Shown piece after piece: positions 1 to 64,000 of a stretch of DNA of 64,000 nt. The position numbers were made by a program, and so were the translations under genes. This DNA is from Chitinophagales bacterium. Lineage in GTDB: Bacteria > Bacteroidota > Bacteroidia > Chitinophagales > CAIOSU01. A model generated the notes under the pieces. The model saw only the letters and a program-made list of their open reading frames with translations. It ran no database searches and was not told the DNA's origin. Every line of letters begins with the position of its first letter. Within the stretch, counting starts at the first letter, position 1. The stretch covers positions 186,001 to 250,000 of the forward strand of contig BPHB01000002.1 in the NCBI GenBank assembly GCA_026003335.1. Reading direction: 5' to 3'.

Positions 1-137
1 TGAATCAATTGTTCATTGAGTACGTCCATCATCTCCAGAAAGGACTGGTCAGGTGAAACATTTTTTACCTCGTAAGTAACTAGTCTTCCGGTGTCGTTTC
101 GGTTCTTTTGCCTCCAGACTTTCAGTGTGATGTTCAT
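1..137 (-). CDS. sdhB: Succinate dehydrogenase/fumarate reductase iron-sulfur subunit (N-terminal fragment)
   Basis: Partial gene cut by the left edge; only the first 45 codons are present. Translating down from the ATG at 137 gives a start [18 protein letters not shown], followed by a region ending [12 protein letters not shown]. This matches the N-terminal plant-type ferredoxin domain of SdhB, just before the first cysteine cluster, which would lie outside the window. SdhB carries the three Fe-S clusters that pass electrons from SdhA-bound FAD to the membrane subunit. It starts 12 bases after the sdhA stop, completing the order sdhC-sdhA-sdhB usual in Bacteroidota. The cysteines cannot be checked here; the call rests on the N-terminal pattern and context. 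Confidence 0.85.
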
Positions 138-149
138 GCGTGTGGGTGT

Positions 150-2162
150 TTATTTGTATGAACGCTGCGTCACTTTTACATTCTCAAATATCAACGGCTC
201 TTTGTGCAGCACAGCCTTGCCAGGATCCTCCTGATATTGCCAGGCGGCAACATAGGAGAAATGCTCATCATCGCGGAGCGCTTCTCCGTCTTCGGTCTGA
301 TATTCTTCACGGAAATGCCCTCCGCAGGATTCGTTGCGGTGGAGGGCATCCACACACATCAACTCACCGAGTTCAAGAAAATCAGCTACCCGTCCGGCTT
401 TTTCCAGCTCCGGATTCAGGTTATTCAATTCGCCCGGCACGCGTATTTCTTTCCAAAACTCTTCTCTGAGTGCCCTGATTTCCTGAATGGCTTCTTTCAA
501 ACCCTTTTCGTTGCGTGACATGCCGCATTTATCCCACATGATTTTACCCAGTTGCTTATGGAAATAGTCTGCACTGTAGTACCCTTTGTTTTGTATGAGT
601 CGTTCCAGGCGATCTTTGACTTCTTTTTCTGCTTTTTCAAATTCAGGGCTGTTAGTTGTTATTTTTCCGGTGCGAATGTCATCGGCCAGGTAATCACCAA
701 TGGTGTAGGGGATAATAAAATACCCATCGGCAAGACCTTGCATGAGGGCGGATGCTCCAAGGCGGTTGGCGCCATGATCGCTGAAATTGGCCTCTCCCAG
801 TGCATAACATCCCGGAATGGTGGTCATCAGATTATAATCAACCCACAAACCACCCATGGTATAATGCACCGCAGGATAAATTTTCATGGGTGTTTCATAG
901 GGATTTTCATCGGTGATATGATGATACATCTCAAAGAGGTTGCCGTATTTGGCAGCGATCACTTCGCGTCCCAGCTTTATTATTTCTTCTTCGGAGGCGT
1001 TATGCAGCCCCAGCATATTGGCCTGTTCTGTGCCGTATCTTTTTATTGCGGAGGCAAAATCCAGAAATACGGCCTGCCCTGTTTTGTTGACGCCATACCC
1101 TGCATCACAACGTTCTTTTGCTGCGCGGGAGGCTACATCACGAGGTACGAGGTTACCGTAAGATGGATACCTTCTTTCCAGATAATAATCGCGGTCTTCT
1201 TCCGGAATATCTTTAGCTTTCTTTCTTCCTTCTCTTATGGCCTGGGCATCTTCCAGTTTTTTCGGCACCCATATCCTTCCGTCATTGCGCAACGATTCCG
1301 ACATCAGGGTGAGTTTGGATTGATAATCGCCTGAAACCGGGATACAGGTAGGGTGAATCTGCGTGTAGCAGGGATTGGCAAAGAACGCCCCTCGCTTATG
1401 GGCTTTCCAGGAAGCGGTTACATTGGAGCCCATTGCATTGGTGGACAGAAAGAAGACGTTGCCATATCCACCCGTACAGAGGAGCACCGCATGGGCGGCA
1501 TGCCGCTCCAGTTCGCCTGTGATGAGATTGCGCGCAATGATGCCGCGCGCTTTCCCGTCTATAATTACCAAATCCAGCATTTCGTGGCGGCTGAACATAT
1601 TTATTCTGCCCTTGCCGATCTGGCGGCTCATGGCAGAATAAGCTCCCAGCAGCAGCTGCTGTCCGGTTTGTCCTTTTGCATAAAAAGTGCGCGATACCTG
1701 CACCCCACCAAAGGAGCGGTTGTCAAGCAGGCCCCCATATTCCCGCGCAAATGGCACACCCTGCATCACGCACTGGTCAATAATATTTGCCGAAACTTCT
1801 GCCAGGCGGTACACGTTGGCTTCGCGGGCACGATAGTCGCCTCCTTTAATGGTGTCATAAAACAGCCGGTAAACGCTGTCATTATCATTCTGATAATTTT
1901 TGGCTGCATTAATTCCACCCTGTGCAGCAATAGAATGCGCTCTGCGCGGGCTGTCCTGAAAGCAAAAAGCTTTTACATTGTATCCCAACTCTGCAAGGGA
2001 GGCCGCAGCCGAGGCGCCCGCCAAACCGGTGCCTACCACGATAACATCCAGTTTGCGCTTATTGGCCGGATTTACTACCCGTATTGAGTTTTTATGCTTT
2101 GTCCATTTCTCAGCCAGTGGCCCGTCTGGTATTTTAGAATCTAATCGCATACTTCCTTTCAT
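150..2162 (-). CDS. sdhA: Succinate dehydrogenase/fumarate reductase flavoprotein subunit
   Basis: Oxidises succinate to fumarate in the TCA cycle at the cytoplasmic face of the membrane. The 670-residue length fits the long SdhA of the Bacteroidota/epsilon type. The FAD dinucleotide motif GTGLAG is at residues 44-49. The flavinylation histidine is expected at H76 in [11 protein letters not shown]. The substrate region HPTCIP...SESLRNDG, the [11 protein letters not shown] segment and the C-terminal FAD motif [21 protein letters not shown] are all present. Its ATG overlaps the sdhC stop by 4 bases (ATGA), implying translational coupling. A second in-frame ATG lies four codons in; either start is possible. 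No defect is seen. Confidence 0.97.
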
Positions 2163-2872
2163 CTAAAGAAAAGGTAAATGTAAACAGGGATACAGGCAAA
2201 GCCAAGCGGAATCAGTATTGCAAACGCTAACCCGGCTTTTCTATACCACGAGCCCGGATCTGTACTATGGACACCCAGCGACTGGAAGCTGCTATGAAAT
2301 CCATGCATCAGGTGCAGGCTTAACGCTACCATACACACCACATAAATAGCCACATACCACCAGATCTTAAATGACTCAATGACAATGCTGTACACATCAT
2401 GCACTTCCATTCCGGCCGGAAAGACCATTCCAAACAAGCCAACGGGTTGTTGCAGAATGTAACTCTCTACTCCACCAAAGCGCGCCTTAGCAAAAAAATT
2501 AGATAAATGAATAATCAGAAAAATAAGGATGATGATACCTAAAAAAGGCATGTTGCGCGAAGTCCAGCTTGCATTAGCAGAGCCCCGGTATACGGCATAA
2601 GACACCGGGCGCGCCATACGGTTGCGGGCGGTAAGAATAACCGACATGACCACATGACCCAGAATACTGGCAAACAGCACGACCTCTATTACCCGTATCA
2701 GAGGGTTATGCGTCAGAAAATGGGAGTACACGTTAAACTTGTCTCTGGATACAAGCAGCAGCAAATTGCCGCTGAGATGCTCCACCAGAAAAAGGCATAG
2801 GAACAAGCCGGTCAGAGACATGAAGACTTTTCTTCCGATAGAGGTATTGAGAAATGCTTTTGACTCACTCAA
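2159..2872 (-). CDS. sdhC: Succinate dehydrogenase cytochrome b subunit
   Basis: Membrane anchor of the succinate dehydrogenase complex; links SdhAB to the quinone pool. It has 237 residues with about five hydrophobic helices and histidines suited to heme b ligation (in [22 protein letters not shown] and [12 protein letters not shown]). This is the single-subunit B-type/di-heme anchor family, not the SdhC+SdhD pair. The start is TTG at 2872: no in-frame ATG occurs upstream before a stop. The residues between TTG and the first ATG ([16 protein letters not shown]) match the family's conserved N-terminus, so starting at the internal ATG (2821) would remove conserved sequence. First gene of the operon. 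Confidence 0.93.
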
Positions 2873-2896
2873 GGCAGGGTAGCATTTTTTTCAGCG

Positions 2897-2904
2897 CAAA
2901 TATA
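2897..2904 (-). promoter_or_regulatory. Predicted -7 promoter box of the sdh operon
   Basis: On the minus strand these bases read TATATTTG, an exact match to the TAnnTTTG -7 element of the Bacteroidota primary sigma factor. It lies 24 bases before the sdhC TTG, leaving a short leader of roughly 15-18 nt. No clear TTTG is found at the expected -33 spacing, so the call rests on the -7 box and position. Confidence 0.45.
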
Positions 2905-3028
2905 GAAATCACTTTTTTATCTTGCCCGCAAGATGTTTACCCTCACTCATTCCTGAAGTTTACACTTATTTGTTTTCCCGGAATGCAGAGTGCTCCCTGC
3001 GGTAAAAAATCAAACGGCAGCATCATTT

Positions 3029-3610
3029 CTATTTTCCAAAAAGCTTTTGTTCCACAAGCTCACAAATGATATGTCCGATAAGAATATGCGCTTCCTGTAT
3101 GCGGGCGGTGTTGTCGGAAGGCACCTTAATTAAAACAGCGCAATAAGGATCCAGACGGGCTTTCCTGATACCGGTAAGCCCTATGGTAATCATCTTCATC
3201 TTTCTGGCAATTTTCGCAGCAAGCACCACGTTGGGGGAGTTGCCGGAAGTGGAGAGAGCAATCAGCACATCATCGGGGCGGCCCTTGGCCTCAATAAGCC
3301 GGCTGTACACCTGATCAAATGCATAATCATTGGCGGTGGCAGTAAGATAGGAGGTATTCACATGCAATGCTTCTGCAAAGAGAGGAGGCCTGTTGAGCAT
3401 AAACCTACCGGAAAGCTCTGCCGCAATGTGCTGAGCATCGGCAGCGCTGCCCCCATTACCACATAAGAGCACCTTGCCCCCGTTTTGGAAACACTGCACC
3501 AGCGTTTGTGCGGCCTCTGCAATGGTTTGTACTATACGGGTATCGGCCTGAATTTTTTCCTTTACACGGATGCTTTCTTTAATGATTTCTTGCACACAAC
3601 GGCCTTGCAT
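3029..3610 (-). CDS. gmhA: Phosphoheptose isomerase (SIS domain)
   Basis: Converts sedoheptulose 7-phosphate to glycero-manno-heptose 7-phosphate, the first step toward ADP-heptose for lipopolysaccharide core. The SIS motif CGNGGSAADAQHIAAELSGRF holds the catalytic Glu region, TANDYAFDQVYSR follows, and a late EAHILIGHIICELVE supplies the expected catalytic/metal His. The frame is open up to an ATG at 3676, but I use the ATG at 3610 (193 residues). Family members usually begin close to the ESIRVKEKI helix, and the longer start would leave only 24 bases to the divergent gene. Cytoplasmic, tetrameric in known relatives. Divergent from a glycosyltransferase, consistent with an envelope-sugar role. 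Confidence 0.9.
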   Translation of the reverse strand: MQGRCVQEIIKESIRVKEKIQADTRIVQTIAEAAQTLVQCFQNGGKVLLCGNGGSAADAQHIAAELSGRFMLNRPPLFAEALHVNTSYLTATANDYAFDQVYSRLIEAKGRPDDVLIALSTSGNSPNVVLAAKIARKMKMITIGLTGIRKARLDPYCAVLIKVPSDNTARIQEAHILIGHIICELVEQKLFGK

Positions 3611-3700
3611 GGGCACAGGGTTATGGTTAGTGCTATTTTTGAGCGTGCAAGTTACACATATCTCTGCTGAAAGCATGTACTTAAACCCTCCGGTTTACAG

Positions 3701-4972
3701 ATGACTCCCAGACGCATTCTCATTTTCGGGCCGGGCCCGCGGTTTAAAGGGGGTATCGCCAATTATACCGTTTCCCTGGCACGTGCACTTAAACAGTATG
3801 GAAATGCTGAAGTGCATATCGTTTCGTGGACACAGCAGTACCCTTCCATCATTCCCCGTGACTTTTTTGACCGCGAAAGCCGAAAAGACTTGCTGGAAGG
3901 CACCGGCATCACCGTGAAGTATATTACCAACTACAATAATCCTTTCAGCTGGAAAAGCACTTACGAATATATCCGCGATTGGAACCCCGATATGGTCATT
4001 TTTCAATGGGCTATTACGCTACAGGGATTTCCGATTGGATATATCAGCAAAAAGCTCACGCGCCATAAAGAAATAGAGCAGGTTTTTGTGCTGCATAACG
4101 TGCAACAGAAAGAAGCCAGCCGTATTGATCGCCTGGGCACGCGCTGCGGCCTGAAATATGGGCATACTTTTGTAGTGCTTTCTTATCCCAATGCCCGGGA
4201 ATTGCAGCAGATGTTTCCGGAACTAAAGTTTACCCTTACCGAAAACGGAGAACGCGCCCGGGATGGCAGTCGCACCATTTTAAAGCTGTTTCATCCGGTG
4301 TATGACATCTTCACTCCGCATCCCGATTTTGATGCAGAAAAATTTAAAGCCGAACTGGGACTGAAAAAGCATGTGTTTCTTTTTTTTGGTTTTATCCGCA
4401 AATACAAGGGCCTGCACTATGCTATCCGGGCTTTTGCCCGCGTTGTGCAAAGAAGAAAAGACGTATCTCTGCTTATCGTAGGTGAATCTTTCTGGAAAAC
4501 GCTGCCCGATACCTTTTCAGCCAGATTAAAAAAAACGCTCTTCTGCCTGGCACAAACGCTATTGGTAAAAAATAAAAGCAATGAGCAGGATTATCGTCCC
4601 TTGCAGCTTATAAAGCAATTGCATCTGGAAAAGGATGTTGTGGTCGTTAATCGCTTTGTGCCCAATGAAGAAGTCTATAAGTATTTTCAGGTTGCTGATG
4701 CCCTGCTGAACTTTTACACCACTTCTGCCCCCTCCGGTGTTGAGTCTATTGCCTACAACTTCGCATTGCCGGTGATAGCCACCCGCGTGGGACATTATAT
4801 GGAAACCATTCAGGAAGGATATAACGGCTACCTGGCCCAGCCCGGCAACATTGAGTCCATGGCCGAGCAAATGATCCGCCTCATTGATCATCCTATTGAC
4901 AGAAATCATGTAAAAGAAACTGCCCGCAAATACAGCTGGGAAAACTACGTTCGCCTGCTGCTTAACCGATAA
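3701..4972 (+). CDS. Family 4-type glycosyltransferase
   Basis: 423-residue GT-B fold glycosyltransferase. The N-terminal half begins with the acceptor-side Gly-rich loop (FGPGPRFKGGIANYTVSLARAL). The C-terminal half has FFGFIRKYKGLHYAIRAF and the GT4 nucleotide-sugar region TTSAPSGVESIAYNFALPVIATRVGG-like (here ending RVGHYMETI), where the usual EGFGL/EA motif is modified to SGVES. It probably transfers a hexose to a glycolipid or polysaccharide precursor; donor and acceptor cannot be read from sequence. It is divergent from gmhA and convergent with the CDF transporter. The ATG at 3701 starts directly at the first conserved strand, so the start is well supported. Confidence 0.85.
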   Translation: MTPRRILIFGPGPRFKGGIANYTVSLARALKQYGNAEVHIVSWTQQYPSIIPRDFFDRESRKDLLEGTGITVKYITNYNNPFSWKSTYEYIRDWNPDMVIFQWAITLQGFPIGYISKKLTRHKEIEQVFVLHNVQQKEASRIDRLGTRCGLKYGHTFVVLSYPNARELQQMFPELKFTLTENGERARDGSRTILKLFHPVYDIFTPHPDFDAEKFKAELGLKKHVFLFFGFIRKYKGLHYAIRAFARVVQRRKDVSLLIVGESFWKTLPDTFSARLKKTLFCLAQTLLVKNKSNEQDYRPLQLIKQLHLEKDVVVVNRFVPNEEVYKYFQVADALLNFYTTSAPSGVESIAYNFALPVIATRVGHYMETIQEGYNGYLAQPGNIESMAEQMIRLIDHPIDRNHVKETARKYSWENYVRLLLNR

Positions 4973-5027
4973 CTCTGTTCATGGCTGATACAGGCAGCAA
5001 TACCACCTACTGCCGGTGATATTCGGT

Positions 5028-6020
5028 TTATTTCTCAATGGAATGCTTTTCATTGCGCAGAATAGCATCCAAATCCCAGGTGATTTTTTTAATAAACGGA
5101 TGCTGACGCACCGGGCAATTTTCAAGCTGGCATATTTTGCATGAATCCGGAATACAGGGGTCGGTATGAATAAAAAATTCCACATTTCGCTCAATATGCT
5201 TATTCACGGCTGAAGCCACCGCCTCTACTTCGTGATGAGATTCCCTGAGGGTAAAATACCAGGGCAACGTAAGATGACAGTCAATATGCAGTAAGGGTCC
5301 ATATTTAATCACCCGTATGTTATGAATATCAACCCAGGTGTTCTTGCGATTGCTTTCCAGGGCCGAAGCTACTTTTTTGAGCACCTCAAAATCGGCTTCA
5401 TCCATTATGCCTGAAATAGATTTTCTTACTATCCGAAACCCCACTACGGCAATCCATATTCCGAAGCTCATAGCTATGACACTATCCAGCCATGTGATGC
5501 CTGTAAGGTAAACAACAAGCAATCCTGCCAGCAATCCGGCTGTTGTATAGGCATCTGAAAGCAGATGCTTTCCATCTGCCATCATGGTTTCGGAGTGATG
5601 TTTCTTCCCGTAACGAATCAGAATAAACCCCGTCAGGTAGTTAATCAGACCGGTAAAGCCAATAAGACCAATGCCCTCCCTGAGGTGGCCGATCTGGGCA
5701 GGAAATATCAGGTCATACCCTGCCTTGAGCAAAATGGAAGTACCCGCTGCCAGTATCAACATCCCTTCAAGTCCGGCAGAAAGAAATTCCACTTTCCCAT
5801 GACCATAAGGATGATCGCGGTCAGAGGGCTTGGCAGCAAGCACCAGGCTGTAAAGGGCAAAAGAACCGGCTACTACATTTATGACTGACTCCAAAGCATC
5901 TGATAAAATAGCATTGGAGCCGGTGAGAAAAAAAGCTGCAAACTTTATCAGCATGAGCATCACGCTGACAACCACTGCTGCTGTCTGTATACGAATAGGA
6001 GAAAATCTATTATCAGGCAC
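5028..6020 (-). CDS. Cation diffusion facilitator family transporter with Cys-rich tail
   Basis: 330-residue inner-membrane metal/proton antiporter of the CDF family, with about six TM helices and a cytoplasmic C-terminal domain. The TM5 metal site H-x3-D is visible in KHLLSDAY. The TM2 site reads SDALESVIN, so the usual H/D-x3-D is E44-x3-N48. The C-terminus carries C289-x4-C-x2-C-x4-C302 in DPCIPDSCKICQLENC, a feature common in Bacteroidota homologs that may bind metal. The start is GTG at 6020 with no in-frame ATG upstream; the first internal ATG lies inside TM1. Substrate (Fe, Zn or Mn) cannot be decided from sequence. Confidence 0.88.
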   Translation of the reverse strand: MPDNRFSPIRIQTAAVVVSVMLMLIKFAAFFLTGSNAILSDALESVINVVAGSFALYSLVLAAKPSDRDHPYGHGKVEFLSAGLEGMLILAAGTSILLKAGYDLIFPAQIGHLREGIGLIGFTGLINYLTGFILIRYGKKHHSETMMADGKHLLSDAYTTAGLLAGLLVVYLTGITWLDSVIAMSFGIWIAVVGFRIVRKSISGIMDEADFEVLKKVASALESNRKNTWVDIHNIRVIKYGPLLHIDCHLTLPWYFTLRESHHEVEAVASAVNKHIERNVEFFIHTDPCIPDSCKICQLENCPVRQHPFIKKITWDLDAILRNEKHSIEK

Positions 6021-6085
6021 TGCTCTGATGCTTAAATTAAATGATGTTCGCCGAGAGGCTCGGAAGTTTACTGCTTGCCTACCTA

Positions 6086-8020
6086 TCAGCCAACCGGTGA
6101 TTTATAGCTGCGATAACCTGTAATTACCGCCCGGTATAACAAAAAGCAACACAACGCCAAAGCGAGCAATCCAGCCATATCGGGTAATGTCAGCTTAAAA
6201 AAGCGCAGAATCTCCGAGTCTCCGGTGGCTGCAATAGGTATAGCCAGCAGAATTCCCAACACAGCTTCTCCCGTTATCAGCCCCGACGCAAAAAGCAGTC
6301 CGGCATTTTCCGCAGCTGATTTTGCCTGCTGATGGTTTGCAGTATCTGCTTTGTTTTGCAGAAAACGACCTGTCAGATAGGCTATCAGACCTCCGATAAA
6401 AATGGCCGTGTCCAGATAAAGAGGCAAATACATTCCAACGGCTACAGCAAGCACAGGAAGACGGAAAGAGGCGTTCCTTCTGGCCAGCATCTGATCACCG
6501 ATAATGAGGGCAACACCTATGCCGGCACCTATGGCAATGATCGTCCACGGAAGATTGCCTCCAAAGACTCCCTCAGCCACACTGCGCATAAGAGAAGCCT
6601 GCGGGGCCGACAACTTTTCCGAGCCAATTGTATAAGCATCATTTAGCAGATTCAGCACTGGAGCCATCACCAGCGCTCCGGCTATGACACCAATAAACTC
6701 CACCAGTTGCTGTCTGTAGGGTGTGGCCCCCAACAGATGACCGGCTTTTAAATCCTGCATAACATCACCGGAAATGGCTGCAGCACAGCACACCACCGAG
6801 CCAATCATGACCGCTGAAGCTGCACCCACAGGCGAATCGGTTCCCGCAAGGGCTACAAGAATGAGCGCAGAGGTCAGCACGGTAGCAATGGTTACCCCTG
6901 AAATAGGATTATTTGAACTGCCTACCAGACCGGCCATATACCCGGCAACGGCAGAGAAAAGAAATCCGGCCACCATCATGATTACAGTCATCACTGCACT
7001 CAGTGTCACCTGTTGCACTTCACGCAGATATATGATGAAGATGGGGACTACTAAAACACCGATCCCTAAAAGCACCCATGCCATAGGTGCATCATATTCG
7101 GTCCTCAGAGGAGCAGCAACGGCTTTGCCGGTACGGGAAAGCGATAGTTTAAGTGCCTCAGCCAGTTGATTGCGGATACTGATAATAGCCCAAAGCCCTC
7201 CGACAATCATGGCGCCAACACCGAGATAGCGTATCCGGGTGCTCCAAAGCTGAATTCCAAGCTCTGTGGCTGAGAGACCATCCGGAGCTCCGTGCCAGGC
7301 TATGTAAGACGGAATGGCAAGATACCAGCTAATGGCGCCCCCCAGGAAAACCAGAGTGGAAATATTCAGCCCCACGATATATCCCACAGCCATCACGGCA
7401 GGCGTCAGATAGGTGCCGAAATAGAGAAATACTTTGTTTTTAAACAGGAGGCCCGCCTCAAAATGTGCCCCCCACAGTTTCAGACCTTCAGCAATAAATT
7501 TGACCAGTCCTCCCAGTAAACTTCCCCCTGCAAGGTAGCGTATCAGCCCTCCTCCTGTTGTGCCCGCCTTCAGCACTTCAGCCGTGGCTATTCCTTCAGG
7601 GAATTTCAAATTCTGATTTACGATGAGCGCTCTGCGCAAAGGAATGGTGAAAAGCACGCCTAACACTCCACCGGCCAGGGCAATGACTGTTGTTTCCACG
7701 TAATTGAATGACGACCAGTAGTGCATCAGCACCAGCGCGGGTAGGGTGAAAATAACTCCCGCAGCAAGCGATTCACCCGATGATGCTGCCGTCTGCACCA
7801 TATTATTTTCCAGTATAGTATGGTTACGGAAAAAACGCAGCACCGCCATGGAAATCACTGCAGCCGGAATGGAAGCCGAAACCGTCATACCCAGCAGAAG
7901 ACCCAGGTAGGCATTAGCGGCCGCCAGCACTGCTGACAATATAAATCCTAAAAGGATTGCCTTTACAGTTAACTCCGGCAAGTTGACCTGCGCACTGATG
8001 AAAGGTTGCTTATCTGCCAT
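6086..8020 (-). CDS. OPT-family oligopeptide/metal-chelate transporter
   Basis: About 644 residues with 14-16 hydrophobic helices and the OPT signatures AANAYLGLLLGMTVSASIPA, ISGDVMQDLKAGHLLGATP and NPISGVTIAT. OPT proteins are secondary transporters of peptides or metal chelates; bacterial members remain poorly characterised. The frame extends upstream to 8125, but I prefer the ATG at 8020 (MADKQPFISAQVNLPELT). The preceding 35 residues are basic and unlike the family. A TATTTTG promoter-like box lies about 30 bases before this ATG, within the extension. The gene is divergent from an acyl-CoA dehydrogenase gene and shows no linked peptidase that would hint at substrate. Confidence 0.88.
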   Translation of the reverse strand: MADKQPFISAQVNLPELTVKAILLGFILSAVLAAANAYLGLLLGMTVSASIPAAVISMAVLRFFRNHTILENNMVQTAASSGESLAAGVIFTLPALVLMHYWSSFNYVETTVIALAGGVLGVLFTIPLRRALIVNQNLKFPEGIATAEVLKAGTTGGGLIRYLAGGSLLGGLVKFIAEGLKLWGAHFEAGLLFKNKVFLYFGTYLTPAVMAVGYIVGLNISTLVFLGGAISWYLAIPSYIAWHGAPDGLSATELGIQLWSTRIRYLGVGAMIVGGLWAIISIRNQLAEALKLSLSRTGKAVAAPLRTEYDAPMAWVLLGIGVLVVPIFIIYLREVQQVTLSAVMTVIMMVAGFLFSAVAGYMAGLVGSSNNPISGVTIATVLTSALILVALAGTDSPVGAASAVMIGSVVCCAAAISGDVMQDLKAGHLLGATPYRQQLVEFIGVIAGALVMAPVLNLLNDAYTIGSEKLSAPQASLMRSVAEGVFGGNLPWTIIAIGAGIGVALIIGDQMLARRNASFRLPVLAVAVGMYLPLYLDTAIFIGGLIAYLTGRFLQNKADTANHQQAKSAAENAGLLFASGLITGEAVLGILLAIPIAATGDSEILRFFKLTLPDMAGLLALALCCFLLYRAVITGYRSYKSPVG

Positions 8021-8135
8021 CTGATGTTCAATCAAGCGGCAAAATACAGAATGCCGTTTTCGGTGCAAAATGAAATGATTTGAAAAACGATGCTTCCTTT
8101 CTATTTTGCACCCCTTCTGCTTCATCTTTAACTGA

Positions 8136-9038
8136 ATGCTTTACATGATACGCACACCAGAGACTATAAAAAAAGTGCTCATAATCGGCAGTGGTACTAT
8201 GGGCCTGCGCATAGGGCTGCAATGTGCTCTTAAAGGGTATGCCGTATGCCTGTATGACTTGCATGAATCAGCGCTGCAACAGGCAGTCCGTGTTCAAAGT
8301 AAATTGCTGAACTGGCTGATAAAAGACGGTAGAATAACCGATGAGCAAGCTAAAGCCGCACAGCTGCGCATTACCTGTACCACCGACCCTTTGCGGGCGG
8401 CAGAAGATGCCGATTTTGTAAGTGAATCTGTGCTGGAAGACCGCAATGAAAAGAAAGCTGTATATCGCCAATTTGCGCCCCTGCTTCCGAAGAATGCCAT
8501 TATCACTACGAACACCTCTTATATGCTTCCCTCCTGGTTTGCCGAAGACTCAGGCAATCCATCCCGTTTCTGTGCTTTCCATTTTCATGATGTTTTTGTA
8601 GCCAATGTAGTGGATATCATGCCACATGCAGGAACCGACCCCAGGGTAGTAGAGCTTCTGCAGGCTCTGGCTCGCAGGCTGGATCAGGTGCCTATAGTGG
8701 TAGAAAAAGAATCTCACGGCTACGTGTTTAATGCCATGCTGGGTGTTCTGCTGGGTGCTGCAGGCGCGCTGGTTACCAGCGGAGTGGCTAGTATTGAGGA
8801 TGTAGATCGCTCCTGGATGATCAATATGCAAACTGCTATCGGCCCGTTTGGCATCATGGATTCCATCGGACTGGATACCGTATGGCACGTAACCAAAGCC
8901 TATAAAGATGAAAAAAGCGTACGCTTTGCCAAATGGCTGAAAGAATATGTAGATGCCGGTAAGCTGGGCATAAAAACCGGTGAAGGGTTTTACAGATATC
9001 CTGACCCGGCATTTAAAAATCCTGAATTTCTGAAATAG
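8136..9038 (+). CDS. 3-hydroxyacyl-CoA dehydrogenase, variant catalytic motif
   Basis: 300-residue cytoplasmic NAD-dependent dehydrogenase. The Rossmann motif GSGTMG is at residues 18-23, and the C-terminal dimerisation domain (SHGYVFNAMLG, then IGPFGIMDSIGLDTVW) matches the HAD/FadB-like family. The catalytic loop normally reads HFxNP followed several residues later by Glu. Here it is FHFHDVFVANVVDIMPH: the His is present, but NP is DV and the Glu position is Asp. This resembles a Bacteroidota subgroup with HFHN and VDIM motifs. Activity on hydroxybutyryl-CoA-like substrates is inference. A second ATG at 8145 is an equally possible start. It stands alone, with no thiolase or enoyl-CoA hydratase beside it. 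Confidence 0.85.
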   Translation: MLYMIRTPETIKKVLIIGSGTMGLRIGLQCALKGYAVCLYDLHESALQQAVRVQSKLLNWLIKDGRITDEQAKAAQLRITCTTDPLRAAEDADFVSESVLEDRNEKKAVYRQFAPLLPKNAIITTNTSYMLPSWFAEDSGNPSRFCAFHFHDVFVANVVDIMPHAGTDPRVVELLQALARRLDQVPIVVEKESHGYVFNAMLGVLLGAAGALVTSGVASIEDVDRSWMINMQTAIGPFGIMDSIGLDTVWHVTKAYKDEKSVRFAKWLKEYVDAGKLGIKTGEGFYRYPDPAFKNPEFLK

Positions 9039-9071
9039 CTTGCTGTAAAAAAGAGTGGCGTAAGCGGAATG

Positions 9072-10655
9072 CTACATCTGGTTGCTGAATAAATCACCTA
9101 TTGAACGGGGCCGGGATGCCGCTCTCCAGCTGAAGCCTTTCAGCAAATGCTCCTGCGGCTGTACAAGCTGCATGGGATAGAATACCGCTTCCGGTTTAGT
9201 AAGAAATACAATCCGGCTTACCTGTTCCTTGTTTAGGTAAATCTTCATGCGGCTGCAAAAAGCTTTATTCATTCCGATAAATCCTCCACTTTCATCTTTA
9301 CCAAAATAAACGCTTTCAGCATTACCATCAACCAAAAGATGATGAAGCTTGCCACCGGAAAAATACCCATACACATGCCTTCCCTTGATTTGATTAAACA
9401 ACTGCGTATGGGCATGGTTGATAATGAATCCGTTTTCAAACAGCTCCAACCTATCTACCTGCCTGTTGTGCAGGACAATGATTATAGTATCACCGGTGAG
9501 CTGATTATCCTGACTCCATAACACAGGATTATTAAACATGCGAATGGTGGAATCAGAAGAGGTAAAAACAAGAGAGTCACAGAGCCCCTGCAGATTGTCC
9601 TTGTAGATACGCACACGATGAAAAGCCAGCAGGCTGGAACTACCCGAAACAGTGTCATCCACAGACAGCAACGTATCGGCAGAGAGAAAAAGGGAGTCAT
9701 CACTCAGAATAAAAGTCAGTAATACGCTGTCGGTTGCTACCAGGCGGTTTTGCAAACGGAAGAACTCGGCTCTTTTTCCGGAAAGCACAGCATCGGAAGC
9801 CGAATCAGTCCATTCAAAGTAAATCCATGCCTGACCGTAGCCGATCTCACTGTAGTAAAGCAGGCTATCGGCATAAAGCTTTTGCTGCGGACGCAACAGT
9901 GTGGTTTCTTTCCCAAAAACAGCAATACCGCTGACGGACTCATGATAGCCGGAATGACATATTATAGTTTCATCTTTGCGTGTAATGCGGGTGGGGCTGC
10001 AGAACCGGGTCACTTTGCTTTTCACCTGATAGCGGAGTGAATCGGCTGTTATGGTGTAGTCGGAGCCAGTAACATGCACATCCCCGGAAAACCATGCATC
10101 GCCCGAACGGGAGTCGTAATAGCCTTTTTTACTGCTAACCGTCATGTTGCTGAGAATAACCTGGCCTCCGCTGTAGTAAGCTCCGACACCGCTGGTGATA
10201 TAGTAATAGAGGGTTTGGGTCAAAAGCCGGATGCTATCCTGCGTGACTGATACACTGCCGGAAAGAATAGCGATTTTCTCCTCCCCGTTGTATTTGAGTG
10301 AGTCGGCTTGTGCACGGGTTTGTTTGTCGTAGATTACAACATTACCGAAAGCATCCACTGCATTGACGTGGATGTAAAACAAGGCGCTGTCGCATTCCAG
10401 GGTGAAATCATTCTGCCGCATTTTAACGTTTCCCACAAGCTTACGTGCCGGCTGGTTATTGGCAGTGTCCAAACTCAATGAACCCGCATTGAGGATTTCA
10501 ATTTTTTGTGCGCCCACCCACAGAGGTAACAGGAAGAAAACAAAGAGAATTAGTACTGGAGTTTGTAGCCGAAACGCAGAGAAATCCGCGTGATTACCGG
10601 GCTTGTTTTTTGGATTTACGTTCACCGGAGCCGCCTCCGCCAAAGATGGAGACAT
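9072..10655 (-). CDS. OstA/LptA-like periplasmic protein
   Basis: About 527 residues. A hydrophobic signal segment (VLILFVFFLLPLWVGAQ) is followed by repeated OstA/LptA-type beta-jellyroll units, seen as recurrent phrases such as LVGNVKMRQNDFTLECDSA, ALFYIHVNAVDAFGNV and ADSLKYNGEEKIAILSGSV. Such proteins form part of the periplasmic bridge that carries LPS. It lacks an LptD barrel, so it is a free bridge-type protein, longer than typical LptA. The start is uncertain: the ATG at 10655 lies inside the MCE gene (62-base overlap), but no later ATG, GTG or TTG precedes the signal sequence. Overlap with an MCE gene suggests coupled production of two envelope lipid-handling proteins. Confidence 0.82.
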   Translation of the reverse strand: MSPSLAEAAPVNVNPKNKPGNHADFSAFRLQTPVLILFVFFLLPLWVGAQKIEILNAGSLSLDTANNQPARKLVGNVKMRQNDFTLECDSALFYIHVNAVDAFGNVVIYDKQTRAQADSLKYNGEEKIAILSGSVSVTQDSIRLLTQTLYYYITSGVGAYYSGGQVILSNMTVSSKKGYYDSRSGDAWFSGDVHVTGSDYTITADSLRYQVKSKVTRFCSPTRITRKDETIICHSGYHESVSGIAVFGKETTLLRPQQKLYADSLLYYSEIGYGQAWIYFEWTDSASDAVLSGKRAEFFRLQNRLVATDSVLLTFILSDDSLFLSADTLLSVDDTVSGSSSLLAFHRVRIYKDNLQGLCDSLVFTSSDSTIRMFNNPVLWSQDNQLTGDTIIIVLHNRQVDRLELFENGFIINHAHTQLFNQIKGRHVYGYFSGGKLHHLLVDGNAESVYFGKDESGGFIGMNKAFCSRMKIYLNKEQVSRIVFLTKPEAVFYPMQLVQPQEHLLKGFSWRAASRPRSIGDLFSNQM

Positions 10656-11577
10656 TGATGTATCGCCTGGGATTTTCTTCAATGTCAGCCAGGAGGCTCT
10701 CCAGATTAGCCAGCGATTGAACCAGGTTGTTGTAGAGTTCTTTGTCATTTACCAGCAGCCCGAGCGACCCCTCTGCGGTGTTTATCCTAGTCAGCAAAAC
10801 GTTGAGAGCAACTAATGCCGTATCCAGATTGCGAACCGCACTCTTGAGGTCAGCCCGGTTAAGCGAATCTGCTATACCGCCAAAGTTATCCAGTATCTGG
10901 GTGATATTCTCACTGTTGGAATCCAGATTAGCAGTTATGCCCTCTATATGCGTGAGGATACGACTTATTTTATTGGTTTGAGTGACAATGAGAGAGTCCA
11001 GGTCTTTTGCTACCATGCCAAACCGCTCGGTAGCCAGTTCAATGTTATCCAGGCTGCTTTCTATTTTACCTCCGCTGATGATAATGCGAATAATGTTGAT
11101 TACTGTATCAATGGATGTAAAAAGGTCTTCTGCTTTTTTCTTGACCGGCAGCATTTGCATGCTGACTTCTTCCTGCAGGGTGGCTTGCACGAAACCTTTG
11201 AGCGTGTCTCCCACGTTAGCCTGCTGAGGCGATCTTCCTCTTACCAGCTTCACTGCTTTCTCTCCGAGGAGGTCAGAGCTGTAGAGCTCAAAATACGAGT
11301 CAGAGGGAATACTTATTTCTTTCTGCAGCTCAATTTCTGCTATCACCTTTCCCAAAGTATCATTCAAAAGATTAAGCTTTTTTACCTTACCAATAATCAG
11401 GCCGTTGAAGGTGACCGGGTCGGAAGGATTCAGGCCGTCCACTCTGTTATAAACAGCATAAAAAACCGACTTTTTTTGAAAAAGGTTGTTGCCTTTCAGA
11501 AAACTGTATCCCAGAATTAATATGGTGATGCCGAATGCGGCAAAGATGCCTACTTTGGTTTCGTCAGATATTTTCAA
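10594..11577 (-). CDS. MCE/MlaD-family lipid-transport protein
   Basis: 327 residues. A short cytoplasmic start is followed by one TM helix (GIFAAFGITILILGYSFLKG) and an MCE domain at about residues 35-115 (VFYAVYNRVDGLNPSDPVTFNGLIIGKVKKL). A long helical region with heptad-like spacing (IESSLDNIELATERF and onward) suggests a coiled-coil needle. MCE proteins form hexameric rings that shuttle phospholipids between membranes, usually with MlaE/MlaF permease and ATPase. The start is TTG at 11577: a stop lies four codons upstream and there is no ATG before the TM helix. No MlaE or MlaF gene is adjacent here, so those partners must lie elsewhere. Confidence 0.88.
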   Translation of the reverse strand: MKISDETKVGIFAAFGITILILGYSFLKGNNLFQKKSVFYAVYNRVDGLNPSDPVTFNGLIIGKVKKLNLLNDTLGKVIAEIELQKEISIPSDSYFELYSSDLLGEKAVKLVRGRSPQQANVGDTLKGFVQATLQEEVSMQMLPVKKKAEDLFTSIDTVINIIRIIISGGKIESSLDNIELATERFGMVAKDLDSLIVTQTNKISRILTHIEGITANLDSNSENITQILDNFGGIADSLNRADLKSAVRNLDTALVALNVLLTRINTAEGSLGLLVNDKELYNNLVQSLANLESLLADIEENPRRYINVSIFGGGGSGERKSKKQAR

Positions 11578-11602
11578 TGCGCCCGAGTTTTAAAAGGAAG
11601 CC

Positions 11603-11610
11603 CAAAAATA
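11603..11610 (-). promoter_or_regulatory. Predicted -7 promoter box of the MCE gene
   Basis: Reads TATTTTTG on the minus strand, an exact TAnnTTTG match, 25 bases before the TTG start. This spacing is almost the same as at sdhC. No clear -33 element is seen. Confidence 0.4.
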
Positions 11611-11644
11611 TAAAAAAGGGTGTGTTGTTTCACTATAAAAGCAG

Positions 11645-12493
11645 TCAGCCTGAACGTGTATGTTTTGCCGGCTTACTTTTCCGGGGAAGGAGCTTTTGTT
11701 GATGGGGTATTCGGGAAAAGACTGGCTTATAGTCGGGAGTATACAGAAGTTGGTATTGACGTACCCCTTTTTTGTTAAGGCTGCCCCTGAGGATATCGGT
11801 GAAAGAGGTGTATTCTTTTTCATCTTCAGCCATGCGTGTACGTCTGATATCAAAAAGATGCAGAATACTTCTGGCTGCATCTTCCATAGATGAATCTTCT
11901 ATAGGTGCTATCCAGCCTTTCTGCTGCAACTCTACAAACAGCTCGGCCAGCTGGCGCATACTGCCTTTCCAACGGAGTTTATACGTGGATACAGATTCAT
12001 CACCATATTCGGAGGGAGCCCCCAGCTCCAATGTTATCATGTTGTATATCAGAGATATAGCTTTGTAGCTGTAACTAATCTGGCTATCAATAAATGCCAG
12101 AATGTTGATCTCCTCAAGTTCTTTTTGCAGGGCTCCCTCCGTATTAATACGCACATGCATTTCTTTTAAACGCGGAATAATGGAAGTGTAGTTGTTGATT
12201 GCAGGGTCAGCCAGAAGCGACTCCAGCAAAACAAACATTTCACGGGTTTGCAGCAGATAATCATCTAAATCCGTAAGATGGGCTTTTAATTTTTTCAGAT
12301 AAGCGATTCTTTCAGTTTTGTCCTGGATGGAGTGGAGATATGTGTATAGGTCTGTGTTAAACTTCAGATAAAGGTTCTGTAGGTAAACCCTGTATAAACG
12401 GGGACTATGAAAACCATTGTAGGTAAGCACATTTTTATTGATGTCAATATCAAATCGCTGCAGTTCTCTGAAAAATGCTTCCTGGCCATTCAT
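11645..12493 (-). CDS. RteC-like helical protein of unknown role
   Basis: 282 residues, largely helical, no signal peptide or TM. The C-terminal part contains KLRWKGSMRQLAELFVELQQ, then an AARSILHLFDIR segment. This is the W-x-GS-x3-L-x-EL pattern of the C-terminal domain of RteC, a regulator known from Bacteroides conjugative transposons. The N-terminal half has no motif I recognise. The frame continues up to a GTG at 12556, but I use the ATG at 12493, which removes a 34-base overlap with the gene before it. No other mobile-element gene is nearby, so a chromosomal regulatory role is more likely than an element-borne one. Function is not established. Confidence 0.6.
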   Translation of the reverse strand: MNGQEAFFRELQRFDIDINKNVLTYNGFHSPRLYRVYLQNLYLKFNTDLYTYLHSIQDKTERIAYLKKLKAHLTDLDDYLLQTREMFVLLESLLADPAINNYTSIIPRLKEMHVRINTEGALQKELEEINILAFIDSQISYSYKAISLIYNMITLELGAPSEYGDESVSTYKLRWKGSMRQLAELFVELQQKGWIAPIEDSSMEDAARSILHLFDIRRTRMAEDEKEYTSFTDILRGSLNKKGVRQYQLLYTPDYKPVFSRIPHQQKLLPRKSKPAKHTRSG

Positions 12494-12522
12494 AAACTTA
12501 AACTCTATTGTTGTAAATATTT

Positions 12523-12879
12523 TTAAGTCTGATTTAATCGGTTTTTTACCAGCCACACCTGTGTTTCAGCAACCATAGGTTTGGTGATATCAGAGTTTAT
12601 AATGACCAGCTTCATAGCCAATTCGGAAAGGCGCCAGTCGCGCTTAATACTATTTTCTGTGCATATATATACAGACTTAAAATTTTCCCTCAGGGGTATT
12701 TGGGCTGCCTTGCATACCATCATTGCCCGGCTTACGGAATGTTCAATAGTGGCCGGGTCATGGATGCCCATAAAGCGCAGTTGACTGGCAAAGTATCGCA
12801 ACTGCTGCTCAATGATACTATCCAGGAAGTCCTCAAAGGCTCCTGTTGGAAATTCCGTTTGATAAATACTTATTTCCAT
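12523..12879 (-). CDS. Conserved-looking small protein, unknown function
   Basis: 118 residues, soluble, no signal peptide. I do not recognise a named domain. Visible features are an acidic start (EFPTGAFEDFLDSIIEQQL), a middle IEHSVSRAMMVCKAA, and a C-terminal half ICTENSIKRDWRLSELA then KLVIINSDI. It lies 10 bases after an 83-residue membrane protein and 29 bases before the RteC-like gene, all in one direction behind a dnaJ gene. The ATG at 12879 is the only sensible start. Pairing with the RteC-like gene suggests the two act together, but that is inference. Confidence 0.6.
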   Translation of the reverse strand: MEISIYQTEFPTGAFEDFLDSIIEQQLRYFASQLRFMGIHDPATIEHSVSRAMMVCKAAQIPLRENFKSVYICTENSIKRDWRLSELAMKLVIINSDITKPMVAETQVWLVKNRLNQT

Positions 12880-12889
12880 AACCTGGATT

Positions 12890-13141
12890 TTAATTTACCG
12901 GTATCCGATGCCTGGTTTTCCACTTCCGATATTTGCCTTTTATGCTCCATGCCGACCATGCAATGCCAAGAAAGAGAATTCCATTGAAAAACAAGAAGGC
13001 GCCAACCAGATAAGCCAGCAGTTCGGGCATCAGAAAAATCAACACGGCAAGCAGAATGAAATTGATGCCCATAAGCATATACATCCACCACGGAGAGAAC
13101 AGATGCATGGTAGGGTCATCATAAAATTCTATGTTAAACAT
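12890..13141 (-). CDS. Small two-helix membrane protein, unknown function
   Basis: 83 residues with two hydrophobic segments, at about 18-37 ([20 protein letters not shown]) and 41-66 ([20 protein letters not shown]), and a basic tail ([12 protein letters not shown]). This predicts an inner-membrane hairpin with the tail in the cytoplasm. It overlaps the end of the dnaJ-like gene by 8 bases, so the two are probably translated together. I do not recognise the family. The tight overlap argues that it is a real gene, not a chance frame. Confidence 0.6.
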
Positions 13142-14093
13142 AAGTATTCGTTTTTGTGTCAGATAGTTTCTTCAGTTTTTCAAACAATCCCCTTTCTTCG
13201 GCCGATAACCGTTCTGGGATCACTACCTGAATCTTAATGAGCATATCCCCATACTCATTGGGGCGATTGTATTTAGGCATTCCTTTCCCGCGCAGGCGCA
13301 GCACTTTTCCGTTTTGGGTGCCCGCAGGAATTTTGACTTTAACCTGTCCTGACAAGGTGGGCACCTCCGCCTCTCCACCCAGCACAGCAGTATAAAGATG
13401 TACGGGGAATGTTTGCAACAAATCATCCCCCTGACGTTCAAAACGCGGATGGGGTGCAATTCTGACTTTTACATACAGATCACCGGCCTCACCTCCTCTG
13501 ATACCCGGAGCACCCTGCCCTTTCACTCTCAGCAACTGGCCATCTTCCGTTCCGGGTTTTATGGTGATACGTATTTTTTTTCCATTAATCTCAAAAATAC
13601 GGGAAGTGCCGTGGTAGGCCTCTTCCAGCGTAAGGGTGATTTCGGCCTGATAATCCTGGCCTTTGTATCCCTTAGTCTGGCCTCCAAAGCCACTCCGGCC
13701 ACGTCTGGCCCCGCCCATGCCACCAAAAATGGTTTCAAAAAATTCTGAAAAGCCGCTACCGCTGCCGAAAAACGCATGTGGATCTCCTTCAAAATGAAAA
13801 GTTGCTCCTCCCGGACCCGTCCACTGGCTCCAGTCAAATCCTTCCGCACTGCCTCCACTTTGCTGAAACTGTTTCCAGTTGGCGCCCAGCTGATCGTATT
13901 TCTTTCTTTTCTCAGGGTCTTTCAGCACTTCATAGGCCTCGCTTACTTCCTTAAACTTCTCTTCAGCGACTTTATCCCCCTTGTTTTTGTCGGGGTGATA
14001 CTTTTTTGCCAGGTGCCGATAGGCTTTTTTTATTTGCTCTTCGGTGGCGTTCTTATCCACTCCCAAGATTTTATAATAATCCTTGTATTCCAT
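13134..14093 (-). CDS. cbpA: DnaJ C-terminal-domain co-chaperone (CbpA type)
   Basis: 319 residues: J domain at 1-70 with the HPD motif ([10 protein letters not shown]) that stimulates DnaK, a Gly/Phe-rich linker (residues about 90-140, with [15 protein letters not shown]), then the two beta-barrel substrate-binding domains ([20 protein letters not shown] and [21 protein letters not shown]). The cysteine zinc domain of full DnaJ is absent, which places it with CbpA-like class B J-proteins. Cytoplasmic. It starts a minus-strand string of four genes. No dnaK or grpE is adjacent. The ATG at 14093 begins exactly at the conserved J-domain start. Confidence 0.92.
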
Positions 14094-14281
14094 ACCCTTC
14101 CCTCAAAATTTTGCATTCATAGTCAACCCACCGTAGAGCACTTCTTTTCTTTAAACTACAATTCTCCTGTAAAATTTTAGTTTTTTTTTCAAAAGGGGGC
14201 ATCAATTCAGATGCCGTTTAAACTTTCTGTACATTATGACACTCCGTTTTTCTTTTACAATGAAATTTTTGCATCAGTGTG

Positions 14282-14677
14282 TCAAAATTTCTTTTCTGAA
14301 AACGCACATGCACCCTCTTCGCATCGTATCACATAGAACTTATCCGGCAACCAGATGCACGGCACACTTTCTCCCTCTATTGAAACAGGAGGAACAACAT
14401 CCCTCATCACTTCCCCTTGAGGGCTGAACTCCACTATGCGATAGGCAAAACGATAGGGATTCATCTCCTGATATTTTACAGCCGAAGCCGCCCCGTTATA
14501 AAACTCAAATCGGAGAGCATGCGTGCCAGGCGATGTCAAACCACTTAATTGCACCGGATAAGGCGGATTAAACACCACTGGTTTGTAGCTGATGCCACTA
14601 TCATAAATGGTTTTGTTGTTTAGCCTGATAACCATCCTGTTGTCAATATGAGACAATAACACCGCATATTTTTTCAT
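14282..14677 (-). CDS. Hypothetical protein, 131 residues
   Basis: I do not recognise this protein. It has no clear signal peptide or TM segment. It looks like a small beta-rich domain: the first part reads MVIRLNNKTIYDSGISYKP, then FNPPYPVQLSGLTSPGTHAL and a C-terminal segment with two cysteines (CIWLP, RCEEGACAF). It sits alone between a dnaJ-like gene and a divergent membrane enzyme. About 188 bases with several T-runs separate it from the dnaJ start; I see no other gene in that gap. Codon use looks normal for the window, and the start is a clean ATG, so I lean toward a real gene. Confidence 0.5.
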   Translation of the reverse strand: MKKYAVLLSHIDNRMVIRLNNKTIYDSGISYKPVVFNPPYPVQLSGLTSPGTHALRFEFYNGAASAVKYQEMNPYRFAYRIVEFSPQGEVMRDVVPPVSIEGESVPCIWLPDKFYVIRCEEGACAFSEKKF

Positions 14678-14799
14678 CGCACATTGTTTTTATTTATACA
14701 CATCAAAAAGCATACTGCATGCGGTATAATTGAAAAATCTTCATGTTTAATGAAAATATTTGCACTTTTTATTTACTGCAAAGGCAAAACCGGGTCAAA

Positions 14800-15468
14800 A
14801 TGGCATTTAATCTGAGAGAAGCCATATCAAGCTATGCCTCTGAATTGAGGATTAACTGGAAAGAAGCCCTGCATGACGGCACATTTCGGGCTCAGACTTT
14901 TTTGACAGCGGTTTTGATCTTTTCCATGATTATTTTCATTTCCCGCTATTTTGAATTCATACAGTCTCGACCTGGGGTATATATCCATGATCCATTGTTA
15001 GAGCGTATTCCTCCTCAGGATGTTTCGGTATATACCTTTGCGGTATTGTATGCGTCCATTCTTCTGTTTCTGTTAAGCATTGCCAACAAGCCGCGACTGA
15101 TTGTACGGACGCTGCAAACCTATTTTGTACTGATGCTCTTTCGCATTGTCACCATGTATTTCCTTCCCCTTGAACCTTCAAAAGAAATGATTCCCCTGTC
15201 TGACCCATTTGTGGAAAACTTCATTTATAAAAAGAAAATGATCAGCAAGGACCTTTTCTTCTCCGGACATGTTTCTACAATGTTTCTACTATTTCTTATC
15301 TGTCCTTACCGCAGGCTGAAGTATTATTTCCTGATGGCCACAGTAATCATTGCAGTGCTGATATTGCTGCAGCACGTACACTACACCATTGATGTAATTG
15401 CAGCACCCATTTTCACACTGACCAGCTATTACATTGTACGCCAGTCCTATAATCCGGAAGAGCGCTAA
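14800..15468 (+). CDS. Sphingomyelin-synthase-like (PAP2_C) membrane protein
   Basis: 222 residues with about six TM helices. Two motifs stand out: FFSGHVST with H157, and HVHYTIDV with H194 and D198. This His-His-Asp arrangement and the HYTID wording match the sphingomyelin synthase/PAP2-like C-terminal family, where it transfers phospho-headgroups between lipids. Many Bacteroidota make sphingolipids, so a role in phosphosphingolipid or phospholipid headgroup chemistry is plausible but unproven; a plain lipid phosphatase is the alternative. An in-frame ATG lies at 14743, but I prefer 14800, just before the conserved cytoplasmic N-terminus. Its stop is 4 bases from the end of the convergent gene. 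Confidence 0.72.
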   Translation: MAFNLREAISSYASELRINWKEALHDGTFRAQTFLTAVLIFSMIIFISRYFEFIQSRPGVYIHDPLLERIPPQDVSVYTFAVLYASILLFLLSIANKPRLIVRTLQTYFVLMLFRIVTMYFLPLEPSKEMIPLSDPFVENFIYKKKMISKDLFFSGHVSTMFLLFLICPYRRLKYYFLMATVIIAVLILLQHVHYTIDVIAAPIFTLTSYYIVRQSYNPEER

Positions 15469-15471
15469 AGA

Positions 15472-16179
15472 CTATGCATGCATACGCTGAACTGCATGTA
15501 TGGAAGGAGAAGGCTCAGCACGCATTATCCTGTAGGCAATATAAATGAGCAACAAACCAACAAGCTCTGTGATGTACAGTAATTCAATAAAGTTAAAGCG
15601 GGTGGCCATGCCGCCAATTCCAGGGAGCAAAGCACCCACCGCAATAAGCAGATTACCCCAGAATCTGTGCGAAGTGCCGGTGCGGCTTAAATAACCAATA
15701 GCCGAATACACCGCACCTCCGGCAAGAAAAGCCAACGCATATACATTAATAAAAGGCGAAAAATATCGTACCCATTGCCACGTCAACACTTTGCCCGACA
15801 TCCTGAGTGTATCCACTTTTGTATAATCAATGGGAGAAAGGCTAACACATATCGCTGCGGAAATTACAACTACTACCAAAATGGCGGTAAGCAGGTGTGC
15901 CAGCGGACGTTTCAGCAACAAATACACCGTTCCCTGAGCCAACGGGGCTCCTCCCAGTAACGCGCCCGAGATATACCACAGGCGGAAATTCAGTTCTGAC
16001 CATCCCAAAAGCGTATTCAAGCTTTCCGTCAAAGTGCCTGCTCCATAGGTAAGTACGCCAACAAGCCACCAGAATAAATATAAAGCTTGCGATTTTTGTC
16101 TCCAGTGATGATAAAGCTGTATTGAAAATGCCAGAGACAAAAGGAAGGTACATACGGGCAGATAGTAAATTATGTGCAT
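15472..16179 (-). CDS. Seven-helix membrane protein, unknown function
   Basis: 235 residues with about seven hydrophobic helices joined by short loops and a short charged tail. There is no kinase, phosphatase or transporter motif. The arrangement resembles stand-alone 7TM sensor-type modules (for example the membrane part of some histidine kinases) rather than a transporter, but I cannot assign a family. The ATG at 16179 places the first helix (YYLPVCTFLLSLAFSIQLY) directly at the start. It converges on the PAP2_C gene and lies 82 bases downstream of the cell-wall amidase gene, so it may be co-transcribed with that gene. Confidence 0.65.
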   Translation of the reverse strand: MHIIYYLPVCTFLLSLAFSIQLYHHWRQKSQALYLFWWLVGVLTYGAGTLTESLNTLLGWSELNFRLWYISGALLGGAPLAQGTVYLLLKRPLAHLLTAILVVVVISAAICVSLSPIDYTKVDTLRMSGKVLTWQWVRYFSPFINVYALAFLAGGAVYSAIGYLSRTGTSHRFWGNLLIAVGALLPGIGGMATRFNFIELLYITELVGLLLIYIAYRIMRAEPSPSIHAVQRMHA

Positions 16180-16261
16180 TACGCTAACAAAATTGAAAGA
16201 AACACAGTTCCTCTTTTGTCATGAAAAAGTAAAGAACCGAGAGTCAGGAGCAGCAAAAAGA

Positions 16262-17392
16262 TTATTGCTGCACAATGGCCTCCTGAATGGAAATTCTCTT
16301 TGCCCCTTTATAGGCCACTACAAAAGCATCTTTTATGCCTTTATCCCGGAGTTCACCCAGATACATAGCCGCCTCTTTGTAGTCAGAGAAATTGCCGGTA
16401 AGATAACGATAGGCATTGGGACCCATCGGCTCAATTTCAAAATCCCGAATCACCCGATAACGGCCATCCAACTGTTCCATACGGCTTTTGGATACAAGAA
16501 ACTGCACTTTGAAAATGATAGGTTCATTCTCGTACGTCTGGACAACAGGAACAACGGAGGTAGTTTCAGCGGGCTTGCTTTTTGCAATTCCCTCATCGGA
16601 AATAACTGCTTCATAGTTTTGTTTATATTGCTTGAACGCCCGAAAAATTGCCGAAGCCATATAGGTTATCCCGTCTTCAGAAGCAAGAAAGGCCTCTTCG
16701 TTTTTGTTGGTAAGAAAACCCAGTTCAATAAGAATGCTGGGCATGGTTGTTTTATAAAGCACCATAAAACCGGCCTGGTGCACTCCACGGCTTTTGCGAT
16801 GTACCCGCTCCCCAAACTGCTCATCCACCAGAGAGGCAAATTCTATGCTTTGTTTCAGGTTAACATCCTGAAACATGGAAAAAATAATGTACCCCTCAGG
16901 AGATGAGGGGTCAAAACCTTCATAATGATCCATGTAGTTATCTTCCATCATGATAACGGAATTTTCCCGCTTGGCTACAGCCAGATTATCTTCAGTGCGA
17001 TGCAGCCCCAACACGTATATTTCTGTGCCATATGCAGCCGGAGATGGAGAGGCGTTGCAGTGAATGGATATAAACAGATCTGCTTTTGCTTCATTGGCAA
17101 TGCGGGCACGCTCATGCAACTCCACAAACTCATCTTTCTGGCGGGTATAAATCACCCGGACATCCGGAAAAACCTCCTGTATATATTGCCCCAGTTTAAG
17201 GCCTACCTTCAGCACTACGTCCTTCTCCCGTGCTGTGGAATAACCCAGTGCACCCGGGTCTTTACCTCCATGACCGGGATCTATCACTACAGTCTTTATT
17301 TTATAGCGGTCACCTCCCGCTTTCTGGCAGCTGCTGCGTACAGGGAAAAACAAAACGCAACCTGTTAACAATAATAGAAGGGTGCTTTTCAC
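16262..17392 (-). CDS. N-acetylmuramoyl-L-alanine amidase (Amidase_3)
   Basis: Cleaves the bond between muramic acid and the peptide stem of peptidoglycan in the periplasm. 376 residues: signal peptide (LLLLLTGCVLFFPVRSS), amidase domain about 30-260 with zinc ligands in DPGHGGKDPGA, the Glu in REKDVV, and the His in ISIHCNASPS, plus the late catalytic Glu in SILIELGFLTN. The C-terminus (about 300-370) resembles a SPOR-type fold that would target septal glycan. The start is GTG at 17392; a stop lies ten codons upstream and no ATG is available. It is divergent from lptD with only 76 bases between, so both share one control region. Confidence 0.92.
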   Translation of the reverse strand: MKSTLLLLLTGCVLFFPVRSSCQKAGGDRYKIKTVVIDPGHGGKDPGALGYSTAREKDVVLKVGLKLGQYIQEVFPDVRVIYTRQKDEFVELHERARIANEAKADLFISIHCNASPSPAAYGTEIYVLGLHRTEDNLAVAKRENSVIMMEDNYMDHYEGFDPSSPEGYIIFSMFQDVNLKQSIEFASLVDEQFGERVHRKSRGVHQAGFMVLYKTTMPSILIELGFLTNKNEEAFLASEDGITYMASAIFRAFKQYKQNYEAVISDEGIAKSKPAETTSVVPVVQTYENEPIIFKVQFLVSKSRMEQLDGRYRVIRDFEIEPMGPNAYRYLTGNFSDYKEAAMYLGELRDKGIKDAFVVAYKGAKRISIQEAIVQQ

Positions 17393-17468
17393 GTTTGGTG
17401 AGTTTTTATCGGTTTGACGCTAACTTTATTTCCCTGAAATTCATCTCCGAAATTAATCTAATTTTTAC

Positions 17469-20171
17469 TTGAGGCTCCGCGTGCTGCTTGCCGTTTGCTT
17501 ACTGATTCAGGGATTTCACCTGTATGCCTTGGGCTCCGGTTATCTTGCTGTAGCCAATTGTGAACACACGAAAGCATGGCCTGTTGATAGCATCACAAAA
17601 AACGCCATTGTGCATGATTCATTGCCTTTGCCGGGTGACAGTAGCATTCACCTGCTTCAAACCACCCAGCCTGTTCCCATATCAAGGGACACGCTGGATG
17701 CAGAAATAATCTATTCGGCCAGGGATTCTATTATTTATGATGTGGATGGGGAAAAAGTACATCTCTTTGGGGAGGCTGTGGCAGTCTATAAAGATATCCG
17801 TCTTACGGCTGATTACATTGTGTATGACTGGCTAAGCAGCACGCTCACTGCTGAAGTGTATAAAGATTCTTCAGGTACTCCTATAGGTTATGTTGAATTT
17901 TCCGAAGGTGACAGCAAATACAAGGCAAAGAAAATTGCTTACAACTTTAAAACAACAAAAGGCAAGGTTTATCAGGTAATCACCCAGGAAGGCGAAGGCT
18001 TCATTCATGGAGAACAGGTTAAAAGAAACGAGTATAAAGAATGGTACGGCTACCAAGGCAAGTATACAACCTGCAATCTGGAACATCCGCATTTTTATAT
18101 TAAAGCCAAAAAGATGAAAGTGGTGCCGGATAAGGTCATTGCCACCGGACCGGCCAATCTTGTGGTGGCCGATGTTCCTTTGCCGGTTTTCATTCCCTTT
18201 GGTCTTTTCCCTATCAAGAGAGGACAGCGCTCCGGCATTTTGCTCCCGGAATACGGAGAAGAACAAACCCGTGGTTTTTTTCTGCGCAACGGAGGTTACT
18301 ACTTCGGTTTCAGTCAGTACGTGGATGCTGCTATCCGGGCTGACATATACTCCAACGGAAGCTTTGGCATCAAACTCGGCTCTTCCTATAAACTGCGCTA
18401 TCGTTTCAGCGGAAACCTCTCTGTTAACTATGGTCGTAACCTCAGCGGTGAAAGAGAAAACCCATCGTCATTTCGTGTAATCAATGACTTTCGGGTTAGC
18501 TGGAATCATACACAAGATAACCGATCAGCCCGCAATAGCCGGTTTAACGCAAACGTCAATTTCGGCACCACTACTTACGACCGCAACACAGCCGAAGACC
18601 GCGACCGCATTCTGAACAGCAATCTGAGTTCAAAAATCTCCTACAGCAAAGCGTGGGCAGGCAAACCGGTTTCATTAAGTCTGGTTTTAGGTCATGATCA
18701 AAATCTGAACACGGGCATCATTAATCTGCAGTTGCCGGTATTCAATCTGAGTGTTGCACGCATTCAACCCTTTCAGCGCAAGCAACGAGCAGGCCTTCGC
18801 CCACGCTGGTATGAAAGCATAGGCTTCAGCTACAATTTTGAAGCACAGAATATTATTTCTGCCGTAGACTCTATGTTCCTCAGCCGCCAGACCTTTGCCA
18901 ACGCCAGATATGGCATTCGCCACACTGTGCCCCTTTCAGCATCTTTCAAGGTTTTTAAATATTTCACCCTTACTCCCCGATTTAACTATACAGAACGCTG
19001 GTATTTTCAAACTATCCACAAGCACTGGGATCCCTCGGTAACCTATATACCCATAGGCACGGATTCCCTGGGTAATGTAATCTATGACAGCATAAACGGA
19101 AGGCTCGTCACCGATACTCTCACCGGCTTCAAAGGAGCCCGGGATTTTAATGCGGGTGTATCCTTAACAACCAAACTCTACGGTCAGCTGAATTTCAGGG
19201 GAAAGCTCAAAGCCATACGTCACGTATTCACACCCTCCATCACTTTTAACTATACTCCAGACTTTGGCAAATCGTTCTGGGGCTACTACAAAACCGTACA
19301 GACCAGCGCTGAGGGAGCTACCGCCACTTACTCTGTTTTTGACATTGTAGAGAGGGTATATGGCAAACCACCCAGGGGTACCATCGGAAGCATAGGATTT
19401 AATCTCAACAATATTCTGGAGATGAAAATCTTCTCCAGAAAGGATACAGTTAAAAATGAACGAAAAATCAAACTACTGGAAAGCTTCAATATTTCCGGAT
19501 CCTACAATATAGCTGCTGATTCGCTGAATCTGAGTCCCTTCAATATTTCAGGCCGCACTTCCCTCATTGAAAACAAACTGGATTTTAACTTCCGCTTTAC
19601 CCTGGATCCCTATATGACTGATCAGAACAACAGGCGCATCAACACGTTCGTCTGGGAACAGGAAAAACATTTCTTCCGCCTTACCAATGCCAGTTTCAGC
19701 CTGAACGCCCGTTTTCAATCCAAGCAAACCCCCTCTTCTTCAATACCTGCCCCTTCAGCAGAAACCTCAGAAGAAGAAATCCAGGACATTTTTCTCAATC
19801 GCTGGCGATACTATGATTTCAATATTCCCTGGAGTTTTAATATCAGTTATAACATCAACATGACAAAAGGCAAGCCCGGAAACCCTAATAAACTCAATCT
19901 GTCAGGTAATTCCCTGGACTTTTCGCTGGATGTCAACGTAACTCCCAGATGGAAGGTAAACCTCCGCTCGGGATTTGACTTTATGCAAATGAAACCGGTT
20001 ATTACCTCGCTGGATGTGGTGCGCGACCTCCATTGCTGGGTATGGACATTCCACTTCATGCCTTATCCGGTGGAATATCAGACCTATTCCATGCAAATCA
20101 ATGTAAAATCAGCCATTCTGCAAGACCTCAAGCTTGTCAGGAAAAAGGAACGCTTTGACAGCATCTTTTAA
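17469..20171 (+). CDS. lptD: LPS-assembly outer-membrane protein LptD
   Basis: About 900 residues. Signal peptide, an OstA/LptA-like N-terminal domain (about 75-230, with HLFGEAVAVYKDIRLTADYI), then the LptD barrel (from about 240: PVFIPFGLFPIKRGQRSGIL, then long alternating beta strands to the C-terminus). It inserts lipopolysaccharide into the outer leaflet. No ATG is available: a stop lies at 17454-17456 and the signal peptide begins at TTG 17469 or GTG 17481. The usual LptD cysteine pairs are not conspicuous, as is common outside Proteobacteria. It is followed after 53 bases by a GlmU-like gene and divergent from an amidase gene; no lptE is adjacent. Confidence 0.9.
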   Translation: MRLRVLLAVCLLIQGFHLYALGSGYLAVANCEHTKAWPVDSITKNAIVHDSLPLPGDSSIHLLQTTQPVPISRDTLDAEIIYSARDSIIYDVDGEKVHLFGEAVAVYKDIRLTADYIVYDWLSSTLTAEVYKDSSGTPIGYVEFSEGDSKYKAKKIAYNFKTTKGKVYQVITQEGEGFIHGEQVKRNEYKEWYGYQGKYTTCNLEHPHFYIKAKKMKVVPDKVIATGPANLVVADVPLPVFIPFGLFPIKRGQRSGILLPEYGEEQTRGFFLRNGGYYFGFSQYVDAAIRADIYSNGSFGIKLGSSYKLRYRFSGNLSVNYGRNLSGERENPSSFRVINDFRVSWNHTQDNRSARNSRFNANVNFGTTTYDRNTAEDRDRILNSNLSSKISYSKAWAGKPVSLSLVLGHDQNLNTGIINLQLPVFNLSVARIQPFQRKQRAGLRPRWYESIGFSYNFEAQNIISAVDSMFLSRQTFANARYGIRHTVPLSASFKVFKYFTLTPRFNYTERWYFQTIHKHWDPSVTYIPIGTDSLGNVIYDSINGRLVTDTLTGFKGARDFNAGVSLTTKLYGQLNFRGKLKAIRHVFTPSITFNYTPDFGKSFWGYYKTVQTSAEGATATYSVFDIVERVYGKPPRGTIGSIGFNLNNILEMKIFSRKDTVKNERKIKLLESFNISGSYNIAADSLNLSPFNISGRTSLIENKLDFNFRFTLDPYMTDQNNRRINTFVWEQEKHFFRLTNASFSLNARFQSKQTPSSSIPAPSAETSEEEIQDIFLNRWRYYDFNIPWSFNISYNINMTKGKPGNPNKLNLSGNSLDFSLDVNVTPRWKVNLRSGFDFMQMKPVITSLDVVRDLHCWVWTFHFMPYPVEYQTYSMQINVKSAILQDLKLVRKKERFDSIF

Positions 20172-20224
20172 AGCTATTCTCCATCGGCAATCAGCTTATT
20201 TTTTAATTAATTTGCACGCACCAA

Positions 20225-21403
20225 ATGGAACTTCCCAATCTTATCCTCTTTGACGACCCGACAATACGAGGCAATCTGATGCCCTTTACCTTTACGCGCC
20301 CTGTTTCAGAAATACGTATTGGCATTCTTACCATTACCGAAAAATGGGAGCTGTTGCTGAAGCAAAAAGCATCTTTCCTTACGGTTCACTACCTGTCAGA
20401 AAAATACCCTTTGCAACAGAAAGAGCACAACCTGTATATAAACGGTTCGGTGCTCCCCGATGCATCTTTAGTTGAAGCCCTCGGCACGCTCAAATCCGGA
20501 GAATGGCTCACCTCCGGCAACACAATTATAGCCCAGGCAGGCCATGCCTTTTTATCCGCTCCCTCCGCAAGCACAAAAAAACGGGAATACACCCAACCCT
20601 ATCTTCAAATTAAAAACCTCTGGGACATTTTTACCCTAAATGGCCGTGCCATAGAAGCGGATTTCAAATACATCACCCGGGGACGTAGTTCTCAACCGGC
20701 AGACCCCACCAACCAAGTCATTGGCGCAGAAAACATTTTTATTGAGCCGGGAGCCAAAGTGAAATGCTCTGTTCTGAATGCCGAAACCGGCTGCATTTTC
20801 ATTGGCAAAGATGCCGAAGTGATGGAAGGCTCCCTTTTGCGCGGACCCCTTGCCCTCTGCGAACATGCCACCGTAAAAATGGGAGCCAAAATTTACGGGG
20901 CAACCACTATAGGTCCCGCTGTCAAAGCAGGCGGAGAAATCAATAATTCGGTTTTTTTGGGGTTTTGCAATAAGGCTCACGATGGGTTTATCGGAAACTC
21001 CGTTATTGGCGAATGGTGTAACATAGGAGCAGATTCCAATAACTCCAACCTGAAAAACAACTATGCTCCCGTAAAACTCTGGCACTATCCTTCCCGCAGT
21101 TTTATAGATACCGGTTTGCAATTTTGTGGCCTCTTTATGGGAGACCACTCCAAGTGCGGAATTAATACAATGTTCAACACAGGCACTGTGGTGGGTTTTT
21201 CGTGTAATATTTTCGGTGCCGGCTTTCCCCGTACATTCATTCCGTCCTTTTCCTGGGGAGGGCCTGCCGGCTTTGTCCGCTATCAACTTGACAAGGCCAT
21301 GGAAACGGCAGAACGCATGATGGCACGCAGGGGATTACATCTTTCTGCTGTAGATATTGCTATCTGGAAACATATCTATGAACAACAGACTCTTGACTTA
21401 TGA
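20225..21403 (+). CDS. GlmU-like sugar nucleotidyltransferase/acyltransferase family protein
   Basis: 392 residues. The N-terminal part is a reduced nucleotidyltransferase-like domain (MELPNLILFDDPTIRGNLMP), lacking a canonical GXGTRMxPxxxPK loop. The C-terminal half (from about 165) is a left-handed beta helix with hexapeptide repeats (VIGAENIFIEPGAKVKCSVL, then HATVKMGAKIYGATTIG). This Bacteroidota family is annotated as GlmU-like and often sits before tpiA, but its activity is not established. Absence of the signature uridylyl loop makes a true GlmU function doubtful. Its stop overlaps the tpiA ATG (ATGA), so it is translationally coupled to that gene. Confidence 0.8.
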   Translation: MELPNLILFDDPTIRGNLMPFTFTRPVSEIRIGILTITEKWELLLKQKASFLTVHYLSEKYPLQQKEHNLYINGSVLPDASLVEALGTLKSGEWLTSGNTIIAQAGHAFLSAPSASTKKREYTQPYLQIKNLWDIFTLNGRAIEADFKYITRGRSSQPADPTNQVIGAENIFIEPGAKVKCSVLNAETGCIFIGKDAEVMEGSLLRGPLALCEHATVKMGAKIYGATTIGPAVKAGGEINNSVFLGFCNKAHDGFIGNSVIGEWCNIGADSNNSNLKNNYAPVKLWHYPSRSFIDTGLQFCGLFMGDHSKCGINTMFNTGTVVGFSCNIFGAGFPRTFIPSFSWGGPAGFVRYQLDKAMETAERMMARRGLHLSAVDIAIWKHIYEQQTLDL

Positions 21404-22161
21404 GAACAAAAATGGTTGCCGCCAATTGGAAGATGAACAAATTTTTGGTTGAAGGCCTGCAGCTGGCATCTGATATTCTCGTTTCATTGGAGAAAAACCC
21501 GCCTAAGCATCCGGTGGTTATTTGTCCGCCTTTTATTCATCTTGCTGACCTGCAGCGGCTGTTTAAAGAGACCAGCTACATACACCTGGGTGCGCAAAAT
21601 TGCTATTATGCCGATAGCGGGGCTTTCACCGGTGAAATATCTGTCCCCATGCTGGCTTCCCTCGGGGTCCGGTATGTAATTGCGGGCCATTCTGAACGAA
21701 GACAGATATTTTGTGAAACCGATGAAATAGTAAGCCGCAAGGTGAAGGCCATTTTGTTACACGGACTGCGACCTATATTTTGCTGTGGCGAGCCTCTGGC
21801 AGTACGGGAAAAAAATCAGCATTTCTCCTTTGTCGAACAACAGATTAGCGCATCTCTTCTACCCTTGTCTGCCGAAGAAATTTCTTCGGTAACTATTGCT
21901 TATGAGCCCATCTGGGCCATCGGAACCGGAGTGAACGCCACACCCCAACAGGCTCAGGAGATGCACGCTTTTATCCGAAGCCTGATAGAAAAAAGGTTTG
22001 GAAATACGATAGCACAAAATATGACTTTGCTCTATGGAGGCAGCGTCAATCCGGCTAATGCCACTTCCTTGTTTAACCAGACTGATGTGGATGGCGGATT
22101 GGTGGGCGGAGCCTCTCTCAAGGCTGACGATTTCGTCAAAATCATCCGCGCCCTAGCCTGA
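21400..22161 (+). CDS. tpiA: Triose-phosphate isomerase
   Basis: Interconverts dihydroxyacetone phosphate and glyceraldehyde 3-phosphate in glycolysis. 253 residues, standard length. Catalytic residues are all present: N/K in AANWKMNK (start), His in VIAGHSERR, Glu in AYEPIWAIGTG, and the phosphate loop LYGGSVNPAN. Cytoplasmic dimer. It overlaps the preceding gene by 4 bases and is followed 10 bases later by prmA; the tpiA-prmA pairing is common in Bacteroidota. Confidence 0.98.
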   Translation: MRTKMVAANWKMNKFLVEGLQLASDILVSLEKNPPKHPVVICPPFIHLADLQRLFKETSYIHLGAQNCYYADSGAFTGEISVPMLASLGVRYVIAGHSERRQIFCETDEIVSRKVKAILLHGLRPIFCCGEPLAVREKNQHFSFVEQQISASLLPLSAEEISSVTIAYEPIWAIGTGVNATPQQAQEMHAFIRSLIEKRFGNTIAQNMTLLYGGSVNPANATSLFNQTDVDGGLVGGASLKADDFVKIIRALA

Positions 22162-22171
22162 AAGCCTTTAC

Positions 22172-23002
22172 ATGGATTACCTGGAAATTTCTTTCGCCCC
22201 TTTGAGTTCTGATCAAAAAGAGGTGCTTGCCGCTCTCCTTACAGCACTGCACTTTGAAGGAATCCAGGAGGAAGATACCCTGCTGAAAGGGTACATTTTA
22301 AAAAAGAATTTTAATGAAAACAGCCTGGTCCGCATGCTGCAAAGCACAACACTGACCCGTGAGCTGACATTCCGGTGCAGGGAGCTACCTACCATCAACT
22401 GGAATCTGGTGTGGGAACAGAGTTATCAGCCGGTTACCATAGCCCGACAGGTCCGCATACGTGCCTCCTTCCACAATCCAGACCCTGATTATCCGCTTGA
22501 GATTCTGATTGATCCACAGATGTCATTTGGCACCGGCCATCATGAAACCACCCAACTGATGATCACGCTGATGCTGGATTTGTCTTTGCAGGAAAAAACG
22601 GTACTGGATTTTGGCTGTGGCACCGGCATTCTTTCCATTCTGGCATTCAAAAGGGGAGCAAAACACATTACAGCCCTGGATGTAGATATGTGGGCTTCCC
22701 TCAACACCCAAAGCAATTTTGAAAAAAACAACGTGCGCAATGCTGTCGTTATACAGGGCTCTGCCTCCGGCATTCCGGAAAAGCAGTTTGATATTATTCT
22801 GGCTAATGTGAACAAAAACGTTATCATCCAACACATGGAAATGTTAGCTTGCAGACTTGCTCAGGGAGGGGTAATTCTGTTCAGCGGGCTACTGAAACCG
22901 GATGAACAAGAGGTGATACAAGCTGCCGGTAAGGCAGGTCTTTTATTTCAAAAAAAGAAAATAAAAAAAGAATGGATCGCTTTAAGCTTCACCAAAAGCT
23001 GA
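22172..23002 (+). CDS. prmA: Ribosomal protein L11 methyltransferase
   Basis: 276-residue SAM-dependent methyltransferase that trimethylates ribosomal protein L11. N-terminal substrate-recognition domain about 1-90, then the catalytic domain with the SAM motif DFGCGTGILSILAFKRGA, the acidic strand end ALDVDMWA, and the family motif ILANVNKNVI (usual NI/NL-N). The late LFSGLLKPDEQEVI also matches PrmA. Its end overlaps the start of the 1690-residue gene by 31 bases in another frame, which suggests the two are in one transcript. Confidence 0.93.
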   Translation: MDYLEISFAPLSSDQKEVLAALLTALHFEGIQEEDTLLKGYILKKNFNENSLVRMLQSTTLTRELTFRCRELPTINWNLVWEQSYQPVTIARQVRIRASFHNPDPDYPLEILIDPQMSFGTGHHETTQLMITLMLDLSLQEKTVLDFGCGTGILSILAFKRGAKHITALDVDMWASLNTQSNFEKNNVRNAVVIQGSASGIPEKQFDIILANVNKNVIIQHMEMLACRLAQGGVILFSGLLKPDEQEVIQAAGKAGLLFQKKKIKKEWIALSFTKS

Positions 23003-26000
23003 TTGTAGTTGCCCTTGGAGCATTCTTTCTGCTCGCTCATCCGAAAATTTTGGCACAGCAGATTACAGCATTTTCTGAAGAGCCCGGGCAGTTAGTCCGC
23101 GAGCTGAGTGACTTCCTGAAAGCTTCTAAAAGAGAAGATTGCATGGCAACGGCAACAGAGCTGACAGCCAATCACAAATCCGGCAAGCTTACCTCCCTGC
23201 TGCCTGACATCCGCACTACCGCTAACATCATGCTTGCCCGCAACATGCGCGCCTATCCACATTTCAATGCTTACTTCTCTGCAGTGAACCATTTCATTAC
23301 ATCCGGCAAACCTGAAACACTATTCAGAGATTGGTCGGCAAACCTGAACAAGGTAATTGAAGCCCAGCGCAGAGGAGAAACCAAAGATTTTATGGCTTTC
23401 GTAAGTTTCTTTGACGGTTTGGTTTCCCAAAATGCCATCTACCTGAGCAACTCCAAAAGCTGGTTTGCTCCGGCTTCCGGTTTAAATCTGACTTATGATA
23501 GTGTTCCCCGGGCAATATTTTCTTCTACTGACCTTATTGCTGCAAGCGCTTCCGACACCATAATGATTCGCGGTACCTCCGGCAGCTTTCTTCCCCTTGA
23601 ATCAAAATGGGTCGGAAAGGGCGGTTTGATAGACTGGAGCAGAGCGGGTCTGGATGCCAGCCGGGTTTATGCTGAACTGGGCCCCTACGCATTGGATGTT
23701 TCCAGGGCAGAATTCAAAATAGATTCAGTTACTTTTTATCATAAAGATTATTTTGACTTTTCTCTCCTTGGCAGCCTAACCGATAAGCTGGTAGCCCAGA
23801 AAAATGAAATCAGTTACCCGCGGTTTGAATCTTATCGTAAAGACCTTGCAATTAAAGACATTACCCCGAATGTTCGCTACGTGGGCGGATTCGCCCTCTA
23901 CGGCAATAAAGTGATAGGTACCGGTGATGACTATAATAAAGCAACGCTGGAATTTTTCAATTCTCAGGGGCAGAAGATCATCCAGGCCAAATCCAAACAG
24001 ATACTGCTGCGGAAAACCGAAAGCCTCTCGGCCGATAGAGCTGAAGTATCTCTTTATATGGGTAAAGACTCCATTTACCACCCTGGACTCAATATCGTAT
24101 ATAAAATAAAACTTAAAGAGATTAATCTCTACCGCGGCACAGAGGGCATTGCTGCCACTCCTTTCTTTGATTCATATCATCAAATGGAAATTAAAACAGA
24201 CGCCATAGTCTGGAAAGTGGACGAACCCTACGTCAATATTAAAATGATGAGCGGAGCCGGAAAGGCTGCGGCCATCTTTACTTCCAACAACTTCTTCCGG
24301 TATGGCGAGCTGCAAAAGTTTCAGGGTGTGATGGACTTCAACCCCATCTCCACCATTTTTACCTATGCTACCAAAAACCAAACCCGCGAAATCCTGGCTG
24401 AAGACCTCGCAAAAAAAATGAATCCCAACTATAGCGAAGCAACTATCAGAGGATTGCTGTACAAAATGGTTGAGGAGGGCTTCATCTTCTATGACGAAGA
24501 CCGCGGGCTCATTACCGTGCTGGACAAAGTGTTCAACTATATTGCAGCCAATCGCCCCAAAGACCCCATTGATTATGATGTGATCCAAATACAATCGTTC
24601 AGTCCAAGTCTTAACGGTATCATGAGCTTTGACAATAAAAACATTGACCTGGTTGGAGTCAAAGAGGTGATCCTCAGTGATTCACAGAACGTGTTTATCT
24701 ATCCGGACAGTCAGAAACTCGGACTTCTACAAAACCGCAACATGGCATTTTCCGGAAAGGTGTCTGCCGGCCGTATTGATTTCACCGGCACTGGCTTTCT
24801 TTTTGACTATGACAGCTTCTCCATTGACCTCACTAACCTGGCTGCCGCTCTTATTTGGGTCCCCTCTGGAAAAAAAGACAAATACGGCAACGAACTCCTG
24901 CTACCCATGAAATCACAAATTGAAGGCCTTACCGGCTACCTGAATATTGATAAGCCCGATAATAAATCAGGAAGAAAAAACTTCCCCAACTACCCCATCT
25001 TCACCAACCTGGAAAAATCTTATGTGTACTATGATGATTCTTTGATTTTCGGAGGCACCTACGTACGCGACCGTTTCTATTTTCTGCTTGACCCCTTCGT
25101 GTTTGACAGTCTGGATAATTTCAATCCCTACCTGTCTGATTTCAACGGAGAATTTTTTTCTGCTGATATCTTCCCGAGTTTTCCCGAAAACCTGAAAATT
25201 CAGGATGACCTTTCCTTCGGCTTCAAGCGTACCACTCCCGAAAAAGGCTATCCGCTCTATAAAGGGAAGGCCACCTTCAACGATTCCATTTTCCTCAGCA
25301 ATCAGGGACTGCGTGGGAAAGGACGCATCAAATATCTTTTTAACAAAATTGAGTCCGACAGCATCATTTTTTTCCCCGACTCCCTGTATGCCTTTGCTCA
25401 AAGCTTTCTGATGGACAAAACCATCCATGAAGGCATCACCTTCCCCTATGTGAAAGGAACTGACAATGAAATACAATGGTATCCCTATATGGATAGCATG
25501 TACATCCGGATGACTGATAAACCCTTTGTCATGTATGATTCAGCTACACTGAAAGGAAATTTATACTTCACCAAAAAAGGCCTCAAAGGCAGCGGTGACT
25601 TTGAGTTCAGAGAAGCCGCCCTGGCCTCCAACCTTTTTAACTTTCAGTCTGAATCACTGGATGCCGATACTCTTAGTCTGGTTATAAAATCTATCACGGA
25701 AGATAAAGTAACCTTCAATACACCCAACGTCCGCGGACGGGTAGATTTTGTCAAACGCGAGGGGGAATTCAAATCCAATGTAGAAAACATCCCCACCGAA
25801 TTTGCCAACAACCAGTACCGCACTTCCATCAACGAATTCTTCTGGGACATGGATGGCAATTTTCTTGATTTTAAAGCTCCTCCGGGTAGCGAGGGCGTGT
25901 ACTTTATTTCTACCCGCCCCGATCAGGACTCCCTCAAATTTCTGGGCAAACGTGCATTCTTTGATATGTCCACCTCCATTATCCGCGTTGACAGCGTTCC

Positions 26001-28044
26001 TGAAATTCGCGTGGCAGATGCCAAAATCATTCCTGATAAAAAAAGGGCAACTATTCTTCCCGGTGGCTTGCTGGATACTTTAAAGAATGCCGTTGTGATT
26101 TTTGATACCCTATCAGAAAGAAATAAAGTCTACAATGCCACCGTGGCTATTCAAAGCAGAAATACATTCACCGGCAACGGCATTATGGATTATCAAATCA
26201 GCTCCTTAAAACCCTATCAGATTATCATTCACGACATGGGAGTAAAAGAAGTAAAGGAGCGGAAAAAAACTTTGTATTATACCTACGCCAATGGTACACT
26301 GGAAGAAGCCGAAAGCTTCCTGCTGCATCCGAAAATCACTTTCCAGGGCACCGTGAGTCTTACCAACAAAAACAAGCACCCTTACTTTTCCGGCTTTGGC
26401 CTGCTGGACCTGGCAAACAAAAATATACCGACCAGCTGGTTTCAAATCGCTGACGAAGTAAACACCGATACATTCTTTCTGCATTATGATCATCCTCTCA
26501 GCACCGACAGCTCTCGCCTGTTTACAGGCATTTTTTACAGCCCCTACGATTCCCTTACGACTCTTTATGCTTCCATCATGAACCCTCTACGCTCCAAGAA
26601 AGACCTCCGCATTCTGGATACACGAGGCATTCTTAAATATGATGAGAAAAACAAAATCTTTTATTTTGGTGATGAAAACAAAATCAACAACGGAGCCCTC
26701 AGAGGCAACATGCTGCGCTACGAAGAAAAGCGCAACCTCATCTGGGCAGAAGGCAAGCTGGATTTTAACCTTAACCTGGAGCCTATTAAACTGACTGCCT
26801 CAGGCTCTGTAGCAAATGAGCTGGATTCAAACAAATTCACCTTCAACACCTTTCTTGCCCTGGGCATCCCTATGCATAAAGACATCATAGAGTTCTTTGG
26901 CAAAGACATGACGATACTTACGCTGGACCGCCCCAATATTGATTATGGCGCCCCCGCTTTTGAAAAAGCCCTGGCTGAAATTGCCGATGAAAAGAGAGCC
27001 GCCAAAACCATTGAGGAGCTGAGAAAAACCGGTCAGTTTCTCAGGATAAAAGAGCTCAATGATTTCAATCTTATTATCAGCAATGTAAAGCTGATTTATG
27101 AACCTTATTATCAAACCTACCGCTCTGAAGGCCCCATAGGCTTGTCTTACATAGGCCCTTCCGGCATACACAAATATGTGAATGGTTATGTTGAACTGGG
27201 ATACCGTAAAAACAACGACTTCTTTAATATTTACTTTGAGCTGGATGCCGACAACTGGTATTTCATCAGCTTCAACAATAAAATTCTGCAAATCTTATCG
27301 TCCAATAAAGATTTTAATATGCTACTGGCTTCTATCGTTCCGCAAAATCGTAAAGAAGAGCTGGCAAAGGAAGAATTTTATCTGTACACCGCTACCACCT
27401 ACAAAAAAATGCAGGATTTCCTTTATCGCATGAAACTTATAGCTCAGGGCATAAAGGTAGAACAAGAGCCCCTCACAGAAGAAGAAGATTTTCAGCTTGA
27501 ACTGGAACAAATCAAAAAAGAACTTTTGAAAATTCAGGAAGACACCCTCACACCACAGCCTCCCTCGCCACCGGCAGGCAAAAAAGGCAAACAGCCCGCT
27601 GAAGAGATAGGATTTATACAGGAAGAAACTATTCCTCAGGAACAGCCCGATTACATGCCCGTGCGCCTGGAAGATTTCCTGAAAGAGGAAAAGGCGAATG
27701 ATTCCATTGCAACGCCTGATAAAAACCAACCGGAGAAAAAAAGCAAAAAGAAAGAATTACGCGAGCAGCAGGTAAAAGAACAAAACCATGATCCCTATGC
27801 GGAAGACCAGCTCCCCGCAGAGAACGACACCCAGCTGCCGAAAGAGGAAGAAAAATCTGCCGAAACACAACCGGCCAAGAAAAAGAAGACCAAAGAAGAA
27901 AGCTTCCCCGACACCGAACCGGCAGCACCGCAGCCAAATGCCCCGCATGAGGAACCTGCATTGCAAAACAGTGATGATGCTCCCAGCGACTTTGAGCAGA
28001 TCATGGGCGGACAAAACAAGAAGAAAAAAAAGAAAAACGAATAA
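22972..28044 (+). CDS. Giant exported protein of unknown function (1690 residues)
   Basis: I do not recognise a named domain over most of this protein. It has a signal peptide (KLIVVALGAFFLLAHPKILAQ), so it enters the periplasm or outer membrane. Residues about 30-450 begin helical and become beta-rich. About 455-535 look like a winged helix (EILAEDLAKKMNPNYSEATI then LLYKMVEEGFIFY), unusual in an exported protein. About 540-1430 show many beta-rich units rich in G, F, D and N (GRIDFTGTGFLFDYDSFSID, RGKGRIKYLFNKIESDS, ARGVDF-like phrases). The last ~180 residues are a Lys/Glu/Pro/Gln-rich disordered tail ending in a lysine run. No T9SS sorting tail is seen. Position after lptD-tpiA-prmA suggests an envelope housekeeping role (inference). 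Confidence 0.85.
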   Translation: MDRFKLHQKLIVVALGAFFLLAHPKILAQQITAFSEEPGQLVRELSDFLKASKREDCMATATELTANHKSGKLTSLLPDIRTTANIMLARNMRAYPHFNAYFSAVNHFITSGKPETLFRDWSANLNKVIEAQRRGETKDFMAFVSFFDGLVSQNAIYLSNSKSWFAPASGLNLTYDSVPRAIFSSTDLIAASASDTIMIRGTSGSFLPLESKWVGKGGLIDWSRAGLDASRVYAELGPYALDVSRAEFKIDSVTFYHKDYFDFSLLGSLTDKLVAQKNEISYPRFESYRKDLAIKDITPNVRYVGGFALYGNKVIGTGDDYNKATLEFFNSQGQKIIQAKSKQILLRKTESLSADRAEVSLYMGKDSIYHPGLNIVYKIKLKEINLYRGTEGIAATPFFDSYHQMEIKTDAIVWKVDEPYVNIKMMSGAGKAAAIFTSNNFFRYGELQKFQGVMDFNPISTIFTYATKNQTREILAEDLAKKMNPNYSEATIRGLLYKMVEEGFIFYDEDRGLITVLDKVFNYIAANRPKDPIDYDVIQIQSFSPSLNGIMSFDNKNIDLVGVKEVILSDSQNVFIYPDSQKLGLLQNRNMAFSGKVSAGRIDFTGTGFLFDYDSFSIDLTNLAAALIWVPSGKKDKYGNELLLPMKSQIEGLTGYLNIDKPDNKSGRKNFPNYPIFTNLEKSYVYYDDSLIFGGTYVRDRFYFLLDPFVFDSLDNFNPYLSDFNGEFFSADIFPSFPENLKIQDDLSFGFKRTTPEKGYPLYKGKATFNDSIFLSNQGLRGKGRIKYLFNKIESDSIIFFPDSLYAFAQSFLMDKTIHEGITFPYVKGTDNEIQWYPYMDSMYIRMTDKPFVMYDSATLKGNLYFTKKGLKGSGDFEFREAALASNLFNFQSESLDADTLSLVIKSITEDKVTFNTPNVRGRVDFVKREGEFKSNVENIPTEFANNQYRTSINEFFWDMDGNFLDFKAPPGSEGVYFISTRPDQDSLKFLGKRAFFDMSTSIIRVDSVPEIRVADAKIIPDKKRATILPGGLLDTLKNAVVIFDTLSERNKVYNATVAIQSRNTFTGNGIMDYQISSLKPYQIIIHDMGVKEVKERKKTLYYTYANGTLEEAESFLLHPKITFQGTVSLTNKNKHPYFSGFGLLDLANKNIPTSWFQIADEVNTDTFFLHYDHPLSTDSSRLFTGIFYSPYDSLTTLYASIMNPLRSKKDLRILDTRGILKYDEKNKIFYFGDENKINNGALRGNMLRYEEKRNLIWAEGKLDFNLNLEPIKLTASGSVANELDSNKFTFNTFLALGIPMHKDIIEFFGKDMTILTLDRPNIDYGAPAFEKALAEIADEKRAAKTIEELRKTGQFLRIKELNDFNLIISNVKLIYEPYYQTYRSEGPIGLSYIGPSGIHKYVNGYVELGYRKNNDFFNIYFELDADNWYFISFNNKILQILSSNKDFNMLLASIVPQNRKEELAKEEFYLYTATTYKKMQDFLYRMKLIAQGIKVEQEPLTEEEDFQLELEQIKKELLKIQEDTLTPQPPSPPAGKKGKQPAEEIGFIQEETIPQEQPDYMPVRLEDFLKEEKANDSIATPDKNQPEKKSKKKELREQQVKEQNHDPYAEDQLPAENDTQLPKEEEKSAETQPAKKKKTKEESFPDTEPAAPQPNAPHEEPALQNSDDAPSDFEQIMGGQNKKKKKKNE

Positions 28045-28173
28045 ACTACCTCCCTCTCCTCAACAGAAGCGCACACCCGCGGGTCCTCTTGCGCCAGGTT
28101 TGCCCTTATTATTACGCAGAACTCAGAAGGAACTATTTCCGAATATTTCGTTAAAACCAATAATTTCCCTAAA

Positions 28174-28206
28174 TTGTAGCTTCCTTGAGTATCCTTAAAG
28201 CTACAA
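28174..28206 (+). promoter_or_regulatory. Inverted repeat before the ECF sigma gene
   Basis: TTGTAGCTT at 28174-28182 and AAGCTACAA at 28198-28206 form a perfect 9-base inverted repeat with a 15-base spacer, ending 12 bases before the sigma-factor ATG. It could be an operator or a leader hairpin covering the start region. There is no T-run, so it is not a terminator. The rest of the 174-base gap (28045-28218) shows only a 10-base palindrome ACCCGCGGGT at 28075-28084. Confidence 0.45.
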
Positions 28207-28218
28207 CTGCCCTCACTG

Positions 28219-28812
28219 ATGCTCTTTATCCGTTCGGCAAAGAAAAAAACCGAACCGGATGCGGAACTGATTCAGAAATACCGCAACTCCGGTGACAGCG
28301 CTTACATTGGAGACCTCTTTCAGCGCTACACTCATCTTGTATTTGGAGTATGCCTGAAGTATTTGAAAAATAAAGAAGACAGCCGCGATGCGGTCATGGA
28401 AGTGTTTGAAAAAATCCTTACCGAGCTAAAACGCCATGAAGTGGAAAATTTCCGTCCATGGCTATACTTTGTTACCCGCAATCATTGCCTGATGAAGTTA
28501 CGTCAGGAAGCCTCAGCCCGCAATCATGCTGAAGGATACCGCAGATTTATGGCGGATTTTATGGAATTTGAAGATGTAGCACATCTTCTTAATGGAAAAG
28601 CCGGTTCCGGGCAAATAGAAAGTTTTTTACAGACCAGCATTGATAACCTGCGTGAAGAGCAACGGCACTGCATTATGTTGTTCTACTTTGAAAATAAATC
28701 GTATGAGGAGATTGCGCTGCACACCGGCTATAGCATGATGCAGGTAAAAAGCTTTTTGCAGAATGGCAAACGTAACCTGAAAATTCAGCTTCAGCACCGT
28801 TATGGCAAATGA
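28219..28812 (+). CDS. ECF-type RNA polymerase sigma factor
   Basis: 197 residues. Region 2 covers about 30-105 (YLKNKEDSRDAVMEVFEKIL, then FRPWLYFVTRNHCLMKLRQE), and region 4 about 135-190 with a helix-turn-helix (SYEEIALHTGYSMMQVKSFL). There is no region 3, as in extracytoplasmic-function sigma factors. It directs transcription in response to an envelope or nutrient signal. The following gene overlaps it by 11 bases and has an anti-sigma-like N-terminus, so it is probably the partner. An inverted repeat just upstream may allow autoregulation. Confidence 0.92.
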   Translation: MLFIRSAKKKTEPDAELIQKYRNSGDSAYIGDLFQRYTHLVFGVCLKYLKNKEDSRDAVMEVFEKILTELKRHEVENFRPWLYFVTRNHCLMKLRQEASARNHAEGYRRFMADFMEFEDVAHLLNGKAGSGQIESFLQTSIDNLREEQRHCIMLFYFENKSYEEIALHTGYSMMQVKSFLQNGKRNLKIQLQHRYGK

Positions 28813-29965
28813 AACACGCAACATGCGCATGTTTGATGAAAACGGTATCCTTACCGAAGAAATCATGCTTGCCTACGTGAGCGGCAGATTATCCGCACAA
28901 GCGAATGAAGATGTAGAAAAACATCTTGCTGAAAGTGCACTGTACATGGAGGCCATCGAAGGGATGAGCCATTTGCCGGCCGAAGAAGTAGCAGAGCTGC
29001 TTCGGCATATCAATCAGAAAGTTGCCCAACGCTCAGGTGCTGAGTTACGAAAATCTCAAACCGAAAGCCGTGTGTCCCGATTCCTGCAAAATAATCGCAG
29101 GATTGCCGCTGCAGCAACCATCCTGCTGCTTTCAGGCGGAATGGCGGCCCTGTTGCTGCTCCCCTATTATCAGCCACACCCTTCAGCCTCAAAGATGGAG
29201 CTCTCCGCACCTGAGCCTCCCGCCTCTCCGCTGGCCGAAAATCAACCTGCCCCCGAATCCACCACCCCATCAGCGCCCCCTGAGAAAATACAAAACGACA
29301 CAGAGGCTCCACCGGAATCCCTAACAGAAACCGCACATGTGTCAACGACTACGGCAACTCAGAGCCATCCCGATGAAAAAAACGAACAACCGGCAATAAC
29401 TGCTGCACGCACTCTTCAGCAAAACCCCACCTCACAATCACAAACGCAGCAGGCACTTAAGAGCACGGCTTCCCTGCAAACGCCTCCAACCAGTTCTTCC
29501 CCGTCTCATACCGGCACATCAGAGCAAAATGGATTCTCACCACAAATTGACAACACCATAAAAACAGAAATAGCTGCACCGGAAGAAGCCGGCAACAATG
29601 AGCGTGACCGGACCCCGCAAGTTACCCTGCAGGAAGAAGCCACTATCATAGCCGAGCAGATGCCGCAATTCCCCGGAGGCGAAGCTGCATTTCGTCAATA
29701 TATCCGCAAAAACCTCCGTTACCCTGAGAAATCCAAAGAACAAGGTATAGAGGGGAAGGTATACCTCAGCTTTGTGGTGGGTAGCTCCGGACGCATTAAA
29801 GACATCCGCGTGGTGCAAGGCGTTAACAAAGAAATCAATGCAGAAGCCATACGTCTGATTGCCAACATGCCGGCATGGCAACCCGGAAAGAAAAACGGCA
29901 GACCTGTGGCCGTAAAACAATATCTCACCATTGAGTTTTCCTTGACTGAAAAGGGTAATCAGTAA
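28802..29965 (+). CDS. Anti-sigma-like protein fused to a TonB C-terminal domain
   Basis: 387 residues with an unusual mosaic. Residues 1-75 resemble the cytoplasmic anti-sigma/zinc-finger-type start (LTEEIMLAYVSGRLSAQANE, VEKHLAESALYMEAIEGM) without the usual His-x3-Cys-x2-Cys. One TM helix follows at about 100-121. A long Pro/Ser/Thr/Gln-rich periplasmic spacer runs to about 285. The end is a TonB_C domain (FPGGEAAFRQYIRKNLRYPE, then GKVYLSFVVGSSGRIKDIRV). It therefore may both hold the sigma factor and contact outer-membrane receptors, or sense envelope state. It overlaps the sigma gene by 11 bases. Confidence 0.85.
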   Translation: MANETRNMRMFDENGILTEEIMLAYVSGRLSAQANEDVEKHLAESALYMEAIEGMSHLPAEEVAELLRHINQKVAQRSGAELRKSQTESRVSRFLQNNRRIAAAATILLLSGGMAALLLLPYYQPHPSASKMELSAPEPPASPLAENQPAPESTTPSAPPEKIQNDTEAPPESLTETAHVSTTTATQSHPDEKNEQPAITAARTLQQNPTSQSQTQQALKSTASLQTPPTSSSPSHTGTSEQNGFSPQIDNTIKTEIAAPEEAGNNERDRTPQVTLQEEATIIAEQMPQFPGGEAAFRQYIRKNLRYPEKSKEQGIEGKVYLSFVVGSSGRIKDIRVVQGVNKEINAEAIRLIANMPAWQPGKKNGRPVAVKQYLTIEFSLTEKGNQ

Positions 29966-30052
29966 ATTGCCGGGGAGACTTTTATAGATTGTTTTGAATT
30001 TTTATTTTGGGAAACGTTATGTCCTTCAACCTTTCACATTTGAACACGCAGA

Positions 30053-30775
30053 ATGCCTAAATACACTTGGTATAAAGGAAAGGTGACGGACATTATTGAT
30101 GAAACGCACAACATCAAGCGTTTCTTTATTACCATTCCCGAAATAGAACAATTTTCATTTCTGCCGGGTCAGTTTGTTATGCTTGATCTGCCAATCGCCT
30201 CAAAGTTTACCTACCGCTCATACTCTATCGCTTCTCCACCCGATAATGGCAACACCATAGAGCTGCTTATCGTGCTGAACGAAGCTGGTCTGGGCACCCC
30301 CTATCTGTTTGATAAAGTACAGGTTGGATCCGAGCTCACTGTTTCCAGCGCCCTGGGAAAATTTCTCCTGCCCGAAAATATTGACCGCGATATCTGCTTC
30401 ATCTGTACTGGTGTAGGGATAGCGCCTTTCCGCTCTATGTATCGGCATATTTTCCGGCATCATATTCCGCATAAAAATCTCTATATGGTATTCGGCACCA
30501 GACGTATGGCTGACCTGTGTTATTACAATGAGCTATTGGAAACAGCTGCAAAACATAAAAGCTTCCACTACATCCCCACCCTCTCCCGTGAAAACTCGCC
30601 CGAGTGGAAAGGCCGCAAAGGCTATGTCCACAGCATCTATAAGGAACTATTCAGCGACAAACGCCCTGCTTACTTTTACATTTGCGGATGGAAAAACATG
30701 ATATTTGAAGCACGCGACAACCTTGTTGCAATGGGTTATAACAAGAATGCAATCAAATATGAACTCTACGATTGA
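30053..30775 (+). CDS. Ferredoxin-NADP reductase-like FAD/NAD(P)H oxidoreductase
   Basis: 240 residues. The FAD-binding barrel has the R-x-Y-S motif (TYRSYSIASPP), and the NAD(P) domain has ICTGVGIAPFRSM, the FGTR loop and the late YICGWKNM. The layout matches the FNR superfamily without an attached ferredoxin domain. It transfers electrons between NAD(P)H and a flavodoxin, ferredoxin or other acceptor; the partner is not evident from the neighbours. Cytoplasmic. The last 17 bases overlap the start of the next gene. About 87 bases separate it from the anti-sigma/TonB gene. Confidence 0.85.
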   Translation: MPKYTWYKGKVTDIIDETHNIKRFFITIPEIEQFSFLPGQFVMLDLPIASKFTYRSYSIASPPDNGNTIELLIVLNEAGLGTPYLFDKVQVGSELTVSSALGKFLLPENIDRDICFICTGVGIAPFRSMYRHIFRHHIPHKNLYMVFGTRRMADLCYYNELLETAAKHKSFHYIPTLSRENSPEWKGRKGYVHSIYKELFSDKRPAYFYICGWKNMIFEARDNLVAMGYNKNAIKYELYD

Positions 30776-32414
30776 CCTGCAGGCAATAAAAAGTGAAAGG
30801 TGCTTCAGATTAAACTATTTTGCTCTTCTCGCCCTGATTGCTGTGGTGACGGTCTCCCGCAATTATGCACAGGTATATAACATTACAGACTTTGGTGCGG
30901 TCGGCAACGGATCTACCGTAAACACCGCAGCTATTCAGGCAGCTATTGATACCTGCTCCATCACCGGAGGCACGGTGTTGGTACCAACGGGGACATTCGT
31001 CACCGGAACTCTCGTGCTAAAAAGCAATGTAACGCTGGAAATACATGGTACTCTTCAGGGCAGTCCCAACATAAGCCACTATCCGGATTACATTTCTGCA
31101 TTACGCTCCATGGCTGATGCAAGCAGCCAGAAGTCTCTGCTCTATGCAGAGCAGGCTTCCCACATTACACTGACCGGCAACGGCACTATAAATGGCAACG
31201 GACTTGCTTTTCTGGGCGCCTCCAACCGCCCCTACGGTATCCGGTTTATTTCGTGCCGGAACGTCCGCTATGAAAACATCCGGCTTGAAAATGCAGCTTT
31301 CTGGATGATGCATAATCAGGATATTGATACGCTCGTCATCCGGAATGTCACCATCTTCAACAATGCCAATTCCAACAATGACGGCATAGGTGTTGACGGA
31401 TGCCGCAATGTGCTGATAGAAAATTGTACGGTAAGCTCGCTGGATGATCCGCTTGTGTTTAAAACCACCGCTCCGCTGAACTGTGAGAATATAGTAGTGC
31501 AAAACTGCACGCTCTCCACTGTTGCCCGCGCAATAAAAATAGGTACGGAAACAGCTGGTGGTTTTCGGAATATCCTGATTAAAAATTGTGTGGTTGAGCC
31601 CCATATTCTCACTGCAGACTGTGGTATAAATCTTGCCATTGTGGACGGAGGTTTTATTGACGGCCTGACCCTTCAGAATATCGTAATCTCGGGAGTGAAT
31701 ACCGCGCTCTCCATCCGTTTGGGCAATCAGGGCCGCAAATACACTCCTACAGCACCGGTGCCTCCTGTGGGGTATATCCGCAATATCACCCTGCAGGATA
31801 TTACGATTCATGCGGAGAGCAATCTGAGCAGCACCATCAGCGGCATCCCTGGATATTACGTGGATAACATTTTGCTGGAAAATTTTACGGTATACTTCCC
31901 CGGAGGTATGGGCACTTTTCCTGCGAGCTTTGTGGTGCCGGAAAATGAAACCGCACGCCCCAACTGTGATGTCCTGGGTGATTCCATTCCGGCTCATGGT
32001 GTATTCATGCGCCACGTCCGAAATATGAGGTTGCAGAATGTTTGTTTCCATGCTTCTGCAGCCGACCAGCGTCCGGCTGTAGTGGCCGATGATGTTGTAG
32101 ACAGCAGTCCTTTTGTTATAATACCCAGTGGTAACAGCGTGTGTGTGGATGCATTACCTTCTGCTGTGGTTGCAGAAAGGGAGAATAATCCTGCAATAAC
32201 AATCCTGGAAGGTGGTCAGACGGTGCTGATTGCTTCTAAAGGTCAGGCGGTAATTACAGATGCAGAACTGTTTGATGCAACGGGCAAGCGTATATGGAGT
32301 AAAACAGTCCATGCGCGGGAGTTCCGGTTTGACTTCAGCGCGCAGAAAGGGGTGTATTTTTGCAAAATAAAATTCAGCTCTGAAACATCCTTTACTTTCA
32401 AACTGGTGCGGTAG
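30759..32414 (+). CDS. GH28-like right-handed beta-helix protein with T9SS tail
   Basis: 552 residues from the ATG at 30759 (an earlier in-frame ATG at 30705 would lie deep in the preceding gene). Signal-anchor region (YFALLALIAVVTVSRNYAQ), then the pectate-lyase-superfamily start YNITDFGAVGNGSTVNTAAI, and a parallel beta helix. GH28 landmarks are partly kept: NNDGIG near 205, SLDDPLVF near 229, and RAIKIGTE near 257. The expected GHG histidine motif is replaced by STVARAIKIG, so classic polygalacturonase chemistry is doubtful. The last ~80 residues (DAELFDATGKRIWSK, then GVYFCKIKF) are a T9SS type A sorting domain, predicting secretion or surface attachment. No SusCD pair is adjacent. Confidence 0.8.
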   Translation: MNSTIDLQAIKSERCFRLNYFALLALIAVVTVSRNYAQVYNITDFGAVGNGSTVNTAAIQAAIDTCSITGGTVLVPTGTFVTGTLVLKSNVTLEIHGTLQGSPNISHYPDYISALRSMADASSQKSLLYAEQASHITLTGNGTINGNGLAFLGASNRPYGIRFISCRNVRYENIRLENAAFWMMHNQDIDTLVIRNVTIFNNANSNNDGIGVDGCRNVLIENCTVSSLDDPLVFKTTAPLNCENIVVQNCTLSTVARAIKIGTETAGGFRNILIKNCVVEPHILTADCGINLAIVDGGFIDGLTLQNIVISGVNTALSIRLGNQGRKYTPTAPVPPVGYIRNITLQDITIHAESNLSSTISGIPGYYVDNILLENFTVYFPGGMGTFPASFVVPENETARPNCDVLGDSIPAHGVFMRHVRNMRLQNVCFHASAADQRPAVVADDVVDSSPFVIIPSGNSVCVDALPSAVVAERENNPAITILEGGQTVLIASKGQAVITDAELFDATGKRIWSKTVHAREFRFDFSAQKGVYFCKIKFSSETSFTFKLVR

Positions 32415-32455
32415 AAGGGCCCTGTCAGATACGAAGTGTCCAGGCTTGTGCAATT

Positions 32456-32516
32456 TGCTCTGAAGAGCACGCAGTGAATCAGTACAGCGCTTCTGACGAG
32501 CTACGCTACCACTGCG
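32456..32516. other. Structured convergent intergenic element
   Basis: The 141-base gap between the GH28-like gene and rnr (convergent) contains two perfect inverted repeats: TGCTCT-GA-AGAGCA at 32456-32469, and CGCAGTG (32470-32476) with CACTGCG (32510-32516) 33 bases apart. Inside the second, AGCG and CGCT can pair as well. It may be a bidirectional terminator-like structure or a small RNA. There is no T-run. I found no tRNA T-loop motif. Confidence 0.3.
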
Positions 32517-32555
32517 ACTTACCAGGGAAACAAAGTGCGTGCGCGCCTTATCCTC

Positions 32556-34727
32556 TCAGCTTTCGGCAGCGGGCGCCAGGTCAATAGTGCGGTTTTCCAG
32601 ATTCGTTTCCAGCACGCGAACCCGGATGTTATCACCCAGTCGGAAGGTGATTCCGGACTCCTGATCCACGAGGCAGTAGTTGGATTCGTCAAACAAAAAG
32701 TCGCCTTCTCCCAAATGACGCACATGCACAAAGCCTTCACATCGGGTTTCGGTGAGTTCCACAAAGATGCCTTTATAAACTACTCCCGATATGATACCTT
32801 CGTATTCCATGCCCACTTTATCCTGCATAAATTCTACCTGTTTGTATTTTATGGATTCCCGCTCGGCTTCCATTGCCGCACGCTCGCGTTGAGAACAGTG
32901 GTCGCAGATTTGCTCCAGTTCATCGCGGGGATACAGTATTTCACCATCAGTGAGACATTGCTGTAAAATACGATGCACCAGTATGTCAGGATAACGCCTG
33001 ATTGGAGAAGTGAAGTGAGTGTAATAGTCAAAGGCCAAACCAAAGTGGCCTATGTTGTGGGTTGTGTAAATGGCTTTGGCCATAGAGCGGATGGCAATCT
33101 GCTCCAGCACGTTTTGTTCTTTTTTGCCACGTATTCTTTTCAGAAAACGATTGAGCTGATCGGCTACTTCTTCGGGGTCGGTAAACTTGATATGGTATCC
33201 AAAATTTCGGGCGAACTGTGCAAACTGTTCCAGCTTGACCATATCCGGTTTGTCATGAACACGGTACACGAAGGGTACAGGCTGTCGGCCGTGGCGCAGT
33301 TTGGAAACGTATTTTGCCACATAACGGTTGGCCAACAGCATGAAGTCTTCAATAAGCCAGTTGGCTTCAGTAAGCTCTTTGGTCATCACCTCCAGCGGGT
33401 GCCCTTTCTCGTCCAGTCTGATTTTAATTTCAACGGTTTCAAAAGGGATGGAGCCATTTGCGATTCTTTCCTGGCGGAGTTTACGTGCAATGGTATTGAG
33501 CTGAAGCAGTTGCCGGGCAAAAGGGCCTTTGCCGGTATCCAGCACTGCCTGAGCTTCTTTATAAGTAAAGCGTTTTTGTGAACGGATAACGGTTCGTCCA
33601 AACCATACCTCTGAAACTTTTGCGTTGGGGGTCATGGTGAAAAGCACCGAGAAGCAGAGTTTATCTTCATCAGGACGCAGGGAGCACACCTGATTGGATA
33701 GTTTTTCTGGAAGCATCGGCAGCACACGATCAACCAGATAAACCGATGTGCCGCGCTCGCGGGCATCCCGATCAAGAGGGGAGCCGGGCGTCACATAGTA
33801 AGATACATCCGCAATGTGCACGCCTATCTCAAGGTTACCATCCGGCAGGCTCTGAATGGAGAGGGCATCATCAAAGTCTTTTGCATCATCGGGGTCAATG
33901 GTAAAGGTAGGAACTCCGCGCATATCTCTGCGCCTGCTGATTTCCTTACTGCTGATTTGGTCTGAAATGGCAGCAGCCTGTTTTAAAGCGGCTTCCGAAA
34001 AAGCCAGAGGAAATCCATTTTCAATGAGAATGGACTTCATTTCAATATCGTTGCTGCCGGATTTTCCCAGAACCTCTACGATCTCGCCTACCGGACTTTT
34101 AGATTCAATAGGCCAGTGTGTGATAAGGGCAATAGCCTTATCTCCGTCTTTTGCGTTATGGAGTTTGTTCAGCGGTATATATATATCATGGAGCATGTTT
34201 CTCCTGTCAGGGATGAGAAAAGCATAGTTGGGTGAAACATGTACTGTTCCCAGGAAGCGATCATTTGCCCGTTTTACAATGCCCACCACTTCCCCGTCCA
34301 TTTTCCCATTGGGGCGGCTTTTAATGACAGCAACCTTCACTGTATCGCCATGCAGGGCACGGTTAAGTCTGGGAGAGCTGACGAAGATATCATGCTCCAG
34401 CCCTTCTACATGCACAAAAGCATAACCATGCTTGGTCATATCTACAACTCCTTCATATACGCGTGGTCCCTTTTTAGATGATTTTCCAAGGGCAGGGAGA
34501 AAAACTTTACTGCCTTCTACCATCAGTCTGCCCTCCTGTTCCAGTTCTTTGATGGCAAGGGCCATCTCTTCTTTGCTAAAGCTGCGGTTGAATTTTTTGT
34601 ATATGGATTTTCGCGATATGCGTTTTCCTGCTGAGCTTTGCAGATATTTTATGAGCATGCCGGGGAAATCGGCAGGGGACTTATCCGAACGTTTCTGCTT
34701 TTTTTCGCCTCGTATTCTTTTCTTCAA
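32556..34727 (-). CDS. rnr: Ribonuclease R
   Basis: 3'-to-5' exoribonuclease that degrades structured RNA. About 723 residues: a Lys-rich N-terminus with a winged helix (SRKSIYKKFNRSFSKEEMAL), two cold-shock domains about 85-240, the RNB catalytic domain with the metal-binding aspartates in TIDPDDAKDFDDALS and the family stretch GTSVYLVDRVLPMLPEKLSN, then an S1 domain at the end. No long basic tail is present after S1. The start is TTG at 34727, immediately after an in-frame stop; the first ATG (34658) would remove the basic N-terminus that the family usually keeps, but cannot be excluded. Single gene, convergent with the GH28-like gene. Confidence 0.95.
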   Translation of the reverse strand: MKKRIRGEKKQKRSDKSPADFPGMLIKYLQSSAGKRISRKSIYKKFNRSFSKEEMALAIKELEQEGRLMVEGSKVFLPALGKSSKKGPRVYEGVVDMTKHGYAFVHVEGLEHDIFVSSPRLNRALHGDTVKVAVIKSRPNGKMDGEVVGIVKRANDRFLGTVHVSPNYAFLIPDRRNMLHDIYIPLNKLHNAKDGDKAIALITHWPIESKSPVGEIVEVLGKSGSNDIEMKSILIENGFPLAFSEAALKQAAAISDQISSKEISRRRDMRGVPTFTIDPDDAKDFDDALSIQSLPDGNLEIGVHIADVSYYVTPGSPLDRDARERGTSVYLVDRVLPMLPEKLSNQVCSLRPDEDKLCFSVLFTMTPNAKVSEVWFGRTVIRSQKRFTYKEAQAVLDTGKGPFARQLLQLNTIARKLRQERIANGSIPFETVEIKIRLDEKGHPLEVMTKELTEANWLIEDFMLLANRYVAKYVSKLRHGRQPVPFVYRVHDKPDMVKLEQFAQFARNFGYHIKFTDPEEVADQLNRFLKRIRGKKEQNVLEQIAIRSMAKAIYTTHNIGHFGLAFDYYTHFTSPIRRYPDILVHRILQQCLTDGEILYPRDELEQICDHCSQRERAAMEAERESIKYKQVEFMQDKVGMEYEGIISGVVYKGIFVELTETRCEGFVHVRHLGEGDFLFDESNYCLVDQESGITFRLGDNIRVRVLETNLENRTIDLAPAAES

Positions 34728-34779
34728 TCAGGATAAAAATTAAATGTTTTATCAGTCAGGATGCACATAATAGATTTCC

Positions 34780-36585
34780 TCAGGTATGCTTCATGGCAAG
34801 AGCCCGCTCATGCATCCTGCGCTCTATGTCTTCCAGGCGGCCCTTGGGGATGGCGGCAATAAGCTTTTTGGTGTACTCCCGCTGCGGATTATTGTAAATT
34901 TCATCCGCAGGGCCCATTTCTTCAATTTTCCCTTTGTTCATAACCATCATGCGATCAGACATAAATTTAACCACCGAAAGGTCATGAGATATAAAGATGT
35001 AGGTAAACTGAAACTCATTGCGCAACTGAATAAGCAGATTGAGCACCTGAGCCTGCACGGACACATCCAGCGCTGAAACAGACTCATCGCAGACAATGAA
35101 GCGCGGATTCAATGCCAGAGCACGGGCAATACAAATACGCTGCCGCTGACCTCCCGAAAATTCATGTGGGTAGCGATTGAAATGTTCGGGTAACAGATTC
35201 ACCTTTCGCAGCAGCTCTATGGTTTTCTCCCTGCGTTCGGCATCATTGGCATATTTGCCGTGTACACGCATGGGTTCCATAATTGCATTGCCGATGGTCA
35301 TCCGCGGGTTGAGTGAGGAGTAAGGATCCTGGAAAATTATCTGCATCTCCTCCCGCAATTCGTTGAGCTGCGATGAGCTTAATGAAAACACATCTTTGCC
35401 GTCAAACTCAACCTGTCCTGAGGTTGCTTCAACCAGGCGTAATATGGTTCTGCCAAGGGTTGTTTTACCACAGCCGGATTCGCCCACCAAGCCAAGCGTT
35501 TCACCGGGATATACATCAAAACTCACATCATCTACCGCCTTGACGTAATCCAGCACCCTTCCGAAAAATGACCTCCTGGCGGGGAAATAGGTTTTTAGGT
35601 TTCTCACTTTCAGCAAGGGTGGCTGTCTGAGAAGGTTTTCAAAGCGCATGCGGGTTTCTTCCGGAGTGATGATGACCTCGCTGATGACTTTTTCCACTGA
35701 TGCATCCCGGATTTTCATTTCCCCTGATTCATCCTCCTGCATAAAGTCAGCTATTACCGGCAGCTTTTTGAGCCTCACATCCAAAGGAGGCCGGCAGGCC
35801 AGCAACCCTTTGGTATACGGATGCTGCGGATTGGAAAAAATATCATAAATCCGTCCCTGCTCCACAATTTTCCCCTTATACATAACAATGACCCGATCGG
35901 CTATTTCTGCAATTACACCAAGATCATGTGTAATGAAAATGATGGACATGTCGTAGGCATCCCGCAGATTGCGCATCAGTTCCAGAATGCGGGCCTGCAC
36001 GGTTACATCCAGAGCTGTGGAAGGCTCGTCTGCTATAAGAATATTCGGCTCACAGGACATGGCCATGGCAATCATTACGCGTTGCTTCTGACCTCCGGAA
36101 AGTTGATGGGGATAAGCCTTCAATATGCGTTCGGGAGAGGGCAGTTCCACCTTTTTGAATAAATCCAGGGTTAGGTCACGGGCTTCCTGACGACTCTTTT
36201 TCTGGTGCAGCATGATGGCTTCCATGACCTGATCTCCGCAGGTGAAAACGGGATTCAGCGAGGTCATAGGCTCCTGAAATATCATGGATATTTCGTTGCC
36301 CCGAAAACTGCGCATTTCCTTTTCCGACAGCTTCAGCAAATCCACGGTGCCGCGTTGTTTGGAGTGGTAAATGATCTCGCCTCCTGCAATTCTGCCGGGA
36401 GGGCTGGGTATCAGGCGCATGATAGAAAGCGAGGTAACTGACTTTCCCGAGCCGGATTCGCCCACTATGCCTACCGTTTCGCCCTTGTTTAGGGTGAAAC
36501 TGATATTGTTGACAGCCGTAACCGTTTCGTCATCGGTTTTAAATTCTGTAACCAGGTTTCTGACTTCCAGTAAAGTATTGGCCAT
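34780..36585 (-). CDS. Fused two-domain oligopeptide ABC transporter ATPase (DppD-DppF type)
   Basis: 601 residues with two complete ABC domains. The first has Walker A GESGSGKS, signature LSGGQKQRV and Walker B ILIADEPSTALD. The second has GESGCGKT, FSGGQRQRI and FIVCDESVSALD. Each keeps the oligopeptide-family extension (HPYTKGLLACRPP and QREYTKKLIAAIP). The fold corresponds to DppD and DppF joined, as in YejF or GsiA. It energises peptide uptake through DppB/DppC-type permeases. No permease or binding-protein gene is adjacent, so partners must lie elsewhere. It ends 53 bases before the rnr start in the same direction. Divergent from bamD. Confidence 0.92.
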   Translation of the reverse strand: MANTLLEVRNLVTEFKTDDETVTAVNNISFTLNKGETVGIVGESGSGKSVTSLSIMRLIPSPPGRIAGGEIIYHSKQRGTVDLLKLSEKEMRSFRGNEISMIFQEPMTSLNPVFTCGDQVMEAIMLHQKKSRQEARDLTLDLFKKVELPSPERILKAYPHQLSGGQKQRVMIAMAMSCEPNILIADEPSTALDVTVQARILELMRNLRDAYDMSIIFITHDLGVIAEIADRVIVMYKGKIVEQGRIYDIFSNPQHPYTKGLLACRPPLDVRLKKLPVIADFMQEDESGEMKIRDASVEKVISEVIITPEETRMRFENLLRQPPLLKVRNLKTYFPARRSFFGRVLDYVKAVDDVSFDVYPGETLGLVGESGCGKTTLGRTILRLVEATSGQVEFDGKDVFSLSSSQLNELREEMQIIFQDPYSSLNPRMTIGNAIMEPMRVHGKYANDAERREKTIELLRKVNLLPEHFNRYPHEFSGGQRQRICIARALALNPRFIVCDESVSALDVSVQAQVLNLLIQLRNEFQFTYIFISHDLSVVKFMSDRMMVMNKGKIEEMGPADEIYNNPQREYTKKLIAAIPKGRLEDIERRMHERALAMKHT

Positions 36586-36714
36586 CCCAAAGATTTAGAA
36601 TGGGCTAAAATAGGCGTAAATGTTGGTTTGAACAAAACGCCTCCTATTCCGCAAGGGTCTGTTTATCGTAGCAATAGACTATTGTACTGGCTTGGGCGTT
36701 AGTAAGGAAAAGCT

Positions 36715-36722
36715 TATCTTTG
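36715..36722 (+). promoter_or_regulatory. Predicted -7 promoter box of the bamD operon
   Basis: Reads TATCTTTG, an exact TAnnTTTG match, with a TTG at 36693-36695 giving a 19-base spacer for the -33 element. The predicted transcription start falls at about 36727-36730, almost on the GTG at 36729. The transcript may therefore be leaderless or nearly so. Confidence 0.45.
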
Positions 36723-36728
36723 CCAGCC

Positions 36729-37538
36729 GTGTTAAAGCCAGCGTTAGCCGCCTTTATGGGACTCCTTTTTTTGGTCGGGTGCAATAGCTACCAGAAGGTG
36801 CTGAAAAACCCCGATCCGGCCTACAAGCTGGATAAGGCAAAAGAATTCTATGAAAAAGGAGCCTATGACAAAGCCCTCCCGATATTGGAAGAAATGATAC
36901 CGGTTTATAAAGGCACCAAAAGTATAGACGACCTCTACTACATGTATGCCGATTGCCATTTTCATCAAAGCGATTTTCTTCTGGCGGCATTCCATTTTAA
37001 AAATATTTACGACTCGTATCCCAACAGCAAGCATGCAGAAGAAAGCCTCTACATGTACGCATATTGCAACTACATGCTGTCGCCCGATGTAAGTCTGGAT
37101 CAAACCTATACGGAGAAAGCCCTGGAAGCATTTCAGCTGTTCATCAATGTGTATCCTAACAGCGCCCGCGTAGGTGAATGCAACAAACTCATGGACGTGC
37201 TGCGGCAAAAACTGGAAAGTAAGGCTTTTCGTGCAGGCATGTTGTATTATAGAATGGGGAAATATCGTGCGGCTGCACTTACCTTCACCAACCTGCTGAA
37301 AGAATATCCAGATACCCGATATGCTGAGGAAGCCTCTTTCCTCATAATAAAATCCTATTACCTTTATGCTGAAAACAGTATTCCTTCCAAGCAGCTGGAA
37401 CGCTATGAGCTGGCACTGGAAGCCTATAAAGACTTCAGTATTTTATTCAAAAGCAGCAAATGGATGAAGGAAGCCCTGCAATTGAAGGAATCCTGTAATG
37501 CCAACATTGAAAAAATAAAAAACAAAATCAAAACATGA
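36729..37538 (+). CDS. bamD: Outer-membrane assembly lipoprotein BamD
   Basis: Lipoprotein of the BAM complex that inserts beta barrels into the outer membrane. The lipobox FLVGC places the lipidated Cys at residue 18 when counted from GTG at 36729; then come NSYQKVLKNPDPAYKLDKA and five TPR-like helix pairs (ADCHFHQSDFLLAAFHF, ESLYMYAYCNYML, and others). Upstream there is only a TTG at 36720 inside the promoter box, and the first ATG (36756) would leave an 8-residue signal without a basic residue, so GTG is the best start. Overlaps rpoZ by 4 bases. Length is normal for Bacteroidota BamD. Confidence 0.92.
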   Translation: MLKPALAAFMGLLFLVGCNSYQKVLKNPDPAYKLDKAKEFYEKGAYDKALPILEEMIPVYKGTKSIDDLYYMYADCHFHQSDFLLAAFHFKNIYDSYPNSKHAEESLYMYAYCNYMLSPDVSLDQTYTEKALEAFQLFINVYPNSARVGECNKLMDVLRQKLESKAFRAGMLYYRMGKYRAAALTFTNLLKEYPDTRYAEEASFLIIKSYYLYAENSIPSKQLERYELALEAYKDFSILFKSSKWMKEALQLKESCNANIEKIKNKIKT

Positions 37539-37879
37539 GAAAGACACCTGCACAATCCATTTCGCCTTACATTGAAACCCGTGATTTGGATGTGATTGCC
37601 TCAAAAACCGGTAATCTTTACAAATCCATCAGTATTATAGCAAAAAGGGCTAATCAGATTAATTTAAAGCTACGTGAGGAGCTGCACGCCAAGCTGAACG
37701 AATTTGCTCCCACCAATGACACTCTTGAAGAAGTTAGCGAAAATCGGGAACAGATTGAAATTTCACGTTTCTATGAGAGGCTGCCCAATCCGGCTCTGAT
37801 AGCTACCAAAGAGTTTCTGGAAGATGCAATCTATTACCGCGATCCGGATTCGGAACAGCAGGCTCCTGCCAAAGAATAA
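37535..37879 (+). CDS. rpoZ: DNA-directed RNA polymerase omega subunit (Bacteroidota type)
   Basis: 114 residues. It resembles the RpoZ/Rpb6 fold in the divergent form found in Bacteroidota: ETRDLDVIASKTGNLYKSIS, IIAKRANQIN, and a C-terminal NPALIATKEFLEDAIYYR. Omega helps assemble beta-prime into core polymerase. The position between bamD and coaBC, with ATGA overlap on the left and TAATG overlap on the right, is the usual arrangement in the phylum and gives good support, since the sequence alone is only weakly similar to proteobacterial omega. Confidence 0.85.
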   Translation: MRKTPAQSISPYIETRDLDVIASKTGNLYKSISIIAKRANQINLKLREELHAKLNEFAPTNDTLEEVSENREQIEISRFYERLPNPALIATKEFLEDAIYYRDPDSEQQAPAKE

Positions 37880-39129
37880 TGCTTGCGCATAAGAAAATAC
37901 TGCTTGGCGTATGCGGCAGTATCGCTGCATATAAAAGCGCTTTTCTGGTCAGGCTGTTGACCAAGGCCCGGGCAGATGTAAGGGTTGTCATGACGGAAAT
38001 GGCCCGGACTTTTGTTGGGCCCCTTACTTTCTCCACTCTCTCTAAAAACCCTGTGCTGACTGCATTCAGCGATGATGCCGGATCATGGAACAGCCATGTA
38101 GAAGTAGCCCTGTGGGCCGATCTGTTTGTCATTGCTCCTGCTTCGGCACATACCCTCGCGCGGCTAAGCAACGGCCTGTGCGACAATCTGCTTGCAGCCA
38201 TTTATCTTTCAGCAAAATGCCCGGTTATGCTTGCCCCGGCTATGGATCTGGATATGTGGCACCATCCGGCTACACAAAAGAATCTTGCTGCATTGCAAGA
38301 ACGCGGACACGAGATTATTCCCGTAGGCACCGGTGAGCTGGCCAGCGGGCTCAAGGGAGAAGGGCGCATGGCCGAACCTGAAGAAATTCTGGCTCAGATT
38401 GAAAAGCATTTTAAGATAGTTGCCAAAAGACAACGTTTCTACGGTGATATAACTGGCAAAAAAGTACTCATTACGGCCGGCCCCACAGTTGAACCTATTG
38501 ACCCTGTACGCTATATCAGCAACCACTCTACTGGCAAAATGGGATTTGCCTTAGCCGAAGAATTTGCCGCATTGGGGGCCGAGGTGGTTTTAATTAAAGG
38601 CCCCACTTCCTATAACCCGTCTTTAAAAGAAATAAAAGTTATTCCGGTAACTACAGCACAGGAAATGTATGATGCAACTATGAAGGAATTTGCTGATACA
38701 GATATAACTATTATGGCAGCGGCAGTGTCAGACTACCGACCTGTATCGGCTCATAAGCAAAAACTGAAAAAAACCAGCGAGGTCCTGAAACTTGAGTTAA
38801 TTAAAAACCCCGATATTCTCGAAACCCTGGGAAAAAGAAAAAAAGGCAACCAGATACTGGTAGGGTTTGCGCTGGAGACTGAAAATGAAATTGCCAATGC
38901 AAAGAAAAAACTGCAGAATAAAAATCTGGATCTGATTGTGCTGAATTCTCTGCGTGACCAAGGGGCGGGTTTCGGCCATGACACCAATAAGGTAACCATC
39001 CTGAACAGGAAAAACGAGCAAAAGACTTATACTCTGAAAGGGAAACCGGAAGTGGCCCGGGACCTAATTGAGGAAATCATAAATTTGATGAATGGCAAAA
39101 AAAACGCGGGCCAGCCGGTTGTTATGTAA
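37879..39129 (+). CDS. coaBC: Bifunctional phosphopantothenoylcysteine decarboxylase/phosphopantothenate-cysteine ligase
   Basis: Two steps of coenzyme A synthesis. Residues about 1-185 are the FMN-dependent CoaC domain: GVCGSIAAYKSAFLVRLL at the start, active region APASAHTLARLSNG, and LAPAMDLDMW where the classic PXMNXXMW has Asp for Asn, as is usual in this phylum. About 190-416 are the CoaB ligase with VLITAGPTVEPIDPVRYISN and the MAAAVSDYRP motif. Cytoplasmic. It is coupled to rpoZ by a one-base overlap. The ATG at 37879 starts exactly at the first strand. Confidence 0.95.
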   Translation: MLAHKKILLGVCGSIAAYKSAFLVRLLTKARADVRVVMTEMARTFVGPLTFSTLSKNPVLTAFSDDAGSWNSHVEVALWADLFVIAPASAHTLARLSNGLCDNLLAAIYLSAKCPVMLAPAMDLDMWHHPATQKNLAALQERGHEIIPVGTGELASGLKGEGRMAEPEEILAQIEKHFKIVAKRQRFYGDITGKKVLITAGPTVEPIDPVRYISNHSTGKMGFALAEEFAALGAEVVLIKGPTSYNPSLKEIKVIPVTTAQEMYDATMKEFADTDITIMAAAVSDYRPVSAHKQKLKKTSEVLKLELIKNPDILETLGKRKKGNQILVGFALETENEIANAKKKLQNKNLDLIVLNSLRDQGAGFGHDTNKVTILNRKNEQKTYTLKGKPEVARDLIEEIINLMNGKKNAGQPVVM

Positions 39130-39172
39130 CCGCAACCTATCGGATTCGTCATTGCTTTCAGCATTCAGAAGC

Positions 39173-40090
39173 ATGTGGGCTATTTCGCTAATTCTTTTTT
39201 TCTTCTTCTTACCAGTCTTCTTCTCACCAGCTTCTGCACAGGAGTTGCGCTGTAAGGTAGAAGTGATTTCAAAGAAACTACAAACCACAGAAGCCAAGGT
39301 ATTCAAAACCCTGGAAACCTCCGTTTTTGAATTCATGAACAACCGAAAATGGACCAATGACTTTTTTAAGGAAGAAGAAAAGATAGAATGCAGCCTGTTC
39401 ATCAATGTTACCGAAGAGCTTGGAGCAAACCGTTATCGGGCGCAGGTAAACATTCTCTCTTCACGACCTGTCTTTAACAGCGATTACAATTCGGTCATCC
39501 TGAATCATTCCGACAAAGATTGGGTCTTTGAATATTCAGAATTCCAGCCGCTTGACTACAATGAGAATGAATTTACATCCAATCTCACCTCCATGCTTGC
39601 ATTTTATGCTTATCTGATTATCGGTTTGGATTATGATGCATTTTCCCTGAACGGAGGAACCCCCTATTTCCAAAAAGCCCAGACCATTGTCAACAACATT
39701 CCCTCCGGATTATCTTCGGATGTTGCTCCGGGCTGGAAAGCTATTGACAGCGACAAAAACCGTTATTGGATTGTTGAAAACCTGCTAAACCCGCGCTATG
39801 CACCCATCAGACAAGCACTTTATGAATATCATCTTCAAGGTCTGGACGTGATGTATGAAGATGCAGCAAAAGCACGATTGGTGATTCTCAACGCTGTGAG
39901 AAAGGTGGGTGAAGTTGCCGAGGAATATCCCACTGCCTTACTGGTAAGAATGTTTTTCAACGCTAAATCCGAAGAACTAATCCAGATTTTTTCAGGAGCA
40001 CCTCCAAATGAAAAAGTGACCATATTGCAGGTGTTATACAAAGCCGATCCAGTAAACAGCTCCAAATATGCTCGTATCATGAAGCAATAG
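39173..40090 (+). CDS. DUF4835 family exported protein
   Basis: 305 residues from the ATG at 39173, which gives a clean signal peptide (ISLILFFFFLPVFFSPASAQ) and a 43-base gap after coaBC. An upstream in-frame ATG at 39092 would overlap coaBC and bury the signal. The mature start ELRCKVEVISKKLQTTEAKV and phrases DYNENEFTSNLTSMLAFYAY and RYWIVENLLNPRYAPIRQAL match DUF4835, a family restricted to Bacteroidota and almost always between coaBC and recN. Some resources connect the family to the type IX secretion system (name PorD); I recall this without being able to confirm it. Confidence 0.88.
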   Translation: MWAISLILFFFFLPVFFSPASAQELRCKVEVISKKLQTTEAKVFKTLETSVFEFMNNRKWTNDFFKEEEKIECSLFINVTEELGANRYRAQVNILSSRPVFNSDYNSVILNHSDKDWVFEYSEFQPLDYNENEFTSNLTSMLAFYAYLIIGLDYDAFSLNGGTPYFQKAQTIVNNIPSGLSSDVAPGWKAIDSDKNRYWIVENLLNPRYAPIRQALYEYHLQGLDVMYEDAAKARLVILNAVRKVGEVAEEYPTALLVRMFFNAKSEELIQIFSGAPPNEKVTILQVLYKADPVNSSKYARIMKQ

Positions 40091-40177
40091 TATACACGGC
40101 TTATTCCGTCTTATTCGGGGCATATTGACAGGCTCTATTCTTATTCATGATAATTTGTAATTTGCCAAAGTCAATTT

Positions 40178-41836
40178 ATGCTGCAAAAGCTATACATATC
40201 CAACTTTGCTATCATTGACGAGCTTGAGGTAGAGTTTTCAGAACAAATCAACATCATTACCGGTGAAACCGGAGCGGGTAAATCAATCCTCATAGGAGCT
40301 CTGTCGCTGGTATTGGGCCAGCGGGCTGACAGCCGGGCATTGATGCATAAAGATGCTAAATGTGTGGTGGAGGCTTCCTTTGACATCAGCAATTACGGAC
40401 TGCAGCCTTTCTTTAATGAAAATGACCTGGACTATGACCACATCCTGCTTATCAGACGCGAACTAACGCCTTCCGGTAAATCCCGGGCTTTTGTCAATGA
40501 CACCCCTGTCAAACTGTCTTTACTAAAGGAGCTGGGAGAACAACTCGTCAATCTGCACTCGCAGCATGAAACACTCGCCTTAAACCATGCTCAGTTTCAG
40601 CTCATGATGATTGATACCCTTGCAGGCCATGAAAAACTGCTGTCTGAATTTCAAAGCCGCTATCAGGACTATCGCACTCTGCAACAGGAAATAAGCGAAC
40701 TCCTTGAACAAAACAGCCACATTACTGACCGGGATTATCTGGAGTTTCAATATCGCGAACTGGAAGAAGCTAACCTGGATGAAAACGAACAGAAAACCCT
40801 GGAAGACGAGCTACGTACACTAGAGCATGCTGAAACCATCAAATCACTGCTCAGCAATGCCTCATCTCTGCTTCAAGACGCTGATTTCTCTGCTCTCAAC
40901 CAGTTGAGAGAAGCCGGCTCCCTGATCAGAAAAGCAGCCACCTACCATCAACCTTTGCACAGCCTTGTAGAACGAACCGAAAGCGCCTTGATTGAATTTC
41001 AGGATATCGCTGACGAAATCATCCGCATTCAGGAATCGGTTGCCCTTGACCCAGAACGCATGTATCAGCTTCAAGAACGATTAAATCTGATTAACCGCCT
41101 TCAGCAAAAACACCGTGTACAAAGTAACCGCCAACTGCTGGATATCAAAGATGCCATTGAAAAAAAACTGAAGTCTTTTGATACCCTGGAACAAACCCTT
41201 TCGGAGAAACAAAACCGGATTGATAGGCTGCGCGTGGAACTGGAATCATTGGGAGAAAAAATGCATGCAAGCCGCATAAAGCAAAAAGGTATCATTGAAA
41301 AGCAAGTAGTAGCTCTCCTGGGTGAAGTAGGCATGCCACAGGCAAAAGTCAGGATAGACGTGGAAAAGATGCCGTTTGAAAAAATCACCCCCCGAGGGCT
41401 GGATAAGGTAACCTTTCTTTTTTCAGCCAACCGTGGGGCACCCTTGCAGGAGCTGAAAAATGTCGCTTCCGGAGGTGAGTTATCACGCCTGATGCTGGCG
41501 CTGAAATCCCTGCTGGCGGCCAAAATATCCATGCCTACCCTTATTTTTGACGAAATTGACTCCGGCATTTCTGGTGAAACTTCTCTGCGCGTAGGGGCCC
41601 TCTTAAAACAGTTGGGAGACTCCCACCAGGTGATTATCATCACCCATCAGCCGCAAATTGCCCGCATTGGCAATTATCATTTATTGGTATTCAAAACCGA
41701 TAAAGACGACAAAACAGTCACTCAAATCAGAAAGCTGAACGAAAAGGAGCGTATCATTGAGCTGGCCAAAATGATCGGAGGGGATAATTACTCTGACCAC
41801 GCGCTCGCCAGTGCAAAGGATTTGCTATTGAGTTAA
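40178..41836 (+). CDS. recN: DNA repair protein RecN
   Basis: 552-residue SMC-like ATPase acting in double-strand break repair. Walker A is GETGAGKS near residue 30. A long coiled-coil core runs about 160-370. The C-terminal ATPase half holds the signature ASGGELSRLMLALKSLL and Walker B TLIFDEIDSGISGE, then IITHQPQIA. Standard length and complete. It lies 87 bases after the DUF4835 gene and 14 bases before fabI, in the same direction, so it probably ends a long operon with fabI. I see no LexA-type box upstream. Confidence 0.96.
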   Translation: MLQKLYISNFAIIDELEVEFSEQINIITGETGAGKSILIGALSLVLGQRADSRALMHKDAKCVVEASFDISNYGLQPFFNENDLDYDHILLIRRELTPSGKSRAFVNDTPVKLSLLKELGEQLVNLHSQHETLALNHAQFQLMMIDTLAGHEKLLSEFQSRYQDYRTLQQEISELLEQNSHITDRDYLEFQYRELEEANLDENEQKTLEDELRTLEHAETIKSLLSNASSLLQDADFSALNQLREAGSLIRKAATYHQPLHSLVERTESALIEFQDIADEIIRIQESVALDPERMYQLQERLNLINRLQQKHRVQSNRQLLDIKDAIEKKLKSFDTLEQTLSEKQNRIDRLRVELESLGEKMHASRIKQKGIIEKQVVALLGEVGMPQAKVRIDVEKMPFEKITPRGLDKVTFLFSANRGAPLQELKNVASGGELSRLMLALKSLLAAKISMPTLIFDEIDSGISGETSLRVGALLKQLGDSHQVIIITHQPQIARIGNYHLLVFKTDKDDKTVTQIRKLNEKERIIELAKMIGGDNYSDHALASAKDLLLS

Positions 41837-41850
41837 ATAAAATACCCAAC

Positions 41851-42663
41851 ATGACGCACCAACTTCTTAAAGGAAAAAAAGGACTCATTTTTGGGGCTCT
41901 GGATGAAAAATCACTTGCCTGGCAGGTAGCTGTTCAGGCTTACCAGGAAGGAGCATCCCTGGTTCTGACCAATGCCCCAGTTGCATTGCGACTAGGGAAA
42001 ATACAGGCCCTCTCCGAAAAAGTGCATGCCCCTGTCATACCGGCTGACGCCACCGTTGTGGAAGACCTGGAAAAGCTGATCACACAAAGCATGCAGCATC
42101 TGGACGGTAAGCTGGATTTTGTGCTGCATTCCATCGGCATGTCTCTGAATGTAAGAAAAAACCGACCTTACACAGATCTGAATTACGATTTCATGATGAA
42201 AACGCTGGACATTTCTGCCATTTCGTTTCACAAGGTGCTGCAGACCTGCTACAAGCTGGACGCTATAAACGAGTGGGGATCGGTAGTGGCACTTACCTTT
42301 ATAGCATCCCAGCGCGTCTTTCCGGAATATAATGATATGGCAGATGCAAAAGCCATGCTTGAATCCATCGCCCGCAACTTTGGCTATTTCTACGCGGAGA
42401 AAAAAGTAAGGATAAATACGGTATCCCAGTCGCCTACAATGACCACAGCAGGCACCGGGGTTAAAGGGTTTAATGACTTTTATGAATACTCTGACAAAAC
42501 AGCGCCTCTGGGAAATGCCAGTGCCGAGGACTGCGCCAGGTTTGTGGTAGTATTGTTTTCCGATTATACTCGCATGATCACCATGCAAAATATCTATCAT
42601 GACGGAGGCTATTCCTCCGTGGGAGTGAACAGCCGGGTGCTCAGAGGCGCACAAACTGAATAA
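41851..42663 (+). CDS. fabI: Enoyl-ACP reductase (NADH)
   Basis: Last reduction step of each fatty-acid elongation cycle. 270 residues of short-chain-dehydrogenase fold with the FabI-type divergent N-terminus (LLKGKKGLIFGALDEKSLAW), the catalytic Tyr-x6-Lys in EYNDMADAKAM, the LHSIGMSLNVRKN-type loop, and the C-terminal ISQSPTMTTAGTGV-like region reading VSQSPTMTTAGTGVKGF. Cytoplasmic tetramer in relatives. It follows recN after 14 bases and converges on clpC with only 3 bases between the stops. Confidence 0.94.
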   Translation: MTHQLLKGKKGLIFGALDEKSLAWQVAVQAYQEGASLVLTNAPVALRLGKIQALSEKVHAPVIPADATVVEDLEKLITQSMQHLDGKLDFVLHSIGMSLNVRKNRPYTDLNYDFMMKTLDISAISFHKVLQTCYKLDAINEWGSVVALTFIASQRVFPEYNDMADAKAMLESIARNFGYFYAEKKVRINTVSQSPTMTTAGTGVKGFNDFYEYSDKTAPLGNASAEDCARFVVVLFSDYTRMITMQNIYHDGGYSSVGVNSRVLRGAQTE

Positions 42664-42666
42664 TCA

Positions 42667-45213
42667 TCAGGTTTTCGCGTCAGATTTTTCTTCGGCCTTT
42701 TTATTGGATTTTAAGCTCACTTTGAGCTTCTGTTCTTTTTTGTCATAATCAATCTGAAATACATCCCCTTCTTTAGGCTTGGCATTCAGTATTTCTTCAG
42801 CAAGGGGATCCTCTACATACTTTTGTATTGCCCGATGCAGCGGACGTGCTCCAAACTTGGGATCATAACCCTTATCCACCAGAAAATCCTTGGCAGCCTT
42901 GGTCAATATTACCTTATAACCCAATGCCTCCAGACGGGAATACACGTCCTTCAGGACAATATCAATGATACGATAGATATCTTCTTTCTTCAGAGAATTG
43001 AAGACTATCACATCGTCAATGCGATTGAGAAATTCGGGTGAAAAGGTTCTTTTCAGTGCCTTCTCAATGACAGAGCGCTCATATTCTGTTGCATTGCTTT
43101 CGCGGGCTGAAGTAGCAAAACCTATCCCCTTACCAAAGTCTTCAAGCTGGCGGGATCCAATGTTGGAAGTCATGATGATAAGGGTATTTTTAAAATCCAC
43201 CCTGCGCCCGAGGCCATCGGTGAGAATGCCGTCATCCAGCACCTGCAGCAGAATGTTGTACACATCCGGATGCGCTTTCTCAATTTCATCCAGCAGTACC
43301 ACGGAGTAGGGTTTCCTGCGCACTTTCTCTGTTAGTTGCCCGCCTTCTTCATATCCCACATAACCAGGAGGTGCGCCAACCAGACGGCTCACGGAGAACT
43401 TCTCCATATATTCGCTCATGTCAATACGAATGAGGGCATCTTCGGTATCAAAAAGGTATCGTGCCAGGGCCCTTGCCAGTTCAGTTTTACCCACACCAGT
43501 GGGGCCAAGGAAGATGAATGTACCTATAGGCTTTTTGGGGTCTTTAAGGCCTACGCGGTTGCGCTGAATAGCCTTGGTAATTTTCTCAATAGCCTCATCC
43601 TGTCCCACGACTGCCTTGGCCAGATCCTGTTTCATATTCAACAGCTTCGCACTTTCACTCTGAGCAATGCGCTTCACCGGTATGCCGGTCATCATGGCTA
43701 CCACTTCAGCGATATCATCAGAAGTAACCGGATATCTCTTATTCCGGGCTTCCTCTTCCCATTCGCGTTTAGCTATTTCCAGCTGCTCAAGGAGCTTTTT
43801 TTCCGTATCTCTCAACCGGGCAGCCTCTTCGTATTTCTGGCTCTTTACAACCTGATTCTTTTCAATCTTTATCTCCTCAATCTTCTTTTCCAGATCCAGA
43901 ATTTCCTTCGGCACATGTATATTTTTCAAATGTACCCTTGCCCCTACTTCGTCCAGAACATCAATAGCCTTATCAGGCAGAAAGCGGTCAGTTATGTAGC
44001 GGGTGCTCAGCTTCACACATTCAGCAATGGCTTCGTCAGAGTATTCTACATTATGAAACTCTTCATATTTACTCTTGATGCGGCTGAGGATGGTAATGGT
44101 TTCTTCTGGAGAAGGTGGGTCAACCAGTACTTTCTGGAACCTACGGTCCAGAGCGCCATCTTTTTCTATATACTGACGATATTCGTCCAGAGTGGAAGCA
44201 CCGATGCATTGCAGTTCGCCCCGCGCCAGGGCAGGTTTAAAAATATTGGAGGCATCCAGAGAACCCGTTGCGCCCCCGGCTCCGACAATGGTATGAATTT
44301 CATCAATGAAGAGAATAACATCGCGATTTTTTTCCAGCTCGTTCATGATAGCTTTCATGCGCTCTTCAAACTGGCCGCGATATTTAGTTCCGGCTACCAG
44401 CGCAGCCAAATCCAACATGACAATACGCTTGTCAAACAATACGCGGCTCACGTGGCGTTTGACGATGCGCAGGGCCAGCCCTTCCACAATGGCAGTTTTT
44501 CCCACTCCCGGTTCTCCGATGAGAATGGGGTTGTTTTTCTTTCTGCGGCTAAGAATCTGTGAAACACGTTCTATTTCATTTTCCCGCCCTACAATAGGAT
44601 CAAGGTTCCCCTCTTCAGCAAGCCGGGTAACATCGCGCCCGAAATTGTCCAGCACCGGAGTTTTTGACTTTACGCTACCCGATCTTCTGGTTGTTGATCC
44701 GAATGAACGCCCTCTTTCTTCCTCTTCAAAGGGCTCTTCTTCTCCGGGGTCATTGGCCAGTTCATCGGTGATGTTATGTTTTACATAATCCAGCTCTGCT
44801 TTGAAGACTTCATAATCTACCTCAAACTGCTTGAGCAATTGGGTGGCTACATTGCTTTTGTTTTTCAGAATAGACAGCATCAGATGCTCGGTGCCGATAA
44901 TTTCACTTTTAAGCACTTTGGCTTCCAGCACAGTTATTTTTAGCACCTTTTCTGCCTGTTTGGTCAGGGGCAGGCTGCCCGCATTATAGTTATTTTTGGA
45001 TACCTTGTCTTTAATGGCGTCTTCAAGAGATTTTCTCAGAAGGGCCATGTCCACATCCAGCGATTTCAACACCTTTATAGCCAGCCCTTCACCTTCGCGT
45101 ATCAGGCCCAGCAATAAATGTTCAATGCCGATATAGTCATGCCCCAGACGCAGCGCCTCTTCGCGGCTATAGGAAATTACCTCCTTTACTCTGGGAGAAA
45201 ATTTTGCTTCCAT
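42667..45213 (-). CDS. clpC: ATP-dependent Clp protease ATPase subunit ClpC
   Basis: 848-residue AAA+ unfoldase that feeds proteins to ClpP. Two Clp N-terminal repeats (1-150: [33 protein letters not shown]), the first AAA domain with [13 protein letters not shown] near 230, a middle UVR-type coiled coil ([20 protein letters not shown] near 435), the second AAA domain with [14 protein letters not shown], and the ClpP-loop/D2 C-terminus. The UVR segment marks ClpC rather than ClpB. The last ~30 residues are Lys-rich. No mcsA, mcsB or ctsR gene is adjacent, as expected in this phylum. The 233-base gap upstream (45214-45446) serves clpC and the divergent STAS gene. Confidence 0.97.
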
Positions 45214-45381
45214 ATTTGATTAGTTGCAGATGGTAGTAATAAATAGGTTTTATACAGCCTGAGCAATTTAGGAAAACTCTTAAACATAAAAAAAGTTGAC
45301 CCATGCGCTTAGTCATTGTAACATCTGGATACGGAAGGTAAGTTCAAAAAGATACCCCTCTGGATAACTTTTTCGGGCTTC

Positions 45382-45414
45382 TTTGCAAATACGTGACAAT
45401 TTGTGTTATTTTTA
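45382..45414 (+). promoter_or_regulatory. Candidate promoter for the STAS-rnz operon
   Basis: TTTG at 45382-45385 and TATTTTTA at 45407-45414 (one mismatch to TAnnTTTG), spaced by 21 bases, which is slightly long. The -7 box ends 32 bases before the STAS ATG. Otherwise the 233-base clpC/STAS gap shows nothing I can name. Confidence 0.25.
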
Positions 45415-45446
45415 GCTCACTTTCTTTAGGCGAAAAATAGTTTACC

Positions 45447-45818
45447 ATGAAGTTCTCTATCGATAAAAAGGATAAATACTGCGTTTTCAAACTGGAAGAC
45501 GATAAGTTAAATACCCTGAATGCTCCCAAGTTGAAGTCTGAACTGGTCATACTCAATGCCGGTGGTGCTAAGAACATCATTCTTGATCTGTCAGAGGTTA
45601 CTTTTATTGATTCATCCGGTCTGAGCGCTATTTTAATCGGAAATCGCCTGTGTAAAAATGCTGAAGGCACCTTTGCCCTTGCCAACGTAAACGACTATGT
45701 GGCCAAGCTGATTAAAATTTCACAGCTTGACTCTATCCTGAATATCTTTCCTTCCGTGGAGGAAGCAGCCGACTTCATTCTTAAGAATACCGAAAGCAGC
45801 ATGAAAGAAGGCAAGTAA
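45447..45818 (+). CDS. STAS-domain anti-sigma-factor antagonist-like protein
   Basis: 123 residues, a single STAS domain. The strand-helix DLSEVTFIDSSGLSAILIGN carries the DSSG motif, whose Ser is the phosphorylation site in SpoIIAA/RsbV-type proteins. Such proteins bind anti-sigma kinases when unphosphorylated. No RsbW-like kinase gene is adjacent, so its partner is unknown; in this phylum the gene commonly precedes rnz. Its TAA overlaps the rnz ATG by one base (TAATG), so the two are translationally coupled. Confidence 0.9.
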   Translation: MKFSIDKKDKYCVFKLEDDKLNTLNAPKLKSELVILNAGGAKNIILDLSEVTFIDSSGLSAILIGNRLCKNAEGTFALANVNDYVAKLIKISQLDSILNIFPSVEEAADFILKNTESSMKEGK

Positions 45819-46753
45819 TGTTTTTTTCCATTACCGTTCTTGGCAGCAATTCTGCCCTGCCCGCCCACGGTCGTCATCCCACCTCCCAGTTATTAAATAT
45901 TCATGATCATTTTTTTTTGGTAGACTGCGGAGAAGGCACACAGATGCGACTGGAAGCCTGCAAGATCAGGCATGGCAGAATTGAACATATTTTTATATCT
46001 CACCTGCATGGCGATCACTTTTTTGGTCTTATAGGATTAATTACTTCCTATCACCTTAATCACCGCGAAAGACCTCTTACCATTTTCTGCCCCAAAGGTC
46101 TGGATGAAATTATTCACTTGCAGCTAAAATACTCCGATACACACCTGAATTACCCTTTGCATTTTGTACATTTCGAGCCGCGCTCAGGAAATGTTCTCTT
46201 TGAAAATGATTTCTTGCAGGTGATTACGCTGAAGCTCACACATCGCATACCCTGTGCCGGATTTGTGTTTCGCGAAAAACCTTCTTCCGAAAAGAACATA
46301 AGACCTGAAAAAATCAATGAATATCATCTCACAGTGCCACAGATTCAACAGGCAAAAAAAGGGCAAGATATCCGGCTTGCAGATGGCCGCATCATCCACA
46401 ATCAAGAACTGACAATACCTGTTCCTCCACCTCGCGTTTATGCTTACTGCACAGATACGCTCTATGACAGTACCATCATTCCCTTCATTGAGGGAGCTGA
46501 CCTGCTTTATCACGAAGCTACCTTTGAACATCACCTGCAGCAGCGGGCAAAAGAAACCTTTCACTCCACAACAATTCAGGCAGCCGAAATTGCCCTACAG
46601 GCATGCGTAAAAAAGCTGATGATAGGACATTTCTCCGCTCGATACAGACATCTGGATAATTTGTTAAGTGAAGCCCGCTCTGTTTTTCCCAACACTATCC
46701 TTGCTGAGGAAGGGAAAACCATAGACATTCCCAGAATCCTTCCGAGCACATAA
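45818..46753 (+). CDS. rnz: Ribonuclease Z
   Basis: 311-residue metallo-beta-lactamase-fold endonuclease that trims tRNA 3' ends. The zinc motif HLHGDHFFGLIG, the N-terminal LGSNSALPAHGRHPTSQLL, the second-site LTHRIPCAGFVF, the DLLYHEATF metal residues, and the late HFSARY match RNase Z. The exosite arm region is at about 150-200. Complete and standard length. Coupled to the STAS gene by a one-base overlap. Confidence 0.95.
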   Translation: MFFSITVLGSNSALPAHGRHPTSQLLNIHDHFFLVDCGEGTQMRLEACKIRHGRIEHIFISHLHGDHFFGLIGLITSYHLNHRERPLTIFCPKGLDEIIHLQLKYSDTHLNYPLHFVHFEPRSGNVLFENDFLQVITLKLTHRIPCAGFVFREKPSSEKNIRPEKINEYHLTVPQIQQAKKGQDIRLADGRIIHNQELTIPVPPPRVYAYCTDTLYDSTIIPFIEGADLLYHEATFEHHLQQRAKETFHSTTIQAAEIALQACVKKLMIGHFSARYRHLDNLLSEARSVFPNTILAEEGKTIDIPRILPST

Positions 46754-46789
46754 CTCTTCTCTTACAAAAGATATTATAAATAACCATAT

Positions 46790-46805
46790 TACCTAAGCTT
46801 AGGTA
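46790..46805. promoter_or_regulatory. Palindromic operator over the DUF4856 promoter
   Basis: TACCTAAGCTTAGGTA is a perfect 16-base palindrome. TTG follows at 46806-46808 as a -33 element and TATCTTGC at 46829-46836 as a -7-like element, with a 20-base spacer, 30 bases before the ATG at 46867. A repressor bound here would cover the -33 region. The same arrangement occurs at 50065-50080, before the imelysin gene. The regulator is not known; half-sites CCTAA/TTAGG are inverted relative to a classic DtxR box. Confidence 0.65.
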
Positions 46806-46866
46806 TTGGCATCACCTGAGGCGACTTCTATCTTGCGTCCATTCTTGTAAAACAAAATCCTATACC

Positions 46867-47976
46867 ATGCAAATAAACTTTCACCAACTTTCATTCTTTT
46901 TTTATGTGATGGGTATGCTCCTTGCGCTTCCTTCCTGTGAAAAACAGGATGACCCTGGGGAGAAACCATACGCAATCCCTTCAACCTACACGTTCACGGA
47001 TGCTATGGGTAACAGCACCGTGGATTATGCCGGACAAACCCAGCGCCTGAACATGGTTGCCGAAATAGTAACCTACCTGAAAACAGCCAACACACCGGGA
47101 GTAAGACTGGATGCTCAAAAGCTCAGGGATATGTATCGCAATGCAGGAAACCCCTTTACAGACAACAGTCTGAATAACTCTGGCAAGCAGATTAAAGACA
47201 AAGTTTTTGCTCCTGACCAGCAGCTGTTTGAACAATACTTTGACAGCATCGCAGCAGCCAGCCAATCCGATTCACCCGCAACCGTTGGCAGAGCAGGTGT
47301 AGGCACCAGCGGCAGCAGCAACTACCTTTTTTCTGCGCGGGGCATGGAATATACCCAGCTTATAGAAAAAGGACTCATGGGTGCCTTGATGTATTATCAG
47401 GCTACAGGCGTGTACCTGGATACGGATAAGATGAATGCCGACAATTCCACTCCTGTAAGCGGAAAGTTTTATACCGAGATGGAACATCACTGGGATGAAG
47501 CTTTTGGATACTTCGGAGTTCCCTTTGATTTCCCGACCAATACTACCGGAATGCGCTTCTGCGGAAAATACTGCAACGACCGGGATGCTCTGCTGGGTAC
47601 TAATAAAATTATGCAGGCATTTATAAAAGGACGTGCGGCAATCAGCAACAAGGATATGAAAACCCGTGATGAGCAGATTATTTTGATCCGGGAATTATGG
47701 GAGAAGGTAATGGCCGGCACAGCTGTGCACTACCTGAATGGTGCGAAAAATACTTTCACCGATGATGTACTCCGTAATCATCAGCTCTCAGAAGCCTATG
47801 CTTTTATTATGTCATTAAAATATAATCCCGCTAGAAAGGTGAGCATGCAGCAGATAGAAAACTGGCTTGCCCAAATTGGCGATAATTTTTACGAGGTAAC
47901 CCTGAGTAGTATCGTTTCCGTACGGGATGAAATTGCCGCAGCATATGGTTTTGAAAACGTAAAAGAGCAGCTGTAG
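46867..47976 (+). CDS. DUF4856 family lipoprotein
   Basis: 369 residues. Signal peptide with lipobox ALPSC (Cys at residue 24), so it is membrane-anchored on the periplasmic side or surface. The mature part starts YAIPSTYTFTDAMGNSTVDY and has the family landmark MEHHWDEAFGYFG near 205, followed by a cysteine pair (FCGKYCND). It is distantly related to imelysin-type helical bundles and usually found beside imelysin and TonB-receptor genes in Bacteroidota. A role in metal, probably iron, capture is inferred from that company and the shared operator. It converges on the T9SS gene across a strong terminator. Confidence 0.85.
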   Translation: MQINFHQLSFFFYVMGMLLALPSCEKQDDPGEKPYAIPSTYTFTDAMGNSTVDYAGQTQRLNMVAEIVTYLKTANTPGVRLDAQKLRDMYRNAGNPFTDNSLNNSGKQIKDKVFAPDQQLFEQYFDSIAAASQSDSPATVGRAGVGTSGSSNYLFSARGMEYTQLIEKGLMGALMYYQATGVYLDTDKMNADNSTPVSGKFYTEMEHHWDEAFGYFGVPFDFPTNTTGMRFCGKYCNDRDALLGTNKIMQAFIKGRAAISNKDMKTRDEQIILIRELWEKVMAGTAVHYLNGAKNTFTDDVLRNHQLSEAYAFIMSLKYNPARKVSMQQIENWLAQIGDNFYEVTLSSIVSVRDEIAAAYGFENVKEQL

Positions 47977-48006
47977 CATTGCCGGCTTCGCTTACCTCTT
48001 TAAAAC

Positions 48007-48041
48007 AAAATCCGCCCCTGAAGTTTCAGGGGCGGATTTTT
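48007..48041. terminator. Bidirectional intrinsic terminator
   Basis: A 16-base stem (48007-48022 paired with 48025-48040) with GC-rich core CCGCCCCTGAA and very short loop, flanked by A-run on the left and T-run on the right, so it works for transcripts in both directions. It sits between the convergent DUF4856 gene (ending 47976) and the T9SS cargo gene (ending 48063). It is the clearest terminator in the window. Confidence 0.9.
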
Positions 48042-48062
48042 ACAATGCGGGCGTAATGTACC

Positions 48063-49943
48063 TTATTTTATCAGCATCAGCTTCCTGTAGTGTGCCTGCC
48101 CGTTATCCGTAACAATGCGGTAAAAATACAGCCCGGCCGGCATGTCTTTGCCGTTGAGGTTAAAACGATACGCCTTGCTGGCTTCTGCCACTCCCTCAAA
48201 CAAGGAAACCACTATACGTCCCTCCGCAGTAACAATATCCGCACGCACCTTTCCGGTAGTCTCTGTCTGAAATGTTACCGTGGCATACCGTTCAAAAGGA
48301 TTAGGATAGGCCAGCATTATAAAACCTGGGCTGACTTGCTCCGGAGTGAACAGGTTTGCTGCAAGCTCTCTCTTGGATGCACAGGAGTCAATTCCGATAT
48401 GAACCATATCTGTTTTTTGACATCCATGCATATCCGTTACGGTAAACTCATATATTCCCGGACAAAGACCAGTCAGCATATCGCTGCCTGAGCCATTACT
48501 CCATGTGATCGTGTAAGGAGCAACACCGCCTGAGGCAACAACAGCCGCTGTGCCGTTGCAAATGGTGTCAACCGGACAATCCAGATTAAGGCGAACTGCC
48601 CCGGATTTCGGATAACAAATCTCCAGTTTGCTGGTATTTTGTGCATGCATCATAACAGTTTGTACACTGGCATTACCTAAATTCAGAATAGGGGCAGACG
48701 CAATGACGTTACCTGCAGAATCATACGCTGTGGCCACCCCTCCATCTTCTTCACTGTCCAGAAACAAAAAGCTGGTCACGGTTACCGGTGAAGCAAATGT
48801 AAAGATGAGACATCCTCCGTTCTGAGAATCATCTGGTCCGAGTCCATCCCCGTCATTATTGTTTTTCTTTTCATCTATGATAATGACGTTACCTACGCCA
48901 AGATTCAAATCGGGGTCTTCGGTCCATGAGCCATCCGTATCGTATATAACCGCATTGTGGGTAGATTGCGGTCCTCCCGGTAGAATAGAAATAGTTGCCC
49001 CGATTCCAGCAAAATAATTATTTACCAAAGTTCCATGCCCCAGACCGGAAATATCAAAATTCTGACAAATGCTATTGTGATCCGGACATACCGTTACATT
49101 GGTATGAAAGACAGAAATCTGCAACTCCGGATTGCCGGCTATCTGCAGTGAACCGCTGGCGGAACATCCGTTAGCATCGGTAACGGTGAGCGTGTATGCT
49201 CCAGCACATAAGCCGTTGAGGGCATCTGTGGTTTCCCCGTTGCTCCATATAAAAGTATAGGGGGCCTGACCTCCGCTTACCGCAGCCTGAGCTGACCCCG
49301 TGCAGAGACCACATAAGTCATCCTCCTTGTTTAAGGTAAGACTGATGGATGGACATCCTACCGGGCATGACAACAATGCGGGATTTACCGCTATTCCATC
49401 TACGAAACTTTCATTAATGGAAGAAACAATACTGTTCAACGCGCTGATGGAATACGTAGTGGCACAGCCACCGAGGGCTTTATTGGCTTCATCCAGCACC
49501 TGCTGAACCGTCATGCCGGTAAATGTGCCGCTGTTGATGATCGCTGAACCCAGCGGTGTTGAAGACAAACCAAAATTGGGATCAAACGCATCAAAGCCTA
49601 CTGAAAGAGCAAGAGCAGCCACCTGGCCGGCAAAGGTATTATTATATCCGGAGCCAGGATTTACCAGGTTTGATGTTAGGGCCCTGGGTTGCCCCCCGGA
49701 AGGTAAAAAGCTTGTTACCGCCTGTGCTGAAGTCAGTTTGAGTGTATAACCCGATTGACACCCAATACTGAGACCTGCCGGAAAAGCCGCGGCAAAATGA
49801 GTATGGAGGTATTTGCCCGGGTTGTTCCCTTTAGGCGGGGCTCCCCATCCTCCCATGGTCTGAGTTCTAAGCTGGCAATTCTGGGAGAAGGCAGCGGAGG
49901 AGAGTATCAGGACAACCGTTAAAGAGAGAATAAGCTGTTTCAT
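48063..49943 (-). CDS. Secreted protein with SprB repeats and T9SS type A sorting domain
   Basis: 626 residues from the ATG at 49943 (earlier in-frame ATG at 50063 would place a 40-residue extension before the signal peptide). Signal peptide QLILSLTVVLILSSAAFSQ. Two SprB-like repeats, near 235-290 (CTGSAQAAVSGGQAPYTFIW) and 460-520 (AAVVASGGVAPYTITWSNG), each ending CSA/CQK after a VTDxxGC motif. The C-terminal ~80 residues (LAYPNPFERYATVTFQTE, GLYFYRIVTDNG) are a T9SS type A tail. It is likely exported and attached to the surface. It sits oppositely oriented inside the imelysin locus. Function of the middle part is unknown. Confidence 0.85.
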   Translation of the reverse strand: MKQLILSLTVVLILSSAAFSQNCQLRTQTMGGWGAPPKGNNPGKYLHTHFAAAFPAGLSIGCQSGYTLKLTSAQAVTSFLPSGGQPRALTSNLVNPGSGYNNTFAGQVAALALSVGFDAFDPNFGLSSTPLGSAIINSGTFTGMTVQQVLDEANKALGGCATTYSISALNSIVSSINESFVDGIAVNPALLSCPVGCPSISLTLNKEDDLCGLCTGSAQAAVSGGQAPYTFIWSNGETTDALNGLCAGAYTLTVTDANGCSASGSLQIAGNPELQISVFHTNVTVCPDHNSICQNFDISGLGHGTLVNNYFAGIGATISILPGGPQSTHNAVIYDTDGSWTEDPDLNLGVGNVIIIDEKKNNNDGDGLGPDDSQNGGCLIFTFASPVTVTSFLFLDSEEDGGVATAYDSAGNVIASAPILNLGNASVQTVMMHAQNTSKLEICYPKSGAVRLNLDCPVDTICNGTAAVVASGGVAPYTITWSNGSGSDMLTGLCPGIYEFTVTDMHGCQKTDMVHIGIDSCASKRELAANLFTPEQVSPGFIMLAYPNPFERYATVTFQTETTGKVRADIVTAEGRIVVSLFEGVAEASKAYRFNLNGKDMPAGLYFYRIVTDNGQAHYRKLMLIK

Positions 49944-50064
49944 AAAGACAGGATTGTTATTATGTGTTGAATTAATAAGCCCAAAGTGGTATTTGTTAAC
50001 TGTGAAGTCAATTTTTTTTTTGGAGGATGCAAAATGCCTAAACAGAGTTTGATGATACTTCATT

Positions 50065-50080
50065 TACCTAACCATAGGTA
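50065..50080. promoter_or_regulatory. Palindromic operator over the imelysin promoter
   Basis: TACCTA-ACCA-TAGGTA, arms identical to the operator at 46790-46805 with a changed centre. TTG at 50081-50083 and TATCTTGC at 50105-50112 repeat the -33/-7 arrangement (21-base spacer). It lies in the gap between the divergent T9SS gene and the imelysin gene (220 bases, 49944-50163). The flanking bases also match (TTACCTAA...TAGGTATTG). Confidence 0.65.
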
Positions 50081-50163
50081 TTGCCACAAAGCATACGATA
50101 ACTTTATCTTGCACGTCCTCGTAGGGGGATTCGGTCTTTATCAGATTTTCCCCTTCCCAAGTT

Positions 50164-51279
50164 ATGCAAATGCCCGACAGATATTGTGTAATGCTGCTTA
50201 TCCTGTTGCTGAGCCTGCAGGGATGTGACAAAGATCAGGGAAATCGCACGCCTTCATCCGCTGACCGCAGAAACATGCTGGAAAACTATGCCACGCATCT
50301 GATCATTCCGGCATACCAAAGTCTTAAGGCACAAGCCGACAGACTGAAGACGATGACAGATACCTTTGCCACCAACCCCGATCTTCAGTCCCTGGATACT
50401 CTTCAGCATGCATTCGTTGAAGCCTACCAGGCCTGGCAGGCTGCCGAAGTATTTGAACTGGGGCCTGCCCGGGATATGCTCTTACGCAGTTCCCTGAACA
50501 CTTTTCCCACAGATACCACACTTATAGGCAATAACATCCGAAACGGCAGTTACAACCTGGACGCAGCTCCCAATTTCAAAGCAAAAGGTTTTCCTGCCCT
50601 TGACTATCTTCTCTTTGGCCTTGGCGCAGACAACTTATTGATTTTATCCTTCTACACAACTGATGCCTATGCTTCAGGGAGGTTAAACTATCTTAAAGAT
50701 GTGGCCGGTGAAATCAAAACAAAAACCGATGCCGTACTGAATGCGTGGCTGCAGGGATATGCAGAAACTTTTAAAAACGCAGACGGCACCGATGCCGGTA
50801 GTTCCATAGCTTTGCTGGTGAATGAATTAAACTACACCTGGGAACTGACTAAAAACGCACGCATTGGTATCCCGCTGGGTAAAAAATCCCTGAACGTACC
50901 GCTGCCGGAAAAAACCGAAGCCTACTACAGCGGGCTTTCCCTTGATCTTGCCGTGTTGAACATGATGCAAATCCAACGTGTTTTCACCGGCGAATCGGCT
51001 TCGGGCATAGCGCAGGGCCCCGGCTTGAAAGCCTATCTGGACAAGCTGGAGGCTAAACATTCCGGCAAGCTTTTGTCCGATACCATTCTTGCCCAGATTA
51101 ATCATGCCATCGCCAGTACCCTGCTCATTCCCAATCCGCTATCAGAGGCTGTTGTCCAAAACCCGCAAGCCGTGGATGATGCCTACCGGGAAATTCAAAA
51201 AACTGTTGTGTTGCTTAAAACGGATATGCCCTCCGTGATGGGTATTCTGATTACCTATCAGGATTCTGATGGTGACTGA
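50164..51279 (+). CDS. Imelysin-family lipoprotein with altered metal motif
   Basis: 371 residues. Lipobox SLQGC with Cys at residue 21 (ATG at 50164; a second ATG two codons later). The body is a helical bundle of the imelysin/Irp type, proteins made under iron limitation in several bacteria. The family's GxHxxE motif reads GFPALDYLLFG here (about 142-152): His is Pro and Glu is Asp. This form is shared by a subset of Bacteroidota imelysin-like proteins, so they may not use that motif for metal. First gene of an apparent operon with the HTTM enzyme and TonB receptor. Confidence 0.9.
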   Translation: MQMPDRYCVMLLILLLSLQGCDKDQGNRTPSSADRRNMLENYATHLIIPAYQSLKAQADRLKTMTDTFATNPDLQSLDTLQHAFVEAYQAWQAAEVFELGPARDMLLRSSLNTFPTDTTLIGNNIRNGSYNLDAAPNFKAKGFPALDYLLFGLGADNLLILSFYTTDAYASGRLNYLKDVAGEIKTKTDAVLNAWLQGYAETFKNADGTDAGSSIALLVNELNYTWELTKNARIGIPLGKKSLNVPLPEKTEAYYSGLSLDLAVLNMMQIQRVFTGESASGIAQGPGLKAYLDKLEAKHSGKLLSDTILAQINHAIASTLLIPNPLSEAVVQNPQAVDDAYREIQKTVVLLKTDMPSVMGILITYQDSDGD

Positions 51280-51321
51280 TGAAAGCGATGGCTTGCCGGA
51301 TCAAGAAACCAGAGTTTCGGG

Positions 51322-52803
51322 ATGAAAGATAAACACAGACAGCAGCCCCGCGTGAAAAGACTCTTGCTTCTTCTCAGACAACAAAAGGTAAAAAATCTTG
51401 CAGACTTTATATCACAAAACGTTTCCATAGCTCCCCTTGCGGTTTTCCGGATACTTTTTGGGGCAGTGATGCTCATGAGCATCATCCGTTTTGCCTTGAA
51501 CGGCTGGATTGAAACGCAATTCATCCAACCCACCTTTTATTTTCCCTACTATGGCTTTGACTGGGTACAACCCCTGGGCAAACCAGGCACCTACCTGTTG
51601 TTTACCGTTATGGGGATTTCAGCCTGCATGATCATGCTGGGGTGGTATTACAAGCTATTCAGTGTGCTCTTTTTTCTCACTTTCACTTATGCCGAGCTGA
51701 TAGATAAAACCAATTATCTCAACCATTACTATTTCATCAGCATTCTTTCCTTCTTGCTTATTCTCCTGCCGGTTCACAGAAGTTTTTCACTGGATGTCCT
51801 GCGCCAACCACACATCCGACTCCCGCATGTTCCACGCTGGATGATTCTGACGCTTCAGCTTCAGGTGGGCATGGTATATTTTTTTGCAGGTATCGCCAAA
51901 TTAAATCCCGACTGGCTGTTTGATGCTTTGCCACTGAAAATCTGGTTGCCCGCCCGGTCAGACATCCCTGTTATCGGCTGGTTATTTGATTATCTATGGG
52001 TTGCCTATGCCATGAGCTGGATGGGTGCCCTGTATGACTTGCTCATTCCTTTTCTGCTTGCATTCCGAAAAACCAGATCTGCCGCTTACCTGCTTGTCAT
52101 CATCTTTCATCTTATGACCGGCATGCTTTTTCAGATTGGCATGTTCCCTTACATTATGATTCTGCTCACTACCATCTTTTTCTCCCCAACATTCCATGAA
52201 AAATTTATTCAAGCACTTCAGGCTCTTATTCCGCAAGGAATTAAAACGGCCTCCGAACCTGGTAAATGTATTCCTGCCGTTGGTGCTAACGATCAAGCAA
52301 CAGCTGGCAGTTATCTGTTAAGAACAAAGGTCGTTAAAGTGATTTTGCTGGGGCATTTTTTCATTCAAGTGCTACTGCCTTTTCGTTATTTGCTCTACCC
52401 GGGCCATTTGTTCTGGACAGAAGAAGGATATCGCTTCTCCTGGCGTGTGATGCTGATGGAAAAGGCAGGCACAGTTTTCTTCTATGTTACAGATCCCGAT
52501 ACGGGCACTACCGATGAGGTGGACCCTTCTGATTATCTGACACCCCAGCAGGAAAAGATGATGTCAACCCAACCGGACATGATTCTGCAGTTTGCCCACT
52601 ATCTGGCTGAGGTTTACAGAAAAAAAGGCATCCGCAATCCTGAGGTGCGGGCACACAGCTATGTTTCGCTGAATGGACGCGGTAGCCGTCCCTATATTAA
52701 CCCCCGGGTGAATCTGGCTGCAGAGAAAGAGAGCTTTAAACCCAAATCATGGATTCTTCCCTTTGAAGAAGATGAAAATAAAGGTATAGCGCGGTATGAA
52801 TAG
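51322..52803 (+). CDS. HTTM-domain, vitamin-K-dependent gamma-carboxylase-like membrane protein
   Basis: 493 residues with about six to eight TM helices in the first 300 and a soluble tail. It follows the human gamma-glutamyl carboxylase pattern: N134-H135 in DKTNYLNHYYF corresponds to the N-H pair, and K193 in FAGIAKLNPDW to the catalytic base lysine. The late motif YPGHLFWTEEGYRFSWRVML is also typical. Bacterial members have no proven substrate. It is placed 42 bases after the imelysin gene and overlaps the TonB-receptor gene by 8 bases, implying a common function with iron-type uptake. Quinone cofactor use is inference. Confidence 0.88.
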   Translation: MKDKHRQQPRVKRLLLLLRQQKVKNLADFISQNVSIAPLAVFRILFGAVMLMSIIRFALNGWIETQFIQPTFYFPYYGFDWVQPLGKPGTYLLFTVMGISACMIMLGWYYKLFSVLFFLTFTYAELIDKTNYLNHYYFISILSFLLILLPVHRSFSLDVLRQPHIRLPHVPRWMILTLQLQVGMVYFFAGIAKLNPDWLFDALPLKIWLPARSDIPVIGWLFDYLWVAYAMSWMGALYDLLIPFLLAFRKTRSAAYLLVIIFHLMTGMLFQIGMFPYIMILLTTIFFSPTFHEKFIQALQALIPQGIKTASEPGKCIPAVGANDQATAGSYLLRTKVVKVILLGHFFIQVLLPFRYLLYPGHLFWTEEGYRFSWRVMLMEKAGTVFFYVTDPDTGTTDEVDPSDYLTPQQEKMMSTQPDMILQFAHYLAEVYRKKGIRNPEVRAHSYVSLNGRGSRPYINPRVNLAAEKESFKPKSWILPFEEDENKGIARYE

Positions 52804-55255
52804 GTTGCGTATTTTTTTACAGGCCATCAAAAAATATGTCATCGGGATTATGGGCATCCTATTGTTGGGTCTGTTTAGTCCTGCAAGGGGGCAGAGTCTT
52901 TCTGTGTACGGGCTGGTGACCGATCGCCAAAGCGGTGTGGCTCTGGAAGGGGCGTATGTTGTTGTGGACTCTCTGAACCACCACACTACTACAGACCCAA
53001 GCGGTAAGTTTAAAATTGAAGGCCTCCTGCCAGGAGAGTACACGCTGTTGGTCAGCCATCTTGGTATGCAGCCGGTTCTCAAAAAAATTCATTTGCATGG
53101 GAAATCCGTGCAGGTGAATATTGAAATGGACTCCCTGATAAAGACTCTTTCCGAAATCACGATTAACAGCAGGCCTACAAACCAGATAAGCGCTGGCTTT
53201 CTTAACAACATTGAAGGCACCTCTATTTATGCAGGGAAAAAAACCGAGGTGATACGGGTCGGAGAAACCTGCGCCAACCTGGCATCCAATAATAGCCGCC
53301 AGATTTATGGACGCATTGCCGGACTTAATATTTGGGAGAGTGATGCCGGTGGCCTCCAACTGGGCATTGGCGGCCGGGGGCTGAGCCCTCACCGCACCAG
53401 CAACTTCAACACCCGCCAAAACGGCTACGACATCAGCGCTGACGCCCTGGGCTATCCCGAAAGTTATTACACCCCTCCTGCAGAGGCTATAGAACGGATA
53501 GAACTGATACGTGGAGCTGCGTCACTGCAGTACGGAACGCAATTTGGGGGAATGCTGAATTTCACACTCAAAACTCCTCCTACCGATAAGGTATTTTCAT
53601 TTGAGACGAGAAATACTGCAGGCTCCTACGGCTTTTTCAGCAGCTTCACCAGCCTGGGAGGTACCAAAAAGAATTTCAGCTATTATGGATTCTACCAATA
53701 CAAAAGAGGCAACGGCTGGCGTGAAAACAGCGCTTTTACATCTCATACGGCTTATCTGAGTCTTTCTTACCGAATACATCCGAAGCTGAAAGTGCAGGCC
53801 GATTACACACTCGCCCGATATCTTCAGCGGCAGCCTGGTGGACTCACTGACGCACAGTTTCAGGAAAATCCCCGTCAATCCACCCGCGAGCGCAACTGGT
53901 TTCAGATTAAATGGAACATACCCGTGTTGATGGCCCAGTATGACATTTCACCCAATACCAAAGCCGACCTGCGAACCTTTGCGCTTATAGGTGAGCGCAA
54001 CGCCCTCGGATTTCTGGGAACACCCAACCGGGCTGATCCAATGGAGGAAAGAGACCTCATTTCCACTCAATTCCGTAACTGGGGGAGCGAACTACGATTA
54101 CTGCATCGCTATACACTTTCAGGGAATTACTCGGCTCTCCTGACCGGAGTGCGTCTGTACCAAGGCAAAACACATAACAAACAAGGCATGGCTGATGACG
54201 GATATGATGCAGACTTTCACTTCCTGTCAGGCAATGAAAACATCCTGAACGCACATGACTTCCCCAGTTTTAATGCTGCATTATTTGCCGAAAACATCTT
54301 TGCCGTATCAAAAAAGTTTACCATTACTCCGGGAATGCGGATCGAATATATCAGCACACTTTCAAAGGGCTTTTTTGTTGAAGTCAACTCTGATCTGGCA
54401 GGAAACGAAATATCCCGACAGACATTTAACGACAGTCAGAAAAACCAACGGGTTTTCATTCTTGGTGGCATCGGCATGAGTTACAAGCATCGCCCGGAGG
54501 CAGAGTTTTATGCAAATTTGTCGCAGAACTACCGGGCAATCAACTTCAATGATCTGCGCATAGTAAATCCCAATTTCCGTGTAGATGCTTCCCTGAAAGA
54601 CGAAAAAGGTTTCTCGGCCGACCTGGGAGCCAGAGGAACCCTTAAAAACTGGCTCTATTATGACCTGAGCACATTTGTTATCCGCTATCAGGACAAAATC
54701 GGCTACATATTAAAAGTGGACAGCTCCCTTTTTACGGTGTACAGACTGCGCACCAATGTTGCTGATGCCTATAACTACGGACTGGAATGTGCAACCGACC
54801 TGGACATCCTCAGGGCTATTAATGAAAATTCACCGCATAGCTTATCCCTTTTTGCCAGCTTCACCATCCAGAACGGGGTTTACAAAGACTCGCGCGAACC
54901 GGCTTTTGACGGCAAAAAAGTGGAAATGGTTCCCGGCACGATACTCAGAACGGGAACAACCTATCGCTACAAAACCCTGAAAATGTCTTTGCAATACTCC
55001 TATACTTCACGACACTACACGGATGCAACCAACGCTGAGTTTACTGCAAATGCGGTAAACGGAGTTATACCTGCATACTACGTTATGGATTTCTCTGTAG
55101 AATACGCCTTCAGGAAATGGGTGGCTTTGGCAGCAGGAATCAACAACCTCACCAATAACCGCTATTTCACACGCAGGGCTGACGGCTATCCTGGGCCGGG
55201 CATCATCCCGGCTGATGGCATAACAGCTTACGGCACCCTTATTATTAAACGGTAG
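52796..55255 (+). CDS. TonB-dependent outer-membrane receptor (FecA-like)
   Basis: 819 residues: signal peptide (IGIMGILLLGLFSPARG), a carboxypeptidase-regulatory-like beta domain about 35-115, a plug domain with RIAGLNIWESDAGGLQLGIG and GYPESYYTPPAEAIERIELI then GAASLQYGTQFGGMLNF, and a 22-strand barrel ending with FTRRADGYPGPGI...LIIKR. The plug wording is close to ferric-citrate-type (FecA) receptors. It imports a chelated metal powered by TonB-ExbBD. No SusD partner is present, which separates it from glycan receptors. Its ATG overlaps the HTTM stop by 8 bases. The ligand is not determined. Confidence 0.93.
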   Translation: MNRLRIFLQAIKKYVIGIMGILLLGLFSPARGQSLSVYGLVTDRQSGVALEGAYVVVDSLNHHTTTDPSGKFKIEGLLPGEYTLLVSHLGMQPVLKKIHLHGKSVQVNIEMDSLIKTLSEITINSRPTNQISAGFLNNIEGTSIYAGKKTEVIRVGETCANLASNNSRQIYGRIAGLNIWESDAGGLQLGIGGRGLSPHRTSNFNTRQNGYDISADALGYPESYYTPPAEAIERIELIRGAASLQYGTQFGGMLNFTLKTPPTDKVFSFETRNTAGSYGFFSSFTSLGGTKKNFSYYGFYQYKRGNGWRENSAFTSHTAYLSLSYRIHPKLKVQADYTLARYLQRQPGGLTDAQFQENPRQSTRERNWFQIKWNIPVLMAQYDISPNTKADLRTFALIGERNALGFLGTPNRADPMEERDLISTQFRNWGSELRLLHRYTLSGNYSALLTGVRLYQGKTHNKQGMADDGYDADFHFLSGNENILNAHDFPSFNAALFAENIFAVSKKFTITPGMRIEYISTLSKGFFVEVNSDLAGNEISRQTFNDSQKNQRVFILGGIGMSYKHRPEAEFYANLSQNYRAINFNDLRIVNPNFRVDASLKDEKGFSADLGARGTLKNWLYYDLSTFVIRYQDKIGYILKVDSSLFTVYRLRTNVADAYNYGLECATDLDILRAINENSPHSLSLFASFTIQNGVYKDSREPAFDGKKVEMVPGTILRTGTTYRYKTLKMSLQYSYTSRHYTDATNAEFTANAVNGVIPAYYVMDFSVEYAFRKWVALAAGINNLTNNRYFTRRADGYPGPGIIPADGITAYGTLIIKR

Positions 55256-55296
55256 GTTCCTTCAGCATCCAGGTACATGTATTTCTCAGTGCATAA

Positions 55297-55332
55297 AAAT
55301 TTATTTTTAGATTTGCCTAAATTTATTTTTAG
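55297..55332 (+). repeat. Direct repeat before the outer-membrane barrel gene
   Basis: AAATTTATTTTTAG occurs at 55297-55310 and again, identically, at 55319-55332, giving a 22-base period (two helical turns), ending 12 bases before the ATG at 55345. The spacer includes TTTGCCTAA, which shares CCTAA with the operators at 46790 and 50065. It may be a tandem regulator site or include the promoter. Confidence 0.5.
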
Positions 55333-55344
55333 CCACACATCAAA

Positions 55345-56097
55345 ATGCATCCGGGAGTTTGGGTTTTTCTCTTCATCACAACTGTGTGCCTAAGGGCTAC
55401 AGCTCAAGACGGGCCAATAGAACCTGACCGCCCCGACCAGTCTGAAAGTGCAGCGCTTGTTCCGCCAAGGCATGTACAGGTTGAAACAGGATTTTCCTTT
55501 GAAAAAGGAAAGGATTTCAAACTTATTACCCACCCTGCTCTGCTCTTACGCTACGGAGCTTCGCGTTACTTTGAGCTACGCCTTGCCCTGGAGGCCCAAT
55601 CCCTCTATGCAACTGGCAGCCATGCCAGCTGGCTATCAGGCTTTGTCCCCCTTGAAATAGGAGTCAAGATCAATCTGGCTACCGGCCAAAAAGCAAAACC
55701 TTCAGCCTCTCTTATTAGCCACCTGATTATTCCTCAGGCTGCCAGTGAGGGGTTTCATAGTCCCTATGTTGGCTGTATATTGCGTTTGGCTATGCAGCAT
55801 GCTTGCACCGAATGGTTTACCCTTAGCTATAATGTAGGAGCTGCATGGGAAGGTGAAAGCGCGGAACCTATTTTCCTCTATACACTTACTGCCGGATTTG
55901 CACTTACTGAATCTTTCGGTGCATTTGCTGAGACGTACGGCTTCTTTCCTCAAAAGGCATCGGCATCGCATCTGTTGGATGGAGGTTTTACCTTTCAGCT
56001 GAAGCCTTTTCTGATGCTGGATATTTCAGGGGGCTGGAATATCACAAACCGGTCTTATTATGCCGGCACCGGATTTTCCATCAGGCTACCGAATTAG
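55345..56097 (+). CDS. Small outer-membrane beta-barrel (phenol/MetA-degradation-pathway-like family)
   Basis: 250 residues with a signal peptide (VWVFLFITTVCLRATAQ) and about twelve amphipathic strands; the conserved N-terminal PDRPDQSESAALVPPRHVQV and the C-terminal aromatic FSIRLPN end fit the family often called transporter or MetA-pathway outer-membrane protein. Its role in other bacteria is unsettled. It lies 89 bases after the TonB receptor and its own promoter region contains a 22-base-period repeat, so it may be regulated with the metal-uptake locus. Not a SusD or porin of known type. Confidence 0.72.
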   Translation: MHPGVWVFLFITTVCLRATAQDGPIEPDRPDQSESAALVPPRHVQVETGFSFEKGKDFKLITHPALLLRYGASRYFELRLALEAQSLYATGSHASWLSGFVPLEIGVKINLATGQKAKPSASLISHLIIPQAASEGFHSPYVGCILRLAMQHACTEWFTLSYNVGAAWEGESAEPIFLYTLTAGFALTESFGAFAETYGFFPQKASASHLLDGGFTFQLKPFLMLDISGGWNITNRSYYAGTGFSIRLPN

Positions 56098-56207
56098 CAC
56101 ACAATACCAGAGGCATTGCTATTACTGCTGGATCGCTGACTAAAAACGAACAAGCAAAACATCTGAATAGATAAAGCCGGATAAGAAGAAAATCAGCAGA
56201 AGCTCCT

Positions 56208-56224
56208 CTTTTGCCTGGCAAAAG
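56208..56224. repeat. Perfect 17-base palindrome in an otherwise empty gap
   Basis: CTTTTGCC-T-GGCAAAAG lies within the 318-base gap 56098-56415 between the barrel gene and hutU (convergent). A tandem AATTCATT pair is at 56287-56302 and a T-run at 56383-56394. The palindrome could be half of a terminator without T-run, or an operator. I see no gene in this gap. Confidence 0.4.
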
Positions 56225-56415
56225 GCCGGTAGTTAAAAGGCAAGAAGAAACATGAATACATTCGGGGATAGCACCCAAAGTGCAATAATTCATTAATTCA
56301 TTAACGGACCCGACAAAAGCCGCTATATCTGCACACCCGCGCAGTGGATGCTGCTCGTTGAACGATTGTTTTTCCTCAGGTCTTTTTTTTTTTTGCTTTG
56401 TGGCAGTGAAATAAG

Positions 56416-58110
56416 CTAAAATTCGCTACTGCGCGAAGCCGCTAAGCGCTCGCGCAGATCAAGCCCATAACGCAGCGCATATTGTTGAGCAGTTTCGTAA
56501 CCGGCATCGGCATGCCGAATAATACCCAGAGCCGGATCATTATGAAGTACTCTGCGCAACCGCTCTTCTGCATCAGGTGTGCCATCAGCTACAATCACCA
56601 TACCCGCATGCAGGGAATAACCAATTCCCACCCCTCCTCCATGATGAAAGGATACCCAGCTGGCGCCTCCGGCCGTATTGATCAGCGCATTCAATATAGG
56701 CCAGTCGGCAATAGCATCAGACCCATCCGGCATACCTTCGGTTTCCCGATTTGGGGAAGCAACGGAACCGGTATCCAGATGATCACGGCCGATAACGATG
56801 GGGGCTTTCAGCCTTTTATTTCTGACCATATTATTGAAAGCCACTCCGGCCAGTTCACGCTCGCCCATACCGAGCCAGCAGATACGTGCCGGCAGTCCCT
56901 GAAAAGCGATTTTCTGCTGCGCCATTTTTATCCATCGCGCCAGGCCATTGTTTTCCGGAAACAACCTGAGCAATTCTTCATCCGTGGCATAAATATCTTC
57001 CGGGTCACCGGAAAGAGCCACCCAGCGGAAAGGGCCTTTCCCCTCACAAAACAGCGGCCGCACATAGGCGGGCACAAAGCCGGGAAAGTCAAAAGCATCT
57101 TTTACATTGCGCTTATCAAGAGCTTGTCCGCGGATGTTATTGCCATAATCAAAAGTAACAGCCCCGCGCTTTTGTAATGCGAGCATCAAGGTAACGTGGC
57201 GGGCAATAGTATCCAGCGCCAACTGGCGGTATTTTTCCGGGTTTTCTTTTCTCAGCCGAAGGGCTTCTTCCACCGTGAGCCCCTGAGGCCAGTACCCATT
57301 CAGTTCGTCATGCGCTGAGGTTTGATCGGTAAGAGAATCGGGAATAATATTTCTATCCAGCAGTGTCTGCAACAAGTCCACAGCATTGCACACTACACCG
57401 ATGGAAAGGGGCTGTTTTTTTTCCCTGGCTTCCAGCGCCCAACGAATGCCTTCATCTATGCTCCGGGTCATTTTGTCCAGATAGCGTGTTTCCAGCCTTT
57501 TTCTGACCCGCCATTCTTCCATCTCAGCTGCCAGACACACGCCTTCGTTCATAGTAATAGCCAGCGGTTGCGCTCCACCCATACCACCCAGGCCGGCAGT
57601 TACATTCAGGCGTCCTCTCAGTGTACCTCCAAAGTGTTGGTTTGCCAGCGAGAGAAAAGTTTCGTACGTGCCCTGCACGATACCTTGTGAGCCGATGTAA
57701 ATCCAGGAGCCGGCCGTCATCTGTCCGAACATAATCAGGCCCTTGGCTTCCAGTTCACGGAAATGTTCCCAGGTAGCCCATTTACCCACAAGATTGGAAT
57801 TGGCAATCAGTATTCTGGGGGCATCTTTATGAGAGCGCAGAATGCCCACTGGCTTGCCCGACTGCACCAGCAGGGTTTCGTCATTACCCAAATCGCGGAG
57901 TGCCCGCACCAGCAGGTCAAATGCCTCCCAGTTGCGGGCAGCCTTGCCCGTACCACCATATACAATGAGCTCCTCAGGACGCTCAGCGACTTCGGGGTCC
58001 AAATTATTATACAGCATGCGCAGAGCTGCCTCCTGTATCCAGCCCTTGCAGGTAAGCCGTGTTCCTACGGGTGTTTTTACTTTAGGAGGACGAAGGATTT
58101 CCTGCATCAT
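56416..58110 (-). CDS. hutU: Urocanate hydratase
   Basis: Converts urocanate to imidazolone propionate in histidine breakdown. 564 residues, standard. The NAD+ motif [16 protein letters not shown] and the active-site region [20 protein letters not shown] with the conserved Cys are intact, as are the start [20 protein letters not shown] and the late [14 protein letters not shown]. Cytoplasmic. No hutH, hutI or hutG is adjacent; instead it follows a DUF4956 gene by 11 bases in the same direction, making an odd operon partner. Complete and probably functional. Confidence 0.97.
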
Positions 58111-58121
58111 ACAGCTGTGTT

Positions 58122-58736
58122 TTATGACTCTGCTATACGCCTTACGCCTGTATTTGTGGGGTTATAATACACTTTGATCACAGCAGTATCGTTGAGAAAG
58201 TTAATCGCGTCAATGTCAATTTCGGTGATTTCAAGTCCGGTGCGTTCCTGAAGGTCGCGAAGAAGCTGCTGCCGCTGGTCAGGTTTTATCAATTCAATTT
58301 TTTCATAAGTAATCACCTTAAAGCCCTGCGGTGTGCGTAGCCACAGATTTTCCAGTATGAAGATGAGCAGTACGATAACCCCATTGGCAACCAATATTTC
58401 ACCCCAAACGGCCCGTGAAGGCCCCAGTGCGTTGATGATTGCTAACACTATAACCGTAAACAAATAGGTCATCTCTTTTATCGGAATGGTTATAGTGCGA
58501 TAGCGCAGGATGCCAAAGAGGGCAAATAATCCAAATGCAAAACCTACCGACAGTTCCAGGGAATTCATAAAATGGCATACCAGATAAACAAGCAGATTGA
58601 ACACGAAAAAAGTAAACAGGTAATCCTTATCCTTATGACGCGGAAAATAGATTAAACGGACGATGATAAACGTTACTGCAATATCTATGACAAGACGCAA
58701 CAGCAGAAGAAAAAGGGGATTTTCCGAAATGCTCAT
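58122..58736 (-). CDS. DUF4956 membrane protein
   Basis: 204 residues with four TM helices in the first ~130 ([37 protein letters not shown], and two more) and a soluble C-terminal part with a ferredoxin-like look ([40 protein letters not shown]). The [19 protein letters not shown] stretch is the DUF4956 hallmark. These proteins occur next to VTC-domain genes across bacteria and probably form the membrane part of a polyphosphate-linked system (family inference). It starts 7 bases after the VTC gene and ends 11 bases before hutU. Confidence 0.88.
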
Positions 58737-58743
58737 AATTTAT

Positions 58744-59484
58744 TTATAAAGTTATTTTTTTTAATCTTCTGATCAAGGGTTTAAACCGGTTGTATTTCAC
58801 ATGTGGATGCAACAGGGCTATTCCAAGGCAGTATTTGCTAATAGAAGCCGGATATATTCCTGTCTGCCTGCAAAGCCGGAAAAAGTCAGAATGGGTGCTG
58901 CGTTTTTTTTGCTTCACTTCTGCTATAACCAACCGGTTGAAGCTGATTGCCTGCGTCTGCAATTGCATCCGCAGATTCAGATCAAAGGTTATTTTCTCGG
59001 GGCGATGACGATGCACCAGCGTTATCCGGTCTAAACCAATACGCAGGGAAGGCAAGAGACTCTTTGCATGCAAGCCTGTTGTGGAGTTAATCGTTTCCTG
59101 CAGATGATATGGCACAAAAAGGCTCTCCTGCTGCACGGAGAAGCGTTTTTTTATTCCGCGTCCTTTGTTGTCTTTTGATTTTATTTCAAACACAACCGTA
59201 CCACTGTCAGCATAACTTCTGAAACGTAGTTTATGCCTTACAGCCCAGCCGTTATGATGCCGATAATAGCATAGATAATCAGAAGTATCAAAATACAGCG
59301 TTTCGTAATGAAAAAAATACTTTTGACCGATTTTCAGAAGCAGGTAGTCTGTTGAAAGGCATCTGAGCAGGTGAGGGAGTTGGTTTTCACGCAGTAAAAA
59401 CTTAAAATCATAGCGAGAGGAAAAATCCAGTTGCTCCAGCTCATCCAGTCTGATAAGGTCAAATGTATCCAGCAAGCCGTCCAT
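58744..59484 (-). CDS. VTC-domain (polyphosphate polymerase-like) protein
   Basis: 246 residues of the VTC/CYTH-like tunnel fold. The conserved pieces appear in order: SRYDFKFLL, YFDTSDYLCY, HKLRFRSYAD, VFEIKSKDNKGRGIKKRF, TFDLNLRM, VIAEVKQKK, and the late YPASISKYCLG. In yeast the VTC4 fold makes polyphosphate from ATP using such Arg/Lys/Glu residues. Bacterial versions are usually paired with DUF4956, as here (gap 7 bases). Cytoplasmic. The ATG at 59484 is well placed. The direct product in bacteria remains uncertain. Confidence 0.87.
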   Translation of the reverse strand: MDGLLDTFDLIRLDELEQLDFSSRYDFKFLLRENQLPHLLRCLSTDYLLLKIGQKYFFHYETLYFDTSDYLCYYRHHNGWAVRHKLRFRSYADSGTVVFEIKSKDNKGRGIKKRFSVQQESLFVPYHLQETINSTTGLHAKSLLPSLRIGLDRITLVHRHRPEKITFDLNLRMQLQTQAISFNRLVIAEVKQKKRSTHSDFFRLCRQTGIYPASISKYCLGIALLHPHVKYNRFKPLIRRLKKITL

Positions 59485-59609
59485 TAGCCGTTATAAAGTA
59501 TAAAAATGCAGTTTTTTATTCTGAAAAAACATTCGCCCATGACAGGAAAAGCCTCATTTTAGCTAACTTTAAACCACATGTATAGTACATACATTCTTTC
59601 TTTTCTGTG

Positions 59610-60344
59610 ATGAAATTAAGTCGTTCTCTGCTGCTGATAGTTCTGCTGGTAGGGGGATTCGGCAAATGGGCCGTTGCTACCCACAACCGGGCAGGTGAAA
59701 TCATATATGAAGTCAAAGGCTACCTGACTTACAGCGTAACCATCATTACTTATACGAAAACCAGTAGTCGCCTGGCTGACAGAGATACCCTGGAACTGCA
59801 TTGGGGTGATGGCACCGTTGAAAAGGTACTCAGAACAAACGGTCCCCGAGGAGGCCCCAATAACATTCCTCAGGGCGTAGAACTGGAAAACGACATTAAA
59901 CGCAACGAATACCGCACCCCGGTGCCGCACACCTATGCAGGACCTCTCCCCTATTACATTATTTCAGTTCGGGATCCCAACCGCATTGACAACATCATCA
60001 ACATCCAGGGTGGGGCATCGGTGGATATTGCTTTTTATCTGGAAGATACCCTGGTGGTGTTTAATCCAACTTTTGTGGGCTACAACAACTCCCCCATTTT
60101 GCTTTATCCTCCCATTGACTATGCCAATCGGAATGACACGTTCTATCATAACCCAATAGCCTTTGATCCGGATGGAGACAGTTTGCATTTCAGACTTGTG
60201 CCGCCCAGAAGCGCCTCGGGTGTTAATGTACCTGCCTATCAGTATCCTGACCAGATAAATCCGGGCATCAACAATCAGTTCACGATTAACTCCCAACACG
60301 GGGGAAATCATATGGGCTACACCTCAGCGTCCGGGCATCTATAA
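59610..60344 (+). CDS. N-terminal part of a T9SS type B protein, truncated by frameshift
   Basis: 245 residues if read as is. Signal peptide (SLLLIVLLVGGFGKWAVAT), then a surface-protein start typical of Bacteroidota gliding/adhesin proteins (HNRAGEIIYEVKGYLTYSVT, NPGINNQFTINS). The frame runs into nonsense after NQFTINS and stops at 60344, while the continuation NTGEIIWATPQRPGIYNIAI is in the +1 frame. With one base removed from the CCC at 60292-60294 the reading joins the next entry, giving one protein of about 917 residues to 62361. I take the ATG at 59610; the preceding GTG codon is less likely. The gene is therefore disrupted or the sequence has an indel error. Confidence 0.8.
   Translation: MKLSRSLLLIVLLVGGFGKWAVATHNRAGEIIYEVKGYLTYSVTIITYTKTSSRLADRDTLELHWGDGTVEKVLRTNGPRGGPNNIPQGVELENDIKRNEYRTPVPHTYAGPLPYYIISVRDPNRIDNIINIQGGASVDIAFYLEDTLVVFNPTFVGYNNSPILLYPPIDYANRNDTFYHNPIAFDPDGDSLHFRLVPPRSASGVNVPAYQYPDQINPGINNQFTINSQHGGNHMGYTSASGHL
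60291..60304 (+). other. Frameshift site joining the two parts of a T9SS type B gene
   Basis: The run TCCCAACACGGGGG holds one extra base. Removing a C (60292-60294) restores AAC-TCC-AAC-ACG-GGG-GAA-ATC-ATA-TGG, continuing N-S-N-T-G-E-I-I-W into the downstream frame. A G-run of five is also close, so the extra base might alternatively be assigned there, but the C position gives the better sequence. Confidence 0.85.
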
Positions 60345-60384
60345 CATTGCCATTCTTATCACCGAATACCGCAACGGCATTAAA

Positions 60385-62361
60385 ATGGGCACCATGGTGC
60401 GGGATATGCAAATAATTGTGCTGGATGAATTAAATGACCCGCCTCAAATAGCGGAATTTGAAGACACCTGTGTTATTGCAGGCACATTGCTTACAAAAAC
60501 CGTTACGGCCAGCGACAGAAACACGGGACAAAGCGTTGAAATTACTTCGGCCGGAGGTCCTTTTGAGCTAAGCATAAGTCCGGCAAGATTTACCGCACCA
60601 AGTCCGGATAATCCCATTAGCGGTTTATTTGAATGGCAAACCACCTGCCATCATATCAGGAGGCAGTTTTATTCGGTGATTTTTAAAGCCAAGGATAGCT
60701 ACCCGGTGCCCCTGGTTGACCTCAAAACCTGGATTATAAAAGTAATTGCTCCCCCGCCTGAAAACCTGCAGGCAGTTTCACAGAACAACTCCATCCTGCT
60801 GACATGGGAAAATCCTTATGCGTGCGATGCGGTGGAAGACTTTATCGGCTTTTCCATATGGAGAAGAAACGGCTCAAATGATTTCACCGTAGACACCTGC
60901 GTACCCGGCCTGAATGGAAGAGGCTACACCAAAATTGCTCAAAATATTATGAGCTATAGCTTTGTGGACAGCGGCTTGCAGCGCGGCAACATTTACTGCT
61001 ATCGTGTGCTGGCCGAATTTGCCAAGCGGACTGAATCGGGACTTTTTTACAACAAAGTAGAAAGCCTGCCCTCTAATGAAGCCTGTGCGGAGCTGTCCCG
61101 CAATGTACCGATAATTCATGAAGTGAACGTATTGGTTACGGATGTGAATAACGGAGCTATTGAAGTTTCGTGGTACAGACCAGTAGCCGACAGTGCACTT
61201 ACCCCTCCTTATCGCTTTGATGTTTATCGGTCTGATGGGTTTTTATCCAACAATCCGGTTCTTGTGCGGTCATTTACCAATAATATTTTGGGCAACCTGG
61301 ATACCACGTTTATTGATACTCCTCTGAACACTGTGGCCCAACCCTACACTTATGAAGTTGCATTTTATGCCAGCGATGTGGAAATCGGGAAAAGCGATGC
61401 AGCTTCATCGGTGTTTATACAAACGGTTCCTTCATCCAATCAGGTTGACCTCTCCTGGAATGAAGAGGTGCCCTGGATCAATTATAGTTATGTTATTTAC
61501 CGGAGAAAACCGGGTGGAATGGCCTTTGATTCGCTGACCACCGTTGGCGTTCAATCCTATACAGATGCGGGGCTTATTAACGGACAGGAATACTGTTACT
61601 ATGTCAAGAGCATTGGCCGGTATTCTTCACCTGATTTGAGTGACACCCTGGAAAACAACTCTCAGGAAAAATGCGAAATTCCGGTAGACATCATTCCGCC
61701 ATGCGCTCCTGTACTGGAAGTAAACAACAGTTGCCAGGGTGAAACAGAAGTACAGCACTCTCCATGCAAACAGCCTGCTCTGGAAAATTTCCTCACCTGG
61801 ACCAACCCGCAGGATGCCGCCTGCGATCAGGATATGGTGGAGTATCGCATTTATTTTGCGCAGACTAATCGCGATTCTCTCCAGCTGCTCACCACTGTAT
61901 CGCATGCCCAGGGTACATCCTACACCCATTTCCTGGACCACTCTATAGCCGGATGCTATGCCGTTTCGGCTGTGGATACCTATGCTAATGAAAGCCCGCT
62001 GAGCAATATTGTGTGTTTGGATAACTGTCCCTGTTACGCCCTGCCAAATGTGTTCACACCTAATGGTGACGGACATAATGATTTATTCACCCCGTTTGTG
62101 GACTCCCTTACAGGCAAACCTATGCATCGCTTTATTGAAAAAGTTGATTTCAAAGTATTCAACCGCTGGGGCACTCTGGTTTTTGAAACCCATAATCCTG
62201 ATCTGAATTGGGACGGCACCGACATCAATACCGGGAAACCGGTCAAGGAGGGGGTTTATTACTACGTATGTTCGGTGTATGAAATACGCGTAGATGGGGT
62301 AATCAAAAATTCCAAGCCGCTCAGTGGCTTCATTCATCTCATCAGGGGTAATTACAACTAA
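60385..62361 (+). CDS. C-terminal part of the T9SS type B (gliding-motility-associated) protein
   Basis: 658 residues counted from ATG 60385, but the true frame is continuous back to 60295. It contains several fibronectin-III-like units (PPPENLQAVSQNNSILLTWE, EVNVLVTDVNNGAIEVSWYR, and others) and ends with the gliding-motility C-terminal domain/T9SS type B tail: ALPNVFTPNGDGHNDLFTPF, VFNRWGTLVFE, NWDGTDINTGKPVKEGVYYY. Expected to be exported by T9SS and released or surface-held, possibly an adhesin. With the first part it forms one large secreted protein; see the frameshift entry. The ATG at 60385 alone has no signal peptide, so it would not be exported as annotated. Confidence 0.85.
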   Translation: MGTMVRDMQIIVLDELNDPPQIAEFEDTCVIAGTLLTKTVTASDRNTGQSVEITSAGGPFELSISPARFTAPSPDNPISGLFEWQTTCHHIRRQFYSVIFKAKDSYPVPLVDLKTWIIKVIAPPPENLQAVSQNNSILLTWENPYACDAVEDFIGFSIWRRNGSNDFTVDTCVPGLNGRGYTKIAQNIMSYSFVDSGLQRGNIYCYRVLAEFAKRTESGLFYNKVESLPSNEACAELSRNVPIIHEVNVLVTDVNNGAIEVSWYRPVADSALTPPYRFDVYRSDGFLSNNPVLVRSFTNNILGNLDTTFIDTPLNTVAQPYTYEVAFYASDVEIGKSDAASSVFIQTVPSSNQVDLSWNEEVPWINYSYVIYRRKPGGMAFDSLTTVGVQSYTDAGLINGQEYCYYVKSIGRYSSPDLSDTLENNSQEKCEIPVDIIPPCAPVLEVNNSCQGETEVQHSPCKQPALENFLTWTNPQDAACDQDMVEYRIYFAQTNRDSLQLLTTVSHAQGTSYTHFLDHSIAGCYAVSAVDTYANESPLSNIVCLDNCPCYALPNVFTPNGDGHNDLFTPFVDSLTGKPMHRFIEKVDFKVFNRWGTLVFETHNPDLNWDGTDINTGKPVKEGVYYYVCSVYEIRVDGVIKNSKPLSGFIHLIRGNYN

Positions 62362-62370
62362 TTTCCACTC

Positions 62371-62982
62371 ATGTTCACCGGCATCATTGAAGCCATCGGG
62401 CAGGTTGTACATACCGAGCAGCGCCAGTCTAATCTGCAGCTCACCATTCGCTCTTCTTTTTCCCCGGAGCTTAAGCCTGAGCAAAGTGTGGCGCATAACG
62501 GTGTATGCCTTACAGTTGTTGGGGTTTCCGGCAATACCCATCAGGTGGAGGCAGTGACAGAAACTTTGAAACGCACCACTCTTGGCCGGCTTACCGTTGG
62601 CAGCTATGTGAATCTGGAACGCGCCATGCCTGCACAAGGGCGCTTTGACGGACATTATGTGCAGGGACATGTTGACCAGAAAGGCACCTGCCTGGCCATA
62701 GACGATATGGACGGCAGTAAAAAATACTGGTTCAGCTACCGCCCTGAAGAACATGCTCTATTGACAGAAAAAGGCTCTATTTGTGTAGATGGTGTCAGCC
62801 TTACGATAGTGGACTGTCTGAAAGATAGCTTTTCAGTGGCGGTCATTCCTTATACGTTTGAACAAACCTGCTTTAAATTTTTAAAACCAGGAGATACGGT
62901 AAATCTTGAATTTGACATTATCGGGAAGTATGTCATTGCAGCATTGAAGCAACAAAACCTCTACCGGCCGTCAATGACATAG
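62371..62982 (+). CDS. ribE: Riboflavin synthase
   Basis: Dismutates two 6,7-dimethyl-8-ribityllumazine to riboflavin and a pyrimidinedione. 203 residues made of two homologous barrels, starting with the conserved MFTGIIEAIG and containing SVAHNGVCLTVV in the first half and GSICVDGVSLTIVDC in the second, the expected duplication. Cytoplasmic trimer in relatives. It begins 9 bases after the T9SS gene stop; its end overlaps the convergent lipoprotein gene by 22 bases. No other rib gene is adjacent. Confidence 0.95.
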   Translation: MFTGIIEAIGQVVHTEQRQSNLQLTIRSSFSPELKPEQSVAHNGVCLTVVGVSGNTHQVEAVTETLKRTTLGRLTVGSYVNLERAMPAQGRFDGHYVQGHVDQKGTCLAIDDMDGSKKYWFSYRPEEHALLTEKGSICVDGVSLTIVDCLKDSFSVAVIPYTFEQTCFKFLKPGDTVNLEFDIIGKYVIAALKQQNLYRPSMT

Positions 62983-63305
62983 ATATCCATCACAGTATGT
63001 GCGGTATTCTTTAGAAAGAGCGCCTCATCCTGCGATTGAATTTCAAAGGGCAGATCTTTCCTGAACACGGATAGCGAGCTGCCACCCGGCAGAAGAGAGC
63101 CCGCGGGGAAAAAGTATTTGCCGCTTTTAGCTTTGTTTTCTATATACCAGCCGGATATGTTGTAAGCTTCATCAAAGTCGTTTTTCACCGTAACGGTTTG
63201 GGTATCAGCAGAAGCGCTTTCAATAAAGACCAATCCATTCGGCTTACATCCGCTAAGCATCAGCAGAAAAGTCAGACATCCCAAAAGCAGATTCAGGTGT
63301 TGCAT
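62961..63305 (-). CDS. Small lipoprotein with lamin-tail-like domain
   Basis: 114 residues from the ATG at 63305. Lipobox MLSGC with Cys at residue 20. The mature part VTVKNDFDEAYNISGWYIEN then FFPAGSLLPGGSSLSVFRKD has the beta pattern of a lamin-tail domain (xDxNISGWxIxN), which in bacteria occurs on secreted and surface proteins. It begins 2 bases after the stop of the large gene upstream, so it is likely co-transcribed with it. A TTG lies two codons earlier but the ATG gives a better signal. The end overlaps ribE on the opposite strand by 22 bases. Confidence 0.7.
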   Translation of the reverse strand: MQHLNLLLGCLTFLLMLSGCKPNGLVFIESASADTQTVTVKNDFDEAYNISGWYIENKAKSGKYFFPAGSLLPGGSSLSVFRKDLPFEIQSQDEALFLKNTAHTVMDIYVIDGR

Positions 63306-63307
63306 GA

Positions 63308-64000
63308 TCAACGCGCCAGATACATTTTACCGAATCCACGATGAAAGTATTTGTCAATTCCGGCTTCGCTGCGATGCTTGATAGGCTCGCCATCAATTTT
63401 AGCCACCACCCGGTAGAGATATAAACCGTTAGCCAGAGGATCACCAAACGCATCGGTACCATCCCATGCATATTCGGTTATATTTCTCCCCACACGGATA
63501 GGGCCAAGCTCAGCTTGTGTCAGTTCGCGAACCACTTTACCCGAAACAGTCAGTATCTGAATTTTAAAAAAGTCAGGAGGCCGGCTGCCGGTGAGTGTAA
63601 ATACAAAGCGCGTGGAGGAAGTAAACGGATTAGGATAATTCAAAACGTGAGAAATGGTAGACTCATTTATTACTTCAAACGAAATGCGGTAATCGATGCC
63701 ATCTTTCAGGCCATAGGTTCCTGAAATATTACGGCTGCGGTCTTTAGCCTGCACCAGCATGGTGTAAACGCCATCTTTGTCAAAAGTCTTGTTGATTACC
63801 ACGCGGGCGGTATTGTCACTTCCCGATATGGAAGGATAAAACTTCATGATTACCCCGTCATATTGCATTTTTTCCTGATTACCTTGCTCATCAATGAAAA
63901 TCACATGAATCAGATCATTGGTATCCAGCAATAGATAAGGATTCTCATCTTTCAGCATGATTTGAATTTCAGGCCGGGCAGATACTATGTCTCCGTCCAT
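63308..64000 (-). CDS. C-terminal part of a probable T9SS sortase-like (PorU2-type) protein
   Basis: Partial gene running off the right edge; 230 residues visible, and the apparent Met at the edge is only an internal residue. The last part has VLNYPNPFTSSTRFVFTLTG, KIQILTVSGKVVRE, GRNITEYAWDGTDAFGDPLANG and a terminal RGFGKMYLAR. This C-terminal pattern is the one I know from large C25-peptidase-type PorU2 sortase proteins of the phylum. The catalytic part would lie beyond the window, so the name rests on the tail only. Followed by the lamin-tail lipoprotein after 2 bases. Confidence 0.7.
   Translation of the reverse strand: MDGDIVSARPEIQIMLKDENPYLLLDTNDLIHVIFIDEQGNQEKMQYDGVIMKFYPSISGSDNTARVVINKTFDKDGVYTMLVQAKDRSRNISGTYGLKDGIDYRISFEVINESTISHVLNYPNPFTSSTRFVFTLTGSRPPDFFKIQILTVSGKVVRELTQAELGPIRVGRNITEYAWDGTDAFGDPLANGLYLYRVVAKIDGEPIKHRSEAGIDKYFHRGFGKMYLAR

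Follow-up and report, generated by a model that had tools for sequence, protein, structure and literature searches.

A conserved, apparently iron-controlled operon of Bacteroidota encodes a vitamin K carboxylase homologue and often adjoins an OlsE-like hydroxylase gene where the homologue is missing

A DUF4856 lipoprotein, an imelysin-like lipoprotein, a vitamin K carboxylase homologue (VKGC) and a FecA-like TonB-dependent receptor are encoded, in that order, by a conserved operon carried by many Bacteroidota. Operons of this kind that lack VKGC often adjoin the gene of an OlsE-like membrane hydroxylase (10/15, versus 0/66 of the operons with VKGC), which is the new observation reported here. 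One copy of the operon lies in the window, as we call the whole stretch of 64,000 nucleotides from a Chitinophagales bacterium that was analyzed. The reading that we favour is that a dedicated, O2-dependent enzyme modifies an iron-handling, probably membrane-associated substrate.

All five genes listed for this locus by the initial annotation were found where it had placed them, and their families were confirmed by Pfam searches. The operon opens with the DUF4856 lipoprotein gene (46867..47976, plus strand; PF16148, E = 1.5e-56), whose Cys24 is kept in 75/76 sequences of the alignment column. The list had, however, omitted a minus-strand gene at 48063..50063, which sits between DUF4856 and imelysin and encodes a SprB-repeat, T9SS-sorted surface protein of 666 aa (PF13573, 7.8e-15; PF18962, 1.8e-08). 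This gene is an interruption seen in the window and not part of the system; the DUF4856-imelysin gap is 2187 bases here versus a median of 4 among 61 operons. The imelysin-like lipoprotein (imelysin/Peptidase_M75; 50164..51279, plus strand) carries the domain of the ICMP/IrpA/EfeO type (PF09375, 7.4e-36). It shows GFPALD where the GxHxxE motif is expected and ends in a DGD tail; among 80 operon imelysins the motif glycine is kept in 80 and the DGD terminus in 78, and the histidine position holds another residue in the rows displayed. VKGC (51322..52803, plus strand) follows after 42 bases and overlaps by 8 bases the receptor gene (52796..55255, plus strand; PF00593, PF07715 and, for its CarboxypepD_reg domain, PF13715), both spacings being as first described. 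Against the FecA family NF041676 the receptor scored 77.6 bits (5e-22), far short of the cut-off of 1100. The four genes form the conserved locus, but the small outer-membrane barrel counted as a fifth member (55345..56097, plus strand; PF13557, 2.5e-23) is a neighbour only and lies outside it, because no relative was found in any of the other 107 VKGC loci.

The order DUF4856, imelysin, VKGC, receptor was observed in 61/108 VKGC loci, the window included, in a sample not selected by context, and in 71 of the 80 named loci, which were found by VKGC similarity as the best 80 of 571 relatives and include species of Pontibacter, Pedobacter, Spirosoma and Salegentibacter. An arrangement of four families sharing one order in 61/108 loci is far beyond chance, and the conserved neighbourhood anticipated from the window is borne out across genomes. 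One of the named loci (L228) yielded no VKGC ORF from ORF picking, which opposite-strand ORFs in GC-rich DNA can mislead; by the same error some of the 42 calls of a solo VKGC are possibly wrong, and three of these (L042, L043 and L046) have scores resembling those of enzymes from the operon. The VKGC and receptor genes overlap in 56/66 operons, the median gaps being -1 between imelysin and VKGC and -11 between VKGC and receptor. That the operon also exists without VKGC (15 loci) could suggest an otherwise ordinary imelysin/TonB locus in which VKGC is a mere passenger, unrelated or degenerate. Yet the active site of VKGC is invariant, the genes overlap and the divergence of VKGC is correlated with that of its partners (distance correlation 0.67-0.78), which makes this explanation highly improbable.

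The protein first described as HTTM/gamma-carboxylase-like does contain HTTM but is a complete VKGC homologue that includes the lumenal domain (PF05090, 1.9e-82; PF22777, 1.9e-58). Human GGCX matches it in a phmmer search (7.1e-53), and its predicted model aligned to GGCX over 437 residues with a rmsd of 3.0 (VIA Z 32.1, the next unrelated row scoring Z 8.2). As had been proposed, the N-H pair and the catalytic lysine are in place: N134-H135 (51721-51726) and K193 (51898-51900) align with human N159-H160 and K218, and the three residues are jointly present in 66/66 operon enzymes. The vitamin K pocket (W198, F262 and F275) is likewise invariant in 66/66, and the Glu-side-chain pocket (N134, H135 and Y370) is retained, its third position being Y or F across the operon enzymes. 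The catalytic set and the predicted fold make the operon VKGC an intact-looking relative of the human enzyme and a putative vitamin K-dependent Glu carboxylase. It differs from GGCX in that it stops near human residue 520 and has neither the Arch nor the C-terminal part of the clamp that binds the propeptide. The full clamp (PBD-1/PBD-2) and the contact residues of the vertebrate-type, propeptide-directed carboxylase were not found; the equivalents of Y425, R436 and N158 are unconserved, N158 being replaced by L, K217 by A, R436 by M or Q, and Y425 by E in 35/66.

The initial annotation had suggested that Glu residues of imelysin or the receptor might be carboxylated by VKGC, the resulting gamma-carboxyglutamate (Gla) providing added metal-binding sites, and we considered this proposal for both lipoproteins and the receptor. 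Strict linkage with overlapping genes, the retained Glu-side-chain pocket and the passage of the receptor and both lipoproteins by the periplasmic face are consistent with it. However, when the partner proteins were screened for Glu positions lost together with VKGC, none was found: where Glu is present in at least 60% of the VKGC operons, its frequency never fell below 0.2 without VKGC, the largest drops being imelysin E343 (0.74 to 0.27) and receptor E233 (0.62 to 0.23). The conserved Glu columns are largely retained in the 13-15 operons that lack VKGC, and overall Glu content is equal with and without it. Together with the loss of the human backbone and propeptide contacts, and with the tendency of an unrelated hydroxylase, not expected to form Gla, to take the place of VKGC, this leaves Gla on the lipoproteins or the receptor not supported by these sequence comparisons, and we regard that proposal as rather doubtful.

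Two other leads on the substrate were dropped. A linker motif of the receptor (FG, then VEG.AIYAGKKTEV) appeared to correlate with VKGC, but FG is missing in the VKGC-positive L053 and L081, which are relatives of one family. A precursor peptide was rejected because the median gaps given above are too small; this search covered the gene gaps within the operon and, outside it, ORFs of at least 90 aa. Other families recurring beside VKGC operons were few and resembled local synteny.

The VKGC-less operons were examined among 20 DUF4856 loci without a linked VKGC, of which the 15 with DUF4856 and imelysin were counted; L147, L149, L150, L163 and L164 were left aside as contig fragments or for want of an adjoining imelysin. 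Six more DUF4856 matches without a linked VKGC, mostly weak, remained uncounted and none shows the hydroxylase; one of them (L269) is a DUF4856-imelysin contig end in a genome with VKGC elsewhere, and the other five are without a visible imelysin. The nearest named family of the hydroxylase is the ornithine lipid hydroxylase OlsE (NF052566; E 2e-14 to 2.8e-13 in 3/3 proteins scanned), although at no more than 53.6 bits it stays far below the cut-off of 475. With at most seven candidates scored per genome and a self-chosen cut-off of 1e-40, the hydroxylase was found in 14 of 17 DUF4856-bearing genomes without VKGC versus 2 of 55 with it (72 in total), and its subfamily in 0/224 genomes without DUF4856. 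In a sample of the phylum it was found in 0/392 genomes, which shows little, as at most five candidates were scored per genome and without a positive control. VKGC and the hydroxylase are nearly mutually exclusive in these operons, and we infer that they would be functional alternatives.

Could this exclusion be a lineage effect, in which a few clades lost VKGC and an ordinary fatty-acid hydroxylase happens to remain adjacent? Independent switches number only about seven. Across them the hydroxylase changed opposite to VKGC in 5-7 and in the same way in 0, so that the exclusion is modestly significant after correction for descent (median p 0.03, range 0.016-0.063); for adjacency alone there were 4 opposite, 0 the same and 3 ties (p 0.125). 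A smaller flanking family (4 loci) is likewise confined to VKGC-less loci. On the other hand, a lineage effect fits poorly with the absence of the subfamily from genomes without DUF4856, with the three distinct arrangements in which the hydroxylase occurs, with a swap inside one genus (G017, G094 and G150 versus G123 and G174) and with 7/7 further loci that agree with the exclusion, and we consider it quite unlikely.

The hydroxylase that tends to replace VKGC comes from a superfamily of membrane oxygenases that depend on O2, which suggests another possibility: VKGC might act as a menaquinol oxygenase, and what counts would then be the epoxidation half-reaction, its oxidised quinone product or the consumption of O2, with carboxylation as a side reaction. 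The invariant vitamin K pocket and the presence of MenA in the window genome agree with such a role. Against it stand N134 and H135 of the Glu pocket, invariant in 66/66, and the result for VKOR, for which no PF07884 match was found in the window genome; an epoxide product would consequently be without a known recycling route, and a VKOR-dependent vitamin K cycle is not apparent there. We deem this role unlikely. VKOR co-occurrence was dropped as a sign of a vitamin K cycle, since VKOR was present in 8/81 VKGC genomes versus 17/215 others.

The iron link suggested for the locus holds at the level of the family. A Fur box, defined as at least 16 of 19 matches to the published consensus, precedes 107/151 operons versus 38/891 control ORFs, and the operon family is apparently iron-controlled. 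Before the operon of the window no Fur box was found, the best site matching 11 of 19 positions with 0 matches within 3 mismatches. A perfect palindrome, TACCTAAGCTTAGGTA, lies upstream of DUF4856 (46790..46805) as a putative operator for an iron regulator, and a second copy, TACCTAACCATAGGTA, upstream of imelysin (50065..50080); these are the only two exact matches to TACCTAANNWTAGGTA in the window genome. A copy with one mismatch lies 54 bases upstream of feoA-feoB, and 3 of the 4 sites with at most one mismatch precede the window locus or feoAB, while by number the palindrome shows no excess over a reversed-pattern control (8 strand-matches versus 5). In Riemerella anatipestifer, RAYM_09779-09794 comprise a TonB receptor, VKGC, imelysin and a hypothetical protein in identical order, and all four genes had ratios of 2.1-3.1 under low iron (PMC5609570, Table 4); judging from gene order, the hypothetical protein is presumably DUF4856. 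The iron link was not wholly undescribed: the iron/Fur response of these genes was already tabulated in that Fur study, whose cited part does not discuss their role (PMC5609570). None of the three findings that would have refuted the idea according to the initial annotation was made: the neighbourhood is conserved, the lysine is invariant in 66/66 and the four genes are tabulated as iron-responsive in Riemerella.

We consider it probable that the locus serves the uptake of iron under starvation and that VKGC modifies a component which this system needs. The FecA-like receptor and the DUF4856 and imelysin lipoproteins would capture and import an iron chelate, and VKGC would be a dedicated inner-membrane enzyme with its active site towards the periplasm, using menaquinol, O2 and CO2. 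The operon itself, the iron-type operators upstream, the Lys/Asn/His set, the predicted GGCX fold and the near mutual exclusion with the hydroxylase speak for such a mechanism. If either enzyme can stand in for the other, the substrate would more likely be an amphiphilic iron ligand or an amino-acid membrane lipid than a fixed partner Glu, a proposal that we hold tentatively and with less than even confidence. A more specific version, which we think unlikely, is that the operon has one membrane-enzyme slot, filled by VKGC or by the OlsE-like di-iron hydroxylase, each adding a chelating carboxylate or hydroxyl to the same amphiphilic carrier or lipid head group that DUF4856, imelysin and the TonB receptor handle. 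Several observations count against the mechanism. The kept Glu pocket (N, H, Y/F) favours Glu carboxylation; most hydroxylase genes are not preceded by their own Fur box (12/16 score 13 or less), and in 6/16 genomes they lie away from the operon; and two genomes that have VKGC also encode a hydroxylase, though an outlying one. Genome G196 has DUF4856 and imelysin, with no receptor found in the locus and neither VKGC nor hydroxylase. G148 lacks the hydroxylase as well, and its operon is without VKGC although three unlinked copies of the gene are present.

The fold of DUF4856 gave no indication of function. Its AF2 model (pLDDT 94.8) had no match in the PDB by Foldseek at E 0.001, and the best VIA score, Z 7.4 to an alpha-catenin domain, was set aside as helical bundles reach such values by chance; the imelysin structure 3n8u scored Z 4.3.

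The glutamyl carboxylase homologue of Leptospira reportedly has altered activity. Like the enzyme of the window it is a bacterial VKGC homologue; it is thought to have been acquired by transfer and, in the cited part of the source, is without an assigned role (PMC4555120). The imelysin-like lipoprotein is shared with the EfeUOB-type iron-uptake operons, described in the cited part of their source as iron-regulated and in some cases equipped with outer-membrane components (Xu et al. 2011, PMC3143127). Unlike them, the window locus has GFPALD in place of GxHxxE, a profile search of its six proteins found no match to EfeU or the EfeB/DUF1111 peroxidase, and the operon adds DUF4856 and VKGC or the hydroxylase. 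We found no role assigned to bacterial vitamin K carboxylase homologues in the open-licence literature searched. One class of these enzymes belongs to an operon of many culturable Bacteroidota that is closely conserved and, it appears, controlled by iron. The natural losses of the enzyme, with a candidate replacement, make the role of bacterial VKGC experimentally testable. The operon suggests where Gla-type chemistry may have served outside animals, and if one slot is indeed shared by the two enzymes, this would be the first physiological role of a bacterial VKGC and a use of VKGC chemistry apart from clotting.

The DUF4856 lipoprotein gene (46867-47976, plus strand) is followed by genes for an imelysin lipoprotein (50164-51279), a vitamin-K carboxylase homologue (VKGC, 51322-52803), a TonB receptor (52796-55255) and a PF13557 barrel (55345-56097). 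The genes and domains of the initial annotation were confirmed, but it had left out a minus-strand gene (48063-50063), located between the DUF4856 and imelysin genes, whose 666-aa product carries SprB repeats and a type IX sorting tail. Its "HTTM protein" does carry the HTTM domain (1.9e-82); however, this description was incomplete, as a VKGC lumenal domain (1.9e-58) is also there, and the human enzyme GGCX matches the protein across about 460 residues (7.1e-53). The barrel could not be kept as a member of the locus, being without relative in the other VKGC loci under profile annotation.

DUF4856, imelysin, VKGC and receptor genes form a conserved operon. Among 296 evenly drawn genomes of the window's class, at least 90% complete, 81 contained the lumenal domain in 106 copies, whose surroundings were fetched, together with those of two copies from a same-family genome, and annotated using profiles derived from the proteins of the window. 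The four genes stand in that order on one strand in 61 of these 108 VKGC loci (window included), and in 71 of 80 named loci, the best 80 of 571 relatives in a VKGC similarity search, which include Pontibacter, Hymenobacter, Spirosoma, Pedobacter, Mucilaginibacter, Salegentibacter, Aquimarina and Fodinibius records. Imelysin was present in 65 and the receptor in 66 of the 108 loci; in 56 of the 66, VKGC and receptor genes overlap, and the median imelysin-VKGC gap is -1. In the window 2187 bases separate DUF4856 from imelysin, versus a median of 4 in the 61 operons. In the same-family genome, a related-repeat protein is encoded upstream of DUF4856 instead of inside the operon on the opposite strand, as the SprB-repeat surface protein is here. 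The remaining 42 loci were called "solo" (without imelysin or receptor partners), although three of them (L042, L043 and L046) score like operon enzymes and their partners may be missed by ORF picking.

Concerning the lipoproteins, the very confident AlphaFold model of DUF4856 (pLDDT 94.8) had no Foldseek match in the PDB at E 0.001; residues G144, K168, Y235, H305, E309 and F313 are invariant in 52 sequences. Operon imelysins, VKGC present or not, end in DGD-COOH in 78 of 80 cases (window 51268-51276) and in DxDGD in 62, while of ten other imelysin-like ORFs of the sampled and named loci five have the DGD end and five lack it. A metal-binding or docking tail is possible. The window system works like the imelysin-based iron-uptake operons described in PMC3143127 and belongs near them, but its locus is without peroxidase or EfeU, its imelysin is without the GxHxxE motif, and DUF4856 and VKGC come in addition. 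In the open-licence PMC literature no paper was found on the role of the four-gene operon, nor any containing the term DUF4856.

In Table 4 of a Riemerella anatipestifer Fur study (PMC5609570), the low-iron/iron-replete ratios are 2.11 for TonB receptor RAYM_09779, 2.64 for vitamin K-dependent gamma-carboxylase RAYM_09784, 3.07 for imelysin RAYM_09789 and 2.41 for hypothetical RAYM_09794. Of 151 operons (136 with VKGC, 15 without), 107 have before DUF4856 a Fur box that agrees with the published consensus ATTTAGAATTATTCTAAAT in at least 16 of its 19 positions, compared with 38 of 891 other ORFs of the same loci. The window departs from this: the best score upstream of DUF4856 was 11/19, and no box within three mismatches was found anywhere. 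The place where relatives carry the Fur box is occupied by a palindrome, TACCTAA..TTAGGTA (46790-46805), with a second copy before imelysin (50065-50080); these are the only two exact TACCTAANNWTAGGTA matches in the 3.9 Mb genome, which has one Fur-family gene. Two further sites have one mismatch, one before a ribosomal protein L19 gene and the other 54 bases upstream of feoA-feoB (PF04023, 2.8e-16; PF02421, 1.4e-50) at 1501-1516 of L258, the feoAB locus. Genome counts are not above control (8 strand-matches versus 5 for the reversed pattern); within the window, a count of four at two mismatches compares with 0.59 expected and is reached in 2 of 100 shuffles. It is the placement of the palindromes, not their number, that suggests an iron operator, and each half of the interrupted operon would have its own.

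The operon enzyme is a VKGC family member by its domains, residues and predicted fold: for the window protein, the AlphaFold model (pLDDT 86) can be superposed on 437 residues of GGCX at Z 32.1. Equivalents of human K218, N159 and H160 are invariant in 66 operon enzymes, bearing out the catalytic lysine that the initial annotation had pointed to, and so are those of the vitamin-K pocket residues W223, F286 and F299, whereas Y395 is retained in 56 and replaced by F in 10. Judged by these residues the enzyme looks competent. Other positions whose roles in GGCX are described, like those of the pocket set, in PMC12589487 differ: N158 is L in 66/66, K217 is A in 64/66, R436 is M or Q in 65/66 and Y425 is E in 35/66. 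Since the window VKGC ends near human residue 520 in its model, the Arch and the C-terminal part of the propeptide clamp of vertebrate GGCX are absent, and by sequence and model the enzyme does not belong to the propeptide-directed carboxylases of vertebrates. The solo enzymes all keep the catalytic lysine (42/42), but in six of them (L137, L139, L140, L141, L142 and L143) Ser-Tyr replaces Asn-His, which suggests epoxidation without Glu carboxylation. The window's genome encodes MenA. VKOR, the enzyme of the animal vitamin K cycle, was not found there and shows no association with VKGC (in 8/81 genomes with VKGC and 17/215 without), so there is no sign of such a cycle. That the operon VKGC acts as a quinol oxygenase seems rather improbable. 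The window's genome has a second VKGC, a solo one (L118, contig 3, 6316-7896), whose neighbours include a UbiA-family prenyltransferase and glycosyltransferases; neither an imelysin nor a TonB partner was found in its locus. There is also a third, short HTTM protein (L003, contig 1; open frame 313 aa), but the lumenal-domain search recovered only the other two copies.

The DUF4856 family is present in 72 of the 296 genomes. Twenty DUF4856 loci that lack a linked VKGC were fetched, and 15 of them combine DUF4856 with imelysin (13 also with the receptor) and miss VKGC alone; 14 come from genomes without any VKGC and one (G148) has unlinked copies. They are scattered in a tree of the three partners, with six changes, five forced by well-supported branches. 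The initial annotation had proposed that the enzyme makes metal-binding gamma-carboxyglutamate (Gla) on imelysin or the receptor. Were a fixed partner Glu the target, it should be freed once VKGC is lost. However, among the Glu columns that 60% or more of VKGC operons share, none falls below 0.2 where VKGC is missing, and both kinds of operon have the same overall Glu content, so conserved Glu is largely not freed. Two columns do drop, E343 of imelysin (from 0.74 to 0.27) and E233 of the receptor (from 0.62 to 0.23); they would be the strongest candidates under the Gla idea, now unlikely.

Of the 15 VKGC-less operons, 10 have beside them a gene for a member of the fatty-acid hydroxylase superfamily (the three copies scanned matched PF04116), versus none of 66 VKGC operons, and none above 200 bits was found in 79 named VKGC loci. 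In flanking-gene clustering it was the largest family confined to VKGC-less loci; one smaller family (4 loci) was likewise confined to them. A profile built from the ten adjacent copies (A4), searched at E 1e-40, matched 16 of the 296 genomes, none of them among the 224 without DUF4856. VKGC and hydroxylase are near mutually exclusive: among the 72 DUF4856 genomes, 14 of the 17 that lack VKGC altogether have the latter, versus 2 of the 55 that have VKGC (Fisher p 2.5e-10, ignoring descent), these two (G011, G089) being outlying rows of the hydroxylase tree. Corrected for descent, there are seven independent switches. If a hydroxylase at any place in the genome is counted, it changes in the opposite direction in 5-7 of them and never in the same direction (median p 0.03); with adjacent genes only, 4 are opposite, 0 the same and 3 tied (p 0.125). 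Within one genus it occurs in three genomes and VKGC in two, and of seven further DUF4856 loci from another sample, at locus level, four have VKGC without hydroxylase and three the reverse. It adjoins the operon in 10 genomes (upstream on the same strand, upstream divergent, or downstream) and lies apart in 6; upstream Fur-box-like sites do not exceed 13/19 in 12 of 16 copies. It is weakly related to OlsE, and no PDB relative was found by sequence. One VKGC-less locus with the hydroxylase (L263) has several extra imelysin-like ORFs around DUF4856. The hydroxylase is a candidate replacement of VKGC in the operon.

In this iron system, the TonB receptor and the two lipoproteins would capture an iron chelate and import it, and the enzyme of the inner membrane would use O2 to modify something that the system needs. 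The same modification is not to be expected from a VKGC and a hydroxylase; by analogy to the human enzyme the VKGC active site would face the periplasm, whereas the charge pattern of the hydroxylase places its His clusters probably toward the cytoplasm. Different modifications on opposite membrane faces therefore fit a shared membrane-diffusible substrate better than fixed Glu of exported proteins, and we tentatively propose that this substrate may be, for example, an amphiphilic chelator or an amino-acid lipid.
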